This document shows, one piece after another, positions 1 to 64,000 of a stretch of 64,000 nucleotides of DNA (position 1 is the first letter of the stretch; every line of letters begins with the position of its first letter). The position numbers were made by a program, and so were the translations under genes. The notes below the pieces were generated by a model. The model ran no database searches, was not told the DNA's origin, and saw only the letters and a program-made list of their open reading frames with translations. The DNA comes from Streptobacillus moniliformis DSM 12112 (GTDB lineage Bacteria > Fusobacteriota > Fusobacteriia > Fusobacteriales > Leptotrichiaceae), in contig NC_013515.1 of assembly GCF_000024565.1 (NCBI RefSeq), forward strand, positions 682,001 through 746,000, in the 5' to 3' direction.

Positions 1-33
1 GTTATAAACAATAAAATTTCATATAAATTAAAA

Positions 34-945
34 ATGAGTGAACAAGTAATACACGAGAATATATATTTAACAGAAATGATGTTTTTAAATACTATAATGG
101 AATATATTTTAAATGATAAAAAATCTTTATTTAATCATGAAGGTAATATATTTAATTTTATGAAGGATAATAGAAATTTTGAAATAAAAATATCTAATGA
201 TTATTCAATTTATGTAAGAGAAGAAGCCAAAAATCTAATGAATATGTACTATAATAATGAATGTTTTGATTATAAAAAAGATTTAGATGACATAATTGTT
301 TATCTTTCATTTAAATCTATTTACGATTTTTTTGAGAATTTTAAAATACTAGATATACTTAAAAAATTTAATGATATAAAATTAAATGGTAGATTAGTAC
401 ATACTAAATATTTTATTGAGGTTTTAAAAGAATTTATCCCAGGTAAAATATTAGAGTATAGAAATACAATAAATGAAAAAGAAATATTTGATATAATAGA
501 TGATTATGAAAGTAAAAGAGATAAAGGAAACCTTATATTAGAATACAAATACATAGAGCTTAAATATGATATTAATCTCTCATATATTAATTATTTAGGA
601 GAGAAGATAAAAATAATATCACTTTATGAAAATAAAATTAATTTTATAGATAAGGATAATAATACTATATTTATCGAGATTATTATAGAAAAAATTTATC
701 AATATAAAAATAATGAATTATCTAAATTAATTATTAATTTTCCACATGAGTATATTGAACTTGATGAAAATGAATTATTATATACAGATGAATTAGGAAT
801 AAAAGATTTTGAAATAGATGAAGTAATTAATGATGTAGTAAGAATATTTTTATCATTTGAAAGTAAAAATATCCTTAGATTATGTTTTGTAAAACGTATA
901 GAAGACCAGATTTTCTGTTCTTTTGACAGTATTAATCTACCCTAA
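34..945 (+). CDS. hypothetical protein, probably 5'-truncated by window edge
   Basis: I do not recognise this protein. It is about 300 residues, rich in Asn, Lys, Ile, Asp and Glu, soluble-looking, with no signal peptide and no membrane segment. The reading frame stays open from base 1 to the ATG at 34 and that ATG has no visible ribosome-binding site, so the gene may well start to the left of the window. The C-terminal half (from about residue 170) is predicted-looking beta-rich and loosely resembles the ligand-binding part of WYL-type regulators, but the similarity is too weak to claim. It ends just before a sigma70-type promoter for the next gene. Confidence 0.6.
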   Translation: MSEQVIHENIYLTEMMFLNTIMEYILNDKKSLFNHEGNIFNFMKDNRNFEIKISNDYSIYVREEAKNLMNMYYNNECFDYKKDLDDIIVYLSFKSIYDFFENFKILDILKKFNDIKLNGRLVHTKYFIEVLKEFIPGKILEYRNTINEKEIFDIIDDYESKRDKGNLILEYKYIELKYDINLSYINYLGEKIKIISLYENKINFIDKDNNTIFIEIIIEKIYQYKNNELSKLIINFPHEYIELDENELLYTDELGIKDFEIDEVINDVVRIFLSFESKNILRLCFVKRIEDQIFCSFDSINLP

Positions 946-948
946 AAA

Positions 949-978
949 TTGACAAATATAAAATATGTGTGTTATACT
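949..978 (+). promoter_or_regulatory. sigma70-type promoter of the RlpA gene
   Basis: TTGACA at 949-954 and TATACT at 973-978 are separated by 18 bases. The start codon of the RlpA-like gene is 26 bases beyond the -10 box, with an ACGGAGG ribosome-binding site between. Confidence 0.75.
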
Positions 979-1003
979 GAATTAATTCAGAAACGGAGGT
1001 ACT

Positions 1004-1507
1004 ATGAAAAAAATACTAACAATATTTTTATTGAGTTTAACTTTTGCTTCAGTTAAAGATAATGAAAATATTAATAGTAGTCATATTGAAAATGTTGAAG
1101 TCAAAAAAAATGATATTAAAGAATTAATGTCTGAGTTAAAGGAAAATGAATTTGACATTAACATGGATGTAAAAGAACAAAGTCAACCAGTAGAAGAAGA
1201 AATGATAGAAACTGAAATTTATCAAACTGGGATAGCATCATATTATGGTGAAAGATGGAATGGAAGAAAAACTGCAAATGGAGAAATATTTGATACATGG
1301 AAAGTTTCAGCAGCACACAAAAAATTACCTTTTGGTACAAAAGTTAAAGTTACAAACTTGAGTAATGGTAAATCAGTAATAGTTAGAATTAATGATAGAG
1401 GTCCATATATTAAGGGTAGAGTTATTGACTTAAGTAAGGCAGCATTTAAAGAAATTGAAAATTTTGATAAGGGTATTACTAAAGTTAAACTTCAAATAAT
1501 AAAATAA
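1004..1507 (+). CDS. RlpA-like septal ring / rare lipoprotein A family protein
   Basis: This 167-residue exported protein has a short N-terminal signal sequence ([14 protein letters not shown]) without a lipobox, a charged linker of about 55 residues, and a C-terminal double-psi beta-barrel domain (about residues 75-167). Diagnostic motifs are [27 protein letters not shown] and INDRGPY. Known RlpA proteins bind or cleave peptidoglycan denuded of stem peptides and act at the septum. The conserved Asp of the NDRGP motif is present. It has its own promoter and a strong terminator, so it is monocistronic. Whether it is a lytic transglycosylase or only a glycan-binding protein cannot be told from sequence. 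Confidence 0.88.
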
Positions 1508-1558
1508 GAGTTTGTAGACTTTGTTTAAAATGACTATAAAATAAATTCGAGATATAAG

Positions 1559-1583
1559 AGTCCAGGTTATCTGGACTTTTTTG
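1559..1583 (+). terminator. rho-independent terminator after RlpA gene
   Basis: Perfect 7-bp stem AGTCCAG (1559-1565) / CTGGACT (1571-1577) with a 5-base loop, followed by a run of T. Confidence 0.88.
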
Positions 1584-1910
1584 ATAAAATTTTAACTTGA
1601 TTTTAAAACTTCGATTTTATTGAAAATAATATATATAAAATGTTAAAATTTATATAGAAGAAAATATTAATAAAATACATATAATAATATTTTTAAATGT
1701 GATTACTCTTATGCCTTAAAATATATGCTATATAAAGCGTTGTTTTATGAAAAAATAAATTAATTAAATTGACATAGATATTTATTTCACTGGATTAATT
1801 GGATATAAAAAATATTTTATTTGTTTTACTATATGAAACAGCATTATTTTTAAAGTAATGTTCTTGTAATTTTATGTAATATTTTTGAAAAACAATAAAG
1901 GAGGTTTTTA
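1584..1910. other. A+T-rich intergenic region, no gene seen
   Basis: No open frame with a ribosome-binding site is visible. A TTGACA box lies at 1769-1774, but no good -10 box stands at the right distance, so the promoter of the amidase gene was not located with confidence. A strong GGAGG ribosome-binding site is at 1901-1905. Confidence 0.5.
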
Positions 1911-1931
1911 AGATAAAAATTATTTTTATCT
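1911..1931 (+). promoter_or_regulatory. perfect hairpin between ribosome-binding site and start codon of amidase gene
   Basis: AGATAAAAAT (1911-1920) is the exact reverse complement of ATTTTTATCT (1922-1931). It separates the GGAGG at 1901-1905 from the ATG at 1941. Without folding, this gap is 35 bases, too long for normal initiation. Folding would leave roughly 14 bases. There is no in-frame start codon at the usual distance. Confidence 0.55.
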
Positions 1932-1940
1932 TTAATAATT

Positions 1941-3530
1941 ATGATTAAAAAATTTAATAAAACATTAATCAAATTAAGTAGTTTGCTACTGTTATCAATT
2001 TTAACAATTTTACCTATGTTTAGTTTAGGTAATAATAATATAGAAGCAAGAAAAAATAGCGTCTATACTTTAACTAAAGAGGAATATAAGAAATTATCAG
2101 CAGTTCAAATGGCTAAATTAGTTAAAGAAAAAAAGGTAACTCCTAAAGAGTTGATAGATTTAGCTTATGAAGTAATAGCTGAAACAGATCCTATTTTGAA
2201 TAATATAATCAAACATGATGGAAGTTCAATAGATGCTAAATTAAAAGAAAGAGCATATTTAGAGGCTGAAAATGTTAAAAATATGGATAAACCTTTCTAT
2301 GGAGTTCCAATATTAGTAAAAGGTATAACTTTTGAATTAAAAGATGGAGTTAATTCTCAGGCTTTAGTATATAGAAAAGACAATATATCTAAAGAAGATA
2401 ATGCTTTGGTTAAAATGTTTACTGATTTAGGATTTATACCTATAGCACAAACTACTATACCTCAATTAGGTTGGATAAATGTAACTAACTCTGATTTATA
2501 TGGTGTTACTAGAAATCCTTGGGACACTACTAAAAATCCTGGAGGTTCATCAGGTGGTACAGCAGCAGGGGTAGCAATAGGTCAAACTGCAATAGGTACT
2601 GCAAATGATGGAGGAGGATCTATTAGAATACCATCATCATTTTCAAGCTTAATAGGATATTTCCCTACAGGAGGGGTTATTAAAAACAATTCTGCTTCTG
2701 AAGGATTTAAATTAGAAAATTTCCTTATAGCTGAAAAAATGGAAGATGTTCTAGCTATAGCTAAAGCTCTTCATAATCCAGAATATAAATTAAATGATAA
2801 AAAATTAAGTAAAGATAAAGTTATAGCTTATACTACAAAAACTCCAGCTAATACTCCTATAAGCCCTGAAGCAATAATGGCAGTTGAAAATGCAGTTAAG
2901 TTTTTAAGGGATATGGGTTATACATTAGAAGAAGTTGATTACCCTATAGATGGAAAAGCTATGATGATGGCATATTATACAAACGCTTCATATATAGGAA
3001 GTAGAGTAGGTAAATTTGCAGAAACTTTATTAAATAGACCTTTAGAAATGAATGATGTTGAATTATTAACTTGGGCTTTATATCAAGCTGGTAATAAGTT
3101 AAATAGTGAAGATATAAATAATACAAAAGAGGTACTTAAAGGATTTAGAAAAACAGTAGATGAATTTTTTGATAAATATCAAGCATTCATAACACCTACA
3201 ACTTCTTATCCAGCTCCTTCAGCAGATTATAATCATATACCAGAAGAATTAAAAGCTAAAATGAGAGATATGTCTGATTTAACAAAAGAAGAAGCCATAC
3301 AACTAATTTATGATCAATGGTTACCTGCTTGGACTATTACACCATTTACTCAATTATCAAATGTAACTGATACACCAAGTATTAGTATACCAACTCATTT
3401 AACTAAAAATAGATTACCACTAGGAGTATTGATTTCAAGTGGAAGATTTGATGATAATATAATATTAGAAATAGCTAAGTTATTTGAAGATAATAATAGA
3501 TTTTTCTTATATCAAGATTACGAAAAATAG
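1941..3530 (+). CDS. exported amidase, amidase-signature family
   Basis: A 529-residue amidase-signature hydrolase with the full Ser-cisSer-Lys catalytic set: Lys127 in GVPILVKGI, Ser203/Ser204 in PGGSSGGT and nucleophile Ser227 in NDGGGSIRIP, at the family spacing. Unlike the GatA subunit, it begins with a signal peptide (about residues 1-36, ending near NNIEARK), so it should act outside the cytoplasmic membrane. No gatB or gatC is nearby, which argues against a role in Gln-tRNA synthesis. The substrate, some amide, is unknown. The start was chosen because it is the first ATG and gives the complete signal peptide. The ribosome-binding site is unusually far upstream, behind a hairpin. It ends at a terminator shared with the convergent peptidase gene. 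Confidence 0.85.
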   Translation: MIKKFNKTLIKLSSLLLLSILTILPMFSLGNNNIEARKNSVYTLTKEEYKKLSAVQMAKLVKEKKVTPKELIDLAYEVIAETDPILNNIIKHDGSSIDAKLKERAYLEAENVKNMDKPFYGVPILVKGITFELKDGVNSQALVYRKDNISKEDNALVKMFTDLGFIPIAQTTIPQLGWINVTNSDLYGVTRNPWDTTKNPGGSSGGTAAGVAIGQTAIGTANDGGGSIRIPSSFSSLIGYFPTGGVIKNNSASEGFKLENFLIAEKMEDVLAIAKALHNPEYKLNDKKLSKDKVIAYTTKTPANTPISPEAIMAVENAVKFLRDMGYTLEEVDYPIDGKAMMMAYYTNASYIGSRVGKFAETLLNRPLEMNDVELLTWALYQAGNKLNSEDINNTKEVLKGFRKTVDEFFDKYQAFITPTTSYPAPSADYNHIPEELKAKMRDMSDLTKEEAIQLIYDQWLPAWTITPFTQLSNVTDTPSISIPTHLTKNRLPLGVLISSGRFDDNIILEIAKLFEDNNRFFLYQDYEK

Positions 3531-3532
3531 AA

Positions 3533-3565
3533 AAATAGGGACAGCACTTAGTCCCTATTTTATTA
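3533..3565. terminator. bidirectional terminator between convergent genes
   Basis: Perfect 10-bp stem AAATAGGGAC (3533-3542) / GTCCCTATTT (3551-3560), flanked by A-rich and T-rich runs, so it can end transcripts from both the amidase and the opposite-strand peptidase. Confidence 0.85.
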
Positions 3566-5530
3566 TTTAGTATATTTATCTATCCAATTTGTGATTTCTT
3601 CTAATCTCTCAATTCTAGCTTTAGGTTTACCACCTCTTGAAAGTCCATGAGATTCTCCGTAAAATAATACCATTTTAGTATCTACATTTCTATCTCTTAG
3701 AGCAGTAAATAATTGATATCCTTGATCTACAGGACATCTATAATCTTCATTTGAATGTATTATTAAAGTTGGAGTTTTTGCATTTTCAATATATTTTAAT
3801 GGTGAATGATTCCAAATTTTTTCAAATCCTTTTTCATTAGGTAATGTAGTATAGTTTTGATCATCTGAGAAATAATAACCAATATCACTAATACCATACA
3901 TAGAAATCCAGTTAGATATAGATCTTTGAGTAGCAGCTACTTTAAATCTATCAGTATGTGTAATTATCCAGTTAGTCATGAATCCACCATAAGATCCACC
4001 AGTTATACCTAATTTTTCTTTATCTATGTTAGGATATTTGATTAATACTTCATCTACAAATTTCATTAAATCTTCATAATCTATAGTTCCATACTTACCT
4101 CTAATATCGCTGAATTTATCTCCTCTACCACTAGAACCATGAGGGTTTGTAAACATTACGACATATCCTCTATTTACCCAAACTTGCATTTCATGATAAT
4201 AGATAGTTGAGTAAACAGTTTTAGGACCACCATGAATATCTAATATAGCTGGATATGATTTATTTTCATCAAAATTTTCAGGTAATAGAACAAAACCTTT
4301 TAATGTATCTCCATTAGATTCAAATTCAAACATTTTAGGTTCTGCTACATATTTATCCTTCATAATATCTTCATTATATGAAGTAATTTGAACTAGTTCT
4401 TTAGAACTATATATTTCTAATAATTTAGAATCTTTAAATCCTAATAAATATAGTTCATCTTTTAAAGTTGCATATCCATCAACTGAACCTAATGAATCAG
4501 AAATAACATAAGATTTACCATCTTTTACACCATGTAATTCAGCCTTGTATTCAGTAGTACATATATATGTTACTTCTTCTGTGTCATAATTTACTTTAAA
4601 GCTTTCATTATATCCAAATCTAGCATCTGTACCAGTTGCATTTCCATAACTAACATCTTCATCTAAATAAAGTTCTATTTCTAAATTATTTCTATTTATT
4701 TTAAACATTTTACTATTTTCGTTTATACCATAAAATTCCATTAAACTTGCTATTGCATATATGTTATTTTTACCGTATTTAGCATTAGAGAAACTATATT
4801 TTCCATCTTCAACTATAGTTTTCATTTCTGAATTATTTACATCATATTCCATTAAAGAATTATATTTACCCATTTTCTTATCAAAATATTCAGAAATTAA
4901 AAGTATTTTATTATTATCTATATCTAAAATACTTACACTAGTTCCGTTAAGTAAGCTAATATTTTCAATTTTGTTTTCAGAAGGTATGTATTTAAAAATA
5001 GCATTTCTTCTTTTAGAAATATATGTAGAAGCATCATTCCAAAATGGAATTTCATCTATAATTCTTCTAAAACTTTTATCCTTTGTTTCTTTAATATATT
5101 TAGCTTTTTCTTCTTTAGATAATAGATAAAATTCAGGATTATCTAAAGAATATTCAGAAGATAAAATATATAAATCATCATGTATTTTATATATTTTATT
5201 TACAGGGAAATCAAATTCTAAAAATTTTTCAGCTTCACCTGGTTTTTCTATGTTTAGTTTGTAAATTACACTACCATTTTCATTTTCTTTATCTTCATCA
5301 CTTCTTTTAGAAAAAAAGTATATATTAGAGTTATCTAAAAACTCATAATTTCCTTCATTTGTTAACTTTCTATGTTCATTACCATCAAACATATATACAG
5401 AACTATCATATCTGTTTTTTTCTAAATTTGGTTTTGAAACTATATATGTTAGGGCAGTTTTATTTTTATTTGATTTTAAATTCCAAATATATTTAAAATC
5501 ATTCATTGTATCTATGTTTAATTTAGACAT
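3563..5530 (-). CDS. S9 family (prolyl oligopeptidase / acylaminoacyl-peptidase type) peptidase
   Basis: A 655-residue serine peptidase. The first ~390 residues form a beta-propeller-like domain of repeated blades; the last ~265 are an alpha/beta-hydrolase domain. The triad is visible: Ser513 in GGSYGGF, Asp596 in HSNEDYRCP and His628 in GESHGLS, with normal S9 spacing. No signal peptide is present, so it probably cleaves peptides in the cytoplasm. It lies directly downstream of the PTS IIA-like gene: that gene's last base is the first base of this ATG region, so the two are co-transcribed. Whether it prefers acylated N-termini or internal prolines cannot be told. Confidence 0.9.
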   Translation of the reverse strand: MSKLNIDTMNDFKYIWNLKSNKNKTALTYIVSKPNLEKNRYDSSVYMFDGNEHRKLTNEGNYEFLDNSNIYFFSKRSDEDKENENGSVIYKLNIEKPGEAEKFLEFDFPVNKIYKIHDDLYILSSEYSLDNPEFYLLSKEEKAKYIKETKDKSFRRIIDEIPFWNDASTYISKRRNAIFKYIPSENKIENISLLNGTSVSILDIDNNKILLISEYFDKKMGKYNSLMEYDVNNSEMKTIVEDGKYSFSNAKYGKNNIYAIASLMEFYGINENSKMFKINRNNLEIELYLDEDVSYGNATGTDARFGYNESFKVNYDTEEVTYICTTEYKAELHGVKDGKSYVISDSLGSVDGYATLKDELYLLGFKDSKLLEIYSSKELVQITSYNEDIMKDKYVAEPKMFEFESNGDTLKGFVLLPENFDENKSYPAILDIHGGPKTVYSTIYYHEMQVWVNRGYVVMFTNPHGSSGRGDKFSDIRGKYGTIDYEDLMKFVDEVLIKYPNIDKEKLGITGGSYGGFMTNWIITHTDRFKVAATQRSISNWISMYGISDIGYYFSDDQNYTTLPNEKGFEKIWNHSPLKYIENAKTPTLIIHSNEDYRCPVDQGYQLFTALRDRNVDTKMVLFYGESHGLSRGGKPKARIERLEEITNWIDKYTK

Positions 5531-5991
5531 TATATATTTACCTCTTCTAATTTACTGATTAAATTTATTATTCCTTCCTTAGATTTACAGTTAGAAACAA
5601 CATTTACATTAGTTTTACTGTAAAAAATCTTAGCTATTTTAGCTAAGGCTTCTAAATGCCAGTTATTGTATTTTGTAGGAGTAGCTATGAATAAGAAAAG
5701 TTTAGTTTTTTCATTATCTAAAGATTCAAAATCTACACCTTCTTGACTTATTCCTAAACCAATAGAAAAATGCTTTATATGATTACTTCTAACATGTGGT
5801 ATAGCTAGTCCATGTTCTAGTGCTGTTGAACCAGCATCTTCTCTAGCAACTAAATCATTATATAGTTTTTCTTCATCTAAAATTTCTCCAGTTTTAACTA
5901 AAGATATAAGTTCTTTTAAAATTTCTTTTTTTGTTTTTGATTTTAAATCAATACAAATATTTTCTTCTTTTATAATTTCACTTATTAACAT
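5530..5991 (-). CDS. PTS fructose-type EIIA / PtsN-like phosphocarrier
   Basis: A 153-residue EIIA domain of the fructose/mannitol family with the phospho-accepting histidine His66 in GLAIPHVRSN. There is no attached EIIB or EIIC and no sugar permease gene nearby, so it may be a regulatory, PtsN-like EIIA rather than a transport component. It is first in a two-gene minus-strand unit with the S9 peptidase and has a good promoter and a GGAGGT ribosome-binding site (complement at 5997-6003). Confidence 0.85.
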   Translation of the reverse strand: MLISEIIKEENICIDLKSKTKKEILKELISLVKTGEILDEEKLYNDLVAREDAGSTALEHGLAIPHVRSNHIKHFSIGLGISQEGVDFESLDNEKTKLFLFIATPTKYNNWHLEALAKIAKIFYSKTNVNVVSNCKSKEGIINLISKLEEVNI

Positions 5992-6014
5992 ATAAGTACC
6001 TCCATTCTTTTATT

Positions 6015-6042
6015 ATTATAACACTATAAAATAAAAAGTCAA
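6015..6042 (-). promoter_or_regulatory. sigma70-type promoter of the EIIA-peptidase unit
   Basis: On the minus strand TTGACT (complement of 6037-6042) and TATAAT (complement of 6015-6020) are 16 bases apart, just upstream of the EIIA ribosome-binding site. Confidence 0.75.
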
Positions 6043-6114
6043 TATAATGAAAACAATAGTTTAGTGATATTTTTGATAGCAAATAAAGCTTGATTATATA
6101 AACTTTTTTACCGA

Positions 6115-6143
6115 TTGATAAAAGAGTACATTTATGCTATAAT
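6115..6143 (+). promoter_or_regulatory. sigma70-type promoter of the prfA operon
   Basis: TTGATA at 6115-6120 and a consensus TATAAT at 6138-6143 with 17-base spacing. It lies 39 bases before the prfA start and appears to drive the close-packed genes that follow, as no terminator is seen until after 15326. Confidence 0.85.
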
Positions 6144-6181
6144 AAATAGTAAAAATATAATGAAAATGAAAGGGGAAAATA

Positions 6182-7258
6182 ATGTTTCAAAAATTGGACG
6201 AAGTTGTTGAAAAATATGAAGAGATAAATAGGTTACTTATGAGCCAAGAAGTTTTATCTGATCCTAAGAAATTAATGGAATATAATAAAACATTAAGTCA
6301 AATGTCAGAAATTGTTGAAAAATATCTATTATATAAGTCAAAAAAAGAGGCATTAGAACAATATAAGGAAGAAGTAAAAAGCGAAAAAGATGAAGAAATG
6401 TTAGAAATGCTAAATATGGAAATTGATACAATAGAAGAAGAAATTCCTAGATTAGAAGAAGAGTTAAAGATATTACTTTTACCTAAAGATCCAAATGATG
6501 AAAAAAATGTAATAGTTGAATTAAGAGCAGGAGCAGGTGGAGATGAAGCAGCCTTATTTGTTTCTGATATATTTCGTATGTTTACAAGATATGCTGAAAG
6601 AAATAAATGGAAAACAGAAATAATAGATAAAAATGAAATAGGTGTTGGTGGATTAAAAGAAATAACTTTCTTAATATCTGGAAAAGGAGCTTATTCAAGA
6701 CTAAAATTTGAAAGTGGAGTACATAGAGTACAAAGAGTTCCTGATACTGAAGCTTCTGGAAGAATACATACATCTACAATTACTGTTGCAGTATTACCTG
6801 AAATAGATGATGTAGAACAAGTAGCTATAAATCCATCTGATTTACAAATAGATACATATAGATCTAGTGGTGCGGGAGGACAGCATGTAAATACAACAGA
6901 TTCAGCAGTTAGAATTACACATAAGCCTACTGGTATAGTTGTAACATCACAAGATGGAAGATCCCAAATTAAAAATAAGGAAGCTGCTATGAAGGTTTTA
7001 GCTTCTAAGTTATATGAAATTGAAGTAGAAAAACAAAGAAGTTCAGTAGAAGCTGAAAGAAGAAGTCAGGTTGGTACTGGGGATAGATCTGAAAAAATTA
7101 GAACATATAATTATCCTCAAGGTAGAGTTACTGACCATAGAATTAAATTAACTTTACATAGACTAGATGCAATACTAGATGGAGCATTAGATGAAATTAT
7201 AGATGCATTAATAGCATTTAATCAGGCAGAATTATTAAAAAATTCAGGTGAAAATTAG
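6182..7258 (+). CDS. prfA: peptide chain release factor 1
   Basis: A 358-residue class I release factor. The catalytic GGQ is at residues 232-234 (SGAGGQHVN) and the codon-recognition tripeptide is Pro-Asp-Thr at 187-189 ([10 protein letters not shown]), which is the RF1 (UAA/UAG) PxT type and not the RF2 SPF type. The N-terminal coiled coil and the [10 protein letters not shown] block are complete. Because RF1 reads UAG, it supports reading the in-frame amber codons in the mobile element as genuine stops. First gene of the operon; its stop is followed at once by prmC, whose product methylates the GGQ glutamine. Confidence 0.97.
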
Positions 7259-7259
7259 T

Positions 7260-8339
7260 ATGGAAGACACTTTATTGACATTACTGAATAAATCTGTAAA
7301 GTATTTAGAAAATAAAGGTGTCCATAAACCTAGGTTTGTTGTTGAAAAGATACTTTCTGAAATTTTATCACTTGATAGGATTTCTCTTTATTCAAATTTT
7401 GAAAGAATACTTTCAAGTGATGAAAAGAAAATGTTAAAAGATAAATTGATAAATTATGATGATAATAAAAAAGATGAAATAATACTTGAAACTATTAGAG
7501 ATTATTATGAAAAAACAAAAATATATTTAGATAAAAAAGGTATAGATGAAAGTAATATTATTACAAATATTATTTTTTCTAATTTATTAAATATTGATAT
7601 GAGCTTATTATTTACTAAATATAGTAATAGTATTACTGAAGATCAAAAAAATAGATTAAGAGATATATTAAAAAAAATAGTTGATAAAAAAATACCTATA
7701 CAATATATATTTAATGAACAGGTTTTTTATGGTTATTCTTTTTATGTAGATAAAAATGTATTAATACCTAGAATAGATACAGAATTTGTAGTAGAAAAAG
7801 CATTAGAATTAATTAATAAGATAAATAATCCTAAAGTTTTAGATATAGGAACAGGTAGTGGTGCTATAGCTTTAGTTATAGGTCTTGAAAATAGAGAAAG
7901 TAAAATTTTAGCTACAGATATATCAGAAAATGCTTTGAAAATAGCTAAAAAAAATTCAGAGATTTTAAATGTAGAAAATGTAAAATTTTTACACTCTGAC
8001 CTATTTTCAGAAGTTAGCTATAAAGAATTTGATTTGATTGTATCTAACCCCCCTTATATCTCTCGTGATGAAATAGGAATTATGGGTGAAAATGTTCTGT
8101 TACATGAACCTCAAAATGCTTTATTTGCAGAAGATGGAGGGCTATATTTCTATTTTGAGATATCAAAAAATGCTAAAAATCATTTAAAAAATGATGGATA
8201 TTTACTTTTTGAAATAGGTTATTCTCAAGGAAATAAAGTTAAAGATATTATGGAAAATATGGGATATATTGATGTATCAATAGGTAAAGATCTAACTGGA
8301 AATGAAAGATATGTTTTTGGTAGAAAGAAAGGAAGTTAA
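7260..8339 (+). CDS. prmC: release factor glutamine methyltransferase, with duplicated N-terminal domain
   Basis: SAM-dependent N5-glutamine methyltransferase that modifies the GGQ glutamine of release factors; prfA is directly upstream. The C-terminal part has motif I DIGTGSGAIAL and catalytic NPPY at residues 263-266. At about 359 residues it is roughly 75 longer than usual. The extra length is an internal repeat: the helical substrate-binding domain occurs twice, at about residues 3-65 (KYLENKGV..ILSLDRISLY..LSSDEKKMLKDKL) and 78-145 (IYLDKKGI..LLNIDMSLLF..ITEDQKNRLRDIL). I chose ATG 7260 because AGGTG stands about 10 bases upstream; an in-frame GTG at 7248 would overlap prfA. The stop overlaps the queA start (TAATG). 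Confidence 0.93.
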   Translation: MEDTLLTLLNKSVKYLENKGVHKPRFVVEKILSEILSLDRISLYSNFERILSSDEKKMLKDKLINYDDNKKDEIILETIRDYYEKTKIYLDKKGIDESNIITNIIFSNLLNIDMSLLFTKYSNSITEDQKNRLRDILKKIVDKKIPIQYIFNEQVFYGYSFYVDKNVLIPRIDTEFVVEKALELINKINNPKVLDIGTGSGAIALVIGLENRESKILATDISENALKIAKKNSEILNVENVKFLHSDLFSEVSYKEFDLIVSNPPYISRDEIGIMGENVLLHEPQNALFAEDGGLYFYFEISKNAKNHLKNDGYLLFEIGYSQGNKVKDIMENMGYIDVSIGKDLTGNERYVFGRKKGS

Positions 8340-9367
8340 TGAGAGTTGAAGATTATGATTTCGAGCTACCTTTAGAATTTATAGCACAACATGCAATAGA
8401 GCCAAGAGATCATTCAAAATTATTAGTTTTAAATAAAAATAATGGAGCTATAGAAGATAAAAAATTTTACAACATAATTGATTATCTTACTCCTAATGAT
8501 ATTTTAGTTATTAATAGAACTAAAGTTATTCCAGCCAGATTATTTGGTAAAAAAGAAAATGGAGTAATTTTAGAATGTTTTTTATTAAAAAGAATTGATT
8601 TAAAAAAATGGGAAGTTTTATTAAAACCTGCTAAAAAATTGAAAATAAATGATAAGTTAATATTTTCAGAGAAATTATCTGCAAAATTACTAGAAATTAA
8701 AGAAGATGGTAATAGAATAATGGAATTTGAATTTGAAGGAGTATTTGAAGAAATACTTGATGAACTTGCTGAAATGCCATTACCACCATATATTACCGAA
8801 AAATTAGAGAATAAAAACAGATATCAAACAGTTTATGCTAAATCAGGGGAATCTGTTGCTGCTCCTACAGCAGGACTACATTTTACAACAGAATTACTTG
8901 AAAAAATTGAAAAAAAAGGGATAACAATAGTAGAAGTTTATTTAACTGTTGGTCTTGGTACATTTAGACCTGTTCAGGTGGAAAATGTAGAAGATCATAT
9001 AATGCATAGTGAAGAATATATAGTTCCTGAAAAAACTGCTGAAATAATAAATCAAGGTAAAAAAGATGGTAAAAGAATTATAGCAGTTGGAACAACATCA
9101 ATTAGAACACTTGAATCATCACTTGATGATAATAATAATTTGATTGCTCAAAAATCTGAAACAAGTATATTTATACATGGTGAATATAAATTTAAAATAG
9201 TTGATGCATTAATTACTAATTTTCATTTGCCTAAATCAACTTTAATAATGTTGGTTTCATCTTTTGCAAATAAAGAATATGTTATGAATGCATATCAACA
9301 TGCAATAAAAAACAATTATAGATTTTTTAGTTTTGGTGATGCAATGTTTATACAAGGAGAATTATGA
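8339..9367 (+). CDS. queA: S-adenosylmethionine:tRNA ribosyltransferase-isomerase
   Basis: A 342-residue QueA of standard length. It transfers and isomerises the ribose of SAM onto preQ1 in tRNA to give epoxyqueuosine. Family blocks include FELPLEFIAQ, VINRTKVIPARL, APTAGLHFT, GLGTFRPV and NFHLPKSTLIM. It begins on the last base of the prmC stop and overlaps rsmD by four bases, so translation is coupled. The other queuosine genes (tgt, queG) are not in this window. Confidence 0.97.
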   Translation: MRVEDYDFELPLEFIAQHAIEPRDHSKLLVLNKNNGAIEDKKFYNIIDYLTPNDILVINRTKVIPARLFGKKENGVILECFLLKRIDLKKWEVLLKPAKKLKINDKLIFSEKLSAKLLEIKEDGNRIMEFEFEGVFEEILDELAEMPLPPYITEKLENKNRYQTVYAKSGESVAAPTAGLHFTTELLEKIEKKGITIVEVYLTVGLGTFRPVQVENVEDHIMHSEEYIVPEKTAEIINQGKKDGKRIIAVGTTSIRTLESSLDDNNNLIAQKSETSIFIHGEYKFKIVDALITNFHLPKSTLIMLVSSFANKEYVMNAYQHAIKNNYRFFSFGDAMFIQGEL

Positions 9368-9915
9368 GAATTACATCTGGATATTTAAAAAATAGAGTTA
9401 TTTTAAGTAGAATTGGAAAAGAAACTAGACCTACTCTTGAAAGAGTGAAAGAAGCAATTTATAGTATTATTTCAACTAAGGTTGAAGACGCTATCTTTTT
9501 AGATCTTTATTCAGGTACTGGGAATATGTCTTTTGAAGCTATGAGCCGTGGTGCAAATAGAGCTGTAATGATTGAAATGGATAAAGAGGCATTAAGGGTA
9601 ATTATTGAAAATGTTAATAATTTAAATCTTGATAAAAAGTGTAGAGCATATAAAAATGATGTTATGCGTGCTATTGAAATATTAGAAAATAAGAATGAAA
9701 AGTTTGATATAATTTTTATGGACCCTCCATATAAAGAAAATCTTACAGAAAAAACATTAAAAAAACTTTCTAATCATGATATTTTAGATAAAGATGGTAT
9801 AATAATTTGTGAACATGGTAAATATGAAAAATTATCAGATGAAATTGGAAATTTTGTTAAATTTGATGAGAGAGAATATAATAAAAAAATAGTAACTTTT
9901 TATAAGAAAAAATAG
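9364..9915 (+). CDS. rsmD: 16S rRNA (guanine(966)-N2)-methyltransferase
   Basis: A 183-residue RsmD-family Rossmann methyltransferase. Motif I is DLYSGTGNMSFEA and the catalytic motif is FMDPPYKEN (the D/NPPY of N2-guanine methylases). The N-terminal ISGYLKNR / TRPTLERVKEAIYSI block is typical of RsmD. It overlaps queA by four bases (ATGA) and is followed by xseB with a ribosome-binding site on its stop codon. Confidence 0.94.
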   Translation: MRITSGYLKNRVILSRIGKETRPTLERVKEAIYSIISTKVEDAIFLDLYSGTGNMSFEAMSRGANRAVMIEMDKEALRVIIENVNNLNLDKKCRAYKNDVMRAIEILENKNEKFDIIFMDPPYKENLTEKTLKKLSNHDILDKDGIIICEHGKYEKLSDEIGNFVKFDEREYNKKIVTFYKKK

Positions 9916-9923
9916 GAGTGAAT

Positions 9924-10121
9924 ATGGCTAAAAAAAATTTTGAAACAATTTTAGAAGAGATTAAAGAAAGTATAATTAAATTAGAAAGTTTTGATATCTC
10001 TTTAGATGATTCCATAACTGAATATGAAAAAGCTATTAAATTAATAAAAGAAGCTGAAAAGAAATTGAAAGAAGTTGAAGGTAAATTAGAAGTAATAAAA
10101 ATAAATGTTGAGAAAGAATAG
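9924..10121 (+). CDS. xseB: exodeoxyribonuclease VII small subunit
   Basis: A 65-residue protein with the XseB pattern: FETILEEIKESI, LDDSITEYEKAIKLI and KLKEVEGKLEV, predicted as a helical hairpin. It is the small subunit that joins the XseA nuclease to digest single-stranded DNA; xseA is not in the window. ATG 9924 is preferred because AGGAG (9914-9918) is correctly spaced; an in-frame GTG at 9918 would sit inside that site. Its neighbour downstream is the prenyl synthase, a common pairing. Confidence 0.92.
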   Translation: MAKKNFETILEEIKESIIKLESFDISLDDSITEYEKAIKLIKEAEKKLKEVEGKLEVIKINVEKE

Positions 10122-10124
10122 TTT

Positions 10125-10973
10125 ATGGAAATTTATTTACAAAATATTAGAAAAGATATAGATAAAAGTATAAGAAAAGTACTAAAAAAACATAAATCAA
10201 TAAAAGAAATTGATGATATGTTAGAATACGGTGTACTTTTAGGTGGCAAAAGAATAAGACCATCTATTATGTATATACTTGCCAATGTATATAAGAAAGA
10301 TAAAAAATGTATAGAAAATGAAGCAGTTTCTATAGAATTAATACATGCATATTCTTTAATACATGATGATCTTCCATGTATGGATAATGATAATTATAGA
10401 AGAGGGAATTTAACTGTTCATAAAAAGTATGGAGAAGCAAATGCAGTTCTTGTGGGAGATGCTTTATTAACACTTGCTTTTTCAGTACTGGCAGAATCTG
10501 AATACTCTAATAAGTATAGCATAGTTGCTCTTTCATATTATTCAGGGCATAAGGGAATGATATTAGGGCAATATTTAGATTTGTTAAATGAAAATAAGGC
10601 TGATATTAATTTTGATGAGTTAATGGAAATACATTTAAATAAAACTGCTATGCTTTTAATGGCTTCAGTTGAAATTGCAGCAATTAGTTTATCTATAAAT
10701 ACAGAGGCTAGAAATGCTCTTAGAAAATATATATTGTATCTTGGACTTGCTTACCAAATACAAGATGATATTTTAGAAATGGAATCTAGTTTTGAGAAAA
10801 TTGGAAAAGAAAATACTGATGAAAAAAATAATAAATCTACTTTTCCTAAAATATTAGGATTAGAAAAATCTAAAATATTAAAAGAAAAATTTACAAATGA
10901 TGCAATAGAAATAGTGAAAGGCAATCAAAAATTAATTGATTTTGCATATTATTTGTTAAATAGGGAGTATTAA
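10125..10973 (+). CDS. ispA: polyprenyl (farnesyl/geranylgeranyl) diphosphate synthase
   Basis: A 282-residue trans-prenyltransferase with the first Asp-rich motif HDDLPCMDND (DDxxxxD bacterial short-chain type), the GGKRIRP substrate site and second Asp-rich motif YQIQDDILE. These condense IPP with allylic diphosphates to make the isoprenoid precursor for undecaprenyl carrier lipids. The chain-length region fits a short-chain (C15-C20) synthase, but exact product length is not certain. Three bases separate it from xseB and its stop overlaps the next start (TAATG). Confidence 0.92.
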   Translation: MEIYLQNIRKDIDKSIRKVLKKHKSIKEIDDMLEYGVLLGGKRIRPSIMYILANVYKKDKKCIENEAVSIELIHAYSLIHDDLPCMDNDNYRRGNLTVHKKYGEANAVLVGDALLTLAFSVLAESEYSNKYSIVALSYYSGHKGMILGQYLDLLNENKADINFDELMEIHLNKTAMLLMASVEIAAISLSINTEARNALRKYILYLGLAYQIQDDILEMESSFEKIGKENTDEKNNKSTFPKILGLEKSKILKEKFTNDAIEIVKGNQKLIDFAYYLLNREY

Positions 10974-11722
10974 TGTTTAAAGAAGAAAATAACTTATATA
11001 TCATAGATGAATTTTTAAAATATAACTGTATTGCTGCTTTTACAAAAAAAGAATTAGGAAATATGGCAGACTATATTAATAATGGTAATCCTAAAATCAA
11101 TAGAGAAAAAGCACTTTCTTTATTGGGAATTAATGATAAAAAAATTGTCTTTGCATTACAAAGGCATACAGATAAAATTATTGATATATCTAATGGTGTT
11201 GATGTTGATAAATTAATAAATATTGAAAATATTGATGGTTTTGTAACTATGAGAAAAGATATAGCTATATTTACTTTTTATGCAGATTGTTTACCTATTT
11301 ATATACTTGATAAAAAAAATGGAGCATATGGATGTGTACATTCTGGTTGGGTAGGTACAACAAAAGTTATAATACATAAATTGATTGATAAGATGATAGA
11401 AAAGTATAATAGTAAAAAAGAAGATCTATTAATAGGTCTTGGTATAGGAATACATGTTGATGATTATGAGGTAGGTATTGAATTTTTTGAAAATTTTAAA
11501 AAGATATTTCCAAATCATTTTAAGACATGTTTTAAAGAAATTAATGGTAAAATATTTTACGATAACACATTATTAAATAAATTATTGGCACTAGATTATG
11601 GAATATTAGAATCTAATATAATTATAGATGATAGAGGAGTGAAAAAAGCTAATACCTTTTCACATAGATTAGATAAAGAAAATATTGGACGTTCTGCTGC
11701 AATAATAACAATAAAGGAGTAA
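10973..11722 (+). CDS. pgeF: peptidoglycan editing factor PgeF (laccase-domain, YfiH family)
   Basis: A 249-residue multicopper-like 'laccase domain' protein. Metal ligands are seen in QRHTDKI, FYADCLPIYI and CVHSGWVGTTK, which carry the conserved His/Cys/His set. Family members correct misincorporated Ser in cell-wall precursors and have purine nucleoside/polyphenol activities in vitro. It overlaps ispA by one base and is spaced one base from the next ORF, so it is inside the operon. Confidence 0.9.
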   Translation: MFKEENNLYIIDEFLKYNCIAAFTKKELGNMADYINNGNPKINREKALSLLGINDKKIVFALQRHTDKIIDISNGVDVDKLINIENIDGFVTMRKDIAIFTFYADCLPIYILDKKNGAYGCVHSGWVGTTKVIIHKLIDKMIEKYNSKKEDLLIGLGIGIHVDDYEVGIEFFENFKKIFPNHFKTCFKEINGKIFYDNTLLNKLLALDYGILESNIIIDDRGVKKANTFSHRLDKENIGRSAAIITIKE

Positions 11723-11723
11723 A

Positions 11724-12017
11724 ATGCAACAAAAAAATAGGTTAATTTCTATTTTTATGCTTTCACTTTTATTTGTTATAATGAATAATAAAACTTTGAA
11801 TAATTCAGGTAATAATATTCATATTAATAGAATAATAACAAGCTTTTTAAAAATAGAAAAAAAAGAGAATGAAAATATAAATATAGAAAATAATATAGAA
11901 AAGTTTTTTCTTAAAAATATAAAAATAGTGAGAAAAAATAATATAATATTTTTTTGGAATAATTTTTTTACTTATAATAAAATTTATGGTAGAAATAATT
12001 TGAAATATATAGAATAG
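11724..12017 (+). CDS. small hypothetical membrane-anchored protein
   Basis: I do not recognise this 97-residue protein. An N-terminal hydrophobic segment (about residues 7-20, LISIFMLSLLFVIM) could be a membrane anchor or signal sequence. The rest is a basic, Asn/Lys/Ile-rich tail. The start has a good ribosome-binding site (AAAGGAG) placed on the end of pgeF, which supports it being expressed. It sits between pgeF and secA within the operon. Function unknown. Confidence 0.6.
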   Translation: MQQKNRLISIFMLSLLFVIMNNKTLNNSGNNIHINRIITSFLKIEKKENENINIENNIEKFFLKNIKIVRKNNIIFFWNNFFTYNKIYGRNNLKYIE

Positions 12018-12060
12018 AAATTTACTTTTTTAAAATATATAAAATAATAAAGGAGTAAAA

Positions 12061-14664
12061 ATGAAAATAATAGATATAATTAATAAAATATTTGGTTCAT
12101 CAGATGAAAAAATAATTAAAAAGATGAGAAAACAAGTAGAAAAAATTAATGAATTAGAGCCGTATATGGAATCTTTAAGTGATGAAGAATTAAAGGCAAA
12201 AACACAAGAATTTAAAAATAGATTATCACAAGGTGAAACATTAGATGATTTATTAGTTGAAGCTTTTGCTGTAGTTAGAGAAGCTGCAAAAAGATTAACA
12301 GGCATGAGAATATATGATGTTCAGTTAATAGGATCAATGATAATACATAGTGGTAAAATTGCAGAGATGAAAACAGGAGAAGGAAAAACTCTTATGTCAA
12401 CTTTAGCAATATATTTAAATGCTTTAACTGGTAAAGGAGTACATGTAGTTACAGTAAATGATTATCTAGCTAAAAGAGATAGAGATACTATGTCGCATAT
12501 TTATGACTTTTTAGGTTTAACTTCAGGGGTAATAATAGCTAACTTAGATAATGAAACTAGAAGAGAACAATATAATTGTGATATAACTTATGGTACAAAT
12601 AATGAATTTGGATTTGATTATTTAAGAGATAATATGGTTCATGATCCAAGTGAAAAAGTTCAAAGAGAACATAATTATGCTATAGTTGATGAAATAGATT
12701 CAATTTTAATAGATGAGGCTAGAACTCCATTAATAATATCTGGTCCAGCAGAAGAAACAACACATTGGTATGATGTATTTGCTAATGTAGTTTTAAGATT
12801 AAAAAGAAGCTATAAAACAGAAGAGATCAAAGATAAGAAAAATACTATTATTCCAGATGAAGATTGGGAAGACTATGAAGTTGATGAAAAGGCTAAAACT
12901 GTTACAATAACTGATAAAGGTATAAAAAATGTTGAAAAAATATTACAAATTGATAATCTTTATTCGCCACAATATGTTGAATTAACTCACTTTTTATCAC
13001 AGGCTTTAAAGGCTAAAGAATTATTTAAAAGAGATAGAGATTATATAATTAATGAAAAAGATGAAGTTATTATAGTTGATGAGTTTACAGGTAGATTAAT
13101 GGATGGTAGAAGATATTCTGATGGACTACATCAAGCTATAGAAGCTAAGGAACATTTAAAAGTTGCTGGAGAAAATCAAACACTTGCAACAATTACATTA
13201 CAAAATTATTTCAGAATGTATAAAAAATTATCGGGTATGACAGGTACTGCAAAAACTGAAGAAGAAGAATTTAAACAAATATATAAACTTGGAGTTGTAG
13301 TTGTTCCTACTAATAAGCCTGTAATAAGAAAAGATTTACCTGATGTAATATATCAAACAACTAAGGCTAAATATAGAGCTATAGTTAATAAAATTATTGA
13401 ATTATTTGAAAAAGGTCAACCAGTTTTAGTTGGAACTGCATCTATAGAGCATTCAGAATTACTTTCATCATATTTAACTAAGGCTAGAATACCTCATGAG
13501 GTTTTAAATGCTAAATACCATGAAAGAGAAGCAGATATTATTGCACAGGCAGGTAGATATAAAAATGTTACTATTGCAACTAATATGGCGGGACGTGGAA
13601 CAGATATTAAATTAGGTGGAGATCCAGATTCATTAGCAGTTAAAGTTGCAGAACGTGGAACACCAGAATATTATGAAGCATATAAAACATATGAAAAGGA
13701 ATGTCAAGAAAACAAAGAAAAAGTTCTTAAAGCAGGAGGATTATTTATTCTAGGAACAGAAAGACATGAAAGTCGTAGAATTGATAATCAGTTAAGAGGA
13801 AGGGCTGGACGTCAAGGAGATACAGGAGCTTCAGAATTTTATTTATCATTAGAAGATGATTTAATGAGATTATTTGGTGGAGATAGACTTAAATCAATGA
13901 TGAGAGCTTTAAATATACCTGAAGATGAAGATATTAGACATAAAAGAATATCTAAAGCTGTTGAAAATGCACAAAGAAGAATTGAAAGTAGAAATTTCTC
14001 TATAAGAAAAAATCTTATTGAATATGATGATGTAAATAATAAACAAAGAGAAGTTATATATAAACAAAGAGATCAAATATTATACAACAAGGAACTTAGA
14101 GAACTAATATATGATATGATTGATAATACAGTTGTTTCTACTGTAGATGATATATTATCATCTAATAATAATGCAGAATGGGATTTTGAAAATCTTAATT
14201 CAAAAATTTATGAAATATATGGTTTTGATTTACCTGAATCTGTGTATAAGGCTAAAAAATTAGATGAAATATATGATATATTATATAATGAAGTTAAAAA
14301 TAGATATGATAATAAAGTATTAGAAATAGGTGAAGAACAATTTTCAAGAATTGAAAGATATATTATGCTTGAAGTATTAGATCAAAAATGGAGACAAAAT
14401 TTAAAAGATCTAACAGAGTTAAGAGAAGGAATAAATTTACAATCTTATGGGCAAAAAAATCCTGTTAATGAATATAAGATATCAAGTACAGATATATATA
14501 ATGATATGATAGATGGTATTAATAGAGAAACAACATCATTCTTATTGAAATTAAAATTAAATGTGCCTGAAGAATTAACTACAGTAAATGAAGAAATTAT
14601 TGAAGCAGATAATGAAAATTTTGAATTTAAAAGTAGAAGAGAAAGAATGGAAGAAAATGAATAA
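12061..14664 (+). CDS. secA: protein translocase ATPase SecA
   Basis: An 867-residue SecA motor that drives preprotein export through SecYEG. Walker A is MKTGEGKTLM, Walker B region VDEIDSILIDEA, and the second motor domain has MAGRGTDIKLGG and the GRAGRQGD arginine finger. The wing, helical scaffold and IRA regions are present. The C-terminus ends RRERMEENE: the usual linker and zinc-binding CxCGSG...CC/CH tail that binds SecB and phospholipids is absent, as in several other low-G+C bacteria. The AAAGGAG ribosome-binding site is 43 bases after the preceding ORF. Confidence 0.97.
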   Translation: MKIIDIINKIFGSSDEKIIKKMRKQVEKINELEPYMESLSDEELKAKTQEFKNRLSQGETLDDLLVEAFAVVREAAKRLTGMRIYDVQLIGSMIIHSGKIAEMKTGEGKTLMSTLAIYLNALTGKGVHVVTVNDYLAKRDRDTMSHIYDFLGLTSGVIIANLDNETRREQYNCDITYGTNNEFGFDYLRDNMVHDPSEKVQREHNYAIVDEIDSILIDEARTPLIISGPAEETTHWYDVFANVVLRLKRSYKTEEIKDKKNTIIPDEDWEDYEVDEKAKTVTITDKGIKNVEKILQIDNLYSPQYVELTHFLSQALKAKELFKRDRDYIINEKDEVIIVDEFTGRLMDGRRYSDGLHQAIEAKEHLKVAGENQTLATITLQNYFRMYKKLSGMTGTAKTEEEEFKQIYKLGVVVVPTNKPVIRKDLPDVIYQTTKAKYRAIVNKIIELFEKGQPVLVGTASIEHSELLSSYLTKARIPHEVLNAKYHEREADIIAQAGRYKNVTIATNMAGRGTDIKLGGDPDSLAVKVAERGTPEYYEAYKTYEKECQENKEKVLKAGGLFILGTERHESRRIDNQLRGRAGRQGDTGASEFYLSLEDDLMRLFGGDRLKSMMRALNIPEDEDIRHKRISKAVENAQRRIESRNFSIRKNLIEYDDVNNKQREVIYKQRDQILYNKELRELIYDMIDNTVVSTVDDILSSNNNAEWDFENLNSKIYEIYGFDLPESVYKAKKLDEIYDILYNEVKNRYDNKVLEIGEEQFSRIERYIMLEVLDQKWRQNLKDLTELREGINLQSYGQKNPVNEYKISSTDIYNDMIDGINRETTSFLLKLKLNVPEELTTVNEEIIEADNENFEFKSRRERMEENE

Positions 14665-14690
14665 ATCTTTTATTTTAAGGAAGTTAAATC

Positions 14691-15326
14691 ATGATTAATA
14701 GGATTATAAAAAAAGAAGACATATATGAAGTTATGTATAATGAACTTTATTCTAAAAATGAAAATTTGATTTTTAAAGAAGAAAAAAAATTTGAAACTTT
14801 ATTAGAAGATGATAAAACAAAATTAAAGCAACTAGCTAAAATTAAATTTAAAATGAAAAAATTTTTTTATGATATTCAATTTAAAAAACTTTTTGATTTA
14901 TTTAATAGTGATGACAATTTTGCTAAATCACATACATTCATAACTAACACTTTAAATAGACTTGAAATAACAAAGGCAACAAAAGAAGTAAGTGATGAAA
15001 ATATGTTTGGTTATAAAAGTATTGTTATTCATTCAGATATATTAGAAAATCTACAAAATAGATTAATATGCGATAAAGGTTGCCCTCTTAATTCTTCTAA
15101 AGTAGAAGATGAATTAAGATTAAAAATTATACTTAATAATGATATAACATTAAATCAAAAAGGAGAATATATATCATATATCTTAGGTGATAAAATTTAT
15201 GATTTTAATGTTAATGTTGTTAATGAAGAAAAAAATAATAAAGTTATTACAAATATTAAATATAGCCTTGATGTTATAAAACATGATGATTTAATATATA
15301 TTAGTAGAATAATTAGCAAAGATTAG
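14691..15326 (+). CDS. hypothetical protein downstream of secA
   Basis: I do not recognise this 211-residue protein. It has no signal peptide or membrane segment. The N-terminal half is Lys/Glu-rich and helical; the C-terminal half (about residues 120-211) looks beta-rich. Two cysteines occur close together (LICDKGCPL, near residue 148), which may be functional. It starts 27 bases after secA, so it is probably the last gene of the prfA-secA operon. The next gene has its own promoter just beyond the stop. Confidence 0.65.
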   Translation: MINRIIKKEDIYEVMYNELYSKNENLIFKEEKKFETLLEDDKTKLKQLAKIKFKMKKFFYDIQFKKLFDLFNSDDNFAKSHTFITNTLNRLEITKATKEVSDENMFGYKSIVIHSDILENLQNRLICDKGCPLNSSKVEDELRLKIILNNDITLNQKGEYISYILGDKIYDFNVNVVNEEKNNKVITNIKYSLDVIKHDDLIYISRIISKD

Positions 15327-15334
15327 ATATACAC

Positions 15335-15363
15335 TTGTAATTTATTTAAATATGTGATATTAT
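15335..15363 (+). promoter_or_regulatory. promoter of the metNIQ attenuator
   Basis: TTGTAA at 15335-15340 and TATTAT at 15358-15363, spacing 17. The predicted start near 15370 leaves only about ten bases before the leader-peptide ribosome-binding site, typical of attenuator transcripts. Confidence 0.75.
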
Positions 15364-15393
15364 ACCTTTGTAATAATTTTGGAGGATAAAAAT

Positions 15394-15441
15394 ATGATAA
15401 ATAAAGTAGTTACATTTAAAATGAATATGATGCACATGTAG
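15394..15441 (+). CDS. methionine-rich leader peptide of metNIQ
   Basis: A 15-codon ORF (MINKVVTFKMNMMHM) with a GGAGG ribosome-binding site at 15381-15385, ideally spaced. Five of 15 codons are Met, four of them among the last six (positions 10, 12, 13, 15). It is the first ORF of the transcript of the methionine ABC transporter and ends just before a hairpin series that includes a rho-independent terminator. This is the layout of ribosome-mediated attenuation leaders (as in trp or his operons), here suited to sense charged Met-tRNA. That role is inferred from sequence; I know of no named family for it. Confidence 0.75.
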   Translation: MINKVVTFKMNMMHM

Positions 15442-15445
15442 AAAT

Positions 15446-15500
15446 GCTTGTATCTTTTGGTACAAGCCATTTGTGTTTGTGCCTTGAATGTAGCTATATA
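15446..15500 (+). promoter_or_regulatory. pause hairpin and antiterminator segment of Met attenuator
   Basis: A hairpin begins four bases after the leader stop: GCTTGTATC (15446-15454) pairs with GGTACAAGC (15459-15467) around a TTTT loop. Then GTGCCTTGA (15479-15487) can pair, with one bulged T, with TCAGGCAC (15503-15510), the left arm of the terminator, giving an antiterminator. Further, GCACA inside the leader Met codons (15432-15436) is complementary to TGTGC (15478-15482), so leader RNA free of a stalled ribosome could block the antiterminator. The pairings are read from sequence; the switching order is inference. Confidence 0.6.
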
Positions 15501-15531
15501 AGTCAGGCACTAAAGCCTGACTTTTTATTTT
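15501..15531 (+). terminator. attenuator terminator before metN
   Basis: Perfect 8-bp stem AGTCAGGC (15501-15508) / GCCTGACT (15515-15522) with a 6-base loop, followed by TTTTATTTT. It lies after the leader peptide and directly before the metN ribosome-binding site (AAGGAGG), so it must be bypassed for expression. Confidence 0.88.
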
Positions 15532-15542
15532 AAGGAGGAATA

Positions 15543-16520
15543 ATGTCATACTTAGTGATAAAAAATTTAACCAAAAAATTTAATGAAAAAATAGCTGTAG
15601 ATGATGTAAACTTAGAAATATCAAAGGGAGAAATATTCGGTATAATTGGTTTATCTGGTGCTGGAAAATCAACTTTAATTAGAATGATAAATAAGTTGGA
15701 AAGCCCTACATTAGGAACAATTTATAATGAAAATAAAGATATATTTAAATTTAATGATATAGAAATTAGGGAATATAGAAAAAAAACATCAATGATATTT
15801 CAAAGCTTTAATTTATTATCATCTAGGACAGTATTTGAAAATGTAGCCCTGCCATTAGAGATATCAAAATTTTCAAAAAATGAAATTACTGAAAAAGTGA
15901 ATGAACTTCTTATGTTAGTGGGACTGGATAAATTTAAAAATGAATATGTAAATAATTTAAGTGGAGGTCAGAAACAAAGAGTGGCTATTGCAAGAGCACT
16001 TTCTACTAATCCAGATATATTATTATCAGATGAATCTACTTCAAGTTTAGATCCTATAACTTCTAATTCAATATTGGAATTACTAAAAGATATAAATAGA
16101 AAATTAGGAATTACTATAATACTTATAACTCATCAAATGGAAGTTATAAAAAAAATATGTGATAGAGTTGCTGTTATGAAAGATGGTAAAGTAATAGAAG
16201 TATCAACAGTTAAAGAATTATTTATTAATCCTAAAACTAGTTTTTCAAGAGAGTTAATAAGTGATTTAAAAATAGAAGTTCAAAAAGGAAAAGAAAATAC
16301 ATTAAGTTTAATATTTGATGGTGAACAAGCTGATAAACCATATGTTTCAGAATTAACTAGAAAGTTTAACTTAGATATTAATATATTAGGTGGATCAATT
16401 GATACGTTAGCAAGTGGGATTAAAGTAGGTCATTTAAATATAAGTTTAGAAACAAATAATATTAATGAAGTAATAAATTGGTTAGAAAATGTTGGAATTA
16501 AGGTAGAGGTGGTAAAATGA
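15543..16520 (+). CDS. metN: methionine ABC transporter ATP-binding protein
   Basis: A 325-residue ABC ATPase. Walker A is GLSGAGKST (near residue 38), the signature is LSGGQKQR and Walker B is ILLSDESTSSLD. A C-terminal extension (about residues 250-325) is the NIL/ACT-like domain that in MetN binds methionine and inhibits transport. With MetI and MetQ downstream it forms a D/L-methionine importer at the cytoplasmic membrane. The stop overlaps metI by four bases. It has a strong AAGGAGG site placed after the attenuator terminator. Confidence 0.96.
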   Translation: MSYLVIKNLTKKFNEKIAVDDVNLEISKGEIFGIIGLSGAGKSTLIRMINKLESPTLGTIYNENKDIFKFNDIEIREYRKKTSMIFQSFNLLSSRTVFENVALPLEISKFSKNEITEKVNELLMLVGLDKFKNEYVNNLSGGQKQRVAIARALSTNPDILLSDESTSSLDPITSNSILELLKDINRKLGITIILITHQMEVIKKICDRVAVMKDGKVIEVSTVKELFINPKTSFSRELISDLKIEVQKGKENTLSLIFDGEQADKPYVSELTRKFNLDINILGGSIDTLASGIKVGHLNISLETNNINEVINWLENVGIKVEVVK

Positions 16521-17161
16521 TTATTAAATCTATATTTGAAACTATATATATGATATCTGTGGCAATAATTATTGCAAGTATAATTGGATTTCCACTAGGT
16601 ATTTTACTTTCAATTACAAAAGAGGGTTCTATTTCAGAGAATAAGACTTTAAATAAAATTCTTGATTTAGTAATAGTTAATATAACAAGATCTATACCTT
16701 TTGTAATTTTGATTGTACTTTTAATTCCTTTATCGAGATTAATAGTTGGTAAATCATATGGTACAACTGCATTTATTATTCCATTATCTATAGGAACTGC
16801 ACCATTTGTTGCTAGAATTATAGAAAATTCATTAAATGAGGTTAGTTATGGATTAATAGAGGCAGCTATTTCAATGGGTGCAACTAATAAAGATATAGTT
16901 TTTAAAGTTTTAATACCTGAGGCAATACCTTCAATAATTAATGGATTAACTTTAACTTTAATTTCACTTGTAGGTTTTTCTGCTATTGCTGGAATAATAG
17001 GTGGAGGGGGATTAGGAAATTTGGCCGTTATAGAAGGTTTTCAAAGAGGAAATTATAAATTGATGTATTTATCAACATTTATATTAATAATAATAGTTCA
17101 AATAATACAGTTTATAGGAACTAAGATAGTAAAATATATTGAAAAGAAAAGAGGAAGATAA
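16517..17161 (+). CDS. metI: methionine ABC transporter permease
   Basis: A 214-residue permease with about five hydrophobic segments and the BPD_transp_1 EAA loop (YGLIEAAISMGATNKDI..VLIPEA), which docks to MetN. Motifs NITRSIPFVILI and AGIIGGGGLGNLA are typical of MetI. It overlaps metN by four bases and ends one base before the metQ start. Confidence 0.95.
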   Translation: MIIKSIFETIYMISVAIIIASIIGFPLGILLSITKEGSISENKTLNKILDLVIVNITRSIPFVILIVLLIPLSRLIVGKSYGTTAFIIPLSIGTAPFVARIIENSLNEVSYGLIEAAISMGATNKDIVFKVLIPEAIPSIINGLTLTLISLVGFSAIAGIIGGGGLGNLAVIEGFQRGNYKLMYLSTFILIIIVQIIQFIGTKIVKYIEKKRGR

Positions 17162-17162
17162 A

Positions 17163-17957
17163 ATGTTTAAAAAAATAATATTAGCAATATTAACATTCGT
17201 TTTAATATCATGTGCAGGTGGTAAAGGTGAAAATGAGAGTACAAAAAAATTAATTTTAGGAGTTTCTCCAATACCACATAAAGAAATAGTAGAATTTATT
17301 AAAGATGATTTAATTTCTGAAGGAATAGATCTTGAAATAGTAGTGTTTAATGATTATGTTCAACCTAATATATCATTAAATGATGGAAGTATAGATGCTA
17401 ACTATTTCCAACATATACCATATATGGAATCATTTGGAATAGAAAATAATATAGATATGGTTAGTGCTGGTGCAATACATTTAGAACCTTTAAAAGCTTA
17501 TTCAAATACAGTTAAAAGTATAGAAGAAATAAAAGAAGGATCAGAAGTTTTGATACCAAATGATCCTACAAATAGAGGAAGAGCTTTATTATTATTAGAT
17601 GCTTCAGGATTAATTAAATTAAATAATAGAGATAAATTAGATGCACGTATTTCTGATATTGTAGAAAATCCTAAAAAATTAGTAATTACAAGTTTAAATT
17701 CTGAGCAAATTGCACCAAGATTATCTGAGGTTACATTAGCTATTATTAATACAAATAATGCTCTTGCATCAGGTATAACAGGAGATAAGGCAGTAATAGT
17801 TGAAGGAAAAGATTCACCTTATGTTAATGTAATAGCAGTTTTAAGAGGTAAAGAAAATGATGAAAAAATACAAAAATTAGTTAAAGTATTACAAAGTGAT
17901 AAGGTGAAGAAATTCATAACTGAAAAGTATAATGGAGAAGTAGAAGCTGGATTTTAA
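17163..17957 (+). CDS. metQ: methionine-binding lipoprotein
   Basis: A 264-residue MetQ/NlpA-family lipoprotein. The signal peptide ends in the lipobox LISC (Cys about residue 17), followed by LGVSPIPHKEIVEFI, the typical start of the fold, and DANYFQHIPYME, TNRGRALLLL and NTNNALASG, which line the methionine site. It delivers methionine to MetNI at the outer face of the cytoplasmic membrane. ATG 17163 was chosen because it gives the complete signal peptide and has GAGGAAG upstream. Last gene of the attenuated operon. Confidence 0.95.
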   Translation: MFKKIILAILTFVLISCAGGKGENESTKKLILGVSPIPHKEIVEFIKDDLISEGIDLEIVVFNDYVQPNISLNDGSIDANYFQHIPYMESFGIENNIDMVSAGAIHLEPLKAYSNTVKSIEEIKEGSEVLIPNDPTNRGRALLLLDASGLIKLNNRDKLDARISDIVENPKKLVITSLNSEQIAPRLSEVTLAIINTNNALASGITGDKAVIVEGKDSPYVNVIAVLRGKENDEKIQKLVKVLQSDKVKKFITEKYNGEVEAGF

Positions 17958-17978
17958 TTTGAGTAAATATAATATATT

Positions 17979-18013
17979 AGACTAAGTTAAATTAAATTGA
18001 CTTAGTCTTTTTT
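17979..18013 (+). terminator. terminator of metNIQ
   Basis: Nine-base-pair stem AGACTAAGT (17979-17987) / ACTTAGTCT (18000-18008) followed by TTTTT. Its right arm overlaps the -35 box of the next promoter. Confidence 0.85.
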
Positions 18014-18025
18014 GTTTAGTATAAT
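17997..18025 (+). promoter_or_regulatory. promoter of the AI-2E-type permease, embedded in the upstream terminator
   Basis: TTGACT at 17997-18002 and TATAAT at 18020-18025, spacing 17. The -35 box and the spacer contain the right arm and T-tract of the metQ terminator. Confidence 0.75.
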
Positions 18026-18058
18026 TGTTATATATTAATAAGAAATGAGTGTGATAAA

Positions 18059-19162
18059 ATGGAAAACAAACAAGAATTTACCTTGAAAAGATTTTTACCG
18101 TTAATATACATGATAACAGTTATATTAATAGCCTTGATTGCTTTTAAAGCTTCATTATATTTATTACCGTTTGTTATTGCATTCATTGTAGTAACGATAA
18201 CTAGAGGTCCTGTTAACTTCTTAGTTAATAAATTTAATTTTAGCAATAGAATGTCAAATATAATAGTAATATTACTATTTTATTTAATAATACCAGTAAT
18301 ATTGATTTTATTGTTAATAAGATCATATAATGAAATATATAATCTTTCAAATTGGTTAATAAAAAATGCCAATGCTTTTAAAAATATTGGATTTGAATTG
18401 TTTGAAAAATATAATTTTTTAGAAGGTATACTTCCTTCAGTTGCAATAATACCAATTAAAAATTTCATAACAATGCTACTTGGAAAATTAACTAATTTAG
18501 GTTTTTTAATTGCTAATTATGTACTATCTTTAACATTAAAATTACCAGTATTATTTGTTCATGTTATAATAACTATTACAGCAACTTTCTTAATGGCTGG
18601 AGATATAGAAACAGTTCATAATTTTTTTGAAAAACAATTTCCAAAGGTATGGTTAGAAAAATTTAGACAAATTAAGGTAAATATAGTTGAAGTGGCTTAT
18701 CAATATTTAAGAGCTCAATTAATTTTAGTGTCATTATGTTTTACAGAATTAATAATAGGATTAAGTATAATAAATATATTTGTTAAACCTATAAGTTATG
18801 TGTTTTTGACATCTATGCTTATAGCATTATTTGATGCTTTACCTATATTTGGGGCTGGAGGAATATTACTGCCATGGGCAGCTTATTGCTTTTTAACTGG
18901 TAATTATTTATTAGGTATATCAATCTTATTTTTATATGTATTTATTGTTACTATGCGTATGACATTTGAACCTCGTATTTTAAGTAAAAGTTTAAGTATA
19001 AATCCACTTTTATCATTAATTTCATTATTTGTTGGATTCAAAGTTTTTGGAGTAGTTGGATTTTTATTTGGTCCGATAATTTTAACTATTATGATAATAT
19101 TATTTAAAGAAGAAATTAATAAAGGATTTTTTAAGATACTTGCTGGAGAATATGTTGAATAA
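18059..19162 (+). CDS. AI-2E family (PerM/YdiK-like) transporter
   Basis: A 367-residue membrane protein with about seven to eight hydrophobic segments in the arrangement of the AI-2E/PerM family: two helices at the N-terminus, a helical soluble region (about 100-150), and a C-terminal block with LIALFDALPIFGAGGILLPW and PRILSKSLSINPLLSLIS, both diagnostic. Family members include putative autoinducer-2 exporters and Na+/H+ antiporters. No luxS is nearby, so the substrate remains open. Monocistronic: own promoter upstream and a hairpin downstream. Confidence 0.88.
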   Translation: MENKQEFTLKRFLPLIYMITVILIALIAFKASLYLLPFVIAFIVVTITRGPVNFLVNKFNFSNRMSNIIVILLFYLIIPVILILLLIRSYNEIYNLSNWLIKNANAFKNIGFELFEKYNFLEGILPSVAIIPIKNFITMLLGKLTNLGFLIANYVLSLTLKLPVLFVHVIITITATFLMAGDIETVHNFFEKQFPKVWLEKFRQIKVNIVEVAYQYLRAQLILVSLCFTELIIGLSIINIFVKPISYVFLTSMLIALFDALPIFGAGGILLPWAAYCFLTGNYLLGISILFLYVFIVTMRMTFEPRILSKSLSINPLLSLISLFVGFKVFGVVGFLFGPIILTIMIILFKEEINKGFFKILAGEYVE

Positions 19163-19173
19163 TTATATCTAAG

Positions 19174-19201
19174 TATACATATCAAATGATATGTATATTT
19201 T
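19174..19201 (+). terminator. intergenic hairpin, probable weak terminator
   Basis: TATACATATCA (19174-19184) pairs perfectly with TGATATGTATA (19187-19197), then TTTTAAT. The stem is A+T-rich and the T-run short, so termination may be partial; mltG follows 19 bases on. Confidence 0.5.
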
Positions 19202-19215
19202 AATAAAGGAGAAAA

Positions 19216-20148
19216 ATGAAAAAAAAAATAATAATATTTTTAATATTTTTATTACCATTAACTTATTCTATTATAGATTTAAAAGTTAATAAAAAAGAAG
19301 TTAAAGTAAAAACATTTACTGTAAATAAAGGAGACAGTATAAAAAAAATATATGAAAAATTTAATTTTAGATATAATATAATTGATAGAATTTACTTAAA
19401 GTTTAATCCAAATTTAGCTAATATTAAAGAAGGAATGTATAAATTTCAGAGTAAAAATATATCAAAATATATGCTGTTAGAAACATTACAAAAACCTCAT
19501 GTAGAAAATATTGTTTTAACTATACCTGAAGGATTTACTCAAAAAAAAGTACTTGCTAGAATTAAAAGATTAGGTCTTGCTACAGAAAAAGAGATGATAG
19601 AGGCTTTAAATTCTGTAGATTTTCCATACTATCATGAAGAAAATAATTTTGATGGATATCTTTATCCAGAAACATATTTAATTCCTAAAGGTTCAAAGCC
19701 AATAGATATTGCCAAAATTATATTAGATGAATTTAAAAAGCAATTTCCATCAAGAAATTATCCTGATAAAAAGAAATTTTATGATGAGATTAAATTAGCT
19801 TCTATAGTGGAATTAGAAACAGGGGAATTTGAACATAAATCTAGGGTAGCAGGTGTTTTTAAAAAGAGATTAAGAATAAATATGTTACTTCAATCTGATG
19901 CAACTTTAAAATATGAATTAGGTAGAAAGGTATATAAGAAGGATTTAATGAAAAATCTATCTTTATATAACACATATAAGCATAAGGGATTACCACCTAC
20001 ACCAGTATGTAGCCCTTCAAAAGAAACCATAATAGAAACTATTAATGCAAAAGAAGATAAATATCTATTTTTCTTTATGGATGGGAAAGATACTCATTAT
20101 TCAGAAACTCATGATGAACACTTAAGAAAGAGAAGATCGTTAAAATGA
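19216..20148 (+). CDS. mltG: endolytic peptidoglycan transglycosylase MltG
   Basis: A 310-residue YceG-like protein anchored by an N-terminal membrane segment (about residues 4-20). A LysM-like region (VNKGDSIKKIYEKF) is followed by the catalytic domain with Glu199 in SIVELETG and the LQSDATLKYEL, YNTYKHKGLPPTPVCSPS blocks of the family. MltG cuts nascent glycan strands during elongation. It starts an operon of wall and tRNA genes and overlaps the SpoIID-like gene by four bases. Confidence 0.94.
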   Translation: MKKKIIIFLIFLLPLTYSIIDLKVNKKEVKVKTFTVNKGDSIKKIYEKFNFRYNIIDRIYLKFNPNLANIKEGMYKFQSKNISKYMLLETLQKPHVENIVLTIPEGFTQKKVLARIKRLGLATEKEMIEALNSVDFPYYHEENNFDGYLYPETYLIPKGSKPIDIAKIILDEFKKQFPSRNYPDKKKFYDEIKLASIVELETGEFEHKSRVAGVFKKRLRINMLLQSDATLKYELGRKVYKKDLMKNLSLYNTYKHKGLPPTPVCSPSKETIIETINAKEDKYLFFFMDGKDTHYSETHDEHLRKRRSLK

Positions 20149-21290
20149 AAAAATTGAGATTAATATGGATACTTTTCCTAATATTTTCATGTTCAATGAT
20201 AGAAAAAGTAGATTATAAAATAATAAAAGATACTAATGACTTAGTTAGCAGAGAAAAAAGTTTAATTGATGATATAAGAGTAAGATTAACTAATTTAGAA
20301 AAGAAAAAAATATATTTTGAACTAGATAGTAATATGTTAATAAATGAAGAAAATATAACAGTTCTAAAATTTAACTTAGAAGCCTTTGATAATAAAATAG
20401 ACATGAATGGAAAAATGTTTGATGAAATTAATATTACTAATAAAAATGGAATAATAAAAATAGATAAATATTCTTTTTATGGTGATATATATATTAAGGC
20501 TGTTGATTCTAAATTAATATTAATCAATAAATTAAATATGGAAAAATATTTATTAGGTGTAATTCCATATGAAATGCCAGCTTCTTTTCCTTTAGAAGCA
20601 CTTAAAGCTCAAACTGTAATTGCAAGAAGTTATGCATATAAAAATATTTTAAGAAATAGAAAAGATTTTGATATATATGATAGTGTTTCATCACAAGTTT
20701 ATAAGGGAATATTAAATAAAAATATTGAAAATGTTAAAAAAGCAATTGAAGAAACTAATGGAGAAGTAATAGTTCATGATAATAAAATAATAGATGCCGT
20801 TTTTCATTCATATAGTGGAGGATATACTGCAAGTGGTAAGGAAGTATGGGGAAATGATGTACCTTATTTACAAGCTGTTGAAGATAATTATTCTAAAGAT
20901 GTAAATTCTTCTGTACTTACATGGGAATATATGATAAATAATGATATTATTATGGATAAAATAGGATTTAGAATTTTTGATTTTGATATTTCATATACTG
21001 ATAGTAATAGGGTTTCAAAATTAGTCCTATATAACGAAGATAAAAGTAAAGAAATTTCATACACAGGTAATAATTTTAGAAAGGAATTTTCTCTTTCTAA
21101 GATAAAATCTACTTCATTTACCTTAGATATTACTGATAATGGAATAAATATTATTGGTTCAGGATATGGACATGGAGTTGGATTTTCACAATGGAGTTCA
21201 AGATCTATGGCTATAGATTATAAAATGTCATATATAGATATTATAAAGTTTTTCTATAAAGGAGTAGAGGTAATTAAGAAGGGAGCATAA
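20145..21290 (+). CDS. SpoIID/LytB-domain lipoprotein
   Basis: A 381-residue protein with a lipoprotein signal (FLIFSCSMIEK, Cys about residue 16) and a SpoIID/LytB domain in its C-terminal two-thirds: YLLGVIPYEMPASFP, ALKAQTVIARSYA, SYSGGYTAS and GYGHGVGFSQWSS. SpoIID is a lytic transglycosylase and LytB an amidase enhancer. Here there is no sporulation context, so general wall remodelling next to MltG is the likely role. The catalytic Glu of SpoIID appears kept in PYEMPAS. It overlaps mltG by four bases and lies one base from tilS. Confidence 0.9.
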   Translation: MKKLRLIWILFLIFSCSMIEKVDYKIIKDTNDLVSREKSLIDDIRVRLTNLEKKKIYFELDSNMLINEENITVLKFNLEAFDNKIDMNGKMFDEINITNKNGIIKIDKYSFYGDIYIKAVDSKLILINKLNMEKYLLGVIPYEMPASFPLEALKAQTVIARSYAYKNILRNRKDFDIYDSVSSQVYKGILNKNIENVKKAIEETNGEVIVHDNKIIDAVFHSYSGGYTASGKEVWGNDVPYLQAVEDNYSKDVNSSVLTWEYMINNDIIMDKIGFRIFDFDISYTDSNRVSKLVLYNEDKSKEISYTGNNFRKEFSLSKIKSTSFTLDITDNGINIIGSGYGHGVGFSQWSSRSMAIDYKMSYIDIIKFFYKGVEVIKKGA

Positions 21291-21291
21291 A

Positions 21292-22485
21292 ATGTTTAGA
21301 AATTTTATTGAAAGAAATAAGTTAATTGAAAAAAATGATAAGATTTTGATAGCTTTTTCTGCTGGACCAGATTCAGTATTCCTTTTAGAAAAATTATTAG
21401 AAATAAAAGATGAATATAATTTGCAGTTGCATTTAGGATATGTAAATCATAATTTTAGAGATGATGTGCATAAAGATATGGAACTAGTAAAAAAAATAGC
21501 TAATAAATATAATTTAGAATATAGTATATTAGATATTAAATTGGAAAAATTTACCGAAGAAAAAGCAAGAGAGTTAAGATATAGTGCTTTAAGTGATTTA
21601 AAGAAAAGAATAAAATTTACAAAAATTGCTACAGGTCATAATAAAACTGACAATGCTGAAACTATTATTTTTAGGATAATAAGAGGAACAGGACTAGATG
21701 GTTTAGAGGGTATAAGAATTAAAAGAGATGATATTATCAGACCTATATTATATATTTCAAAAGATGAAATACTTAAGCAAGTATATAATGAATATGTAAT
21801 TGATAAAACAAATCTTGAAAATAATTATAGTAGAAATAAGATTAGAAATTTAGTTTTTCCAATATTAGCAGAAATTAACTCTAAATATATAGATAACATA
21901 GTTAAAATTCATAAAAATATTATAAATATAAACGATGAGAAATATGAATATATTTTAAATAAATTAAATGAAAAAAATATAAGTTTAAATACTAAAAAAA
22001 TTGAACAAATATATAATATTTTAGATAAAAATGAAAGTAAAATTATAGATTTAGGAAATGAATATATTTGGTATAAATCATATGATAATAATAAAATATT
22101 AAAAAAAATTGAATTAGAAAAAAAACCAACAAATACTGTACTTACTTTGAATAATGAAGTTGAATTTAATGGTTTTAAAGTAGGATATGTGGCTTCAACT
22201 AGGCTTGAAAAAATATCAAATAAAATGTATAATATACTCAGTTTAGATACTTTTGATGAACATTCTACATTTATTATTAGAACAAGAATAGATGGTGATA
22301 GATTGGATAATAAAAAGTTGAAAAAATTATTTATAGATCAAAAAATTGACAAATTAGAAAGAGATAAGATGCCTATAGTTTTATATGGAAATTCAGTAAT
22401 TTTGGCAGGAGATTCTTTTAAAACAAGAAAAAAAGGATCTATAAATAAATATTACTTATATATTAGGAGAAATTATGGAAGATAA
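21292..22485 (+). CDS. tilS: tRNA(Ile)-lysidine synthase
   Basis: A 397-residue PP-loop ATPase that lysidinylates C34 of the CAU-anticodon tRNA(Ile), allowing it to read AUA, which is very frequent in this A+T-rich genome. The P-loop is FSAGPDSVF (near residue 20; usual SGGxDS with Ala at the first Gly position). GHNKTDNAET and RIIRGTGLDGLEGI are diagnostic, and the C-terminal domain has IRTRIDGDRL and KKLKKLFID. It overlaps ftsH by 11 bases, an arrangement (tilS-ftsH) common in many bacteria. Confidence 0.95.
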   Translation: MFRNFIERNKLIEKNDKILIAFSAGPDSVFLLEKLLEIKDEYNLQLHLGYVNHNFRDDVHKDMELVKKIANKYNLEYSILDIKLEKFTEEKARELRYSALSDLKKRIKFTKIATGHNKTDNAETIIFRIIRGTGLDGLEGIRIKRDDIIRPILYISKDEILKQVYNEYVIDKTNLENNYSRNKIRNLVFPILAEINSKYIDNIVKIHKNIININDEKYEYILNKLNEKNISLNTKKIEQIYNILDKNESKIIDLGNEYIWYKSYDNNKILKKIELEKKPTNTVLTLNNEVEFNGFKVGYVASTRLEKISNKMYNILSLDTFDEHSTFIIRTRIDGDRLDNKKLKKLFIDQKIDKLERDKMPIVLYGNSVILAGDSFKTRKKGSINKYYLYIRRNYGR

Positions 22486-24526
22486 AAATATTAAGGATGA
22501 TGAAATCTTAGATGATCAAAATGATAATCAAGAAGATGTTCAAAATCAAGATGAAGAAAAGGAAATAAAACCGAAAAAACCTAAAAAAAAGGTATATATT
22601 TCCGATGATGAAAATGCAGAAGAGATTAAAAAAAGAATAGAAAGCCTAAAGAATAAAAATAATAATATTTCTTTTAGAGTAAAACCACCTATTTTCTTTT
22701 TTTTAATACTTATATTAATGTCAACACTTTTTTATTTCTATGGAAATAAGACAGCTTTATTCCAAGAAAAACGTGAAATTAGTTATACACAGTTTGTAAC
22801 TAAAGTTAAACAGGGTGATATTACTGAAATTAGAGAAAGTCAAGAAAAATTAACAGGTATAAAAAAAGTTGCTGGAAAAGTAGAAGTATTTGAAACTAAT
22901 AAATTAACTGATAGATTAGGGCAAGATACTTATCTTATGGAGATATCAAAAGAAAAAAATGTAAATATTGTTGTATTAGGTACACCAGTATCTTCAATAA
23001 TAACACGTGCGATTTTTAGTTTTGCTCCATTATTTATGCTATTATTCTTTTTCTATTTCATTAATAAGAAAATGATGGGTTCTTCTGGTGGAGTAATAGG
23101 AAATCCATTTAACATTGGAAAAGGAAAAGGTAAAATAAGTGAAAGACCAAATGTTAAATTTTCTGATGTTGCAGGTTTAACTGAAGAAAAAGAAGAATTA
23201 AAAGAAATAGTAGAATTTTTAAAGAATCCAGCAAGATTTGAAAAAGCAGGGGCAAGAGTTCCTAAAGGTGTCTTATTATTAGGTGAACCTGGTACAGGTA
23301 AGACATTACTTGCAAAAGCTGTTGCTGGTGAATCTGAAGCAGCATTTTTCCCAATTTCAGGTTCTGAATTTATAGAACTTTATGTTGGAGTTGGGGCTTC
23401 TCGTGTTAGAGAATTATTTAAAGATGCTAAAAAAGAAGCACCTGCTATTATATTCATAGATGAAATAGATGCTGTTGGTAGAAGAAGAGGACAAAATAAA
23501 AATGGTGGTGGGGGTAATGAAGAAAGAGAACAAACTCTAAACCAATTATTAGTTGAAATGGATGGATTTGATACAGATCAAAGAATTATTGTAATGGCAG
23601 CTACAAATAGATCAGATGTTTTAGACCCAGCTTTATTAAGAGGTGGAAGATTTGATAGAAGAATTGAGGTTTCAAGACCTGATGTTAAAGGAAGAATTGA
23701 AATACTTAAAGTTCATAGTAGAAATAAGAAGTTAGCTTCTGATGTAAAATTAGAAGACATAGCTAAAATTACTCCAGGATTTGTAGGAGCAGATTTAGAA
23801 AACTTACTAAACGAAGCTGCTATACTTGCTGCAAGAAAAAATAGCGATGAAATTACTATGGAAGATTTAGATGAAGCAGTAGATAAAGTAGGAATGGGAC
23901 TTGGACAAAAAAGTAAAATAATTTCAAAAAGAGATAAAGACATGCTAGCTTATCATGAAGGTGGACATGCTTTAGCTGCTACATTAATACCAGGTGCTAA
24001 TAAGGTTCATAAAGTTACAATAATACCTCGTGGAGATGCAGGAGGATATATGATGCCTTTACCTGAGGAAACTTTAGGTAAAACAAGAAAACAAATACTT
24101 GCTGAAATTAATGTATTGTTTGCTGGAAGAGCTGGTGAAGAATTAATGATGGATGATATTGCAACTGGAGCATATTCAGACATAAAAAGGGCAACTGAAC
24201 TTGCAAAATTATTAATTTCTAGTGTTGGTATGAGTGAGCTTGGACCGATAAATTATGAACATTCAGATAATGGATTTATGTTAAGTTCTGATTTAAGTAA
24301 TGAAACAGCAAGAGAAATTGATTTAGAGGTTAGAAAATTATTGAAATTTAAATATGAAGAAACTTTAAATCTACTTAGAGATAATAAAGAAACATTAGAA
24401 AAAATAGCTACATTGTTAAAAGAAAAAGAAACAGTTACTGGATCTGAAATAAGAGCATTAGTTTCAGGCTCATCTGTAAATGAAGTATTAGAACTTGATG
24501 ATGAACAGTTGGAAAAATATTATTAA
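22475..24526 (+). CDS. ftsH: ATP-dependent zinc metalloprotease FtsH
   Basis: A 683-residue membrane AAA protease. An unusual acidic then basic N-terminal extension of about 70 residues ([10 protein letters not shown]...) precedes the first membrane helix (about 76-92). A short extracytoplasmic domain and second helix (about 178-196) follow. Walker A is GEPGTGKT (270-277), SRH contains [20 protein letters not shown] and the zinc site is HEGGH (494-498). It degrades misfolded membrane and regulatory proteins. Starts inside the tilS end; last gene of the mltG operon. Confidence 0.97.
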
Positions 24527-24541
24527 ATGTAAAGCTATACC

Positions 24542-24570
24542 TTGACAAAATTATAAAAATTTTGTAAAAT
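24542..24570 (+). promoter_or_regulatory. promoter of rpmF
   Basis: TTGACA at 24542-24547 and TAAAAT at 24565-24570, spacing 17, 16 bases after ftsH. Confidence 0.8.
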
Positions 24571-24585
24571 GGATTGTATTAATAC

Positions 24586-24626
24586 GAAATTACATGTAAT
24601 CACATAATTACAATTAAATTATGTAG
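24586..24626 (+). promoter_or_regulatory. inverted repeats in rpmF 5' leader
   Basis: The leader has a small palindrome ATTACATGTAAT followed by a potential stem CATAATT / AATTATG around a 7-base loop, ending just before the AAAGGAG site of rpmF. A leader structure with a regulatory role is possible but A+T-rich repeats of this length can arise by chance. Confidence 0.3.
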
Positions 24627-24639
24627 AAAGGAGCTCAAA

Positions 24640-24831
24640 ATGGCAGTACCTAAGAAAAGAACATCAAAAGCTAAAAGAAATATGAGAAGAGCACATGATT
24701 CAATAAATGCTCCACAATTTGTTGTTGAAGCAAATGGTAGTGTAAGAAGACCTCACAGATTAAATCTTGAAACAGGTGAATATAGAGGAAGAAGAGTACT
24801 AAAAGCATCAGCAGAAGAAATAGTTGAATAG
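24640..24831 (+). CDS. rpmF: 50S ribosomal protein L32, zinc-independent type
   Basis: A 63-residue L32 with the standard start MAVPKKRTSKAKRNMRRAH and the C-terminal GEYRGRRVLKA. The CxxC...C zinc ribbon found in the 'C+' paralog is missing, so this is a C- type L32. It has its own promoter, AAAGGAG site and terminator, and is not next to the DUF177 (yceD) gene that commonly precedes it. Confidence 0.96.
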   Translation: MAVPKKRTSKAKRNMRRAHDSINAPQFVVEANGSVRRPHRLNLETGEYRGRRVLKASAEEIVE

Positions 24832-24873
24832 ATAAAAATAAATAAAAAAGTTATTTGTAAACTATATAAGAAC

Positions 24874-24906
24874 AACAGTCTAATTTTAAAAAGACTGTTT
24901 TTTTAT
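24874..24906 (+). terminator. terminator of rpmF
   Basis: Perfect 8-bp stem AACAGTCT (24874-24881) / AGACTGTT (24892-24899) followed by seven T. Confidence 0.88.
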
Positions 24907-24977
24907 TTATAAAAAATGAAATTTAAAATATATCAATTTTCGTTGTATTTTCAAATCTTTTAGCCATCCTATATATA

Positions 24978-25006
24978 TTCACAAAACATGTGAAATATGA
25001 TATAAT
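24978..25006 (+). promoter_or_regulatory. promoter of the mutS2-rlmD operon
   Basis: TTCACA at 24978-24983 and consensus TATAAT at 25001-25006 with 17-base spacing. No clear terminator follows within the next ten genes (25039-38373). Confidence 0.75.
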
Positions 25007-25038
25007 TTAAAAGCATAAACCATAATGAGGGGTAATAT

Positions 25039-27378
25039 ATGAATAAAAAATATGAAGTATTGGAATACCATAAAATACTTAATAATTTAATAGATAAATC
25101 AAAACTTGAAGCAACTAAAGAAAAATTTATAGATTTGGAAATTTTTAAAGAAAAAAATGAATTAGATAAGGAATTTTCTCTATTACAAGATTTGATTGAT
25201 TTTTATAAATTTGATGATGGTTTCGATTTAAGTCAACTATCTAATATAAGTAGATTTTTAAAATTAATTTCTATCTTTGGTAATTACTTAGAAGCTATTG
25301 ATTTACATGAATTAAGAAAGAATCTAATAGTTTATAGAATATCTAAATCAAGAGCTAAAAATGTAAGAGATAAATATAAACAAATATGGAATATATTTAA
25401 AGATTTAAATGATTTAAAAGATATTGAAACTTTTATAGATGAAATCGTTGATGATAATGGTAATATAAAAGATAATGCTAGTTTAACTTTAATTGATATT
25501 AGAAAACAAAAAAATATTATTTTTAATAATATAAAAGAAAAATTTGAGGCATTAATAAATAATAAAGATACACAAAGAGCAATACAAGATAAAATTATTA
25601 CTAAAAGAAATGAAAGATATGTTATTGCAATAAAAACAGATTTTAAAGGATTAATAAGAGGTATAGAACATGATAGATCATCAACAGGTTCTACTTCATT
25701 TATTGAACCTTTAAATGTTGTATCGTTAAATAATAAATTAAGAGAATACGAAGCTAGGGAAAAAGAAGAAATAAGAAAAATATTATTAAGATTAACAGAA
25801 ATTTTGAGAGCTAGACTAGAAGATTTAAAAATTGCTCAAGATATATTAGAAAGAATTGATTTTTTAAATGCTAAAGTTGAATATGCTTTAGAAACAAAAT
25901 CTAATATTCCTAAAATAGTTAGTCATACTAAAATATACTTAGAAGATGCAAGACATCCTTTTATAAATAAAGATAGGGTAGTACCTTTAACTTTTGATTT
26001 AGATGAAAATTATAAAGTTATGTTAATTACTGGTCCAAATACAGGAGGAAAAACAGTAACATTAAAGGTTGCAGGATTATTTACTTTAATGGCATTATCA
26101 GGACTAGCAATACCTGCAAGTGATAAATCTATAATAGGTATGTTTGATAATGTTTTATCAGATATAGGTGATGAACAAAGCATAGAACAAAATTTATCAT
26201 CTTTTTCTTCTCATGTTAAATCAATTTCAGAAATACTAAATGAAGCAACTTCAAAATCATTAGTATTATTAGATGAATTAGGTTCTGGAACTGATCCTAG
26301 TGAGGGTTCTGCATTTGCAATGGCAATAATTGATCATATACTTCAAAGAAAAATAAAGGCACTTATAACAACTCATTATAGTGAAGTTAAAGCCCATGCA
26401 TATACACATGATAATATAAAATCAGCATCTATGGAATTTAATTCTGAAACTCTATCTCCAACATATAGATTATTAGTTGGTATACCAGGGGAATCAAATG
26501 CTTTAATTATAGCTTCAAAATATGGTATAGATAAAGAAATTATTGATAATGCTAGATCATATATTAGTGAAGATAATAGAGAAGTTGAAAAGATGTTAGC
26601 ATCAATAAAAGAAAAAAATGATAATTTAGAAGCTATGAATATTGAAGTTGAAAAACTTAAACAAGAACTTGCTAATGAAAAATCTAATTATGAAAATAAA
26701 ATAGCTGAATTTGAAAAAGAAAAAAATAATATTTTAAAGGATGCATATAAAAAGGCTGATGACTATATTAAAGATATGCAAAATAAGGCAAAAGCTTTAG
26801 TTGATAAAATTAATTCAGATAATGTTAAAAAAGAGGAAGCAAAAACATTACAAAAAAATATAAATATGATAAGACAATATATAGAAGATAGTAAAAAAGA
26901 AAATATTGTTGAAAAAAAATATACTAAATCTGATTTAAATTTTGAAATAAATGAAGAAGTATTGATAAAAACACTAAATCAAGTTGGTAAAGTTCTTAGA
27001 ATTATTCCAGAAAAAAATTCTTTACAAGTTCAAGCAGGAATTTTAAAAATTACTGTTTCACTTGAAGATGTTACTAAGATAGCTAAGAAAAAAAATAATC
27101 GTTTAACCAATGTAATTAATGCGAAAGTTACTCATGTTAAAGGTGAAATAGATGTTAGAGGGAAAATAGCAGAAGAAGCTATAGATGAAATAGAAATATA
27201 TTTTAATAGAGCTATTTTAAATGGGTTTACTACTGTTGCAATTGTACATGGAAAAGGTACAATGATTCTTAGAAAAAAAATACACGATTATCTTAAAAAG
27301 TCTGTTTATGTTTCAGAATTTAAAGATGGTCATCCTAGTGAAGGTGGGCTGGGTGTTACTATAGTTACATTGAAGTAG
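25039..27378 (+). CDS. mutS2: endonuclease MutS2
   Basis: A 779-residue MutS2: core and lever domains (to about 310), MutS ATPase with Walker A GPNTGGKT (332-339) and the LLDELGSGTDPSEG block, a long coiled-coil insert (about 510-630) and a C-terminal Smr nuclease domain (about 705-779: IDVRG, VHGKGTMILRK). It lacks the mismatch-recognition domain of MutS1. MutS2 suppresses homologous recombination and in some bacteria splits collided ribosomes. First gene of a ten-gene run. Confidence 0.95.
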   Translation: MNKKYEVLEYHKILNNLIDKSKLEATKEKFIDLEIFKEKNELDKEFSLLQDLIDFYKFDDGFDLSQLSNISRFLKLISIFGNYLEAIDLHELRKNLIVYRISKSRAKNVRDKYKQIWNIFKDLNDLKDIETFIDEIVDDNGNIKDNASLTLIDIRKQKNIIFNNIKEKFEALINNKDTQRAIQDKIITKRNERYVIAIKTDFKGLIRGIEHDRSSTGSTSFIEPLNVVSLNNKLREYEAREKEEIRKILLRLTEILRARLEDLKIAQDILERIDFLNAKVEYALETKSNIPKIVSHTKIYLEDARHPFINKDRVVPLTFDLDENYKVMLITGPNTGGKTVTLKVAGLFTLMALSGLAIPASDKSIIGMFDNVLSDIGDEQSIEQNLSSFSSHVKSISEILNEATSKSLVLLDELGSGTDPSEGSAFAMAIIDHILQRKIKALITTHYSEVKAHAYTHDNIKSASMEFNSETLSPTYRLLVGIPGESNALIIASKYGIDKEIIDNARSYISEDNREVEKMLASIKEKNDNLEAMNIEVEKLKQELANEKSNYENKIAEFEKEKNNILKDAYKKADDYIKDMQNKAKALVDKINSDNVKKEEAKTLQKNINMIRQYIEDSKKENIVEKKYTKSDLNFEINEEVLIKTLNQVGKVLRIIPEKNSLQVQAGILKITVSLEDVTKIAKKKNNRLTNVINAKVTHVKGEIDVRGKIAEEAIDEIEIYFNRAILNGFTTVAIVHGKGTMILRKKIHDYLKKSVYVSEFKDGHPSEGGLGVTIVTLK

Positions 27379-27388
27379 AGGAGAAAAA

Positions 27389-28762
27389 ATGAAAATATAT
27401 AATAGTTTAAATAATAAGTTAGAAGAATTTATACCTATTAATGATAAAAAAGTTGGAATATATGTATGTGGACCTACTGTATATAATTATATACATTTTG
27501 GTAATTCAAGACCTGTTATAGTTTTTGACACTCTTGCAAGACATTTTATAAATCAAGGTTATGAAGTTTCATTTGTACAAAATTTTACAGATATTGACGA
27601 TAAAATTATTAATAAAAGTATTGAAGAAAATATTCCGTTTGAAGAAATTTCTAAAAAATATATAAATGCTTTTATGGAAGATATATCTAAATTAAATATA
27701 CTTGATATTGTAAAAAGACCAAAAGTTAGTGAATATATACCTGATATTATAGAAATGATAGAAGTACTTATTTATAATGGTTATGCATATGAAAGAGATG
27801 GAGATGTCTTATTTAGAGTTAATAAATATTTAGAATATGGTAAATTATCTAATCAAAAACTTAGTGATCTATCTGTTGGTGTAAGAATTAATAAAGATGA
27901 AAAAAAAGAAAATCCTCTTGACTTTGTATTATGGAAAAAAAAGAAAGAAAATGAACCTTATTGGAATGCTCCTTTTTCTGAGGGAAGACCAGGTTGGCAT
28001 ATTGAATGTTCAGCAATGAGTAGAAAACTTTTAGGTGATAATTTTGATATACATGCGGGAGGTATAGATTTACTATTTCCACATCATGAAAATGAAAGAG
28101 CTCAAAGTGTTTGTTTTTGTAATGAAAAATCTTCTTTTGCAAACTACTGGATGCATAATGGATTTTTAGAAGTAAATGGTGAAAAAATGAGTAAATCTTT
28201 AGGTAATTTTATTACATTAAGAGAAATTTTAAATGATTATTCTGGAGATGTAGTTAGATTTTTTATGTTATCAACTCATTATAGGAAACCTATAAATTAT
28301 TCTATAGAAAATTTAGAAATATCTAAAAAGACTTTAAACTCTATAATAGATACTATTGATAGATATAAGCAAATAGATGTTACTAATAATTCGAATAATG
28401 AAATAAAAAAAGATATAATTGAATTTGAATTAGCAATTAATTCGGCATTAAATGATGATTTAAATACTCCTTTAGCAATATCTTGCATACATGATTTAAT
28501 TAAAAAGACTAATAAATATTTAAATTCATCAATATTTAGAGAAATTACATTAGTAGTTGAAATTTTAGAAAAATATATAATTAATGTTTTGGGGATAAAA
28601 ATGGAAAAAAATAAAAATGATATGTTAAGTGAAAGTTTAATAGAATTGTTAAATAAAATCAGAGAAGATGCTAGAATGAATAAAAATTATGCATTATCTG
28701 ATATGATACGTGATGAACTGTTAAAATTAGGAATTAAAACAGTCGATGGGAAGGTGAAATAA
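27389..28762 (+). CDS. cysS: cysteinyl-tRNA synthetase
   Basis: A 457-residue class I synthetase that charges tRNA(Cys). The HIGH motif is HFGN (from residue 36), KMSKS is exact at 266-270, and the zinc ligands lie in YVCGPTVYN, WHIECSAMS and DLLFPHHENE. Length is typical. Ten bases after mutS2, with AGGAG at the start; the next gene, mreB, follows directly. Confidence 0.97.
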   Translation: MKIYNSLNNKLEEFIPINDKKVGIYVCGPTVYNYIHFGNSRPVIVFDTLARHFINQGYEVSFVQNFTDIDDKIINKSIEENIPFEEISKKYINAFMEDISKLNILDIVKRPKVSEYIPDIIEMIEVLIYNGYAYERDGDVLFRVNKYLEYGKLSNQKLSDLSVGVRINKDEKKENPLDFVLWKKKKENEPYWNAPFSEGRPGWHIECSAMSRKLLGDNFDIHAGGIDLLFPHHENERAQSVCFCNEKSSFANYWMHNGFLEVNGEKMSKSLGNFITLREILNDYSGDVVRFFMLSTHYRKPINYSIENLEISKKTLNSIIDTIDRYKQIDVTNNSNNEIKKDIIEFELAINSALNDDLNTPLAISCIHDLIKKTNKYLNSSIFREITLVVEILEKYIINVLGIKMEKNKNDMLSESLIELLNKIREDARMNKNYALSDMIRDELLKLGIKTVDGKVK

Positions 28763-29806
28763 ATGTTTAAAAAGAATTTCATAAAAAGATTAATAAGATC
28801 TCTTAGAATAAATAAGAGTATATCTATAGATTTAGGAACTGCAAATTTACTTATTTATGATAAGCAAGAAGATAAAATAGTATTAAATGAACCATCAGTT
28901 TTAGCAAGAGATAGAAAAACTGGAAAAGTTATTGCAGTTGGTAAAGAAGCAAGGGAAATGTTAGGGAAAACTCCTGATAGTATAGAGGCTATTAAACCAC
29001 TTAAAGATGGAGTAATTGCTGATTTAGATGCAACTCGTGAGATGCTTTCTCATTTTATGTATAAAATATATGGAAGTTCAATATTTAAACCAGAAGTAAT
29101 GATATGTGTTCCATTAGAAGTTACACCTGTAGAGAGAAAAGCTTTATTTGATTCTGTTAGTGGTGCAAAAAAAATATATATAATAGAAGAGGGAAGAGCT
29201 GCTATTATTGGTTCAGGAATTGATATATCTAAGCCAGCAGGTAATATGGTTATAGATATTGGTGGAGGATCAACAGATGTTGCTATACTATCATTAGATG
29301 AAGTTATAGCTTCAAAATCAATAAGAATAGCAGGTAATAAATTTGATGAAGATATAATAAGATATGTAAGAAATAAATATAATTTATTAATAGGAGATAG
29401 AACTGCTGAGAAAATAAAAAAAGAATTGGCTACTGCAATTTATGAAGAAGTACCTAAAGTTATGAGTATTAAAGGTAGACAATTAGAAGTTCAAACTCCT
29501 GTTTCTATACAAATTGATTCTAATGAAGTAAATGAAGCTATAAAATCATCACTTTATTCAATAATTAATGCAGTTAAAGAGGTGCTTGAGAAATCACCAC
29601 CTGAATTAGCTGCTGATATCTTAGATAATGGAATTGTAATGACAGGTGGAGGTTCTATGATTAAGAATTTTACAACTTTAGTAGAACAAGAAGTTCAAGT
29701 TAAAGTATACTTATCAGAACATCCATTAGATTCAGTTGTTCTTGGTGGAGGAAAAGCGTTTGATAATAAAAAATTATTAGAAACATTACAAATGAGAGAG
29801 AATTAA
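28763..29806 (+). CDS. mreB: rod-shape-determining protein MreB
   Basis: A 347-residue actin-like protein with phosphate-1 motif SIDLGTANLLIY, phosphate-2 IDIGGGSTDVAILS and adenosine motif MTGGGSMIKNF. MreB filaments guide sidewall synthesis. The usual partners mreC and mreD are not adjacent, so the gene is separated from the normal mre cluster. Start codon ATG 28763 directly follows the cysS stop. Confidence 0.97.
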   Translation: MFKKNFIKRLIRSLRINKSISIDLGTANLLIYDKQEDKIVLNEPSVLARDRKTGKVIAVGKEAREMLGKTPDSIEAIKPLKDGVIADLDATREMLSHFMYKIYGSSIFKPEVMICVPLEVTPVERKALFDSVSGAKKIYIIEEGRAAIIGSGIDISKPAGNMVIDIGGGSTDVAILSLDEVIASKSIRIAGNKFDEDIIRYVRNKYNLLIGDRTAEKIKKELATAIYEEVPKVMSIKGRQLEVQTPVSIQIDSNEVNEAIKSSLYSIINAVKEVLEKSPPELAADILDNGIVMTGGGSMIKNFTTLVEQEVQVKVYLSEHPLDSVVLGGGKAFDNKKLLETLQMREN

Positions 29807-29807
29807 T

Positions 29808-30692
29808 ATGGAAATATTTAAAAATGAAATATTAAATCTAAAAAAAAGTGCTACTTTTATGCTTTTTGCAGATAATAGAATTTCTTTAATAGAAAATGCT
29901 AAAATATTTACATCTATGTTAATTAATGAATTTAATACTGATATATTAACTCATCCAGATGTTAGTTATTATCCTGAATTAAAAATTAATGATGTAAGAG
30001 AAATAATAATTAGTTCTGTTGAAAGCCCATATATTTCTGATAAAAAAATATATATTATTGATTCTATTGAAACTACAAAAAAAGAACCTTTAAATGCATT
30101 GTTAAAGGTAATAGAAGAACCATCGCCAAATGTTTTTTTTATACTTCTTACAAGAAGATTAGAAATACTTGAAACTGTTAAATCTAGGTCAATAATATTA
30201 AATTTAAACTTAACTTTAAATACTAAGCTTATAGAAGAAAACTTAGAGATGTTTAATTTTTTAGAAAATAATATGGATTATTTAAATATGTATATTAGTA
30301 AGAAAGATAGAGTTGATTTAGAAGTATATAAAGTAGAGAGTTTAGATGAAATCATATCATCTATTAAAAATTATTTTGATGAAATAAATGTATTTACAGT
30401 TATATCATATCAATATGCAATAGATTATTTAGTAAAAAACATTAGATTTATGAAGGAAATTGATATAATAATTTTAAAAGATGAACTATTATCTATATTA
30501 TTAGTAGGTAATGATAATAAAAAGAGTAGAGATAGAATAAAAATATTCATGAATACTTGTATAAATAAATATTCTAAATTTAAAAATTTTCATTATCTTG
30601 ATGAATTATTAGAATATAAATTATCAATAAATGCTAATGTAAATTTAAAAACATTAATGTTTTTATTTATCAACACATTATCAAAAAATTAA
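29808..30692 (+). CDS. holB: DNA polymerase III delta'-like clamp-loader subunit
   Basis: A 294-residue AAA-fold protein resembling delta'. The recognisable block is INDVREIIISSVESPY, KIYIIDSIETTKKEPLNALLKVIEEPSPNVFFILLT and LETVKSRSI, which is the delta'/gamma core with the SRC-like sensor changed to SRS. No Walker A P-loop and no zinc-binding cysteines are seen, consistent with a non-ATP-binding delta' of reduced form. It would help load the beta clamp. Gene name is by family resemblance. Confidence 0.82.
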   Translation: MEIFKNEILNLKKSATFMLFADNRISLIENAKIFTSMLINEFNTDILTHPDVSYYPELKINDVREIIISSVESPYISDKKIYIIDSIETTKKEPLNALLKVIEEPSPNVFFILLTRRLEILETVKSRSIILNLNLTLNTKLIEENLEMFNFLENNMDYLNMYISKKDRVDLEVYKVESLDEIISSIKNYFDEINVFTVISYQYAIDYLVKNIRFMKEIDIIILKDELLSILLVGNDNKKSRDRIKIFMNTCINKYSKFKNFHYLDELLEYKLSINANVNLKTLMFLFINTLSKN

Positions 30693-30709
30693 AGAAAATG
30701 GAGACAAAT

Positions 30710-31480
30710 ATGTCTATAGGAATTTTTGATTCAGGTATGGGGGGAATAACTGTATTAAATGAAATTAGAAAGCAATATCCAAAGCTTGATATTCATTTTT
30801 TTGGAGATACAGCTAGATTACCATATGGTGAAAAAAGTAAGGAAGAAATTATTAAATATTCAACTGAGATAGTTGAGTTTTTACTTACAAAAGAAGTTGA
30901 ATTAATTGTTGTTGCCTGTAATACTGCTACATCACTTGCACTTGATGAAATAAAAGAAAAGTATAATATTAATATTATTGGTGTAATTGAAGCAGGAGTA
31001 AATGGTGTTATTAATAATAAAAGTAAAAATGTAGGTTTGATAGCAACAACAGCAACAGTAAATTCTAAAAAATATACACAAAGTTTAAATTTTGTTAATT
31101 CACAAATAAAAATAATAGAAAGAGCTTGCCCTTTATTAGTACCAACAATAGAAAATGGCAATATTAATGGTGCTTATATTAATGAATTAATAAATGAATA
31201 TGTTAATCATATGAGTAAAGAAATTGACACCCTTATATTAGGTTGTACACATTATTCTATTTTAAAGGAAACAATAAAATCTCTTTATTCTAATATTAAT
31301 ATAATTGATCCTTCGGTTGAAATTGTAAAAATTATAAATAACAATAATTTAATAAAATGTAAAGATGAAAATTCTAAAACATTTTTCTATGTTTCAGGAA
31401 GTAAATTACAATTTGAAAATAATTTAAAAAATATTTTTTCAATTGAGTCCGATAATATTATCGAAGTAAAAGGAGAATAA
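30710..31480 (+). CDS. murI: glutamate racemase
   Basis: A 256-residue cofactor-independent racemase that makes D-glutamate for peptidoglycan. The two catalytic cysteines are in VACNTATS and GCTHYSIL, and the N-terminal GIFDSGMGGITVL is diagnostic. ATG 30710 is preferred, with GGAG at 30700-30703; an in-frame ATG at 30698 would add four residues (METN) but lacks a clear ribosome-binding site. Followed after one base by ruvA. Confidence 0.95.
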   Translation: MSIGIFDSGMGGITVLNEIRKQYPKLDIHFFGDTARLPYGEKSKEEIIKYSTEIVEFLLTKEVELIVVACNTATSLALDEIKEKYNINIIGVIEAGVNGVINNKSKNVGLIATTATVNSKKYTQSLNFVNSQIKIIERACPLLVPTIENGNINGAYINELINEYVNHMSKEIDTLILGCTHYSILKETIKSLYSNINIIDPSVEIVKIINNNNLIKCKDENSKTFFYVSGSKLQFENNLKNIFSIESDNIIEVKGE

Positions 31481-31481
31481 A

Positions 31482-32084
31482 ATGTACGAATATTTTGAGG
31501 GAATACTAAGTGTAAAAAATCTTAATTATGTTGTTATTGATATAAATGGAGTGGGGTATAAGATATATACTTCAATAAAAACATATGATAAACTTAATTC
31601 AATTGGAGAAAAAGAAAGACTATATATACATACTATAGTAAAAGAAGATGATATTTCATTTTTTGGATTTAAAAATGAACTTGAAAGAAGTATTTTTCTT
31701 GAATGTATTGCAATAAATGGTATAGGTGCAAAAAAAGCTATTGCGATATTATCTAATTTTGAATTTGAAGAATTAGCAGCAATAGCATCTTCAAAGAATT
31801 TCAAAGAATTAGCAAAAGTTCCTGGAATAGGAATGAAAAAAGCAGAAAAAATAATGGTAGATCTTTCTGATAAACTTGAAGGATTAAAGATAACAAATAG
31901 TAGTTCTAGTCAAGATATAGTTGAATTATATAATAAAAAAGAGAATTTAAGATTAGCCTTAGAATCATTAGGTTATGAAAAAGTTAATATAAATAATATT
32001 ATAGAAGATAAATATATAAAAGAATTAAATATGCAAGAATTAATTAAAATGGCACTTCTAAATATAAACAAAAAGAAGAAGTAG
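31482..32084 (+). CDS. ruvA: Holliday junction DNA helicase subunit RuvA
   Basis: A 200-residue RuvA: N-terminal OB domain (MYEYFEGILSVKNLNYVVID), two helix-hairpin-helix motifs (AINGIGAKKAI and VPGIGMKKAEKIM) and a small C-terminal domain that contacts RuvB (ALESLGYEKVNI). It binds four-way junctions. ruvB is not in the window, so the usual ruvAB pair is split here. Confidence 0.95.
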   Translation: MYEYFEGILSVKNLNYVVIDINGVGYKIYTSIKTYDKLNSIGEKERLYIHTIVKEDDISFFGFKNELERSIFLECIAINGIGAKKAIAILSNFEFEELAAIASSKNFKELAKVPGIGMKKAEKIMVDLSDKLEGLKITNSSSSQDIVELYNKKENLRLALESLGYEKVNINNIIEDKYIKELNMQELIKMALLNINKKKK

Positions 32085-32092
32085 GTGAAATA

Positions 32093-32998
32093 ATGAATTT
32101 ATCATGGTTGTTTATTATACTAGGGGCAATGATGTGGGGAATAGATGGAGTGTTATTAACACCTCGTTATTTTCAATATGGATTATATAATGTGTTATTA
32201 ATAGTATTTATAGCTCATTTATTACCATTTTTATTCATGCTTATAACACAAAGAGGTTCTATAAAAGAAATAAAAAAAATGAATTTTTATGATAAATCAT
32301 ATTTTTTATTAATAGCTTTATTTGGTGGAACTATAGGAACATTATCTATTGTAAAAGCGTTACAATTAAGTGAGTTTAATCCATATAGTTTGGTAATATT
32401 AATACAGAAATCACAGCCTATATTTGCTATATTATCAGCTTATTTCATATTGAAAGAAAAGATTACACATAAATTTAAAATTGTATTTGTTATCTCGCTT
32501 ATTTCACTATATTTTCTAACTTTTGGACTGAACAGTCCATTTGAAATAGAACTTAAATCTATATATTCTGCAATTTATTCTTTAATTGCTGCTATATCTT
32601 TTGGTTTATCAACAACATTTAGTAGAAAAGTTGCAATAAAATATAATGCGAATTTATCTACATTTATAAGATTTATGTTTACAGCTATAATTACTTTTAT
32701 ATTACTATTATTAAATATTGGTCAAAGTAAATCAGATATTATATATGTAGTTAAAAATAATCATATAATGTTACTTGCATTATTTATAGCAATATGGAAT
32801 CTTATTGCAAGTAATTTGTATTATAAAGGGTTACAGAAGACGAAAGCTATATATTCTACTGTTTCTGAATTATCTTTTCCTTTAACATCAGTTTTTATAG
32901 ACATGTTTATTTTAGGAAATGTTTTAGATCCGATAAGAATATTGGCTGGTTCAGTATTATTATTAAGTATAGTTTATTTAAATTTAAATAACGAATAA
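32093..32998 (+). CDS. EamA/DMT-family transporter
   Basis: A 301-residue polytopic protein with about ten hydrophobic helices in two EamA repeats (about 3-140 and 155-296). GGTIGTLSIVKALQLSEFNPYSLVILIQKSQPIF-type sequence in helices 3-4 and VSELSFPLTSVFIDMFILG in the second half match drug/metabolite exporters. Substrate unknown. It sits between ruvA and uvrA with short gaps. Confidence 0.88.
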   Translation: MNLSWLFIILGAMMWGIDGVLLTPRYFQYGLYNVLLIVFIAHLLPFLFMLITQRGSIKEIKKMNFYDKSYFLLIALFGGTIGTLSIVKALQLSEFNPYSLVILIQKSQPIFAILSAYFILKEKITHKFKIVFVISLISLYFLTFGLNSPFEIELKSIYSAIYSLIAAISFGLSTTFSRKVAIKYNANLSTFIRFMFTAIITFILLLLNIGQSKSDIIYVVKNNHIMLLALFIAIWNLIASNLYYKGLQKTKAIYSTVSELSFPLTSVFIDMFILGNVLDPIRILAGSVLLLSIVYLNLNNE

Positions 32999-33008
32999 GG
33001 GAGAAAAA

Positions 33009-35825
33009 ATGGAGTATATCAAAATACGGGGAGCTAGAGAACATAATCTTAAAAATATAGATATAGATATACCTAAGAATCAATTTGTTGTAATTACAGG
33101 AGTTAGTGGTAGTGGAAAATCATCTCTTGCATTTGAAACAATATATTCTGAAGGTCAGAGAAGATATGTTGAAAGTTTATCAGCATATGCAAGACAATTT
33201 ATAGGTCAAATGAAAAAACCAGAACTTGATAGTATAGAAGGATTATCTCCAGCAATATCCATAGAGCAAAAATCTGTTTCAAAGAACCCTAGATCAACAG
33301 TAGGTACTATGACTGAAATATATGACTATATGAGACTTTTATGGGGTCATATTGGTGAGGCACATTGCCCTATTTGTAAATCTTTAGTAAAAAAACAAAG
33401 TATTGAAGAAATTACTAATGAAGTACATCTAAAATGTAATGATAAAGATAAATTAATATTTTTATCTCCTATAGTAATGGATAAAAAAGGAAGCTTTAAA
33501 AATCTATTTATAAATTTATCAAGACAGGGATATTTAAGAGTAAGAGTGGATGGAACTATACTTGAACTTGATGATACTATTGAATTAGATAAAAATAAAA
33601 GACATAATATTGAATTAATTACAGATAGAATAGTATTTAAAGAAGAAAATATTTCAAGAATTAATGAAGCTATAGTTAATGCAACAAAACTATCTGATGG
33701 TAATTTGATTGTTAATATAAATGGAATAGACTATAAATACAGTGAAAATTTTGTATGTAGTAATCATCCAGATATATCATTTCCAGAGATTAATCCAAGA
33801 CTATTTTCATTTAATGCACCTTATGGAGCTTGTGAGGAATGTAATGGATTAGGTTCATCTTTAGAAGTTAATATGGATGCAATAGTATTAAATGAAAATT
33901 TATCTATTAATGAGGGTGCATTATCTGTAGTAGGAGGTAGCTCTGTAACATCATGGACTTGGAAATTATTTCAAGCATTTTTAAAAGGTCATGATATTGA
34001 CGCAGATAAGCCTTTTAAGAAATTATCACAAAAGGAAAAAGATTTAATATTTTATGGTAGTGAAAAAGAATACTATTTCTATATTCACACTAAAGAATAT
34101 AATTATGATGGAATGAGAACTTTTGAAGGACTTGTAAATCTTGTTAAAAGAAGACATAAGGAATCAATGAGTGAATCTAATAGAGAAGAGATTCAAAATA
34201 GATATATGATAGAAACTAGTTGTTCTAAATGTAATGGAAAAAGATTAAATGATATAGTTCTTGCAATAACTATTAATGATAAAAATATTATAGATGTTAC
34301 AAATATGAGTATAGTTAATGCCTTAGATTTCTTTCAAAATTTAAGTTTAACTGAAAAAGAAAAACAAATTGCCGAAGAAATATTAAAGGAAATAAGAAAT
34401 AGATTATCATTTTTAATTAATGTAGGTTTAGATTATTTATCGTTAGATAGAATGACTAAAACACTTTCTGGAGGAGAATCACAACGTATAAGACTTGCAA
34501 CTCAAATAGGTTCAAGATTAACAGGAGTTATATATGTTTTAGATGAACCAAGTATAGGTCTTCATCAAAGAGATAATGATAAGTTACTTAAGACTTTAAA
34601 AGATTTAAAAGATATTGGGAACACATTAATAGTAGTAGAACATGATGAAGATACTATGATAGAATCTGATTATCTAATTGATATAGGACCTGGTGCAGGT
34701 AAATTTGGTGGAGATATAATAGCATGTGGGAAACCATCTGATGTTATAAATGAAGGTAAATCACTTACAGCTAAATATTTGAATAAAGAAATTCAAATAG
34801 AAAAACCTAAAAAAATTAGAAAATCAAAAGAATATTTAAAAATTAGCAATTGTTGTGGTAATAATTTGAAAAATGTTAATTTAAAAATTCCTTTAGGTAT
34901 ATTTACTGCTGTAACTGGAGTAAGTGGTAGTGGAAAATCTAGTTTAATTAATCAAACACTTTATCCAATATTACATAATTATCTAAATGAGAAAACTATG
35001 TTTCCATTAAAGCATGGAAAGGTAGAAGGCTTAGAAGAAGTAAAAAAAGTTATTAATATAGATCAAAGCCCTATAGGTAGAACACCTAGATCAAATACTG
35101 CAACTTATACTAAAATATTTGATGATATAAGAGGGATATTTGCAGAAACTAATGATGCTAAAATTAGAGGATTTGATAAAGGAAGATTCTCATTTAATGT
35201 AAAAGGTGGAAGATGTGAAACATGTTCTGGTGCTGGAATTAATAAAATAGAAATGAATTTTTTGCCAGATGTTTATGTAGAATGTGAAATGTGTAAAGGT
35301 AAGAGATATAACAAGGAAACACTAGAAGTTAAATATAAGGGGAAAAATATTTCAGAAGTATTAGATATGAGTGTTATAGATGCATATGAATTTTTTGAAG
35401 CGATACCATCTTTAAAAAGAAAGCTTCAAACATTAATTGATGTAGGTATGGACTATATTACATTAGGGCAACCTGCTACAACACTTTCTGGTGGTGAGGC
35501 ACAAAGAATAAAACTTGCTTCTGAATTATCAAAAGTAACAAAAGAAGGAACTATGTATATTTTAGATGAACCTACAACAGGATTACATTTTGAAGATGTT
35601 AGAAAGCTTTTAATAGTTTTAGATAGATTGGTTTCAAAAGGTAATAGTGTTGTTGTTATTGAGCATAATCTTGATGTTATAAAATGTGCAGACTATATTA
35701 TTGATATAGGTCTTGAAGGTGGAGATAAAGGTGGATATATTGTAGTTGAAGGTTCACCAGATAAAATTATGAAACATAAAGATTCATATACAGGTAAATT
35801 TTTAAAAAAACATTTAAATAAATAG
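33009..35825 (+). CDS. uvrA: excinuclease ABC subunit A
   Basis: A 938-residue UvrA. Two ABC ATPase modules each have Walker A GVSGSGKSS and signature LSGGESQRIRLA / LSGGEAQRIKLA. Zinc modules are visible as CPIC..., CEECNGLG, CSKCNGKR and CETCSGAG...CEMCKG. It locates bulky DNA lesions in nucleotide excision repair. uvrB and uvrC are not in the window. Confidence 0.98.
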   Translation: MEYIKIRGAREHNLKNIDIDIPKNQFVVITGVSGSGKSSLAFETIYSEGQRRYVESLSAYARQFIGQMKKPELDSIEGLSPAISIEQKSVSKNPRSTVGTMTEIYDYMRLLWGHIGEAHCPICKSLVKKQSIEEITNEVHLKCNDKDKLIFLSPIVMDKKGSFKNLFINLSRQGYLRVRVDGTILELDDTIELDKNKRHNIELITDRIVFKEENISRINEAIVNATKLSDGNLIVNINGIDYKYSENFVCSNHPDISFPEINPRLFSFNAPYGACEECNGLGSSLEVNMDAIVLNENLSINEGALSVVGGSSVTSWTWKLFQAFLKGHDIDADKPFKKLSQKEKDLIFYGSEKEYYFYIHTKEYNYDGMRTFEGLVNLVKRRHKESMSESNREEIQNRYMIETSCSKCNGKRLNDIVLAITINDKNIIDVTNMSIVNALDFFQNLSLTEKEKQIAEEILKEIRNRLSFLINVGLDYLSLDRMTKTLSGGESQRIRLATQIGSRLTGVIYVLDEPSIGLHQRDNDKLLKTLKDLKDIGNTLIVVEHDEDTMIESDYLIDIGPGAGKFGGDIIACGKPSDVINEGKSLTAKYLNKEIQIEKPKKIRKSKEYLKISNCCGNNLKNVNLKIPLGIFTAVTGVSGSGKSSLINQTLYPILHNYLNEKTMFPLKHGKVEGLEEVKKVINIDQSPIGRTPRSNTATYTKIFDDIRGIFAETNDAKIRGFDKGRFSFNVKGGRCETCSGAGINKIEMNFLPDVYVECEMCKGKRYNKETLEVKYKGKNISEVLDMSVIDAYEFFEAIPSLKRKLQTLIDVGMDYITLGQPATTLSGGEAQRIKLASELSKVTKEGTMYILDEPTTGLHFEDVRKLLIVLDRLVSKGNSVVVIEHNLDVIKCADYIIDIGLEGGDKGGYIVVEGSPDKIMKHKDSYTGKFLKKHLNK

Positions 35826-35833
35826 GAGGATAA

Positions 35834-36976
35834 ATGTATATTAACGAAGTAGTAAGAAATTTGCAAATTTCAATTATTAGACAAATTTCAGCAAGAATGC
35901 CAGAATTTAAAAATGGAATTAACATGACTATAGGTGAACCAGGTAATGATTTGCCATATGAATTAAAAAAATATATGTCAGATGTTACTCTAAATGAAAA
36001 AATTGGATATACAAATACTGGAGGAGCAATAGCATATAGAGAAGCAGTAGCTAAATATTATAACAAACTTTATGGTTCAAATTATACTTGGAAAAATGCA
36101 TTGGCAAATGCTGGATCTACTGAAGGTATATCTTCTTTTTTAAGAACTGTATTAAAGCCAGGTGATGAAGTAATTTTACCAACTCCTACATATCCTGGAT
36201 ATGAGCCTAATATATTACTTATGAATGCAAAACCTGTATATATAGATTTAAAACATACTGATTTTGAATTGACAGCTGATATTTTAGAACAATATATAAC
36301 ACCAAGAACTAAAGTAATAATACTTACTTACCCTAATAATCCAACAGGAACTGTTATGGCTTTAGAAGAAATGGATAAAGTTGCTGAATTATTAAGAAAA
36401 CATAATATATATTTATTAAGTGATGAAATTTATTCAGTTCTCTCTTTTGAAAAATATAATTCTTTTGCTAGATATACAGATTTAATAGATAAGATTGTAG
36501 TAATAAATGGATTTTCTAAATCTCATTCTATGACAGGATATAGAGTTGCCTATACTTTAGCTTCAGAAGATGTAATAAATAATATGAATAAAGTTGGACA
36601 ATACACTATGACTGGAGTAAATACAGTCGGTCAATTAGGAGCTATTTATGCTTGTGAAAATATACCTACAAGAGATGATGTAGTAGAAATAAATAAAGCT
36701 AAATTAAACCGTATGATGAAAGGTTTAAGAGAAATAGGATTTAAGGTTATTGAACCAAAAGGAGCATTTTATCTTTTTGTTGATTACAGTATGTTTTCTA
36801 ACAAAAAGTCATTAGATTTTGCATTAGATGTGTTAGAAAAAACAGAATTAGGTGTAGTTCCAGGTATTTGTTTTAATGTAGAAGGATATTTTAGATTATC
36901 TGTTACTCAAAGTGATGATATAATAGATGAAGCAATAAATAGATTGAAAACTTATGTTGAGAATGAGTGTAAATGA
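35834..36976 (+). CDS. class I/II PLP-dependent aminotransferase
   Basis: A 380-residue fold-type I aminotransferase. The PLP lysine is Lys229 in NGFSKSHSMTGYR; other markers are YPNNPTGTVM, LLSDEIYS and FRLSVTQSDD. It resembles the AspC/PatA-type group acting on aspartate or N-acetyl-diaminopimelate precursors, but substrate cannot be fixed from sequence. It overlaps rlmD by four bases. Confidence 0.88.
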   Translation: MYINEVVRNLQISIIRQISARMPEFKNGINMTIGEPGNDLPYELKKYMSDVTLNEKIGYTNTGGAIAYREAVAKYYNKLYGSNYTWKNALANAGSTEGISSFLRTVLKPGDEVILPTPTYPGYEPNILLMNAKPVYIDLKHTDFELTADILEQYITPRTKVIILTYPNNPTGTVMALEEMDKVAELLRKHNIYLLSDEIYSVLSFEKYNSFARYTDLIDKIVVINGFSKSHSMTGYRVAYTLASEDVINNMNKVGQYTMTGVNTVGQLGAIYACENIPTRDDVVEINKAKLNRMMKGLREIGFKVIEPKGAFYLFVDYSMFSNKKSLDFALDVLEKTELGVVPGICFNVEGYFRLSVTQSDDIIDEAINRLKTYVENECK

Positions 36977-38373
36977 AAAAAGGAGATATAGTAAATCTTG
37001 ATATTGTTGGTATAGATTTTCCAGCAAAACCATATGGGTATTTAAAAAATGATGATAGAAAATGTTTTGCAAATACAAATGTAGTACCTGGTCAAAAAAT
37101 TAAGGCAAGAATAGGAAAAATAAAAAATAATAAGATAGAATTAAGAGATATAGTAATAATAGAAAATTCTGAAAATGTTGCTAAACCTTTTTGTGAAAAA
37201 TTTAATAGTTGTGGTGGATGTTCATTTCAATATCTTAGCTATGAAAAACAAGCTGAACTTAAAGCTAATTTGGTATATAAATTGATTGATAATTCTATAA
37301 AAAATAAAAATTATGAAAAATTACCTATAGTTACTATGGGTAATGATAAAGAATATAGAAATAAAATGGAATTTAGTTTTGGAAATGAATATAAGGATGG
37401 TCCGATAATTTTAGGATTACATAAAAAAAATTCATTTCATGATATAGTAAATGTAAATGAATGTAGATTGATGGATGAAAATTTTAGAAAAATAGTGAGA
37501 TTTACAAATGATTTTTTTTCTAAAAAAGATATTAGTTTTTACCATAGATTAACACATATAGGATTTTTACGTAATTTAGTTATTAGAAAAGGTGAAAAAA
37601 CAAAAGAACTTGGAGTAAACATAGTTACTACATCACAAATAGAAAATTATGACATTATTGATGAATATAAGGAAAAATTACTTTGTTTAGATCTTAGTAT
37701 GGGATTAAAATCAATTATTCATACTATTAATGATAATAAATCTGATAGTGTAAGGGCTGATAAGGAAATAATATTATATGGAAAAAGAGATATTACAGAG
37801 AGATTATTTGATTTAAGTTTTAATGTAAGCCCTTATTCATTTTTTCAAACTAATTCATTTGGTGTTGAAAAACTATATCAAGAAGTAATAAATAATCTTC
37901 TATTTATAACTAAAAATGATGAAAAACCTATAGTATTTGATTTATTTAGTGGTACAGGAACTATTGGTCAAATAGTATCTAAATATTCAAAAGAAGTATA
38001 TGGTATAGAATTAATAGAAGAAGCGGTTATTAAAGCTAATGAGAATGCTATAAAAAATGGAATAACAAATGCTAAATTTATAGCTGGAGATGTATTTGAA
38101 AAATTGAGAGAATTTGACAAAGAAAATATAAAACCAGATATATTGATATTAGATCCACCTAGAAGTGGAGTTGGAGAAAAAACAATACTTAAATTATTAG
38201 AATATAATGTTAATTATATTATTTATGTTTCATGTAATCCAAAAACTCTTGCTGAAGATTTAAAAATTTTTGAATATAATTCATATATATTGAAAAGAGT
38301 AGTTTGTGTAGACATGTTTGGTTATACTCCACATGTGGAGTGCATAGTGTTGATACAAAGAGTGAAATCGTGA
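36973..38373 (+). CDS. rlmD: 23S rRNA (uracil-5)-methyltransferase, RlmD/RumA type; ICE insertion target
   Basis: A 466-residue RumA-family enzyme: N-terminal TRAM domain, iron-sulphur cysteines in FCEKFNSCGGCSF, SAM motif FDLFSGTGTIG, and nucleophile Cys421 in YVSCNPKTLAED. It methylates U1939-type (and perhaps U747) positions of 23S rRNA. The 3' end (VDMFGYTPHVECIVLIQRVKS) is the known integration region of Tn5252-like ICEs, and foreign DNA starts there. The frame ends normally, so the insertion keeps the gene functional. Confidence 0.93.
   Translation: MKKGDIVNLDIVGIDFPAKPYGYLKNDDRKCFANTNVVPGQKIKARIGKIKNNKIELRDIVIIENSENVAKPFCEKFNSCGGCSFQYLSYEKQAELKANLVYKLIDNSIKNKNYEKLPIVTMGNDKEYRNKMEFSFGNEYKDGPIILGLHKKNSFHDIVNVNECRLMDENFRKIVRFTNDFFSKKDISFYHRLTHIGFLRNLVIRKGEKTKELGVNIVTTSQIENYDIIDEYKEKLLCLDLSMGLKSIIHTINDNKSDSVRADKEIILYGKRDITERLFDLSFNVSPYSFFQTNSFGVEKLYQEVINNLLFITKNDEKPIVFDLFSGTGTIGQIVSKYSKEVYGIELIEEAVIKANENAIKNGITNAKFIAGDVFEKLREFDKENIKPDILILDPPRSGVGEKTILKLLEYNVNYIIYVSCNPKTLAEDLKIFEYNSYILKRVVCVDMFGYTPHVECIVLIQRVKS
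38312..38372 (+). other. probable attL of the ICE within the rlmD 3' end
   Basis: Composition, codon use and gene content change here. The region contains a perfect 16-bp palindrome ACTCCACATGTGGAGT at 38326-38341, coding for the conserved 'TPHVE' part of rlmD. rlmD/rumA 3' ends are known insertion sites of Tn5252-family ICEs. The exact crossover and the matching attR cannot be fixed, since the right end lies beyond the window. Confidence 0.65.
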
Positions 38374-38528
38374 AAATCCTGCATTTTAAGCAGTTTTACA
38401 AGCATTATGTCTTTAATGAAGATGGCGATAGAGGAAGAAAAAAAGTCCTAAAAAATTATATTGATGTTTATGTTTGCATTGATATGGTGTGTGGAGATAC
38501 AAAGTATGAATTGGGAAGTGAGGAATAA
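38370..38528 (+). CDS. small ORF at ICE left end, doubtful
   Basis: A 52-residue frame (VKILHFKQFYKHYVF...ELGSEE) starting with GTG that overlaps the rlmD stop (GTGA). The frame also extends upstream into rlmD, giving a chimeric ORF that begins in chromosomal DNA. I do not recognise it. It may be a leftover of a longer ICE gene cut by the attachment site, or non-coding. Confidence 0.3.
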   Translation: MKILHFKQFYKHYVFNEDGDRGRKKVLKNYIDVYVCIDMVCGDTKYELGSEE

Positions 38529-38531
38529 GAA

Positions 38532-38816
38532 ATGATGAGATGGGTAATAAAAATAATCTTGTTTCCAATCAGCTTGCTGCTGAGTATCCTCACAGCATTT
38601 CTGACATTTATTCTTGGCATAGGAACAACTATTCTGTATTTCTTAATGCTGATGTATGTAGTTGCTGCAATAGGATCATTTATGCAAAAAGATATATCAC
38701 TTGGCATTGAGGCGTTGGTATTAGGATTTTTGTTAAGTCCTTATGGAATACCGATGGCCGGAACAGCTGTTATAGCGTTCCTTAAGGGAATCAATGAAGC
38801 AATAAAATCAATCTAA
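38532..38816 (+). CDS. CD1845-like ICE membrane protein
   Basis: A 94-residue protein with two to three hydrophobic segments (about 5-45, 50-70 and 72-88). The arrangement, with a G-P-x-G-I-P type end (SPYGIPMAGTAVIAF), fits the small conserved membrane proteins (CD1845 family) that precede repA in Firmicutes ICEs. Function unknown. A GAGGAA site precedes the ATG. A terminator follows. Confidence 0.65.
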   Translation: MMRWVIKIILFPISLLLSILTAFLTFILGIGTTILYFLMLMYVVAAIGSFMQKDISLGIEALVLGFLLSPYGIPMAGTAVIAFLKGINEAIKSI

Positions 38817-38843
38817 AAAATTTCATACAAATGGTTACCAAAG

Positions 38844-38875
38844 GCGATAGATAAAAAACTATCGTCTTTTTCTTT
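38844..38875 (+). terminator. terminator upstream of repA
   Basis: CGATAG (38845-38850) pairs with CTATCG (38859-38864), with a flanking G-T pair, followed by TCTTTTTCTTT. Confidence 0.75.
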
Positions 38876-38903
38876 GCCAATTTTTAAGGAGGGAGGTGAA
38901 GCG

Positions 38904-39659
38904 ATGGACTTTGATTATTTCTATAACAGAGAGGCGGAAAGATTTAATTTTTTAAAAGTACCGGAGATATTGGTTGATGGAGAAGAATTTCGAGACTTAT
39001 CAGCAGAAGCAATTATTCTCTATTTCATGCTTCTTAAACGGACAGGAATGTCATTTAAGAATAACTGGATAGACAAGGAAGGCAGAGTATTTATCTATTT
39101 TACAGTCGAAGAAATTATGAGAAAAAGAAATATCTCAAAGCCAACTGCCATAAAAACATTAGATGAGTTAGATAGTAAGAAAGGCATCGGACTGATTGAA
39201 AGAGTAAGGCTTGGACTTGGTAAGCCGAACATCATTTATGTCAAAGACTTTATGAGTGTATTTCAGGTAAAAGAAAATGACTTTCAGAAGTTAAAAAATT
39301 TTACTTCAGAAGTAAAAGATGTTGACCTCAGGAGTAAAGAAAATGAACTTCAGGAAGTTAAAAATCTTGACTGTAACTATATAGAGAATAATAAGAGTAA
39401 GTATAGTAAGAGAGAATATAGTTTTAGTGAAAACGGGTTTGGAACATTTCAAAATGTGTTTTTAGCTGCTGAAGATATATCAGACTTACAAATTATAATG
39501 AACTCACAGCTTGATAATTACATTGAGAGATTATCAGTATATATCAAAAGCACCGGAAAGATCTATAAAGACCATAAGGCAACAATCCTTTCTTGGTTTT
39601 ATAAAGATCAGGGAAGAAGCAAAGAAGTGAAAACATCAAATATCCCAACATGGGAATAA
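38904..39659 (+). CDS. ICE replication initiator protein A (RepA N-terminal family)
   Basis: A 251-residue RepA_N protein. The N-terminal winged-helix block is clear: EAERFNFLKVPEILVDGEEF, LSAEAIILYFMLLKRTGMS and FTVEEIMRKRNISKPTAIKTL. Such initiators, shared with low-G+C plasmids, support theta replication of excised ICEs. The C-terminal half is variable with a conserved end (STGKIYKDHKATILSWFYKDQG). ATG 38904 has an exceptionally strong AAGGAGGGAGG site; a TTG-started longer frame from 38874 would run over that site and is rejected. Intact. Confidence 0.88.
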   Translation: MDFDYFYNREAERFNFLKVPEILVDGEEFRDLSAEAIILYFMLLKRTGMSFKNNWIDKEGRVFIYFTVEEIMRKRNISKPTAIKTLDELDSKKGIGLIERVRLGLGKPNIIYVKDFMSVFQVKENDFQKLKNFTSEVKDVDLRSKENELQEVKNLDCNYIENNKSKYSKREYSFSENGFGTFQNVFLAAEDISDLQIIMNSQLDNYIERLSVYIKSTGKIYKDHKATILSWFYKDQGRSKEVKTSNIPTWE

Positions 39660-39679
39660 TATGATAAAGGAGAACACCT

Positions 39680-39862
39680 ATGATAAAAGAATTAAAAAAA
39701 GTAATGATAGAGGATGTAGAGTATGCCTATGATCCTGAAAAAGAATACATCAAGGACGGACACGCCTTTTGTAAAGTTTGTCATGAAAGAAAAGACGGAA
39801 AAGTGATGGAGTTCTTTGATAACAAGATGATATTTAAGATTTCTTGCAAATGTGATTCATAG
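39680..39862 (+). pseudogene. DnaC-like replication protein, N-terminal remnant at a deletion junction
   Basis: 60 residues matching the start of ICE DnaC/IstB-like helicase loaders: VEYAYDPEKEYIKDGHAFCKVCHERKDGKVMEFF ends in CKCD, a zinc-ribbon-like set of four cysteines. The frame stops one codon after CKCD. The ATPase domain (about 230 residues) is missing, and the DNA that follows belongs to a different ICE gene. So a deletion removed the rest of dnaC and everything up to the NlpC/CHAP gene. Sequence text is split here to keep runs short: key parts are AYDPEKEY, FCKVCHERK and CKCD. Confidence 0.75.
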
Positions 39863-40889
39863 GTATCATTATCTTAGGGACTTTTGTGATTAACTTTGCA
39901 GGAACGGGAATGACAGGCTTTATGAACTCTACAAGCTCTGTGCTTACAACAATCTATTTATCAAAGCCAAATGTCCTAAGTGAAATCAATCAGAAATTTT
40001 CAGATATGGAGGGTAAGCTTCAAAGTGAAGTTGACCATGTGAAAGAAAATTATCCCGGATATGATGAATATATCTTAAATAATACAGAATACATCGGTCA
40101 TAATGTCCATGAGCTTTTATCCTACATTACATCAAGGTGCGGAGAGGTAAAAAGTGTATCGGAAGTAGAATCCATATTAAAAGAATTATTTGAGTCCATG
40201 TATGACATTGAGTATAGGGAAGAAATTGAAATCAGATACAGGACGGTTACGGAAACCTATACCGATGAAGATGGCAATGAATATACCGAAAGCCACGAAG
40301 AACCTTATGAGTATAAAAAACCATCGTAACGCTTCATAAAAAAGAGATGGACAGTATTATCCGAAAGGTCTTTGCAAACTATCCCGATAATCTAAAGCAC
40401 TATGAAGCCTTGTTTCTTGCACAAGGCAATATGAGAGAAGCCTTTGGTAATTCTGACCTTATCAGTGCAAATGGAGGTATCGGCGGTGGAAAAGAGTATG
40501 AGGCATCTACGGAAGTACAAAAGAAGATTGTTAATGCTGCATACATTACGCCATCTCCGGGTGCAGGCTGGTGTGCCATGTGGGTATCACAGGTCTATCA
40601 AAATACAGGACTTGGATATATAGGTGGGAATGCCTGTGATATGTACCGAAACTATACCTTTACATCAGACAGGTCAAAGCTAAAAGTGGGAATGCTTGTG
40701 GCAGTTGAAAGCAGCAGTAGCGGAAGCAGTGCAGGGCTTACCTATGGTCATGTAGGTATTTACATTGGAGATGGAAAAGTGATTGATAACATCGGTCGAA
40801 TAAGAGTAACTACCTTAGATGATTGGATAGCAACATTTTGTAAGCACCATCCCGTAGGATTCGGTTTTCCGCCAAATGTAAAGAAATAG
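39862..40889 (+). pseudogene. ICE NlpC/CHAP cell-wall hydrolase (CD1108-type), 5'-deleted and frameshifted
   Basis: Remains of the large T4SS-associated wall hydrolase. It begins at the deletion junction inside what looks like its membrane segment (IGIIILGTFVINF, 39859-39897), continues as a middle domain (YPGYDEYIL, EIGHN-like YIGHNVHELL) to 40329, and after a one-base frameshift near 40321-40325 resumes as IVTLHKKEMD then the peptidase domain to 40889. Catalytic Cys is in GAGWCAMWVSQ and His in YGHVGIYIGDG. Both halves are well preserved. The second frame has its own ATG (40347) but no good ribosome-binding site. In intact ICEs this enzyme opens the wall for the mating channel. Confidence 0.82.
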
Positions 40890-40900
40890 GAGGTAACAAT

Positions 40901-41140
40901 TTGAAAAAGGAACTGATAGCAGTAAAAAACAAAATAGAGAAGTCAAATGATAAAAAGGCTCTGATTGATGAAGAATTGGAGCCTTTATTCATTCGTGAAG
41001 AAGAGCTTGAAAATGAAGAAATCATTGCCATTTGCAGAAAGAATAACATCACAATCAGCGATTTGATGGCAAAGGTAAACAGACAAAAAGCAGAAATGAA
41101 AAAGGAGAAAACAAATGAAAACCAGTTTGAAAAAGAATAA
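40901..41140 (+). CDS. DUF4315 family ICE protein
   Basis: A 79-residue, highly charged, coiled-coil protein starting with TTG behind a strong AGGAGGT site. KNKIEKSNDKKALIDEEL and AICRKNNITISDLMAKV match the DUF4315 family that always lies between the NlpC/CHAP gene and the DUF4366 gene in these ICEs. Function unknown. Its end overlaps the next start by 26 bases. Confidence 0.8.
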   Translation: MKKELIAVKNKIEKSNDKKALIDEELEPLFIREEELENEEIIAICRKNNITISDLMAKVNRQKAEMKKEKTNENQFEKE

Positions 41141-42671
41141 TAAGTTTTGGACGGTAGCACTTGCGGTAATTGTAAGTATTAGTTGTATTTTAGGTCTTTG
41201 GACGGTTGTTTATGCACAGGAGCAAAAATCTGAAGCTCCAACAAAAAAAGAAGCTGTTCAAACGGAAGTTGAAGTAAATGTAAGGTATATCTTTGAAGAT
41301 GAAAAGGTCTTTAAGGAAGAAAAGATAAAGGCTGAGAAAGGACAACTTATTGATAGCGGAGATCTTACAATGCTCCCAGATGATATGAAATTCATTGATG
41401 AATTTCTGTTTTATGAGGTAAAGGGAGATGGAAAAGATGAGATTATCCGTAAGGTAGCAAAGGCTGAACTTAAGGATGAAGAAACTAAGACGGAAGAAAA
41501 AAAGCCACAGCAGGACAAAAGCACTCAGACGGGAGACAAAAAGACGAAAGATAAGTCAACGCAGACAGAGCTTTCCAAAGAGGATATTTCCAAGATGGAA
41601 AAGCAGGCAAAAGAACTTAAAGGGGAGCTTGATAAGCTAAATGGTGAGATTAAGGATAAAGATAAGTTAAACGATAAGCAGAAGGAAAAAATCAAAGCTC
41701 TTGAAGATAAAATTGATAGCCTGAAAGAAAAAATGAAGAAAGATAAGGGAAATAAGGACTTATCAGAAGATATGAAAAAGGAAATAGATAAGCTGACGGA
41801 AAAGGTGAAAGAGCTTGAGAAAAAGGCAACTGAAACAAATAAAGCTCCTGTAACATCACAATCAGTTACACCGATTAGTCCTATTTCCGGAATTAAGACA
41901 AGTTCAGGTATTTTTCCTCAAACACCACAGACTTCTGTAAGTAGTACTGGTAAAGGCTCATCGGATTCGGTAAGCTCAGGTAATACTACAAAGGATACCG
42001 GTAAAGGCAAAACGGAAGTAAAGGAGAAAGAAAAGGAAGTTCGCTATCCCAATAAGTTAACGGCAAAAGCTCCTGCGAATAACAGTCAGGATTCATCAAT
42101 GGGGTCTGCAAGTAAGAGCGTAAACACCAACAAGGGAGTAGCTTCATCTCCGTCAAAGGCGAGAGCATACGTTACGGAGAATAAAGATAATGCAAATAAG
42201 GAGTATCCGGTTCATCATGGAGATAGCAGCGATAACAAAGAAACGGATCAGTATTCGGCAGATGCAAGGCAGTTTATTACCTTTCAAACGAAAAACGGTA
42301 AGACTTTTCATCTTATCATCAACCACGATGAAGATAGTGAGAATGTAATGCTTCTCACGGAAGTATCTGAAGATGATTTGCTTAACATGGTGGAGAAAAA
42401 AGAAGCACCAAAGCAGGAAGTAGTAAAAGAAGAACCTGTTAAGGAAGAAATAAAGCCTGAGAAGAAGGACGAAAAGAGTAATTTAGGAACCTATATTATT
42501 TTACTTCTTGTAGTAGGTGGTGCATTAGGAGCAGGCTATTATTTTAAGGTTGTGAAAAAGAAAGAAGATAAAGAACTTGAAGCCTTAGAGGAAGAAGATG
42601 ATGATTTCTTTTCTGAATCTGAAAGCGAGGAAGAAATAAATGATGCAGATGAAGTAGAAGATGAAGAATAA
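41115..42671 (+). CDS. DUF4366 surface/membrane ICE protein
   Basis: A 518-residue protein with a signal peptide (about residues 1-34), an extracytoplasmic stretch with two 'KSTQT' repeats, a long Lys/Glu coiled coil (about 155-245), a Ser/Pro/Thr-rich low-complexity region, a compact domain (about 385-435, ARQFITFQTKNGKTFHLII) typical of DUF4366, and a C-terminal membrane helix (about 460-478) followed by a very acidic cytoplasmic tail. It belongs to the mating-channel region. Intact, though its partners are gone. The role (surface contact) is inferred. Confidence 0.8.
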   Translation: MKTSLKKNNKFWTVALAVIVSISCILGLWTVVYAQEQKSEAPTKKEAVQTEVEVNVRYIFEDEKVFKEEKIKAEKGQLIDSGDLTMLPDDMKFIDEFLFYEVKGDGKDEIIRKVAKAELKDEETKTEEKKPQQDKSTQTGDKKTKDKSTQTELSKEDISKMEKQAKELKGELDKLNGEIKDKDKLNDKQKEKIKALEDKIDSLKEKMKKDKGNKDLSEDMKKEIDKLTEKVKELEKKATETNKAPVTSQSVTPISPISGIKTSSGIFPQTPQTSVSSTGKGSSDSVSSGNTTKDTGKGKTEVKEKEKEVRYPNKLTAKAPANNSQDSSMGSASKSVNTNKGVASSPSKARAYVTENKDNANKEYPVHHGDSSDNKETDQYSADARQFITFQTKNGKTFHLIINHDEDSENVMLLTEVSEDDLLNMVEKKEAPKQEVVKEEPVKEEIKPEKKDEKSNLGTYIILLLVVGGALGAGYYFKVVKKKEDKELEALEEEDDDFFSESESEEEINDADEVEDEE

Positions 42672-42673
42672 AC

Positions 42674-42741
42674 GCACCTAAAAACATATTATTTTGGGTG
42701 CAAAGTTAGGGCGGGAGAGTAACATCTTTCGCCCTATTTTG
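42674..42741 (+). terminator. two consecutive hairpins, terminator after DUF4366 gene
   Basis: First stem GCACCTA (42674-42680) / TGGGTGC (42695-42701). Second stem TAGGGCG (42707-42713) / CGCCCTA (42730-42736) followed by TTTTGATTT. The second has the form of a rho-independent terminator. Confidence 0.7.
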
Positions 42742-42765
42742 ATTTATAACAGGAGGAAAACACAG

Positions 42766-44472
42766 ATGAAGTTAGTTATTGCAGAAAAACCGAGTGTTGC
42801 AATCTCCATTGCAAAGGTTATTGGAGCAAATAAAAAGAAAGACGGATATTATGAAGGAAACGGATATAGGGTGAGCTGGTGCGTTGGACACCTAATTCAA
42901 ATGGCAAATCCGGATGCTTATGATGAAAAGTACGCCAAGTGGAATATTGCTGATTTACCGATTATTCCGAGCGACTACAAGTATGAAGTAGCAAAGGCAA
43001 CCAAGAAGCAGTTTAACATCCTTAAAAAGCTGATGAATGATAAGGAGGTTGATATGGTTATCAATGCCTGCGATGCAGGGCGTGAGGGAGAAAGTATTTT
43101 TAGACTTGTATATAATCAAGTGAATTGTAAAAAGAAGATGAAACGCCTTTGGATTTCTTCAATGGAAGATAGTGCCATTAAAGAGGGTTTTGATCATCTA
43201 AAAGACGGAAAGGACTATGATAATCTCTTTGAATCGGCACAGGCAAGAGCTATTGCGGATTGGTTAGTCGGAATGAATATTAGTAGGCTCTACTCTTGTC
43301 TGTATCAGCAAAATTACAGTGTTGGCAGAGTGCAGACACCTACCCTTGCCATGATTGTAAAAAGAGATGATGAGATAGCAAATTATCAGAAAGAAAAATA
43401 TTACACAGTAGAGCTTTCTATGAATGGATTTACACTATCCACAGACAGAATTGATGATGAAGTTGCTGCTGAACAGCTTATAAGTTTAGTAGGCGATAAG
43501 ATTGCAATTACTGATGTTATTCAAAAAGAAAAAATTACAAAGCCTGATTTACCTTTTGACCTAACTATGCTGCAAAGAGAGTGCAATAAGTTCTTTGGGT
43601 ATTCAGCAAAGCAAACACTTGACTATGCTCAAAGCCTTTATGAAAAGAAACTAATTACTTATCCAAGAACAGACAGTAGATGCTTAACCGAAGATATGAT
43701 TACGAGCACAGTGAACAATATTTTAGGTAAAAATGACTTTGACACAGAGCGTATCAAGGTAGTATTTAACTCAAAAAAGGTTACGGATCACCATGCAATT
43801 ATTCCGACAATCAGTTCATTAAAGGAAGATGTTTCTGAATTACCTTTAAGTGAAGCAAAAGTTTACTTCCTTATATCTGATAAATTCCATGCAAGTGTAG
43901 GCTATCCACTCATTGAAAACACAACAAAGATAGTAGCTTTATTTGACGGTTTTGAATTTACAAGTTCAGGTAAGGTAATTAAGGATGAAGGCTTTAGCAA
44001 ATACCTTAAAGAATACAAATCAAAAAAGAGTGAAGATGCTGTATTGCCCGATGTAAGTGTTGGTGATGTTTTGAGCGTTGAAAATAAATAGATAAAAGAA
44101 AAATTCACCCAACCTCCGAAACACTTTACTGAAGATACGCTTCTAAAGTCTATGGAGATTGCAGGAAATGATGCCTTAGAAAAGGGTGTAGAGGTGGAAA
44201 GAAAAGGTCTTGGCACTCCTGCAACAAGGGCAGGAATTATTGAAAATTTAATCTTTAAGGGATTTGTCGAAAGAGATAAGAAGAATCTAATTGCAACGCA
44301 TAAAGGAATCAGCCTTGTAACGATTGTAGCGGATAGCTTTAAGTCGGCAGAAACGACAGCGAAGTGGGAAATGGAATTATCGGATATTGCTCAGGGAAAA
44401 TCCTCTAAGAAAGAATTTTTAGATGCGATTGAAAATGAGATAAAAGAAGCGGTTTTGACATATCGTAAGTAA
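42766..44472 (+). pseudogene. topB: ICE type IA DNA topoisomerase III, amber-interrupted
   Basis: Topoisomerase III-type gene of 569 codons: Toprim domain (LVIAEKPSVAISIAKVIG, NACDAGREGE with acidic metal ligands), catalytic Tyr299 in ITYPRTDSR and the HHAIIPT motif. An in-frame TAG at 44089-44091 (after VENK) cuts it to 441 residues; the same frame continues perfectly with IKEKFTQPPKHFTEDTLL, LGTPATRAGIIENL, to 44472. The gene thus probably had a Lys/Glu/Gln codon there. The truncated product lacks the last 127 residues of domain I. A second ATG inside (44152) is not a real start. Start ATG 42766 has an AGGAGG site. Confidence 0.88.
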
Positions 44473-44514
44473 GACAACACTAATTTCAGCGTGGAAAAAA
44501 TGCTCTAAAAATGC

Positions 44515-44520
44515 TATAAT
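44515..44520 (+). promoter_or_regulatory. -10 box before KilA-N gene
   Basis: TATAAT in the gap after topB, 37 bases before the KilA-N start. No convincing -35 box is at 17 bases, so the promoter is tentative. Confidence 0.4.
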
Positions 44521-44556
44521 GCAAAGTAATCAATTTAATGATTGAGAGGTGATTAT

Positions 44557-45360
44557 ATGTCTAAAATAAATGTTGAAGGTTCAGAGATCAGCATTATTGC
44601 CATAGACAATAGAGATTATATTTCTTTAACGGATATGGTTAGAAATATTGAGAACGGTTCTGCTTTGATTGAAAAGTGGCTCAGAAACAAGAATACAATA
44701 GAGTTTTTAGGTATTTGGGAAGAAATGTATAACACGAATTTTAATTCCCCCGAATTCGAGGGAATTAAAAATGAAGCAGGATTTAACCGTTTTATATTAT
44801 CGGTCAAGCAATGGGTGGAAAAAACTAATTCTATCGGTATCGTTGCGAGAGCAGGAAGATATGGTGGAACTTATGCTCATAAAGATATAGCGTTTGAGTT
44901 TGCTTCTTGGGTATCGCCATACTTTAAATTATATTTAATCAAGGAATTTGAACGCCTAAAGGAAGAAGAACAAAAGAAGTTAGGATGGGATATTAAGAGA
45001 AATTTGGCAAAAATCAATTATAGAATTCACACAGATGCCATTAAAAATAAACTTGTACCGGATAAACTTTCAAAAGAAAAAATCAATTTTATTTATGCAA
45101 GTGAAGCGGATATTCTTAATGTTTCTCTATTTGGAATAACAGCTAAGGAGTGGCGTGATGAAAATCCGGATTTAAAAGGCAATATTAGAGATTATGCGGA
45201 TATATCACAGCTTGTCTGCCTTTCTAATCTTGAGAATCTTAATGCGGTATTTATAAATGAAGGCATGAGCCAATCTGAAAGATTGGAAAAATTAAATGCA
45301 ATAGCTATTGAACAAATGAAGATACTATCTGAAAGTGAATCAATTAAAAAATTGAAATAG
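44557..45360 (+). CDS. KilA-N domain protein
   Basis: A 267-residue protein with an N-terminal KilA-N domain: YISLTDMVR, LIEKWLRNKNTIEFLG, GGTYAHKDIAFEFASWVSPYFKLYLIKEFERLK. KilA-N domains bind DNA in phage antirepressors and similar regulators. The C-terminal part (about 150-267) contains a helical region with ASEADILNVSLFG, YADISQLVCLSNLENLN. It is A+T-richer than adjacent ICE genes, suggesting a separate acquisition. ATG 44557 has GAGGTG; a TTG at 44542 is rejected. Role in the ICE unknown. Confidence 0.85.
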   Translation: MSKINVEGSEISIIAIDNRDYISLTDMVRNIENGSALIEKWLRNKNTIEFLGIWEEMYNTNFNSPEFEGIKNEAGFNRFILSVKQWVEKTNSIGIVARAGRYGGTYAHKDIAFEFASWVSPYFKLYLIKEFERLKEEEQKKLGWDIKRNLAKINYRIHTDAIKNKLVPDKLSKEKINFIYASEADILNVSLFGITAKEWRDENPDLKGNIRDYADISQLVCLSNLENLNAVFINEGMSQSERLEKLNAIAIEQMKILSESESIKKLK

Positions 45361-45384
45361 AGTAATAATATTTGGTATATAGCG

Positions 45385-45418
45385 AAGGTGATTAGAGTAA
45401 AATCTAACCGCCTTTTTT
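45385..45418 (+). terminator. probable terminator after KilA-N gene
   Basis: AAGG...TTAGA pairs imperfectly with TCTAA...CCTT, followed by six T (45413-45418). Confidence 0.55.
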
Positions 45419-45442
45419 GTTTGAAAAAAGAAGGAGGTAAAA

Positions 45443-46918
45443 ATGCGAATAAATGATTTTCATAACATTTTGGAGCTAATAAAACAAGATGTTTTGTATA
45501 ATGAAGCAGAATATCTGAAGCTCCTAAAAGTTGTCGGAAACAATCAAAGGTATGATTTTAGAAGTCAATTAAGTATATATGATAAAAATCCTGAAGCGAC
45601 AGCCTGTGCCAAGTTCGACTACTGGAGGGAACGCTTTAACCGAACGGTTATGCGAGGGCAGAAAGGTAGCCCTATTTTAGAGGACTATGGCACATACAAG
45701 AAAGTGGACTACATATTTGATATAAGCCAGACAGTTTCAAAAAACAGGGATGTCAACGAGGTCAATCTTTGGAGATTTGATAAAGAAGCGCATCAAGATG
45801 TCTTAAAGGAAATGATAAAAAGCGAGGGCTATGAGGAAAGTGAAAGCACACTTGAAAACATCTTTTCTTTAAGCAGACTATACGGTGATGAAAAAATAGA
45901 TACCTTAATGAATGAACTTAGAGTAGCGGATGAGGATAGAATATCATTTACCAAGTTTGTAAGGGACTCGGTAAGCTATGCGGTAGCTTCAAGATTTAAG
46001 TTAGATTATCCGATGGATTATGAGCTTTTAAGAGAAAATTTTCAAAGATTTGACAGCATATCCTTAATGAGCCTTGGTGAAAGTGTATCGGATATTATCG
46101 GAAAGATTATTGATGAAACCATTCAAAAAAGCAAAGAGCTTGAGCTTCAAAAAGAAGTTTTAATAGGAAAAGAAGCGGGATATAATAAAATTAAAGAAGA
46201 ATTAGAGGAGGTAGAAGAAAATGTACTTCGACGAGATGATCAGGAAAGAAATGAAAACGAGCGAGTTCTCCGAAATGGAGAGTACGGACGAGATAATAGA
46301 AAAAATCAGGGAGAATACGCTAAACAGCTTGGAGGAACAGAGGGACTTTATAAGGAAGTATCCGAATCCGACCTACGCAGTGATGAGGCTGAATTACCTT
46401 TCACAGAGCGAGGAGCAGAGCCACTTCGAGATGCTTTTGGATCTATACAAGGAGAAGAAGCTGACAGGATACCTGATGGATATTCAGAAACAGGCAGTAG
46501 AGTTTATGAGAGCAGAGAAGCCGAAATTGATGGCAGCTTGGAAGATAGAGGACGAGAACAATCCGCAGTATGGGGCGATGATTTCAGCTCTCAAAGAAAT
46601 GACCATCAAGGAAGTAGTGGAGATTTAAAAGACAATACGGATAAAGAGATTAGAGAAGCTGAAAAGGCTTCTTTTTCTTTACCCGAAAATTCTTATGGAC
46701 AGATAAGCCTTACTATTCCGCTAACTGAGAAGGATATAGATACCGTCCTTATTGAAATCACGATGGCAGTAGGCTTCCTGTTATCGCAGAGTTTTCTAAA
46801 GGAAAAAGTAATGAAGAATTGGGAGAATACCTCAAAGATACCTTTAAAGGTGGAAACGGATTTTACATTGATGAAAGAGAAGTATCTTCCTGGTATTCGG
46901 ATAAAGGTATTCATTTAG
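45443..46918 (+). pseudogene. helicase fragment 1: ArdC-like N-terminal domain and linker
   Basis: First open stretch. Residues 1-110 (YDFRSQLSIYDKNPEATACAKFDYW-type sequence, with GQKGSPI) match the ArdC-like N-terminal module of ICE helicases. A Arg/Glu/Gly-rich linker follows from about residue 255 to 400. The true frame ends near 46754: there LTEKDIDTVLI should continue in another frame as [26 protein letters not shown], so the last ~55 residues of this ORF are out-of-frame readthrough. Strong AAGGAGG site upstream. Confidence 0.8.
46221..46628 (+). CDS. TnpV-like ORF nested out of frame in the helicase gene
   Basis: A 135-codon ORF in the +1 frame relative to the helicase linker. It has its own GAGGAGG site at 46206-46212, eight bases before the ATG. 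The product looks globular (MIRKEMKTSEFSEMES, NPTYAVMRLNYLS, LTGYLMDIQKQAVEFM, MTIKEVVEI) and its centre resembles transposon TnpV proteins (…L…GKLNxYLxxIDxQA pattern). In contrast the helicase frame over the same bases is low-complexity. Codons in this frame are G+C-rich at third positions (CTG, GAG, TAC, AGG). Likely a real overlapping gene; function unknown. Confidence 0.55.
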   Translation: MYFDEMIRKEMKTSEFSEMESTDEIIEKIRENTLNSLEEQRDFIRKYPNPTYAVMRLNYLSQSEEQSHFEMLLDLYKEKKLTGYLMDIQKQAVEFMRAEKPKLMAAWKIEDENNPQYGAMISALKEMTIKEVVEI

Positions 46919-49900
46919 CTTATGGAACATCGGCAAGAGAGGATAATACGCAAATTTTAAGTTGGAGTGATGCAGCAAGTAGGATAAATGAACTTCTTAA
47001 CAGTGGTGAGTTTGCTACAAATGTAGAACTTTTAGAGGCACAGGACTATGAAAGGGATAGAATTTCAGAATCCTTATGGTATCTAACGCACGATTTAAGC
47101 GAAGAAGGTCAAGGACAGGGATATTTTAAAATCTTAAAAATAAGCGGAGGAGGCTTTCCGGAAGAAACGAAAAGACTATCTGAGGCATTAAAAAATCCTG
47201 AATATCTAAAGGAAACAATCAAAGAATACAGCAGGTTTTTAGCAGGATATAAAGAAAATAGAGATGTACTAAGATTTCACTATCACAAGGTAGATAGCCT
47301 TTATCAGAGATTACAGGAACTTGAGCTGCCACGAAAGGAATATAGTACCAATCTGACAGAGCATCCTAAAGTAAAATCCTTTATTACAGAAGATGAAGTC
47401 AAAGCTACTATTTCAAGAGGAAGCAGAATAGATAAGGGAAAAGAGCGAATCACAAAATTTTTCAAAGAAAACCATACGCTTCAAGAAAAAGCTAACTTCT
47501 TAAAAGATGAGTATGGCATCGGGGGAAGCTCTCATGCTGTTTCAGGGGCAATGGGAAGCGATGAATGGCACGATGCGAAGGGACTTAAATTACAGAAGAA
47601 TAATTGTAATGATGTGTTTCTTACTTGGTCAAGTGTAACAAAGCATATCGATGAGCTGTTTTCTAAAAATCTCTATATTGAAGAAACAAAAATAGGAAGT
47701 AAGGCAGAGATAGAAGGACCGCAATATTATTCCAAAGACAATCCTGAAAACTTAATGACGGATGAAATGCTTGAAAGAGTGCCTGAGCTTTATGCACAGG
47801 AAGATGTATCTTTAGCAGATAAGCAAGTTCATGCTGCATATATCATTCCGTTTAGAAGCAATTGGACTTGGTATATGACAGAATACGATAGGGAAAGTGG
47901 AGATGCCTTTGGACTTGTACTTGGTATTGAACCTGAATGGGGATATTTCAATCTTGAAGAATTGAAAGAATTAAATGCCCAAAGGCTTATTTTAGAAGAT
48001 TTTCCAAAGACCTTTAGAGAACTTAAAGATACGGAACTTATTAAGCAGATGGATGAGCAGGAGCTTCAGTCAGTCTTTAACGGAGAACTTAGTTTTGAAG
48101 AAGAAACAGAGCTTGAAGTACCTGAAGAAGTAGAAGAAAGAATAGCTGCAACACCTGTTCAGGGAACACTATTTGATTACCTCAAAGAAAGAGAAGAAGT
48201 AGAGCTTAATGAAAAAGAGGAAAGCCTTGCAGATGAATTTGCAGTTAAAACAGGCGATACCGTATATTTCAACCATGAAGAATACACTGTAAGGGAGATT
48301 TCTAAAAACCAAATCACAAGAAGAAATGATTTATGGATTGATCCGGCAAGAAGTGGAAATCATCAAATCCCCATTGTAGCCTTTGAAGATAATGAGGACT
48401 TATTAAAGCAGGTAAGTCTTGAAAGACCTAACTTTATTGTTGGAGATGAAGTTAAATATAAGGATAAAAACTATACCATCACACGCTTTGATGATATGGG
48501 AAATAACCTAAAGACAATAACAGTCAAGGACAATACCGAATATCTTGGCGGTATGATAACAGGCTCCGATGTAATTCCTTATCGTTTTGAAAGCGACCTT
48601 GATAAGCTATTTGAAAATCTAAACTATACGAAACTTGAAAAAACTATTGAGGAAGTAGAAATAAAGAAAACGGAAGCACATAACTTTAAAATTACAGAAG
48701 AAACCTTACCCGAAAAGCTATCTCCAAGCGAAAGGTTAAATAATAACCTTGAGGAAATTTCTATGCTTAATCGTGTAGAGAGTGGAGAAAGGGAACTTGA
48801 CAGTTCAGCTCAGGAAGTTTTAGCGAAGTATGTAGGCTGGGGTGGACTATCTGAAGTCTTTGATGAAAGCAGAGAAGGTCAGTGGAAAGAGGCAAGGAGC
48901 TTCTTAAAAGAAAACTTATCACAATCTGAATATGAAGCTGCTAAGGAATCGACCTTAACGGCTTTTTATACGCCTAAAACAGTCATTGACAGTATTTATT
49001 CTACCCTGTCAGGTACGGGATTTAAGAGTGGAAATATCCTTGAGCCAAGTATGGGCATTGGAAACTTTATCGGAAATCTTCCTGATGAAATGAACAAGTC
49101 AAAGTTTTATGGTGTTGAGCTTGACTCTGTAAGTGGTCGCATAGGAAAACTTCTATACCCTGAAAGTGATATACAGATTAAGGGGCTGGAAGAAACTTCC
49201 TTTTCCAATAACTTCTTTGATGCGGTTATCGGTAATGTTCCATTTGGAGAATATAAGGTAAATGACAGGGAGTATAACAAAAATAACTTCCTTATCCATG
49301 ATTATTTCTTTGCCAAGTCCATTGATAAAGTCAGAAACGGCGGCATTATCGCCTTTATCACATCAAGTGGAACAATGGATAAAAAGGACGAAAGTGTAAG
49401 ACGCTATCTTACAGCAAGAGCAGAGTTTTTAGGGGCAATCAGACTTCCAAATGATACCTTTAAGGGAGTTGCCGGAACGGAAGTAACATCGGACATTATT
49501 TTCCTAAAGAAAAGAGATAGTATCAGAGAAAGGGATGAGGACTGGATACACCTTGCTGAAGATGAAAATGGTCTTACCTATAACAAATATTTTGTAGATC
49601 ATCCTGAACAGGTACTCGGCACAATGCGTGAAGTTTCAGGAAGATTTGGAAACACACTTGCGTGCCTGCCGAAAGAAAATGCCGACTTAAAAGAGCTTCT
49701 GACAAAAGCAAGTGAAGAAATATCCAAAGGATCAACTTATGAAGAAATAGAGCTTTTAGATGATAAAATCACTTCAATTCCTGCAACGGATGATGTCAAG
49801 AACTTTTCCTATACCGTTATTGATGGTGAAGTCTATTACAGAGAAAACTCACTTTTCGTAAAGAAAGAAGTAACGGAGAAAAATAAGGAAAAGATTAAGG

Positions 49901-51870
49901 ACTATCTTGAACTGAATACTGCCCTTAAAGATGTTATCTATAAGCAGAAAGAGGATTTTTCTGATGATGAGGTAAAGAAAGCTCAAGAAAAGCTCAATGA
50001 AGTCTATGACAACTTTTCAAAGAAGCATGGCTTTATAAATAATTTAAGCAATACCAGAGCCTTAAAAGAGGATAGCAATTTCCCACTTGTTTCCTCCATA
50101 GAAATCCTTGATGAAGAAGAAAATTTTAATGCAAAGGGCGATATTTTCAGTAAGAGAACCATCACAAAGGCAAAGATAATCGACCATGTAGATACTTCTC
50201 TTGAAGCTCTTGTGCTATCTATGTCTGAAAAAGGTTATGTGGACTTTGACTATATGGGAAGTCTTACAGGAAAAGACAGACCAACGTTGATAGAAGAATT
50301 AAGGGGAGAAATCTACTTAAATATTAGAGAAGAACAAAACTTTTATAGACCGTTATCCTTTAACCTCGAAGATGGGGATTTACCTTTTGCCTGTGCAAAT
50401 GGCAGCAATTCATATAAATATGGTTATGTAACAAAAGACGAGTACCTATCAGGAAATATCAGAGATAAGATTGCGATTGTTGACAGTTATCTATCAAAAA
50501 TTAGACAAACAGAAAGAGAACTACCTCATCTTGGATATGCGGAAGATGGCAAAGAAAAAGAACTGATAAGCTATGAGATGAACCGATTGGAATACCAAAA
50601 GGCAGAGCTTACCAAAGTTTTACCAAAGGAGCTTGAAGCAAGTGAGATAAATGTTCGTCTTGGAGCAACTTGGATACCGATAAAAGATATTGAAAAGTTT
50701 ATCTTTGAAACACTGAAAACTCCGGGCTGGGCAAGATGGGATATTAAGGTTAAATTTTCAAATCTCACAAGCGAATGGAATATTGAGGGGAAAAGCAAGG
50801 ACAGAGGAAATGACCTTGCTGAAATGACCTACGGCACCTCAAGGGTAAATGCCTATAAGCTGATTGAAGATGCCTTGAATCTTAAAGAAACAAAGGTATT
50901 TGATCAGATTGTAAATCCTGATGGCTCCAAAACTTCTGTGCTAAATAAAAAAGAAACGCTTCTTGCAGGGCAGAAACAGGAGCTTCTAAAGGAAGAATTT
51001 AAGAACTGGATATTTAACGATCAGGAAAGAAGAAATAGGCTTGCAAAGCTATATAACGAGCGTTTTAATTCAATCCGTAACAGAGAATATGATGGAAGCA
51101 ACCTGTCTTTTGAGGGAATGAATACGAAAATAGAGCTTAGACCTCATCAGAAAAATGCTATTGCAAGAAGTTTGTATGGAGGAAATACCCTGCTTGCCCA
51201 TGTGGTGGGAAGCGGCAAGACTTTTGAAATGGTAGCTTTTGCAATGGAATCTAAAAGGCTTGGGATGTGTTCCAAGTCTTTATTTGTTGTACCGAATCAC
51301 TTAACAGGTCAAATTGGCAGAGAGTTTATGCAGTTATATCCGTCAGCTAACATTATGGTGGCAGATAAAAAAGACTTTGAGCCGAAAAACAGAAAAAGGT
51401 TCATAGGAAGAATTGCTACTGGTGAATATGATGCGGTTGTAATTGGGCATACGCAATTTGAAAAAATTCCGATGAGTAAGGAATATCAGGAAAAGCATAT
51501 TCAGGATCAGATTGATGAAATCATAAACTATGTTGAGGAATATAAGCATGATAGAAATCAGAATTTTACAGTTAAAGAGTTGCAAAAAACAAGAAAAAAA
51601 TTAGAAGCAAGGCTTGAAAAACTAAATGATGATTTCAAAAAAGATGATGTCATTACCTTTGAAGAGCTTGGCGTGGATAAACTTATTGTCGATGAAGCTC
51701 ACAACTACAAGAATCTTTATCTTTATACGAAGATGAGGAATGTAGCAGGCATTGGGCAGTCGGAAGCATTTAAGTCCTCCGATATGTTTATGAAGTGTAG
51801 ATATATGGATGAAATACGGGTGGAAAAGGTATTGTATTTGCCACAGGAACGCCTGTATCAAATTCCATGA
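46819..51870 (+). pseudogene. helicase fragment 2: methylase and first helicase motor half
   Basis: A 1,683-residue open frame; true homology starts before the ATG, near 46755 (cac gat ggc...). It includes [25 protein letters not shown], a repeat of that module near 47450-47620 ([18 protein letters not shown]), a gyrase/PcfJ-like segment, a methylase-like domain ([19 protein letters not shown]), and the SNF2 domain start (Walker A-like [17 protein letters not shown]). At 51816 one A is missing (ATACGGG where ATAACGGG fits), so the frame leaves the family after [10 protein letters not shown] and stops at 51868-51870. Confidence 0.85.
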
Positions 51871-52655
51871 CAGAGCTTTATACCATGCAGCGTTATCTTC
51901 AGTATGAAAGCCTAAAGAAAAACGGATTGAAGCATTTCGATTCATTGGCTTCTACCTTTGGAGAAACATAGTCAGCTTTTGAACTTTCTCCTGAGGGAAC
52001 CGGATATAGAGTGAAGACAAGATTTTCCAAGTTCTATAATCTTCCGGAGCTTATGAGTATGTTTAAGGAAGTAGCGGATATTCAGACAGCGGATATGCTT
52101 AATCTTCCAACACCTGAAGCACACTATGAGGTTATTAAGACTTTGCCAAGTGAGGAGCAAAAGGAAATCCTAAAGAGCTTATCCGAAAGAGCTGATGATG
52201 TCAGAAACAGGGTGGTAGAACCTGATGAAGATAATATGCTGAAAATAACCAATGACGGTAAGAAACTTGCTTTAGATCAGCGTTTAATCAATCCTCTGCT
52301 ACCCGATAATCCTGACAGTAAGGTCAATGTCTGCATGAAAAATGTGTTTGCCATTTGGGATAAGACAAAAGAAGATAGGTCAACACAGCTTCTATTTTCC
52401 GATATGTCTACACCAAAAGGCGATGGGGAGTTTAATATCTATGATGATATTAGAGAAAAACTTGTAGCAATTGGTATACCGAAAGAAGAAATCGCCTTTA
52501 TCCATGAAGCCAATACTGATAAGCAAAAAGATGAACTCTTTGCAAAGGTAAGAAAAGGAGATGTGAGGATTTTGCTTGGTTCTACTCAGAAGATGGAAGC
52601 CGGAACGAATGTGCAAAACAAGCTGATTGCACTTCATGACCTCGATGTCCCTTGG
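51817..52655 (+). pseudogene. helicase fragment 3: second motor half up to intron
   Basis: After the frameshift the family sequence continues as [22 protein letters not shown] and so on; an in-frame TAG stands at 51969-51971 in FGET-stop-SAFEL, where family members have Gln or similar. The frame then runs open to the intron boundary, with FSKFYNLPELM, STQKMEAGTNVQNKLIALHDLDVPW. The last codon (TGG, 52653-52655) joins directly to CGT at 55021 after intron removal. A Leu replaces the expected Trp in HFDSLAST. Confidence 0.82.
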
Positions 52656-53268
52656 GTGTGACTTGAAAGTCGCATAGATAATTGTTTAACTAAATAAAGA
52701 TTAAACCCTCTATTCCGTTAGAGGTAGCCTAATACCACCTGCTTTATCAGCAATGATAATGTTTGGAAGCTGGTATGATAATGTAGCCCTCCACGAAAGT
52801 GGTAAAGTCGAAGCCGTGAGGCTAAGGTGAATCTGCTAGCAGCAATGCGGTTAGGGAGCTAGGCTTGAGTAGTATGGCTAACATAAGTGAACTGTCATTT
52901 AAACGTCGTAATGTCCAACGAGCCAAAGTTGCTGATAGGCTCCAGCCCAAAACGGGAAGCGGTCAGTTAATTCTCTCCATGGTAGAATTACACGGATATA
53001 AGTACCGTCGGCGAATGAGACAGAGCCTAACCTACTCTTGTTATCTATGTGGAACAAGGTAAGCCTGTATCTCTCCTAAGAAATTAGGAAAGTACTTCGT
53101 AAGAAATACCGATAGAGGTGCAGGTATAGGATTGTAGAAAAAGCGAATGTCATTTTGTAATGAAATGAATAGGGGTTCAAGATTTGCCCTAACCCGAAAG
53201 GGTGCAGACTTCTACGTAAGGTAATTCTTTACAAGAAACTTATAGAATTTTTGAAAGGAGTAAAGCAA

Positions 53269-54902
53269 ATGAACGTTAATAAAAAGACGTGTGCAACTAC
53301 TGACCGTGAGTTTGCATGTAAATCCATTGACTGGAAAAAATGCGAAGCACAGGTTAAAAACTACAAGAACGTATTGTAAAGGCTAGAAAAGAAGGTAGAC
53401 ACGGCAAGGTAAAATCCTTGCAATGGACACTGACACACTCTTTTGCTGCAAAAGCAATCGCAGTAAAAAGAGTGACAACTAACGAAGGTAAGAAAACAGC
53501 AGGAGTAGACAAAGTATTATGGTCTACGGACAAAGCAAAGTATGAAGCAATTTTAAGTTTAAAAAGAAATGGATACAAACCACAGCCATTACGCAGAGTA
53601 TTTATTAAAAAAGCGAATGGGAAATTACGCCCGCTTGGAATACCTACAATGAAAGATAGAGCAATGCAAGCACTATATCTATTAGCACTTGAGCCAATTG
53701 CAGAAATGACGGTAGACCATCATTCTTATGGATTTAGGAAAGAAAGATGCCCACAAGATGCAATACAACAATGTCATACAATCTTATGTCGTGGGAACTC
53801 TCCCAAATGGGTATTAGAGGGTGATATAAAAGGTTGTTTTGACCACATTAGTCATGAATGGTTACTTAATAATATTCCTATGGATACCAAAATATTAAAG
53901 AAATGGTTGAAATGTGGAGTTATCTTTAAAGGGGAACTATTCAGAACTGATGAGGGAACAATGCAAGGCGGAATTATTTCACCAACACTTGCTAACATGA
54001 CATTAGATGGACTTGGTGAATTATTAGCTACTAAAAACAAGAGAATAAATCGAAAATATGAGAAATACTCTCCAATGGTTAATATGGTGCGTTATGCTGA
54101 TGATTTCATAATCACAGGTAGAACAAAAGAGACATTGGAAGACATTAAACCAATGTTAGTCGAGTTCTTAAGTGAGCGAGGATTAGAATTATCGGAAGAA
54201 AAGACTTTAATTACACATATTGATGATGGATTTGATTTTCTTGGATTTAATATTAGGAAATTTAAAGGTGTATTACTTACACAACCATCTAAAAAGAGTG
54301 TAAAGAAGTTCTTAGATAGTATTAGATATGTAATAGATAGCAATAAGTCTTGTAAACAAGAGACTCTAATAAGGCTGTTAAACCCTAAAATAACCGGTTG
54401 GGCAAACTACTATAGATGTGGAGTTTCATCAAGGACATTTCAAAAAGTGGACAACCAAATTTTCCAAAAGCTGTGGCAATGGGCGAAAAGACGACATCCT
54501 AAAAAAGGGAAACGTTGGATTGCTAATAAGTATTTTCATTTCTATAAGACTAGACGTTGGACATTCTTAGTAAAGTCCATAAAGAAAGGGAAAGTAGATA
54601 TATTTCCACTAAAATTTATGTTTGATACAAAAATCATCAGACACAAGAAAATAAAAAGTGAAGCGAATCCATTTGATATAGAATGGAAATCATACTTTGA
54701 AGAACGAATGACCTATAAAATGCTCTTGTCACTTAAAGGAAGAAAATCACTCTTGTATATGTGGAACAAGCAAGAACATAAATGTCCACTTTGCAATGAA
54801 AAGATAACTGCTGACACTCAATGGAATGTACGAGAACAAAGAGAAAACGGGCAAATAGTACGTTATTTTGTGCATGATAAATGCTACAAAGAAAATCGTT
54901 AG
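53269..54902 (+). pseudogene. ltrA: group II intron reverse transcriptase/maturase (LtrA type), frameshifted
   Basis: The gene starts at ATG 53269 with AAAGGAG and reads MNVNKKTC...DWKKCEAQVKN before stopping at 53377-53379. Adding one A in the run at 53356-53360 lets it continue KKLQERIVKARKEG...into the long frame that reaches 54902. RT blocks are present (LEGDIKGCFDHIS; MQGGIISPTLANM; YADDF at about 54093), as are the X/maturase domain and a C-terminal HNH endonuclease domain (CPLCNEKI...VHDKC). From ATG 53418, 494 residues are open but would lack the N-terminal RNA-binding part. Confidence 0.9.
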
Positions 54903-54945
54903 TTGACTAGCCGACATCTGTATTGGCAGATGTTTTGAATTGCTT

Positions 54946-54979
54946 GAGCCGTGTGAGGGGAAACTCTCATGCACGGTTC
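54946..54979 (+). ncRNA. group II intron domain V
   Basis: A 34-base hairpin, GAGCCGTGTGAGG at the left and CTCTCATGCACGGTTC at the right, with a GAAA tetraloop and the AGC catalytic triad at 54947-54949. This is the active-site RNA of group II introns and is undamaged. Confidence 0.92.
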
Positions 54980-55020
54980 TTAGAGGGGAAAGGGATAGTA
55001 ATATCCCTGACCTACTCGAC

Positions 55021-55488
55021 CGTCCTGCCGACTTGGAGCAGCGTGCGGGCAGAATTGTTCGTCAGGGAAATGAAAACAAAGAAGTAAATATCTATCGCTA
55101 TATTACTGAGAACACCTTTGATGCCTACCTGTGGCAGACCATAGAGAATAAGCAAAAGTTCATTTCTCAGATAATGACAAGCAAGACTCCTGTCAGAGTG
55201 ACGGAAGATGTGGACGAAAGTAGCCTTAACTATGCGGAGATTAAGGCACTGGCAACAGGTGATCCGAAAATCAAAGAGAAAATGGATTTGGATAATGAGG
55301 TTACAAAGCTGAAAATGCTGGAAGCCAATTACAAGTCAAATCGCTATCGTTTGGAAGACAAGGTTGCAAAAACCTACCCTGATGAAATTGCAAAGCTTGA
55401 AAAACTTATCGAAGCCGTTAAAAAGGATATATCAAGCATAGAGCCATTAGGAGATGGCGAAAACAAGTTTACTTCCATAACCCATTAA
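55021..55488 (+). pseudogene. helicase fragment 4: motif VI and following region
   Basis: Exon 2 begins RPADLEQRAGRIVRQGN, the arginine-finger motif VI of SNF2 helicases, then TENTFDAYLWQTIENKQKFI and a coiled-coil region to IEPLGDGENKF. The frame ends at 55486-55488 because of one extra C in CCC at 55481-55483; without it the sequence would read TSITINGVKITDKKEAG and continue. Confidence 0.85.
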
Positions 55489-56506
55489 CGGAGTAAAGAT
55501 AACGGATAAAAAAGAAGCGGGCGAAAAGCTGCTTGAAGCTATAAAGACCGTAAAAGTAAATGAGAGCAAGGTCATCGGTAAATATCGAAATATGGATCTG
55601 GAAGTAAGCTACAACTTTTTTACCAATGAGCATAACTTCAGCTTAAACGGTGCTTCTAAAACGATAGGAGAGCTTGGAACAAGTGCAGACGGTAATATTA
55701 CAAGACTTGATAATGTCCTTGAGAAAATGCCTGACAAACTAAAAAGGCTTGAAGAAAAATTCGTCAGCATCAAAGAGCAGCTTGAAAATGCCAAAGAGGA
55801 ATTAAAAAAGCCTTTTGAAAAGGCGGATGAGCTGAAAACTAAGGTATTAAGACTTGCGGAGTTAAATAAGCTCCTTGATATGGGAGAGGTGGAAGAAAAA
55901 GAAACCCCCAATCCATTAGTGGAAGATGTAAAAAGAGCTATTATTGACTTTTGTAACAGAGAGTATGAAGAAAATCATAGCTATGATGAATTCAATACGC
56001 TGTACCCTGATTTAAAGCATATAGGGATTGCCTATACGAATACACCTGATGAAAAGCACAAGATACAGTTTGAACTTAATCTTGAAGACTTTACGGCTAC
56101 GCAGCTTGTAAACGGCAAGGAGATAAGCCATTACGATTATGTCAAAGAAAACGGAAACGAAGAAAAGGCTCTTGATTGCATGAAGTTTGAAATGGAAAAC
56201 GGCGAATTTAGTGCATTTGTTTCTGTTGATGAGGAAGAATTAAGACAGGCGTTAGGTCTTGAAATTGATGATGAAAGTAATTTCTATGATCCGCTTACAA
56301 AGGACTTGGATAATGACGGCGTGCCTGACAGGTATGATAATGATTTTAGAGATAGCGACTACTTTGAGTCTACCTATGATGTGGAAGACAATCTCCACGC
56401 AAAGGAAGAAAAGCCGTCTATCTTAGGGCAGATTAGGTCATTTCAGTCGGAGCAGAAAGAGAAAGAAGTAAAAGATACAAAATCAAAAGAACATGATGAA
56501 CGATAA
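55484..56506 (+). pseudogene. helicase fragment 5: C-terminal region
   Basis: Continuation after the last frameshift: INGVKITDKKEAGEKLLEAIKTV, then NGASKTIGELGTSADGNITRLDN, a coiled coil and a second part with DNDGVPDRYDNDFRDSDY, a calcium-binding-like Asp-rich stretch, ending in a charged tail. An ATG at 55592 lies inside the domain and lacks a ribosome-binding site, so this is not an independent gene. Confidence 0.8.
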
Positions 56507-56562
56507 GGGGCTTGATTTAAGTCCCTTATTCACTTTTAACAACAAATATGGAGGTATGAATA

Positions 56563-57210
56563 ATGAATTACAAGGAAATGAGAAATACCATCGAGCAGAT
56601 GGCAAACGAGAACTACGAGGACTTTACAAAGGCTCTAATCAGTTTTGAAAAGGGCGTGAATGACAAGGAAGCACTCGATATATTGTATGACAACTACACA
56701 AACAACGACTCACTAACACTGCTTAACGAGGAATTTGACTATATGATTGATGAGCTTCGTGAAAGCGGTCAGATTAAGGAGAATGCAAGTCTTGAGAAAG
56801 AAGATAACGACCTGGTCAATATTGTCGGTGATGTCGAGGTAGTAGAACGAGAAAACAAGAATGGAGAAGCCTTTAAGGTAGTCAATTTCTCCGTTGTATC
56901 AAAAGACGATGAGGGCAATAAGCACTATACGAATTGCTCTGCTTATGGAGAAAAGGGCGATATTCCAAAGGACTTTAAGCAGGGAGATTTTGTAAAGCTC
57001 TTCGGTCAGGAGAGAAAATCTATTGACGATAATGGCAAAGAGCATACGAATGTAAGGATACTTGTTTCTAAGCTCTTAAAAGCCAAGGAGCAAATGAAGA
57101 GCCAGGAAGAAAAGAAAGAGTCCGTCCTTGGAGCAATCAAGAAATTTAAGGCGGAAGAAAAAGCAAAGCCTACTGAGAAGAAAGAAGCTTCCAAAGAAGC
57201 GGAAAGATAA
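56563..57210 (+). CDS. SSB-like OB-fold ICE protein with N-terminal DUF
   Basis: A 215-residue protein: helical N-terminus (about 1-75, EQMANENYEDFTKALISFEKG), an OB-fold domain like single-stranded DNA-binding proteins (about 83-170, NIVGDVEVVER, AFKVVNFSVVSKDDEG, NCSAYGEKGD, DFVKLFGQERK) and a charged Lys/Glu tail. In ICEs such proteins protect the transferred strand or aid replication. GGAGG at 56550-56554 precedes the ATG. Intact and followed by a terminator. Confidence 0.82.
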   Translation: MNYKEMRNTIEQMANENYEDFTKALISFEKGVNDKEALDILYDNYTNNDSLTLLNEEFDYMIDELRESGQIKENASLEKEDNDLVNIVGDVEVVERENKNGEAFKVVNFSVVSKDDEGNKHYTNCSAYGEKGDIPKDFKQGDFVKLFGQERKSIDDNGKEHTNVRILVSKLLKAKEQMKSQEEKKESVLGAIKKFKAEEKAKPTEKKEASKEAER

Positions 57211-57216
57211 TGAATT

Positions 57217-57252
57217 GTCGGTGTGGTCTTCGGACTGCACCGATTATTTTTT
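57217..57252 (+). terminator. terminator after SSB-like gene
   Basis: TCGGTG (57218-57223) pairs with CACCGA (57238-57243), with further pairing inside around TCTTCGGA, followed by TTATTTTTTT. Confidence 0.8.
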
Positions 57253-57277
57253 TGTGGAATAAAATATAGATTTATGC

Positions 57278-57312
57278 TATAATATTATGAATGAAAAATC
57301 CATAATTATGGA
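57278..57312 (+). promoter_or_regulatory. promoter and palindromic operator of the R-M regulator
   Basis: TATAAT at 57278-57283 is followed by a perfect 14-bp palindrome TCCATAATTATGGA at 57299-57312, just before the AAGGAG site of the Xre gene. The sequence TGGAATAA occurs at the right of the palindrome and again near the -35 position (57255-57262). This layout suggests self-control by the downstream Xre protein; binding itself is inferred. Confidence 0.6.
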
Positions 57313-57328
57313 ATAAGGAGCGATAAAT

Positions 57329-57547
57329 ATGAAGTTTAGCTACAATGGATTATGGAAAGTGTTAATAGATAAAAATATGAAAAAGAAAGATTTAATAGAT
57401 AAAACAGGTATTTCCCCAACTACAATATCAAAAATGGTTAGAGGAGATGCTGTGTCTCTTACGATTATCGGAAAAATTTGCGTAGAACTTGGAACAGATA
57501 TTGGGGATTTAATTTGTATAGATAAGGATTTTAAGGAGGATAAGTAA
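57329..57547 (+). CDS. Xre/Cro-type helix-turn-helix regulator of the type I R-M cluster
   Basis: A 72-residue single-domain HTH protein (LWKVLIDKNMKKKDLIDKTGISPTTISKMVRG, recognition helix SPTTISKMVRG; IGKICVELGTDIGDLI at the end). It resembles small YozG-like regulators, often found before hsdM in Firmicutes. Its stop overlaps the hsdM start (TAATG), so production is coupled. A palindrome in front of its start may be its operator. It could delay restriction relative to methylation after entry into a new host. Confidence 0.88.
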   Translation: MKFSYNGLWKVLIDKNMKKKDLIDKTGISPTTISKMVRGDAVSLTIIGKICVELGTDIGDLICIDKDFKEDK

Positions 57548-59724
57548 TGGAAAGTACATACAATGCACTTGAATATAATAAATTAATTAGTTTTATTTGG
57601 TCTGTCGCGGATGATTGCCTAAGAGACGTTTATGTAAGAGGAAAATATAGAGATGTAATTCTTCCTATGACCGTAATCAGAAGATTTGATTCTATTATAG
57701 AACCAGAAAAAGCTAACATAATGAAAGTTAAAGAAATGGCAGAAAAACAGGGCTGGGATGTTACGAAAACATTGGATACAGCCGTTGGGCTACCATTTTA
57801 TAATACTTCTAATTTTTGCCTAAAAGACTTAAAACATGAAACTAATAGACAAAACTTAAAGAAAAACTTTGAAGAATATTTAAATGGCTTTTCGGAAAAT
57901 GTAAAAGAAATTCTTCAAAAATTCGATTTTAATAACCAGGTAACAAAAATGACTGATGCTGGTATTTTAGGTTCTGTTATCGAAAAATTTACTTCAAGTG
58001 AACTTAATTTGAGTCCGTATGATGAGAAAAACTCTAGTGGAGATATTATCAAAAAAGGCTTAGATAATCATGCCATGGGAACTTTGTTTGAAGAAATAAT
58101 TAGAAAATTCAATGAAGAAAATAATGAAGAAGCAGGGGAACACTTTACACCTCGTGATCTAATTGAGCTAATGGCTGATATTACTATGTATCCAATTATG
58201 GATAAAATAAAAAATGGTACTTATTCAATCTATGATGGAGCCTGCGGTACTCTTGGCATGGGAACTGTTGCAGAAGAAAGACTAAAAGCATTCGCAAAAG
58301 AAAATGATAAGGAAGTATCTATTCATTTGATTGGACAAGAAGTAAATCCAGAAACATATGCAATTTCTAAAGCGGATTTGCTTATCAAAGGCGGGGACAC
58401 AGACTCTAATAATGTTTACTATGGCTCTACCCTTTCTGATGATAGAACTTCAGGGCAACATTTTGATTTCATGTTATCTAATCCTCCATATGGTAAAACG
58501 TGGAAAACAGATTTGGCTATTTTAGGAAGTGGAAATGATAAAGATCCAAAGAAAAACATAATAGATAGACGTTTTGTCAGAAATTATAAAGAACAAGATG
58601 ATTTTAGAATGATACCTGATGTAAGTGATGGACAATTACTTTTCTTACTTAATAATATTTCCAAGATGAAAGAAACTGAAATGGGATCTCGGATTGTTGA
58701 GGTTCATAATGGTTCAGCTCTATTTACAGGTGATGCAGGAAATGGAGCAAGTAATGCAAGAAGGTTTATGATTGAGGAAGATTTGATTGAAGCTATTATT
58801 CAATTACCTGAAAATATGTTTTATAACACTGGAATAACAACATATATTTGGATTCTATCAAATAGAAAAGAAGAAAGAAGAAAAGGAAAAATTCAGCTTA
58901 TTAATGCTAATGGCATCAAGACGGCACTTCGAAAGAATATGGGTAAGAAAAATTGCGAGTTTTCAGAAGCTGACAGAGAATTTATATTAAATCAATATCT
59001 GAAGTTTGAAGAAAATGAGTACTCAAAAATCTTTTTAAACGATGAGTTTGGATACTATAAGGTCGTAGTAGAAAGACCTTTAAGACAAGCTGTATTATGC
59101 AATGCTGAAAATTTAAAAGAAATAGAGGAAGAGCTAAAGAAGATAAGAGCTTTTTCGGGAAAGATAGATAAGAAAATACTTGAGGATAGTTTTATCAAAG
59201 GAACAGCCACATCTATCAAAGAACTTGAAAAGAGTGAAAATATTGAAGCATATTTGGAAGTCTTGAAATTAATGAATAAGGAAGAAAAATATCTGGATTA
59301 TGTAGCTTTTGAAAAAGACTTTAACAAGCATTTAAAAAAGAAAAATATAAAAGGTGCAAGTTTAAGTAAGTTTGTTTCAACAGGATTGCTTGGCAATATG
59401 ATAATTCGAGACGAGAGTGCTGTTATCCAAAAGGACTCAAAAGGAAATGTGATTGTAGATCCAGATCTTAGAGATACAGAAAGCATTCCTATGACATTTG
59501 AAGGTGGAATAGAAGAGTTTATTAAAAAGGAAGTCTTGCCGTACCATGCGGATGCTTTTGTAGATGAGAGTAAAACACAAATTGGCTACGAAATAAATTT
59601 CACTAAATATTTCTATAAGGCTAAAGAACTTGAAAGTGTAGAAGATATTGTAAGTCGTATTAAAGAATTAGAAAGACAATCTGATGGTATGATGGCTTCT
59701 ATATTGAAGGGGCTTTATGAATAG
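57547..59724 (+). CDS. hsdM: type I restriction-modification DNA methyltransferase subunit
   Basis: A 725-residue HsdM. The N-terminal helical domain (FIWSVADDCLRDVYVRGKYRDVILPMTVIRR) is typical. SAM-binding motif I is YDGACGTLGMG (from residue 229) and the catalytic N6-adenine motif is NPPYGKTW (312-315 NPPY). AGEHFTPRDLIELM precedes motif I. The C-terminal third (about 500-725) is longer than in classical EcoKI-type HsdM and fits the larger Firmicutes form. Intact, overlapping the regulator by one base and hsdS by eight. Confidence 0.95.
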   Translation: MESTYNALEYNKLISFIWSVADDCLRDVYVRGKYRDVILPMTVIRRFDSIIEPEKANIMKVKEMAEKQGWDVTKTLDTAVGLPFYNTSNFCLKDLKHETNRQNLKKNFEEYLNGFSENVKEILQKFDFNNQVTKMTDAGILGSVIEKFTSSELNLSPYDEKNSSGDIIKKGLDNHAMGTLFEEIIRKFNEENNEEAGEHFTPRDLIELMADITMYPIMDKIKNGTYSIYDGACGTLGMGTVAEERLKAFAKENDKEVSIHLIGQEVNPETYAISKADLLIKGGDTDSNNVYYGSTLSDDRTSGQHFDFMLSNPPYGKTWKTDLAILGSGNDKDPKKNIIDRRFVRNYKEQDDFRMIPDVSDGQLLFLLNNISKMKETEMGSRIVEVHNGSALFTGDAGNGASNARRFMIEEDLIEAIIQLPENMFYNTGITTYIWILSNRKEERRKGKIQLINANGIKTALRKNMGKKNCEFSEADREFILNQYLKFEENEYSKIFLNDEFGYYKVVVERPLRQAVLCNAENLKEIEEELKKIRAFSGKIDKKILEDSFIKGTATSIKELEKSENIEAYLEVLKLMNKEEKYLDYVAFEKDFNKHLKKKNIKGASLSKFVSTGLLGNMIIRDESAVIQKDSKGNVIVDPDLRDTESIPMTFEGGIEEFIKKEVLPYHADAFVDESKTQIGYEINFTKYFYKAKELESVEDIVSRIKELERQSDGMMASILKGLYE

Positions 59725-61138
59725 ATATGAGAAATATAGTAATTCAGAGCTTACTTGGTCAGAGGCTATACCAGAACATTGGGGTGTAAAAAGAATAGCT
59801 AGAGTGTTTGATATAAGAAAAGAAAAAAATTCCCCTATAAAAACAAAAGAAATTCTATCTTTAAGTGCAAAGCATGGTGTTTCTTTATACTCTGACAAAA
59901 AGGAAAAAGGGGGAAATAAGCCAAAAGAGGATTTAACATCATATAACCTTTGTTATCTAGGAGATATTCTTATAAATTGCATGAATGTTGTCGCAGGATC
60001 TGTTGGAATTTCTAATTATTTTGGTGCGGTAAGTCCAGTGTACTATCCGTTGGTTAATATGAACCAAGATGAAAATGGTACTAGATATATGGAATATGTA
60101 TTTAGAAATTATAATTTTCAAAGGAGCTTAGTGGGTCTTGGAAAAGGAATTCAAATGTCTGAAGCCGATGATGGAAGACTGTACACAGTAAGAATGAGAA
60201 TATCTTGGGATATATTGAAAACACAGCTTTTACCAATACCACCAATAAATGAACAAGAACAAATTGCAAATTATCTTGATTGGAAAATCAATGAGATAGA
60301 TAGATTAATTCAAATAGAAAAAGAAAAGATAAAAGAGTTAAAAAGATTAACGCTTAATATTATTGCTGAATTTGTATTAAAAGGTATTAATACGCTGAAT
60401 TATAAAAAAAGCAATATAAAATGGATTGATAATATTCCAAGCCATTGGAATGAGATATCGATTAGAGGATGTGTAAATATTATTCGTGGTAATTCAAGTT
60501 TTACAAAAGACGATTTGAAAAATCAAGGGGAATATGTGGGATTACAATATGGGAAAGTCTATAAAACTGAGATAATAGATTCAGAGTTTAATTTTTATGT
60601 TAACGATAAATTTTATAAAACTTCTCAAGTTGTAACTAGAAATGATATTATCATCGTTTCTACTTCTGAGACAGTGGAAGATTTAGGACATACATCATTT
60701 TACGACAGACATGATATTGGGCTTATTGGAGGGGAACAAATATTATTAAAGCCATTAAATAATATCAATTCCAAATTTCTATTCTATTTATCTAAAATTT
60801 TTCGTACACAGTTGCAACTGTGTGCTACAGGAATAAAGGTTTATAGATTCAAAATTAGTGATTTAAAACAACTATATATACCTTTACCGCCAATAGAAGA
60901 ACAGGAAAACATAGTTTCAAATATAGAATTAAAATTGAAGCAATTAGATGAAAGAGTAAAGAATAATTACAATCTAATTAAAGAATTAGAGTTATTAAAA
61001 CAATCATTAATTTCAGAAGTAGTAACAGGAAAAATTGATGTAAGAAATATTGTTATACCAGAATATGAAAAAATAACTGTTTTAGATGATGAAACAGAAG
61101 AATTTGATGAAATGGAGGATATAGAAGATGGGGATTAG
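59717..61138 (+). CDS. hsdS: type I restriction-modification specificity subunit
   Basis: A 473-residue HsdS with two target-recognition domains: TRD1 about residues 8-160 and TRD2 about 220-395, each followed by a conserved helical spacer (PINEQEQIANYLDWKINEIDRLI and PIEEQENIVSNIELKLKQLDERV type). The arrangement predicts a bipartite target of two half-sites. The tail is acidic (DDETEEFDEMEDIEDGD). Intact. The recognised sequence cannot be predicted from this alone. Overlaps hsdM by eight bases and hsdR by eleven. Confidence 0.94.
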   Translation: MNRYEKYSNSELTWSEAIPEHWGVKRIARVFDIRKEKNSPIKTKEILSLSAKHGVSLYSDKKEKGGNKPKEDLTSYNLCYLGDILINCMNVVAGSVGISNYFGAVSPVYYPLVNMNQDENGTRYMEYVFRNYNFQRSLVGLGKGIQMSEADDGRLYTVRMRISWDILKTQLLPIPPINEQEQIANYLDWKINEIDRLIQIEKEKIKELKRLTLNIIAEFVLKGINTLNYKKSNIKWIDNIPSHWNEISIRGCVNIIRGNSSFTKDDLKNQGEYVGLQYGKVYKTEIIDSEFNFYVNDKFYKTSQVVTRNDIIIVSTSETVEDLGHTSFYDRHDIGLIGGEQILLKPLNNINSKFLFYLSKIFRTQLQLCATGIKVYRFKISDLKQLYIPLPPIEEQENIVSNIELKLKQLDERVKNNYNLIKELELLKQSLISEVVTGKIDVRNIVIPEYEKITVLDDETEEFDEMEDIEDGD

Positions 61139-64000
61139 AGATACAAAGATGGAAGCAGAACTTGAAAATAATATCATTGAGTATCTTGTTTCGAATCAGG
61201 GTTATGTATATATAAAATCAGACGAGATGAAGATTTCTTTTGATAGGAAATATGCTTTTGATGAAAAGAGGCTTTTGGAATTTATTAAGACATCTCAGCC
61301 TGATGAATTTGATATCTTAAGGCTTGATACAGACAGTGGAAAAGAAAAGTTCTATAAGCAGCTGGATACTTCAATTAGGCAAAATGGGATTGTTGCTGTT
61401 TTAAAGAATGGTATTAAGTGCTATCCATCCTCAGGGACTATCATTTTTTATCATGCCTTAGATCCTAAAAGACCAAGTTCTTATGATGAATTTAAAATGA
61501 ATATTTTTTCAGTTACTAATCAGTTGACATATTCTGATAAAAATAAAGGCTTAGAACTTGATTTGGCTATTTTTGTAAATGGGCTTCCAATTATAACAAT
61601 GGAACTTAAGAGCAGAGCCTCTAGCACAGGCTGGACATATAAAGATGCCGAAGAGCAATATAAAAATGACAGAGATCCAAAAGAAACCTTATTTAGTTTT
61701 AAAAGGTGCATTGCACATTTTGCAGTTGATGAAAACTTTATTACTTTTGCAACAAAATTAGATGGGAAAAACACAAGATTTATGCCATTTAATAAAGGTA
61801 CTACCGTTGGCGGATCGGGAAATCCTATAAATGATAGTGGCACAATGACAGATTATTTATGGAAAGTTTTTTTGAAAAAGGAAACATTGACAAACCTAAT
61901 AAGAGACTTTGCATATATTTCTGTAGATAAAGTCAAAAAAACAGAAACGTTGATTTTCCCTAGATATCATCAATATAGAGTGGTTACAAGACTTGTAGAA
62001 GATGTTCAGAAAAATGGTGTCGGAAGCAGATATTTAATCCAACACAGTGCAGGTAGTGGTAAGAGTAATTCTATAACGTGGCTCGCTTATCGTTTGGTTG
62101 AAGTTGATTATAAAGACCAAAAAGCTTTCGATTCGGTAATAGTTGTTACCGATAGATTGAACTTGGATAAGCAAATTAACGATAATATTAGGAAATTTAT
62201 AGATGAAAAGAGTGTTGTTGGACATGCTGGTTCTTCAACAGATTTAAAGAATATGTTGATTGATGGTAAAAAGATTATCATTACAACCGTTCAGAAATTC
62301 CCATATTTATTTGAGAAAATTGGAACTGATTTAAAGGGTAAGAATTTTGCAATTATAATTGATGAAGCTCATTCATCACAAAGCGGTAGGGCAGCAGCTT
62401 CATTAAATATGGCTGTATCAGGTAGCTTAGGTAATGAGGATGAATTTGAAATAGAAGATAAACTAAATGAGCTGATTGAGGCAAGAAAGATGCCTGAAAA
62501 TGCAAGTTTCTTTGCTTTCACTGCTACTCCTAAAGCAAAAACTATCCAAATGTTTGGAAGTGTATTTGATCTATACTCCATGAAACAAGCTATTGAAGAA
62601 GGATTTATTCTTGATGTTTTAAAAAATTATACACATTATGAAAACTATTATAAGATTTACAAAACAATAGAAGACAACCCTGATTTCGATAAAAAGAAAG
62701 CTCAAAAGAAAATTAGAAATTATGTGGAAGGTCAAGAATTTCCAATAAGAGAAAAAGGCGAAGTTATGGTGAATCATTTCCTTGCAAATACAGTGAATAA
62801 GATTAATGGAAAAGCAAAGGCAATGATTATAACACAAAGTATTTTAAGAGCGATTGAGTACTATCACATAGTTAGTGAGCTACTAAAAAATTCTAACACT
62901 GGTTATGAAGCTTTGGTTGCATTTTCTGGCGAAAAAGAATACAAAGGCAAGATTGTAACAGAAACAAGTTTGAATGGTTTTTCTGATAAAGAGACACCAG
63001 AAAAATTTAAGCAAGATAAATATAAGTTTTTGATTGTTGCTGATAAATATCAGACCGGATATGATGAGCCTCTTTTACATACAATGTATATGGATAAGGT
63101 TTTGAATGATGTTAAGGCAGTACAAACTCTATCAAGACTTAATAGGAGTGCTAAATATAAGATAGATACTTGCGTGATTGATTTTGCAAATGAACCGGAA
63201 CATATATTAGAAGCTTTTCAACCATACTATAAGGAAACAAAGTTAGAAGGAGAAACAGACCCTAACAAACTTCATAATTTATTATCTATGCTTGATGCAA
63301 AGTATGTTTATGAAGAAGATGAAGTTGATAGATTAGTTGATCTATTTCTAAAAAACAGCCCAAGAAGTTTTATTGATAGCATTTTAGATAAGTCTGTGGA
63401 AAGATATACAGCTCTAAGCGAAGAAGATCAGGTTGAATTTAAGAGTGGTGTAAAATCTTTTATAAGAACCTATAATTTCTTGGCATCTATTCTGCCGATT
63501 GGTCAAGTAGATTGGGAAAAGAAAGTGATTTTCTTTGAACAATTGATTCATAGATTGCCGACACCAGAAGGAGATGATTTGTCTGCAGGAATTTTGGAGT
63601 CAGTTGATTTAGAAAGTTATAGGCTAGAAAAGAAAAATACAATTGATATTATTTTGGAAGATGAGGATGGTAAGGTTGAAGGCTTGGGTATAGGAGCTGG
63701 AAAAAAGAATGAAGTTGAGCTGGATACATTAGAAAATATTGTATCTACATTTAATGACATTTTTGGGAATATAGACTGGCAAGACAAAGATAATGTTGCA
63801 AGGCAAATAAAAGAATTACCTGAGATGGTAATGAAAAATGAGAAATTCAAAAATGCTCTAAAAAACTCAGATATTGAAAATATCAAAAGAGAGTATCATT
63901 CAGCGTTAAAAGAAGTTTTCAGAATTATAATGGTAGATAACATGGAACTATTTGGACAATGGACAAATAATTCTAACTTTAGTAAATGGTTAAACGATAC
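61128..64000 (+). CDS. hsdR: type I restriction endonuclease subunit, 3' end outside window
   Basis: Open for 957 codons to the window edge. The N-terminal nuclease core has Asp145 and Glu159-Leu-Lys161 (PD-ExK: LDLAIFVNG / MELKSRAS). Motor motifs: Walker A HSAGSGKSN (about 307-315), DEAH at 412-415, FTATPKAKT, and motif VI QTLSRLNRS. It cuts DNA after translocation when the HsdMS target is unmethylated. ATG 61128 lies within the hsdS end, with GGAGG at 61115-61119. HsdR proteins usually have about 1,000-1,050 residues, so only a short end is missing. Confidence 0.95.
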   Translation, partial: MGIRDTKMEAELENNIIEYLVSNQGYVYIKSDEMKISFDRKYAFDEKRLLEFIKTSQPDEFDILRLDTDSGKEKFYKQLDTSIRQNGIVAVLKNGIKCYPSSGTIIFYHALDPKRPSSYDEFKMNIFSVTNQLTYSDKNKGLELDLAIFVNGLPIITMELKSRASSTGWTYKDAEEQYKNDRDPKETLFSFKRCIAHFAVDENFITFATKLDGKNTRFMPFNKGTTVGGSGNPINDSGTMTDYLWKVFLKKETLTNLIRDFAYISVDKVKKTETLIFPRYHQYRVVTRLVEDVQKNGVGSRYLIQHSAGSGKSNSITWLAYRLVEVDYKDQKAFDSVIVVTDRLNLDKQINDNIRKFIDEKSVVGHAGSSTDLKNMLIDGKKIIITTVQKFPYLFEKIGTDLKGKNFAIIIDEAHSSQSGRAAASLNMAVSGSLGNEDEFEIEDKLNELIEARKMPENASFFAFTATPKAKTIQMFGSVFDLYSMKQAIEEGFILDVLKNYTHYENYYKIYKTIEDNPDFDKKKAQKKIRNYVEGQEFPIREKGEVMVNHFLANTVNKINGKAKAMIITQSILRAIEYYHIVSELLKNSNTGYEALVAFSGEKEYKGKIVTETSLNGFSDKETPEKFKQDKYKFLIVADKYQTGYDEPLLHTMYMDKVLNDVKAVQTLSRLNRSAKYKIDTCVIDFANEPEHILEAFQPYYKETKLEGETDPNKLHNLLSMLDAKYVYEEDEVDRLVDLFLKNSPRSFIDSILDKSVERYTALSEEDQVEFKSGVKSFIRTYNFLASILPIGQVDWEKKVIFFEQLIHRLPTPEGDDLSAGILESVDLESYRLEKKNTIDIILEDEDGKVEGLGIGAGKKNEVELDTLENIVSTFNDIFGNIDWQDKDNVARQIKELPEMVMKNEKFKNALKNSDIENIKREYHSALKEVFRIIMVDNMELFGQWTNNSNFSKWLND

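Follow-up and report, generated by a model that had tools for sequence, protein, structure and literature searches.

Leader-peptide attenuation is a classical regulatory mechanism. In the trp, his, thr, ilv, leu and phe attenuators of Proteobacteria, a dedicated promoter is followed by an open reading frame (ORF) that is led by a Shine-Dalgarno (SD) sequence and rich in the relevant codons, by competing RNA pairings and by an intrinsic terminator. Exchange between T-boxes and leader peptides has been described, with Proteobacteria, Actinobacteria and bacilli the only groups named, and the histidine leader of Bacillus hisZ/hisS* is a case of a leader peptide standing in place of another RNA sensor (PMC2965389). 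Methionine is rarely the amino acid that a leader peptide senses: the literature searched yielded one earlier proposal, made on weak grounds, of a Met leader peptide (metL) before metNIQ in Streptomyces lividans (PMC8079986). A further methionine-related transcription attenuator is the SAM-I riboswitch (S-box, RF00162), which is located before metN in Fusobacteriaceae.

We analysed a 64,000-nucleotide stretch (the window) of a 1,673,280-base Leptotrichiaceae genome, in which a leader upstream of metN very probably controls methionine uptake by ribosome-mediated (trp-type) transcription attenuation, with Met-tRNA charging as the signal. The leader shares with the proteobacterial attenuators all the elements listed above but differs in that methionine, the amino acid of the start codon as well, would be sensed, an importer would be controlled and the host belongs to Fusobacteriota; moreover, the ORF contains one of the switching arms, and arms 1 and 2 have a further conserved hairpin between them. 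Unlike this leader, that of hisZ/hisS* uses His codons, precedes tRNA-synthetase-type genes, replaced a T-box and belongs to Firmicutes, whereas S. lividans metL (MSTTSDRTPATEATTTPGARCMCRRMCAF) contains two internal Met residues, is encoded by a leaderless transcript, comes without a typical terminator according to its authors and without comparative support, and shows no evident sequence likeness. SAM-I differs in having a SAM aptamer and no ORF.

Architecture of the leader

Promoter, SD, ORF, hairpin, antiterminator and terminator stand in series before an intact metN-metI-metQ operon, all on the + strand. The promoter-like site (15335-15363) has a -35 element TTGTAA, a 17-base spacer and an extended -10 element TATTAT preceded by TG; it is retained among Streptobacillus relatives, and the number of promoter-like sites shows no excess over shuffles. 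By sequence inspection, an SD GGAGG (15381-15385; SD present in 14 of 14 leaders) leads a 15-codon ORF encoding MINKVVTFKMNMMHM with stop codon TAG (15394-15441), in which Met occupies codons 1, 10, 12, 13 and 15. The last four of these (15421, 15427, 15430 and 15436; together 15421-15438) are the proposed stall sites and form a cluster that is in frame in ten of ten homologous leaders. The window has 63 SD-led ORFs with lengths of 8-50 codons, of which only the leader ORF has at least three Met in six codons (0.3 expected per simulated window), and across 452 kb of loci examined every Met-rich SD-led ORF was a leader before metN, with one exception inside an upstream gene.

The ORF is followed by a middle hairpin (15442-15472; core GCUUGUAUC-UUUU-GGUACAAGC at 15446-15467), conserved and drawn from the fold and the alignment, which is perhaps a pause hairpin. 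Arm 2 (15478-15497) combines UGUGCC, the 5' part of the antiterminator, with UUGAAUGUAGCUAU, the partner of arm 1a, as assigned by the fold, the native-partner test and masked folding. The antiterminator (15479-15510) joins GUGCCU (15479-15484) to AGGCAC (15505-15510) according to the alignments, where GUGCC and CAGGCAC show no variation, and to masked folding. The intrinsic terminator (15501-15531) reads AGUCAGGC-ACUAAA-GCCUGACU plus a U-run, with its stem at 15501-15508/15515-15522; two terminator-like sites were observed against 0.1 expected. Compared with shuffles, the leader RNA folds with a stability of z = -6.4, and 0 of 200 shuffles were as stable.

In the minimum-energy fold, arm 1a (15406-15419), inside the ORF, forms 14 base pairs with 15484-15497, an assignment also made by the native-partner test, and arm 1b GCACA (15432-15436) pairs with UGUGC (15478-15482), a pairing retained in relatives. 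The predicted fold thus shows the ORF itself as a switching arm. The original prediction had named the promoter, the 15-codon ORF with five Met codons, the hairpin and the terminator, all of which lie where it placed them, and the antiterminator that it outlined can pair. Its switching path, through arm 1b, is present in the minimum-energy fold, but the main arm, 1a with its partner, had been overlooked.

Downstream, the top NCBIfam models for all three genes are those of a methionine ABC transporter, with scores below the curated cut-offs: metN (15543-16520, +; 325 aa) best matches TIGR02314 ABC_MetN (340.7 bits, under the equivalog cut-off), the permease gene metI (16517-17161, +) PRK10782 MetI (202.2 bits, slightly under the cut-off) and the lipoprotein gene metQ (17163-17957, +) PRK11063 MetQ, followed by TIGR00363, both under their cut-offs. 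On the 5' side of the promoter-like site is a 211-aa ORF that has no match in NCBIfam. Elsewhere in the window, group II intron RNA matches at 52706-52858 and 54944-55020 (+ strand), ~2 kb apart, probably represent one intron.

Conservation across relatives

We collected metN homologues from 33 family genomes and read their upstream regions. Every one of the nine genomes in a Leptotrichiaceae clade of four genus-level groups (G000, G030, G031, G032, G001, G019, G020, G028 and G029) has a leader of the same design before metN, and a tenth such leader lies before a second, non-orthologous metNIQ operon of G030 (L130/L038, G030:C322). The operons after these homologous leaders are complete metN-metI-metQ. 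MetN open frames measure 243 and 261 aa in L036 (G029) and L134 (G028), so that the C-terminal region of their relatives' MetN is missing there. A Streptobacillus notomytis record and G031, of the same genus as the window, agreed at all 700 bases compared, which identifies the window's genus as Streptobacillus.

The peptides of the eight other main leaders are MINNVVTFEMNMMHM, MINKVVTFKMNMMHM, MINIVVILKKKMMHMY, MKFAITLMMHM, MKKFAKNMMMDM, MQFTTNFMMMYMCLSL, MNNYALTLMMMYMCR and MKYTTTFMMMHMYT, and that of the second G030 leader, before the paralogous operon, is MKNLVVVNVMMMHT. Each copy carries an in-frame Met-Met-x-Met or Met-Met-Met cluster, and the distance from start codon to cluster is 21, 24, 27, 30 or 33 bases, all multiples of 3 with no internal stop. 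SD, start codon, frame and Met cluster are conserved and the N-terminal half of the peptide is almost freely variable; Met codons that are unpaired in the fold are invariant, with variable codons adjacent to them.

A covariance model of the leader, built without the second G030 copy and searched in 98 Fusobacteriota genomes, recovered that copy at 57.5 bits and gave strong matches only in the nine clade genomes. The best match outside the clade (G087, E 3.6e-5) and the three other outside matches inspected resembled terminators but lacked both a Met leader and metN. A pattern scan of named genomes returned two true matches, S. notomytis and O. miroungae; the other five were in unrelated organisms, a number as expected by chance. 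By DNA search, the leader occurs once in the window's source genome, the remaining matches being to the metN portion of the query, and the leader pattern also matched once, at the window's leader. The nine main copies group as one clade (98/96) in the MetN tree, and the second G030 copy falls in a different paralogue group; the leader must therefore have been copied or moved from one operon to another.

Other Met-rich leaders exist in the family. In the large-genome relatives G024 (L044 from 468), G025 (L042 from 784) and G027 (L043 from 726), a second metNIQ operon follows a different ORF of 47-50 codons, in which a stretch of ~12 codons includes eight Met, and a terminator. In G021, metN lies downstream of a leader ORF, MKRFREAMCMS (L017 about 1255-1416); an 11-base pairing joins the beginning of this ORF to a segment that precedes a strong terminator. 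Masked folding of these four leaders gave no clear stall-dependent antiterminator, and they are thus suggestive only; together with the clade's leader, they suggest that Met leaders have more than one origin.

Compensatory evolution of the switching arms

The strongest result, obtained by comparing sequences, shows compensatory evolution of the 1a:2b pairing. From genus to genus, little sequence likeness is left in arm 1a, in the first half of the ORF, or in 2b, which follows GUGCC, so that most arms would pair poorly with partners from other genera; within each leader, complementarity is retained. Native 1a:2b duplexes average -13.7 kcal/mol compared with -4.5 kcal/mol for duplexes formed between clades; across seven representatives, the native assignment of partners outranks every other among 5,040, and shuffled partners equal the native duplex in at most 1 of 500 cases for each leader. 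An alignment of relatives had been the check proposed with the original prediction, and it finds the ORF and its Met codons conserved over the four genus-level groups alongside this compensatory change.

Computed ribosome switch

We folded the RNA of ten leaders up to just past arm 3, keeping unpaired the 28 bases that a ribosome would cover. When one of the cluster's Met codons occupied the A site, the antiterminator reached a probability of 0.97-1.00 in nine of the ten leaders, the exception being G032 (at best 0.42 with the standard footprint). It fell to 0-0.14 without a ribosome and to about 0 when the stop codon occupied that site, and the last Met codon of the cluster usually had the same computed outcome as the stop. 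A scan of all codons indicated that stalls upstream of the Met cluster mostly or often antiterminate too, so that the folding model alone does not single out Met; an excess of Met codons among the permissive positions depended on the footprint assumed (p = 0.09, 0.003 and 0.43) and was not robust. For full-length RNA, the terminator was favoured in most leaders even with a stalled ribosome, and the switch must therefore be kinetic, with the antiterminator acting before arm 4 is made. In classical attenuators, the antiterminator likewise acts before the 3' arm of the terminator is made.

Methionine sensors and synthesis in the family

A search with RF00162 in the 98 genomes found no SAM-I riboswitch in any of the nine leader-bearing genomes and exactly one in 22 of the 24 other family genomes; the two others without one (G023 and G026) are incomplete genomes. 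By coordinates, SAM-I lies before metK in other Leptotrichiaceae, for example G027, G010, G014 and G021. All nine leader-bearing genomes retain metK, without SAM-I, and the six metK upstream regions inspected show no leader, with a reading frame extending to metK. The leader itself matches neither SAM-I nor any other known RNA family (Rfam) at gathering score, a permissive search giving weak, chance-level matches only, and the T-box covariance model (RF00230) has no match in the leader or in the nine genomes. From these sequence searches, the Met leader appears to take the place of the SAM-I riboswitch, one RNA sensor being exchanged for another.

The MetH-type domain PF02574 is absent from all nine leader-bearing genomes and the MetE-type domain PF01717 from six of them, which consequently lack both synthase domain types. 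Given these absences, Streptobacillus and the Oceanivirga group are predicted to be methionine auxotrophs reliant on uptake.

Proposed mechanism and alternatives

The leader has an SD-led short ORF rich in codons for the regulated amino acid, an intrinsic terminator between this ORF and the first structural gene, an antiterminator exclusive with the terminator, pairing of the ORF to an antiterminator arm, and downstream genes for the same amino acid. Starting from the sequence elements, their conservation, the 1a:2b compensation and the switch computed under a masked ribosome, we infer Met-tRNA as the signal, ribosome stalling and termination in vivo. RNA would start near 15370 and a ribosome would load on the 15-codon leader. 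With ample Met-tRNA, the ribosome would reach the stop codon, 1a (and 1b after ribosome departure) would pair with arm 2, and arm 3, left free, would form the terminator with arm 4, ending transcription near 15530. With scarce Met-tRNA, the ribosome would stall on the Met cluster, masking 1a and 1b; arm 2 would pair with newly made arm 3, the terminator would come too late and metNIQ would be transcribed. If no ribosome had loaded, the terminator would form.

The leader could instead be a new Met- or SAM-binding riboswitch whose aptamer includes the conserved hairpin, with the ORF incidental or secondary. The lack of SAM-I in the nine genomes would suit such an element, as would conservation in primary sequence, which across genera extends over the middle hairpin and over UUUGCGUGUGCC: at window positions 15442-15478 and their equivalents (alignments A1 and A3), GCUUGUA..GGUACAAGC and UUUGYGUKUGCC are sequence-conserved. 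This exceeds what trp-type attenuation needs, and a pause or factor site in the hairpin and adjoining UUUGYGU segment is possible. Yet SD, start codon and frame survive several in-frame length changes, unpaired Met codons are invariant, the computed fold switches by ribosome position alone, no Rfam family fits, and some metNIQ operons elsewhere in the family have unrelated Met-rich leader ORFs in front of them; a riboswitch is accordingly quite improbable. It is likewise improbable, to much the same degree, that the MMxM peptide acts as a nascent-peptide sensor, arresting the ribosome when a ligand such as free Met or SAM is present, with an identical RNA switch following. The remainder of the peptide is highly variable, the residue between the Met residues may be His, Asp or Tyr, several peptides extend 1-4 residues past the cluster, and termination is the predicted outcome when the ribosome sits at the stop codon, all of which weigh against such a sensor, even though the cluster is C-terminal, often adjoining the stop codon, and the same RNA switch would be used.

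A constitutive leader, with hairpins only tuning expression and the Met run a product of chance or a by-product of RNA pairing, would find some footing in the last Met codon, which lies in or adjoins paired arm 1b and is therefore constrained by that pairing. The remaining Met codons, however, are unpaired yet invariant, and the rarity of Met-rich SD-led ORFs in the window and in the other loci examined is hard to attribute to chance; we regard this explanation as extremely improbable. The Met leader-peptide attenuator, as originally predicted, is supported by the conserved frame, Met cluster, antiterminator, terminator and switching complementarity. The accompanying view that a Met leader on metNIQ is not a standard described class has to be softened, since the S. 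lividans proposal means that this kind of leader is not wholly unprecedented, although it came without a terminator or comparative support. For Fusobacteriota, no Met leader attenuator was found in the open-access literature.

Methionine starvation should also lower initiator Met-tRNA, opposing antitermination. Because a shortage would thus cut leader initiation and the ribosome-free state is predicted to terminate, a biphasic response is predicted. Tentatively, and with more doubt than confidence, we suggest that methionine control in the clade moved from a SAM riboswitch to a Met-tRNA leader peptide with such a response, in which moderate shortage opens metNIQ (stall) and severe shortage closes it (no leader initiation). 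The locus provides a comparatively supported Met leader in Fusobacteriota, where related bacteria have a SAM riboswitch, and the apparent exchange of sensors occurs in genomes that are also short of methionine synthase genes. It raises the question of how an attenuator functions when the limiting amino acid also starts translation of the leader.
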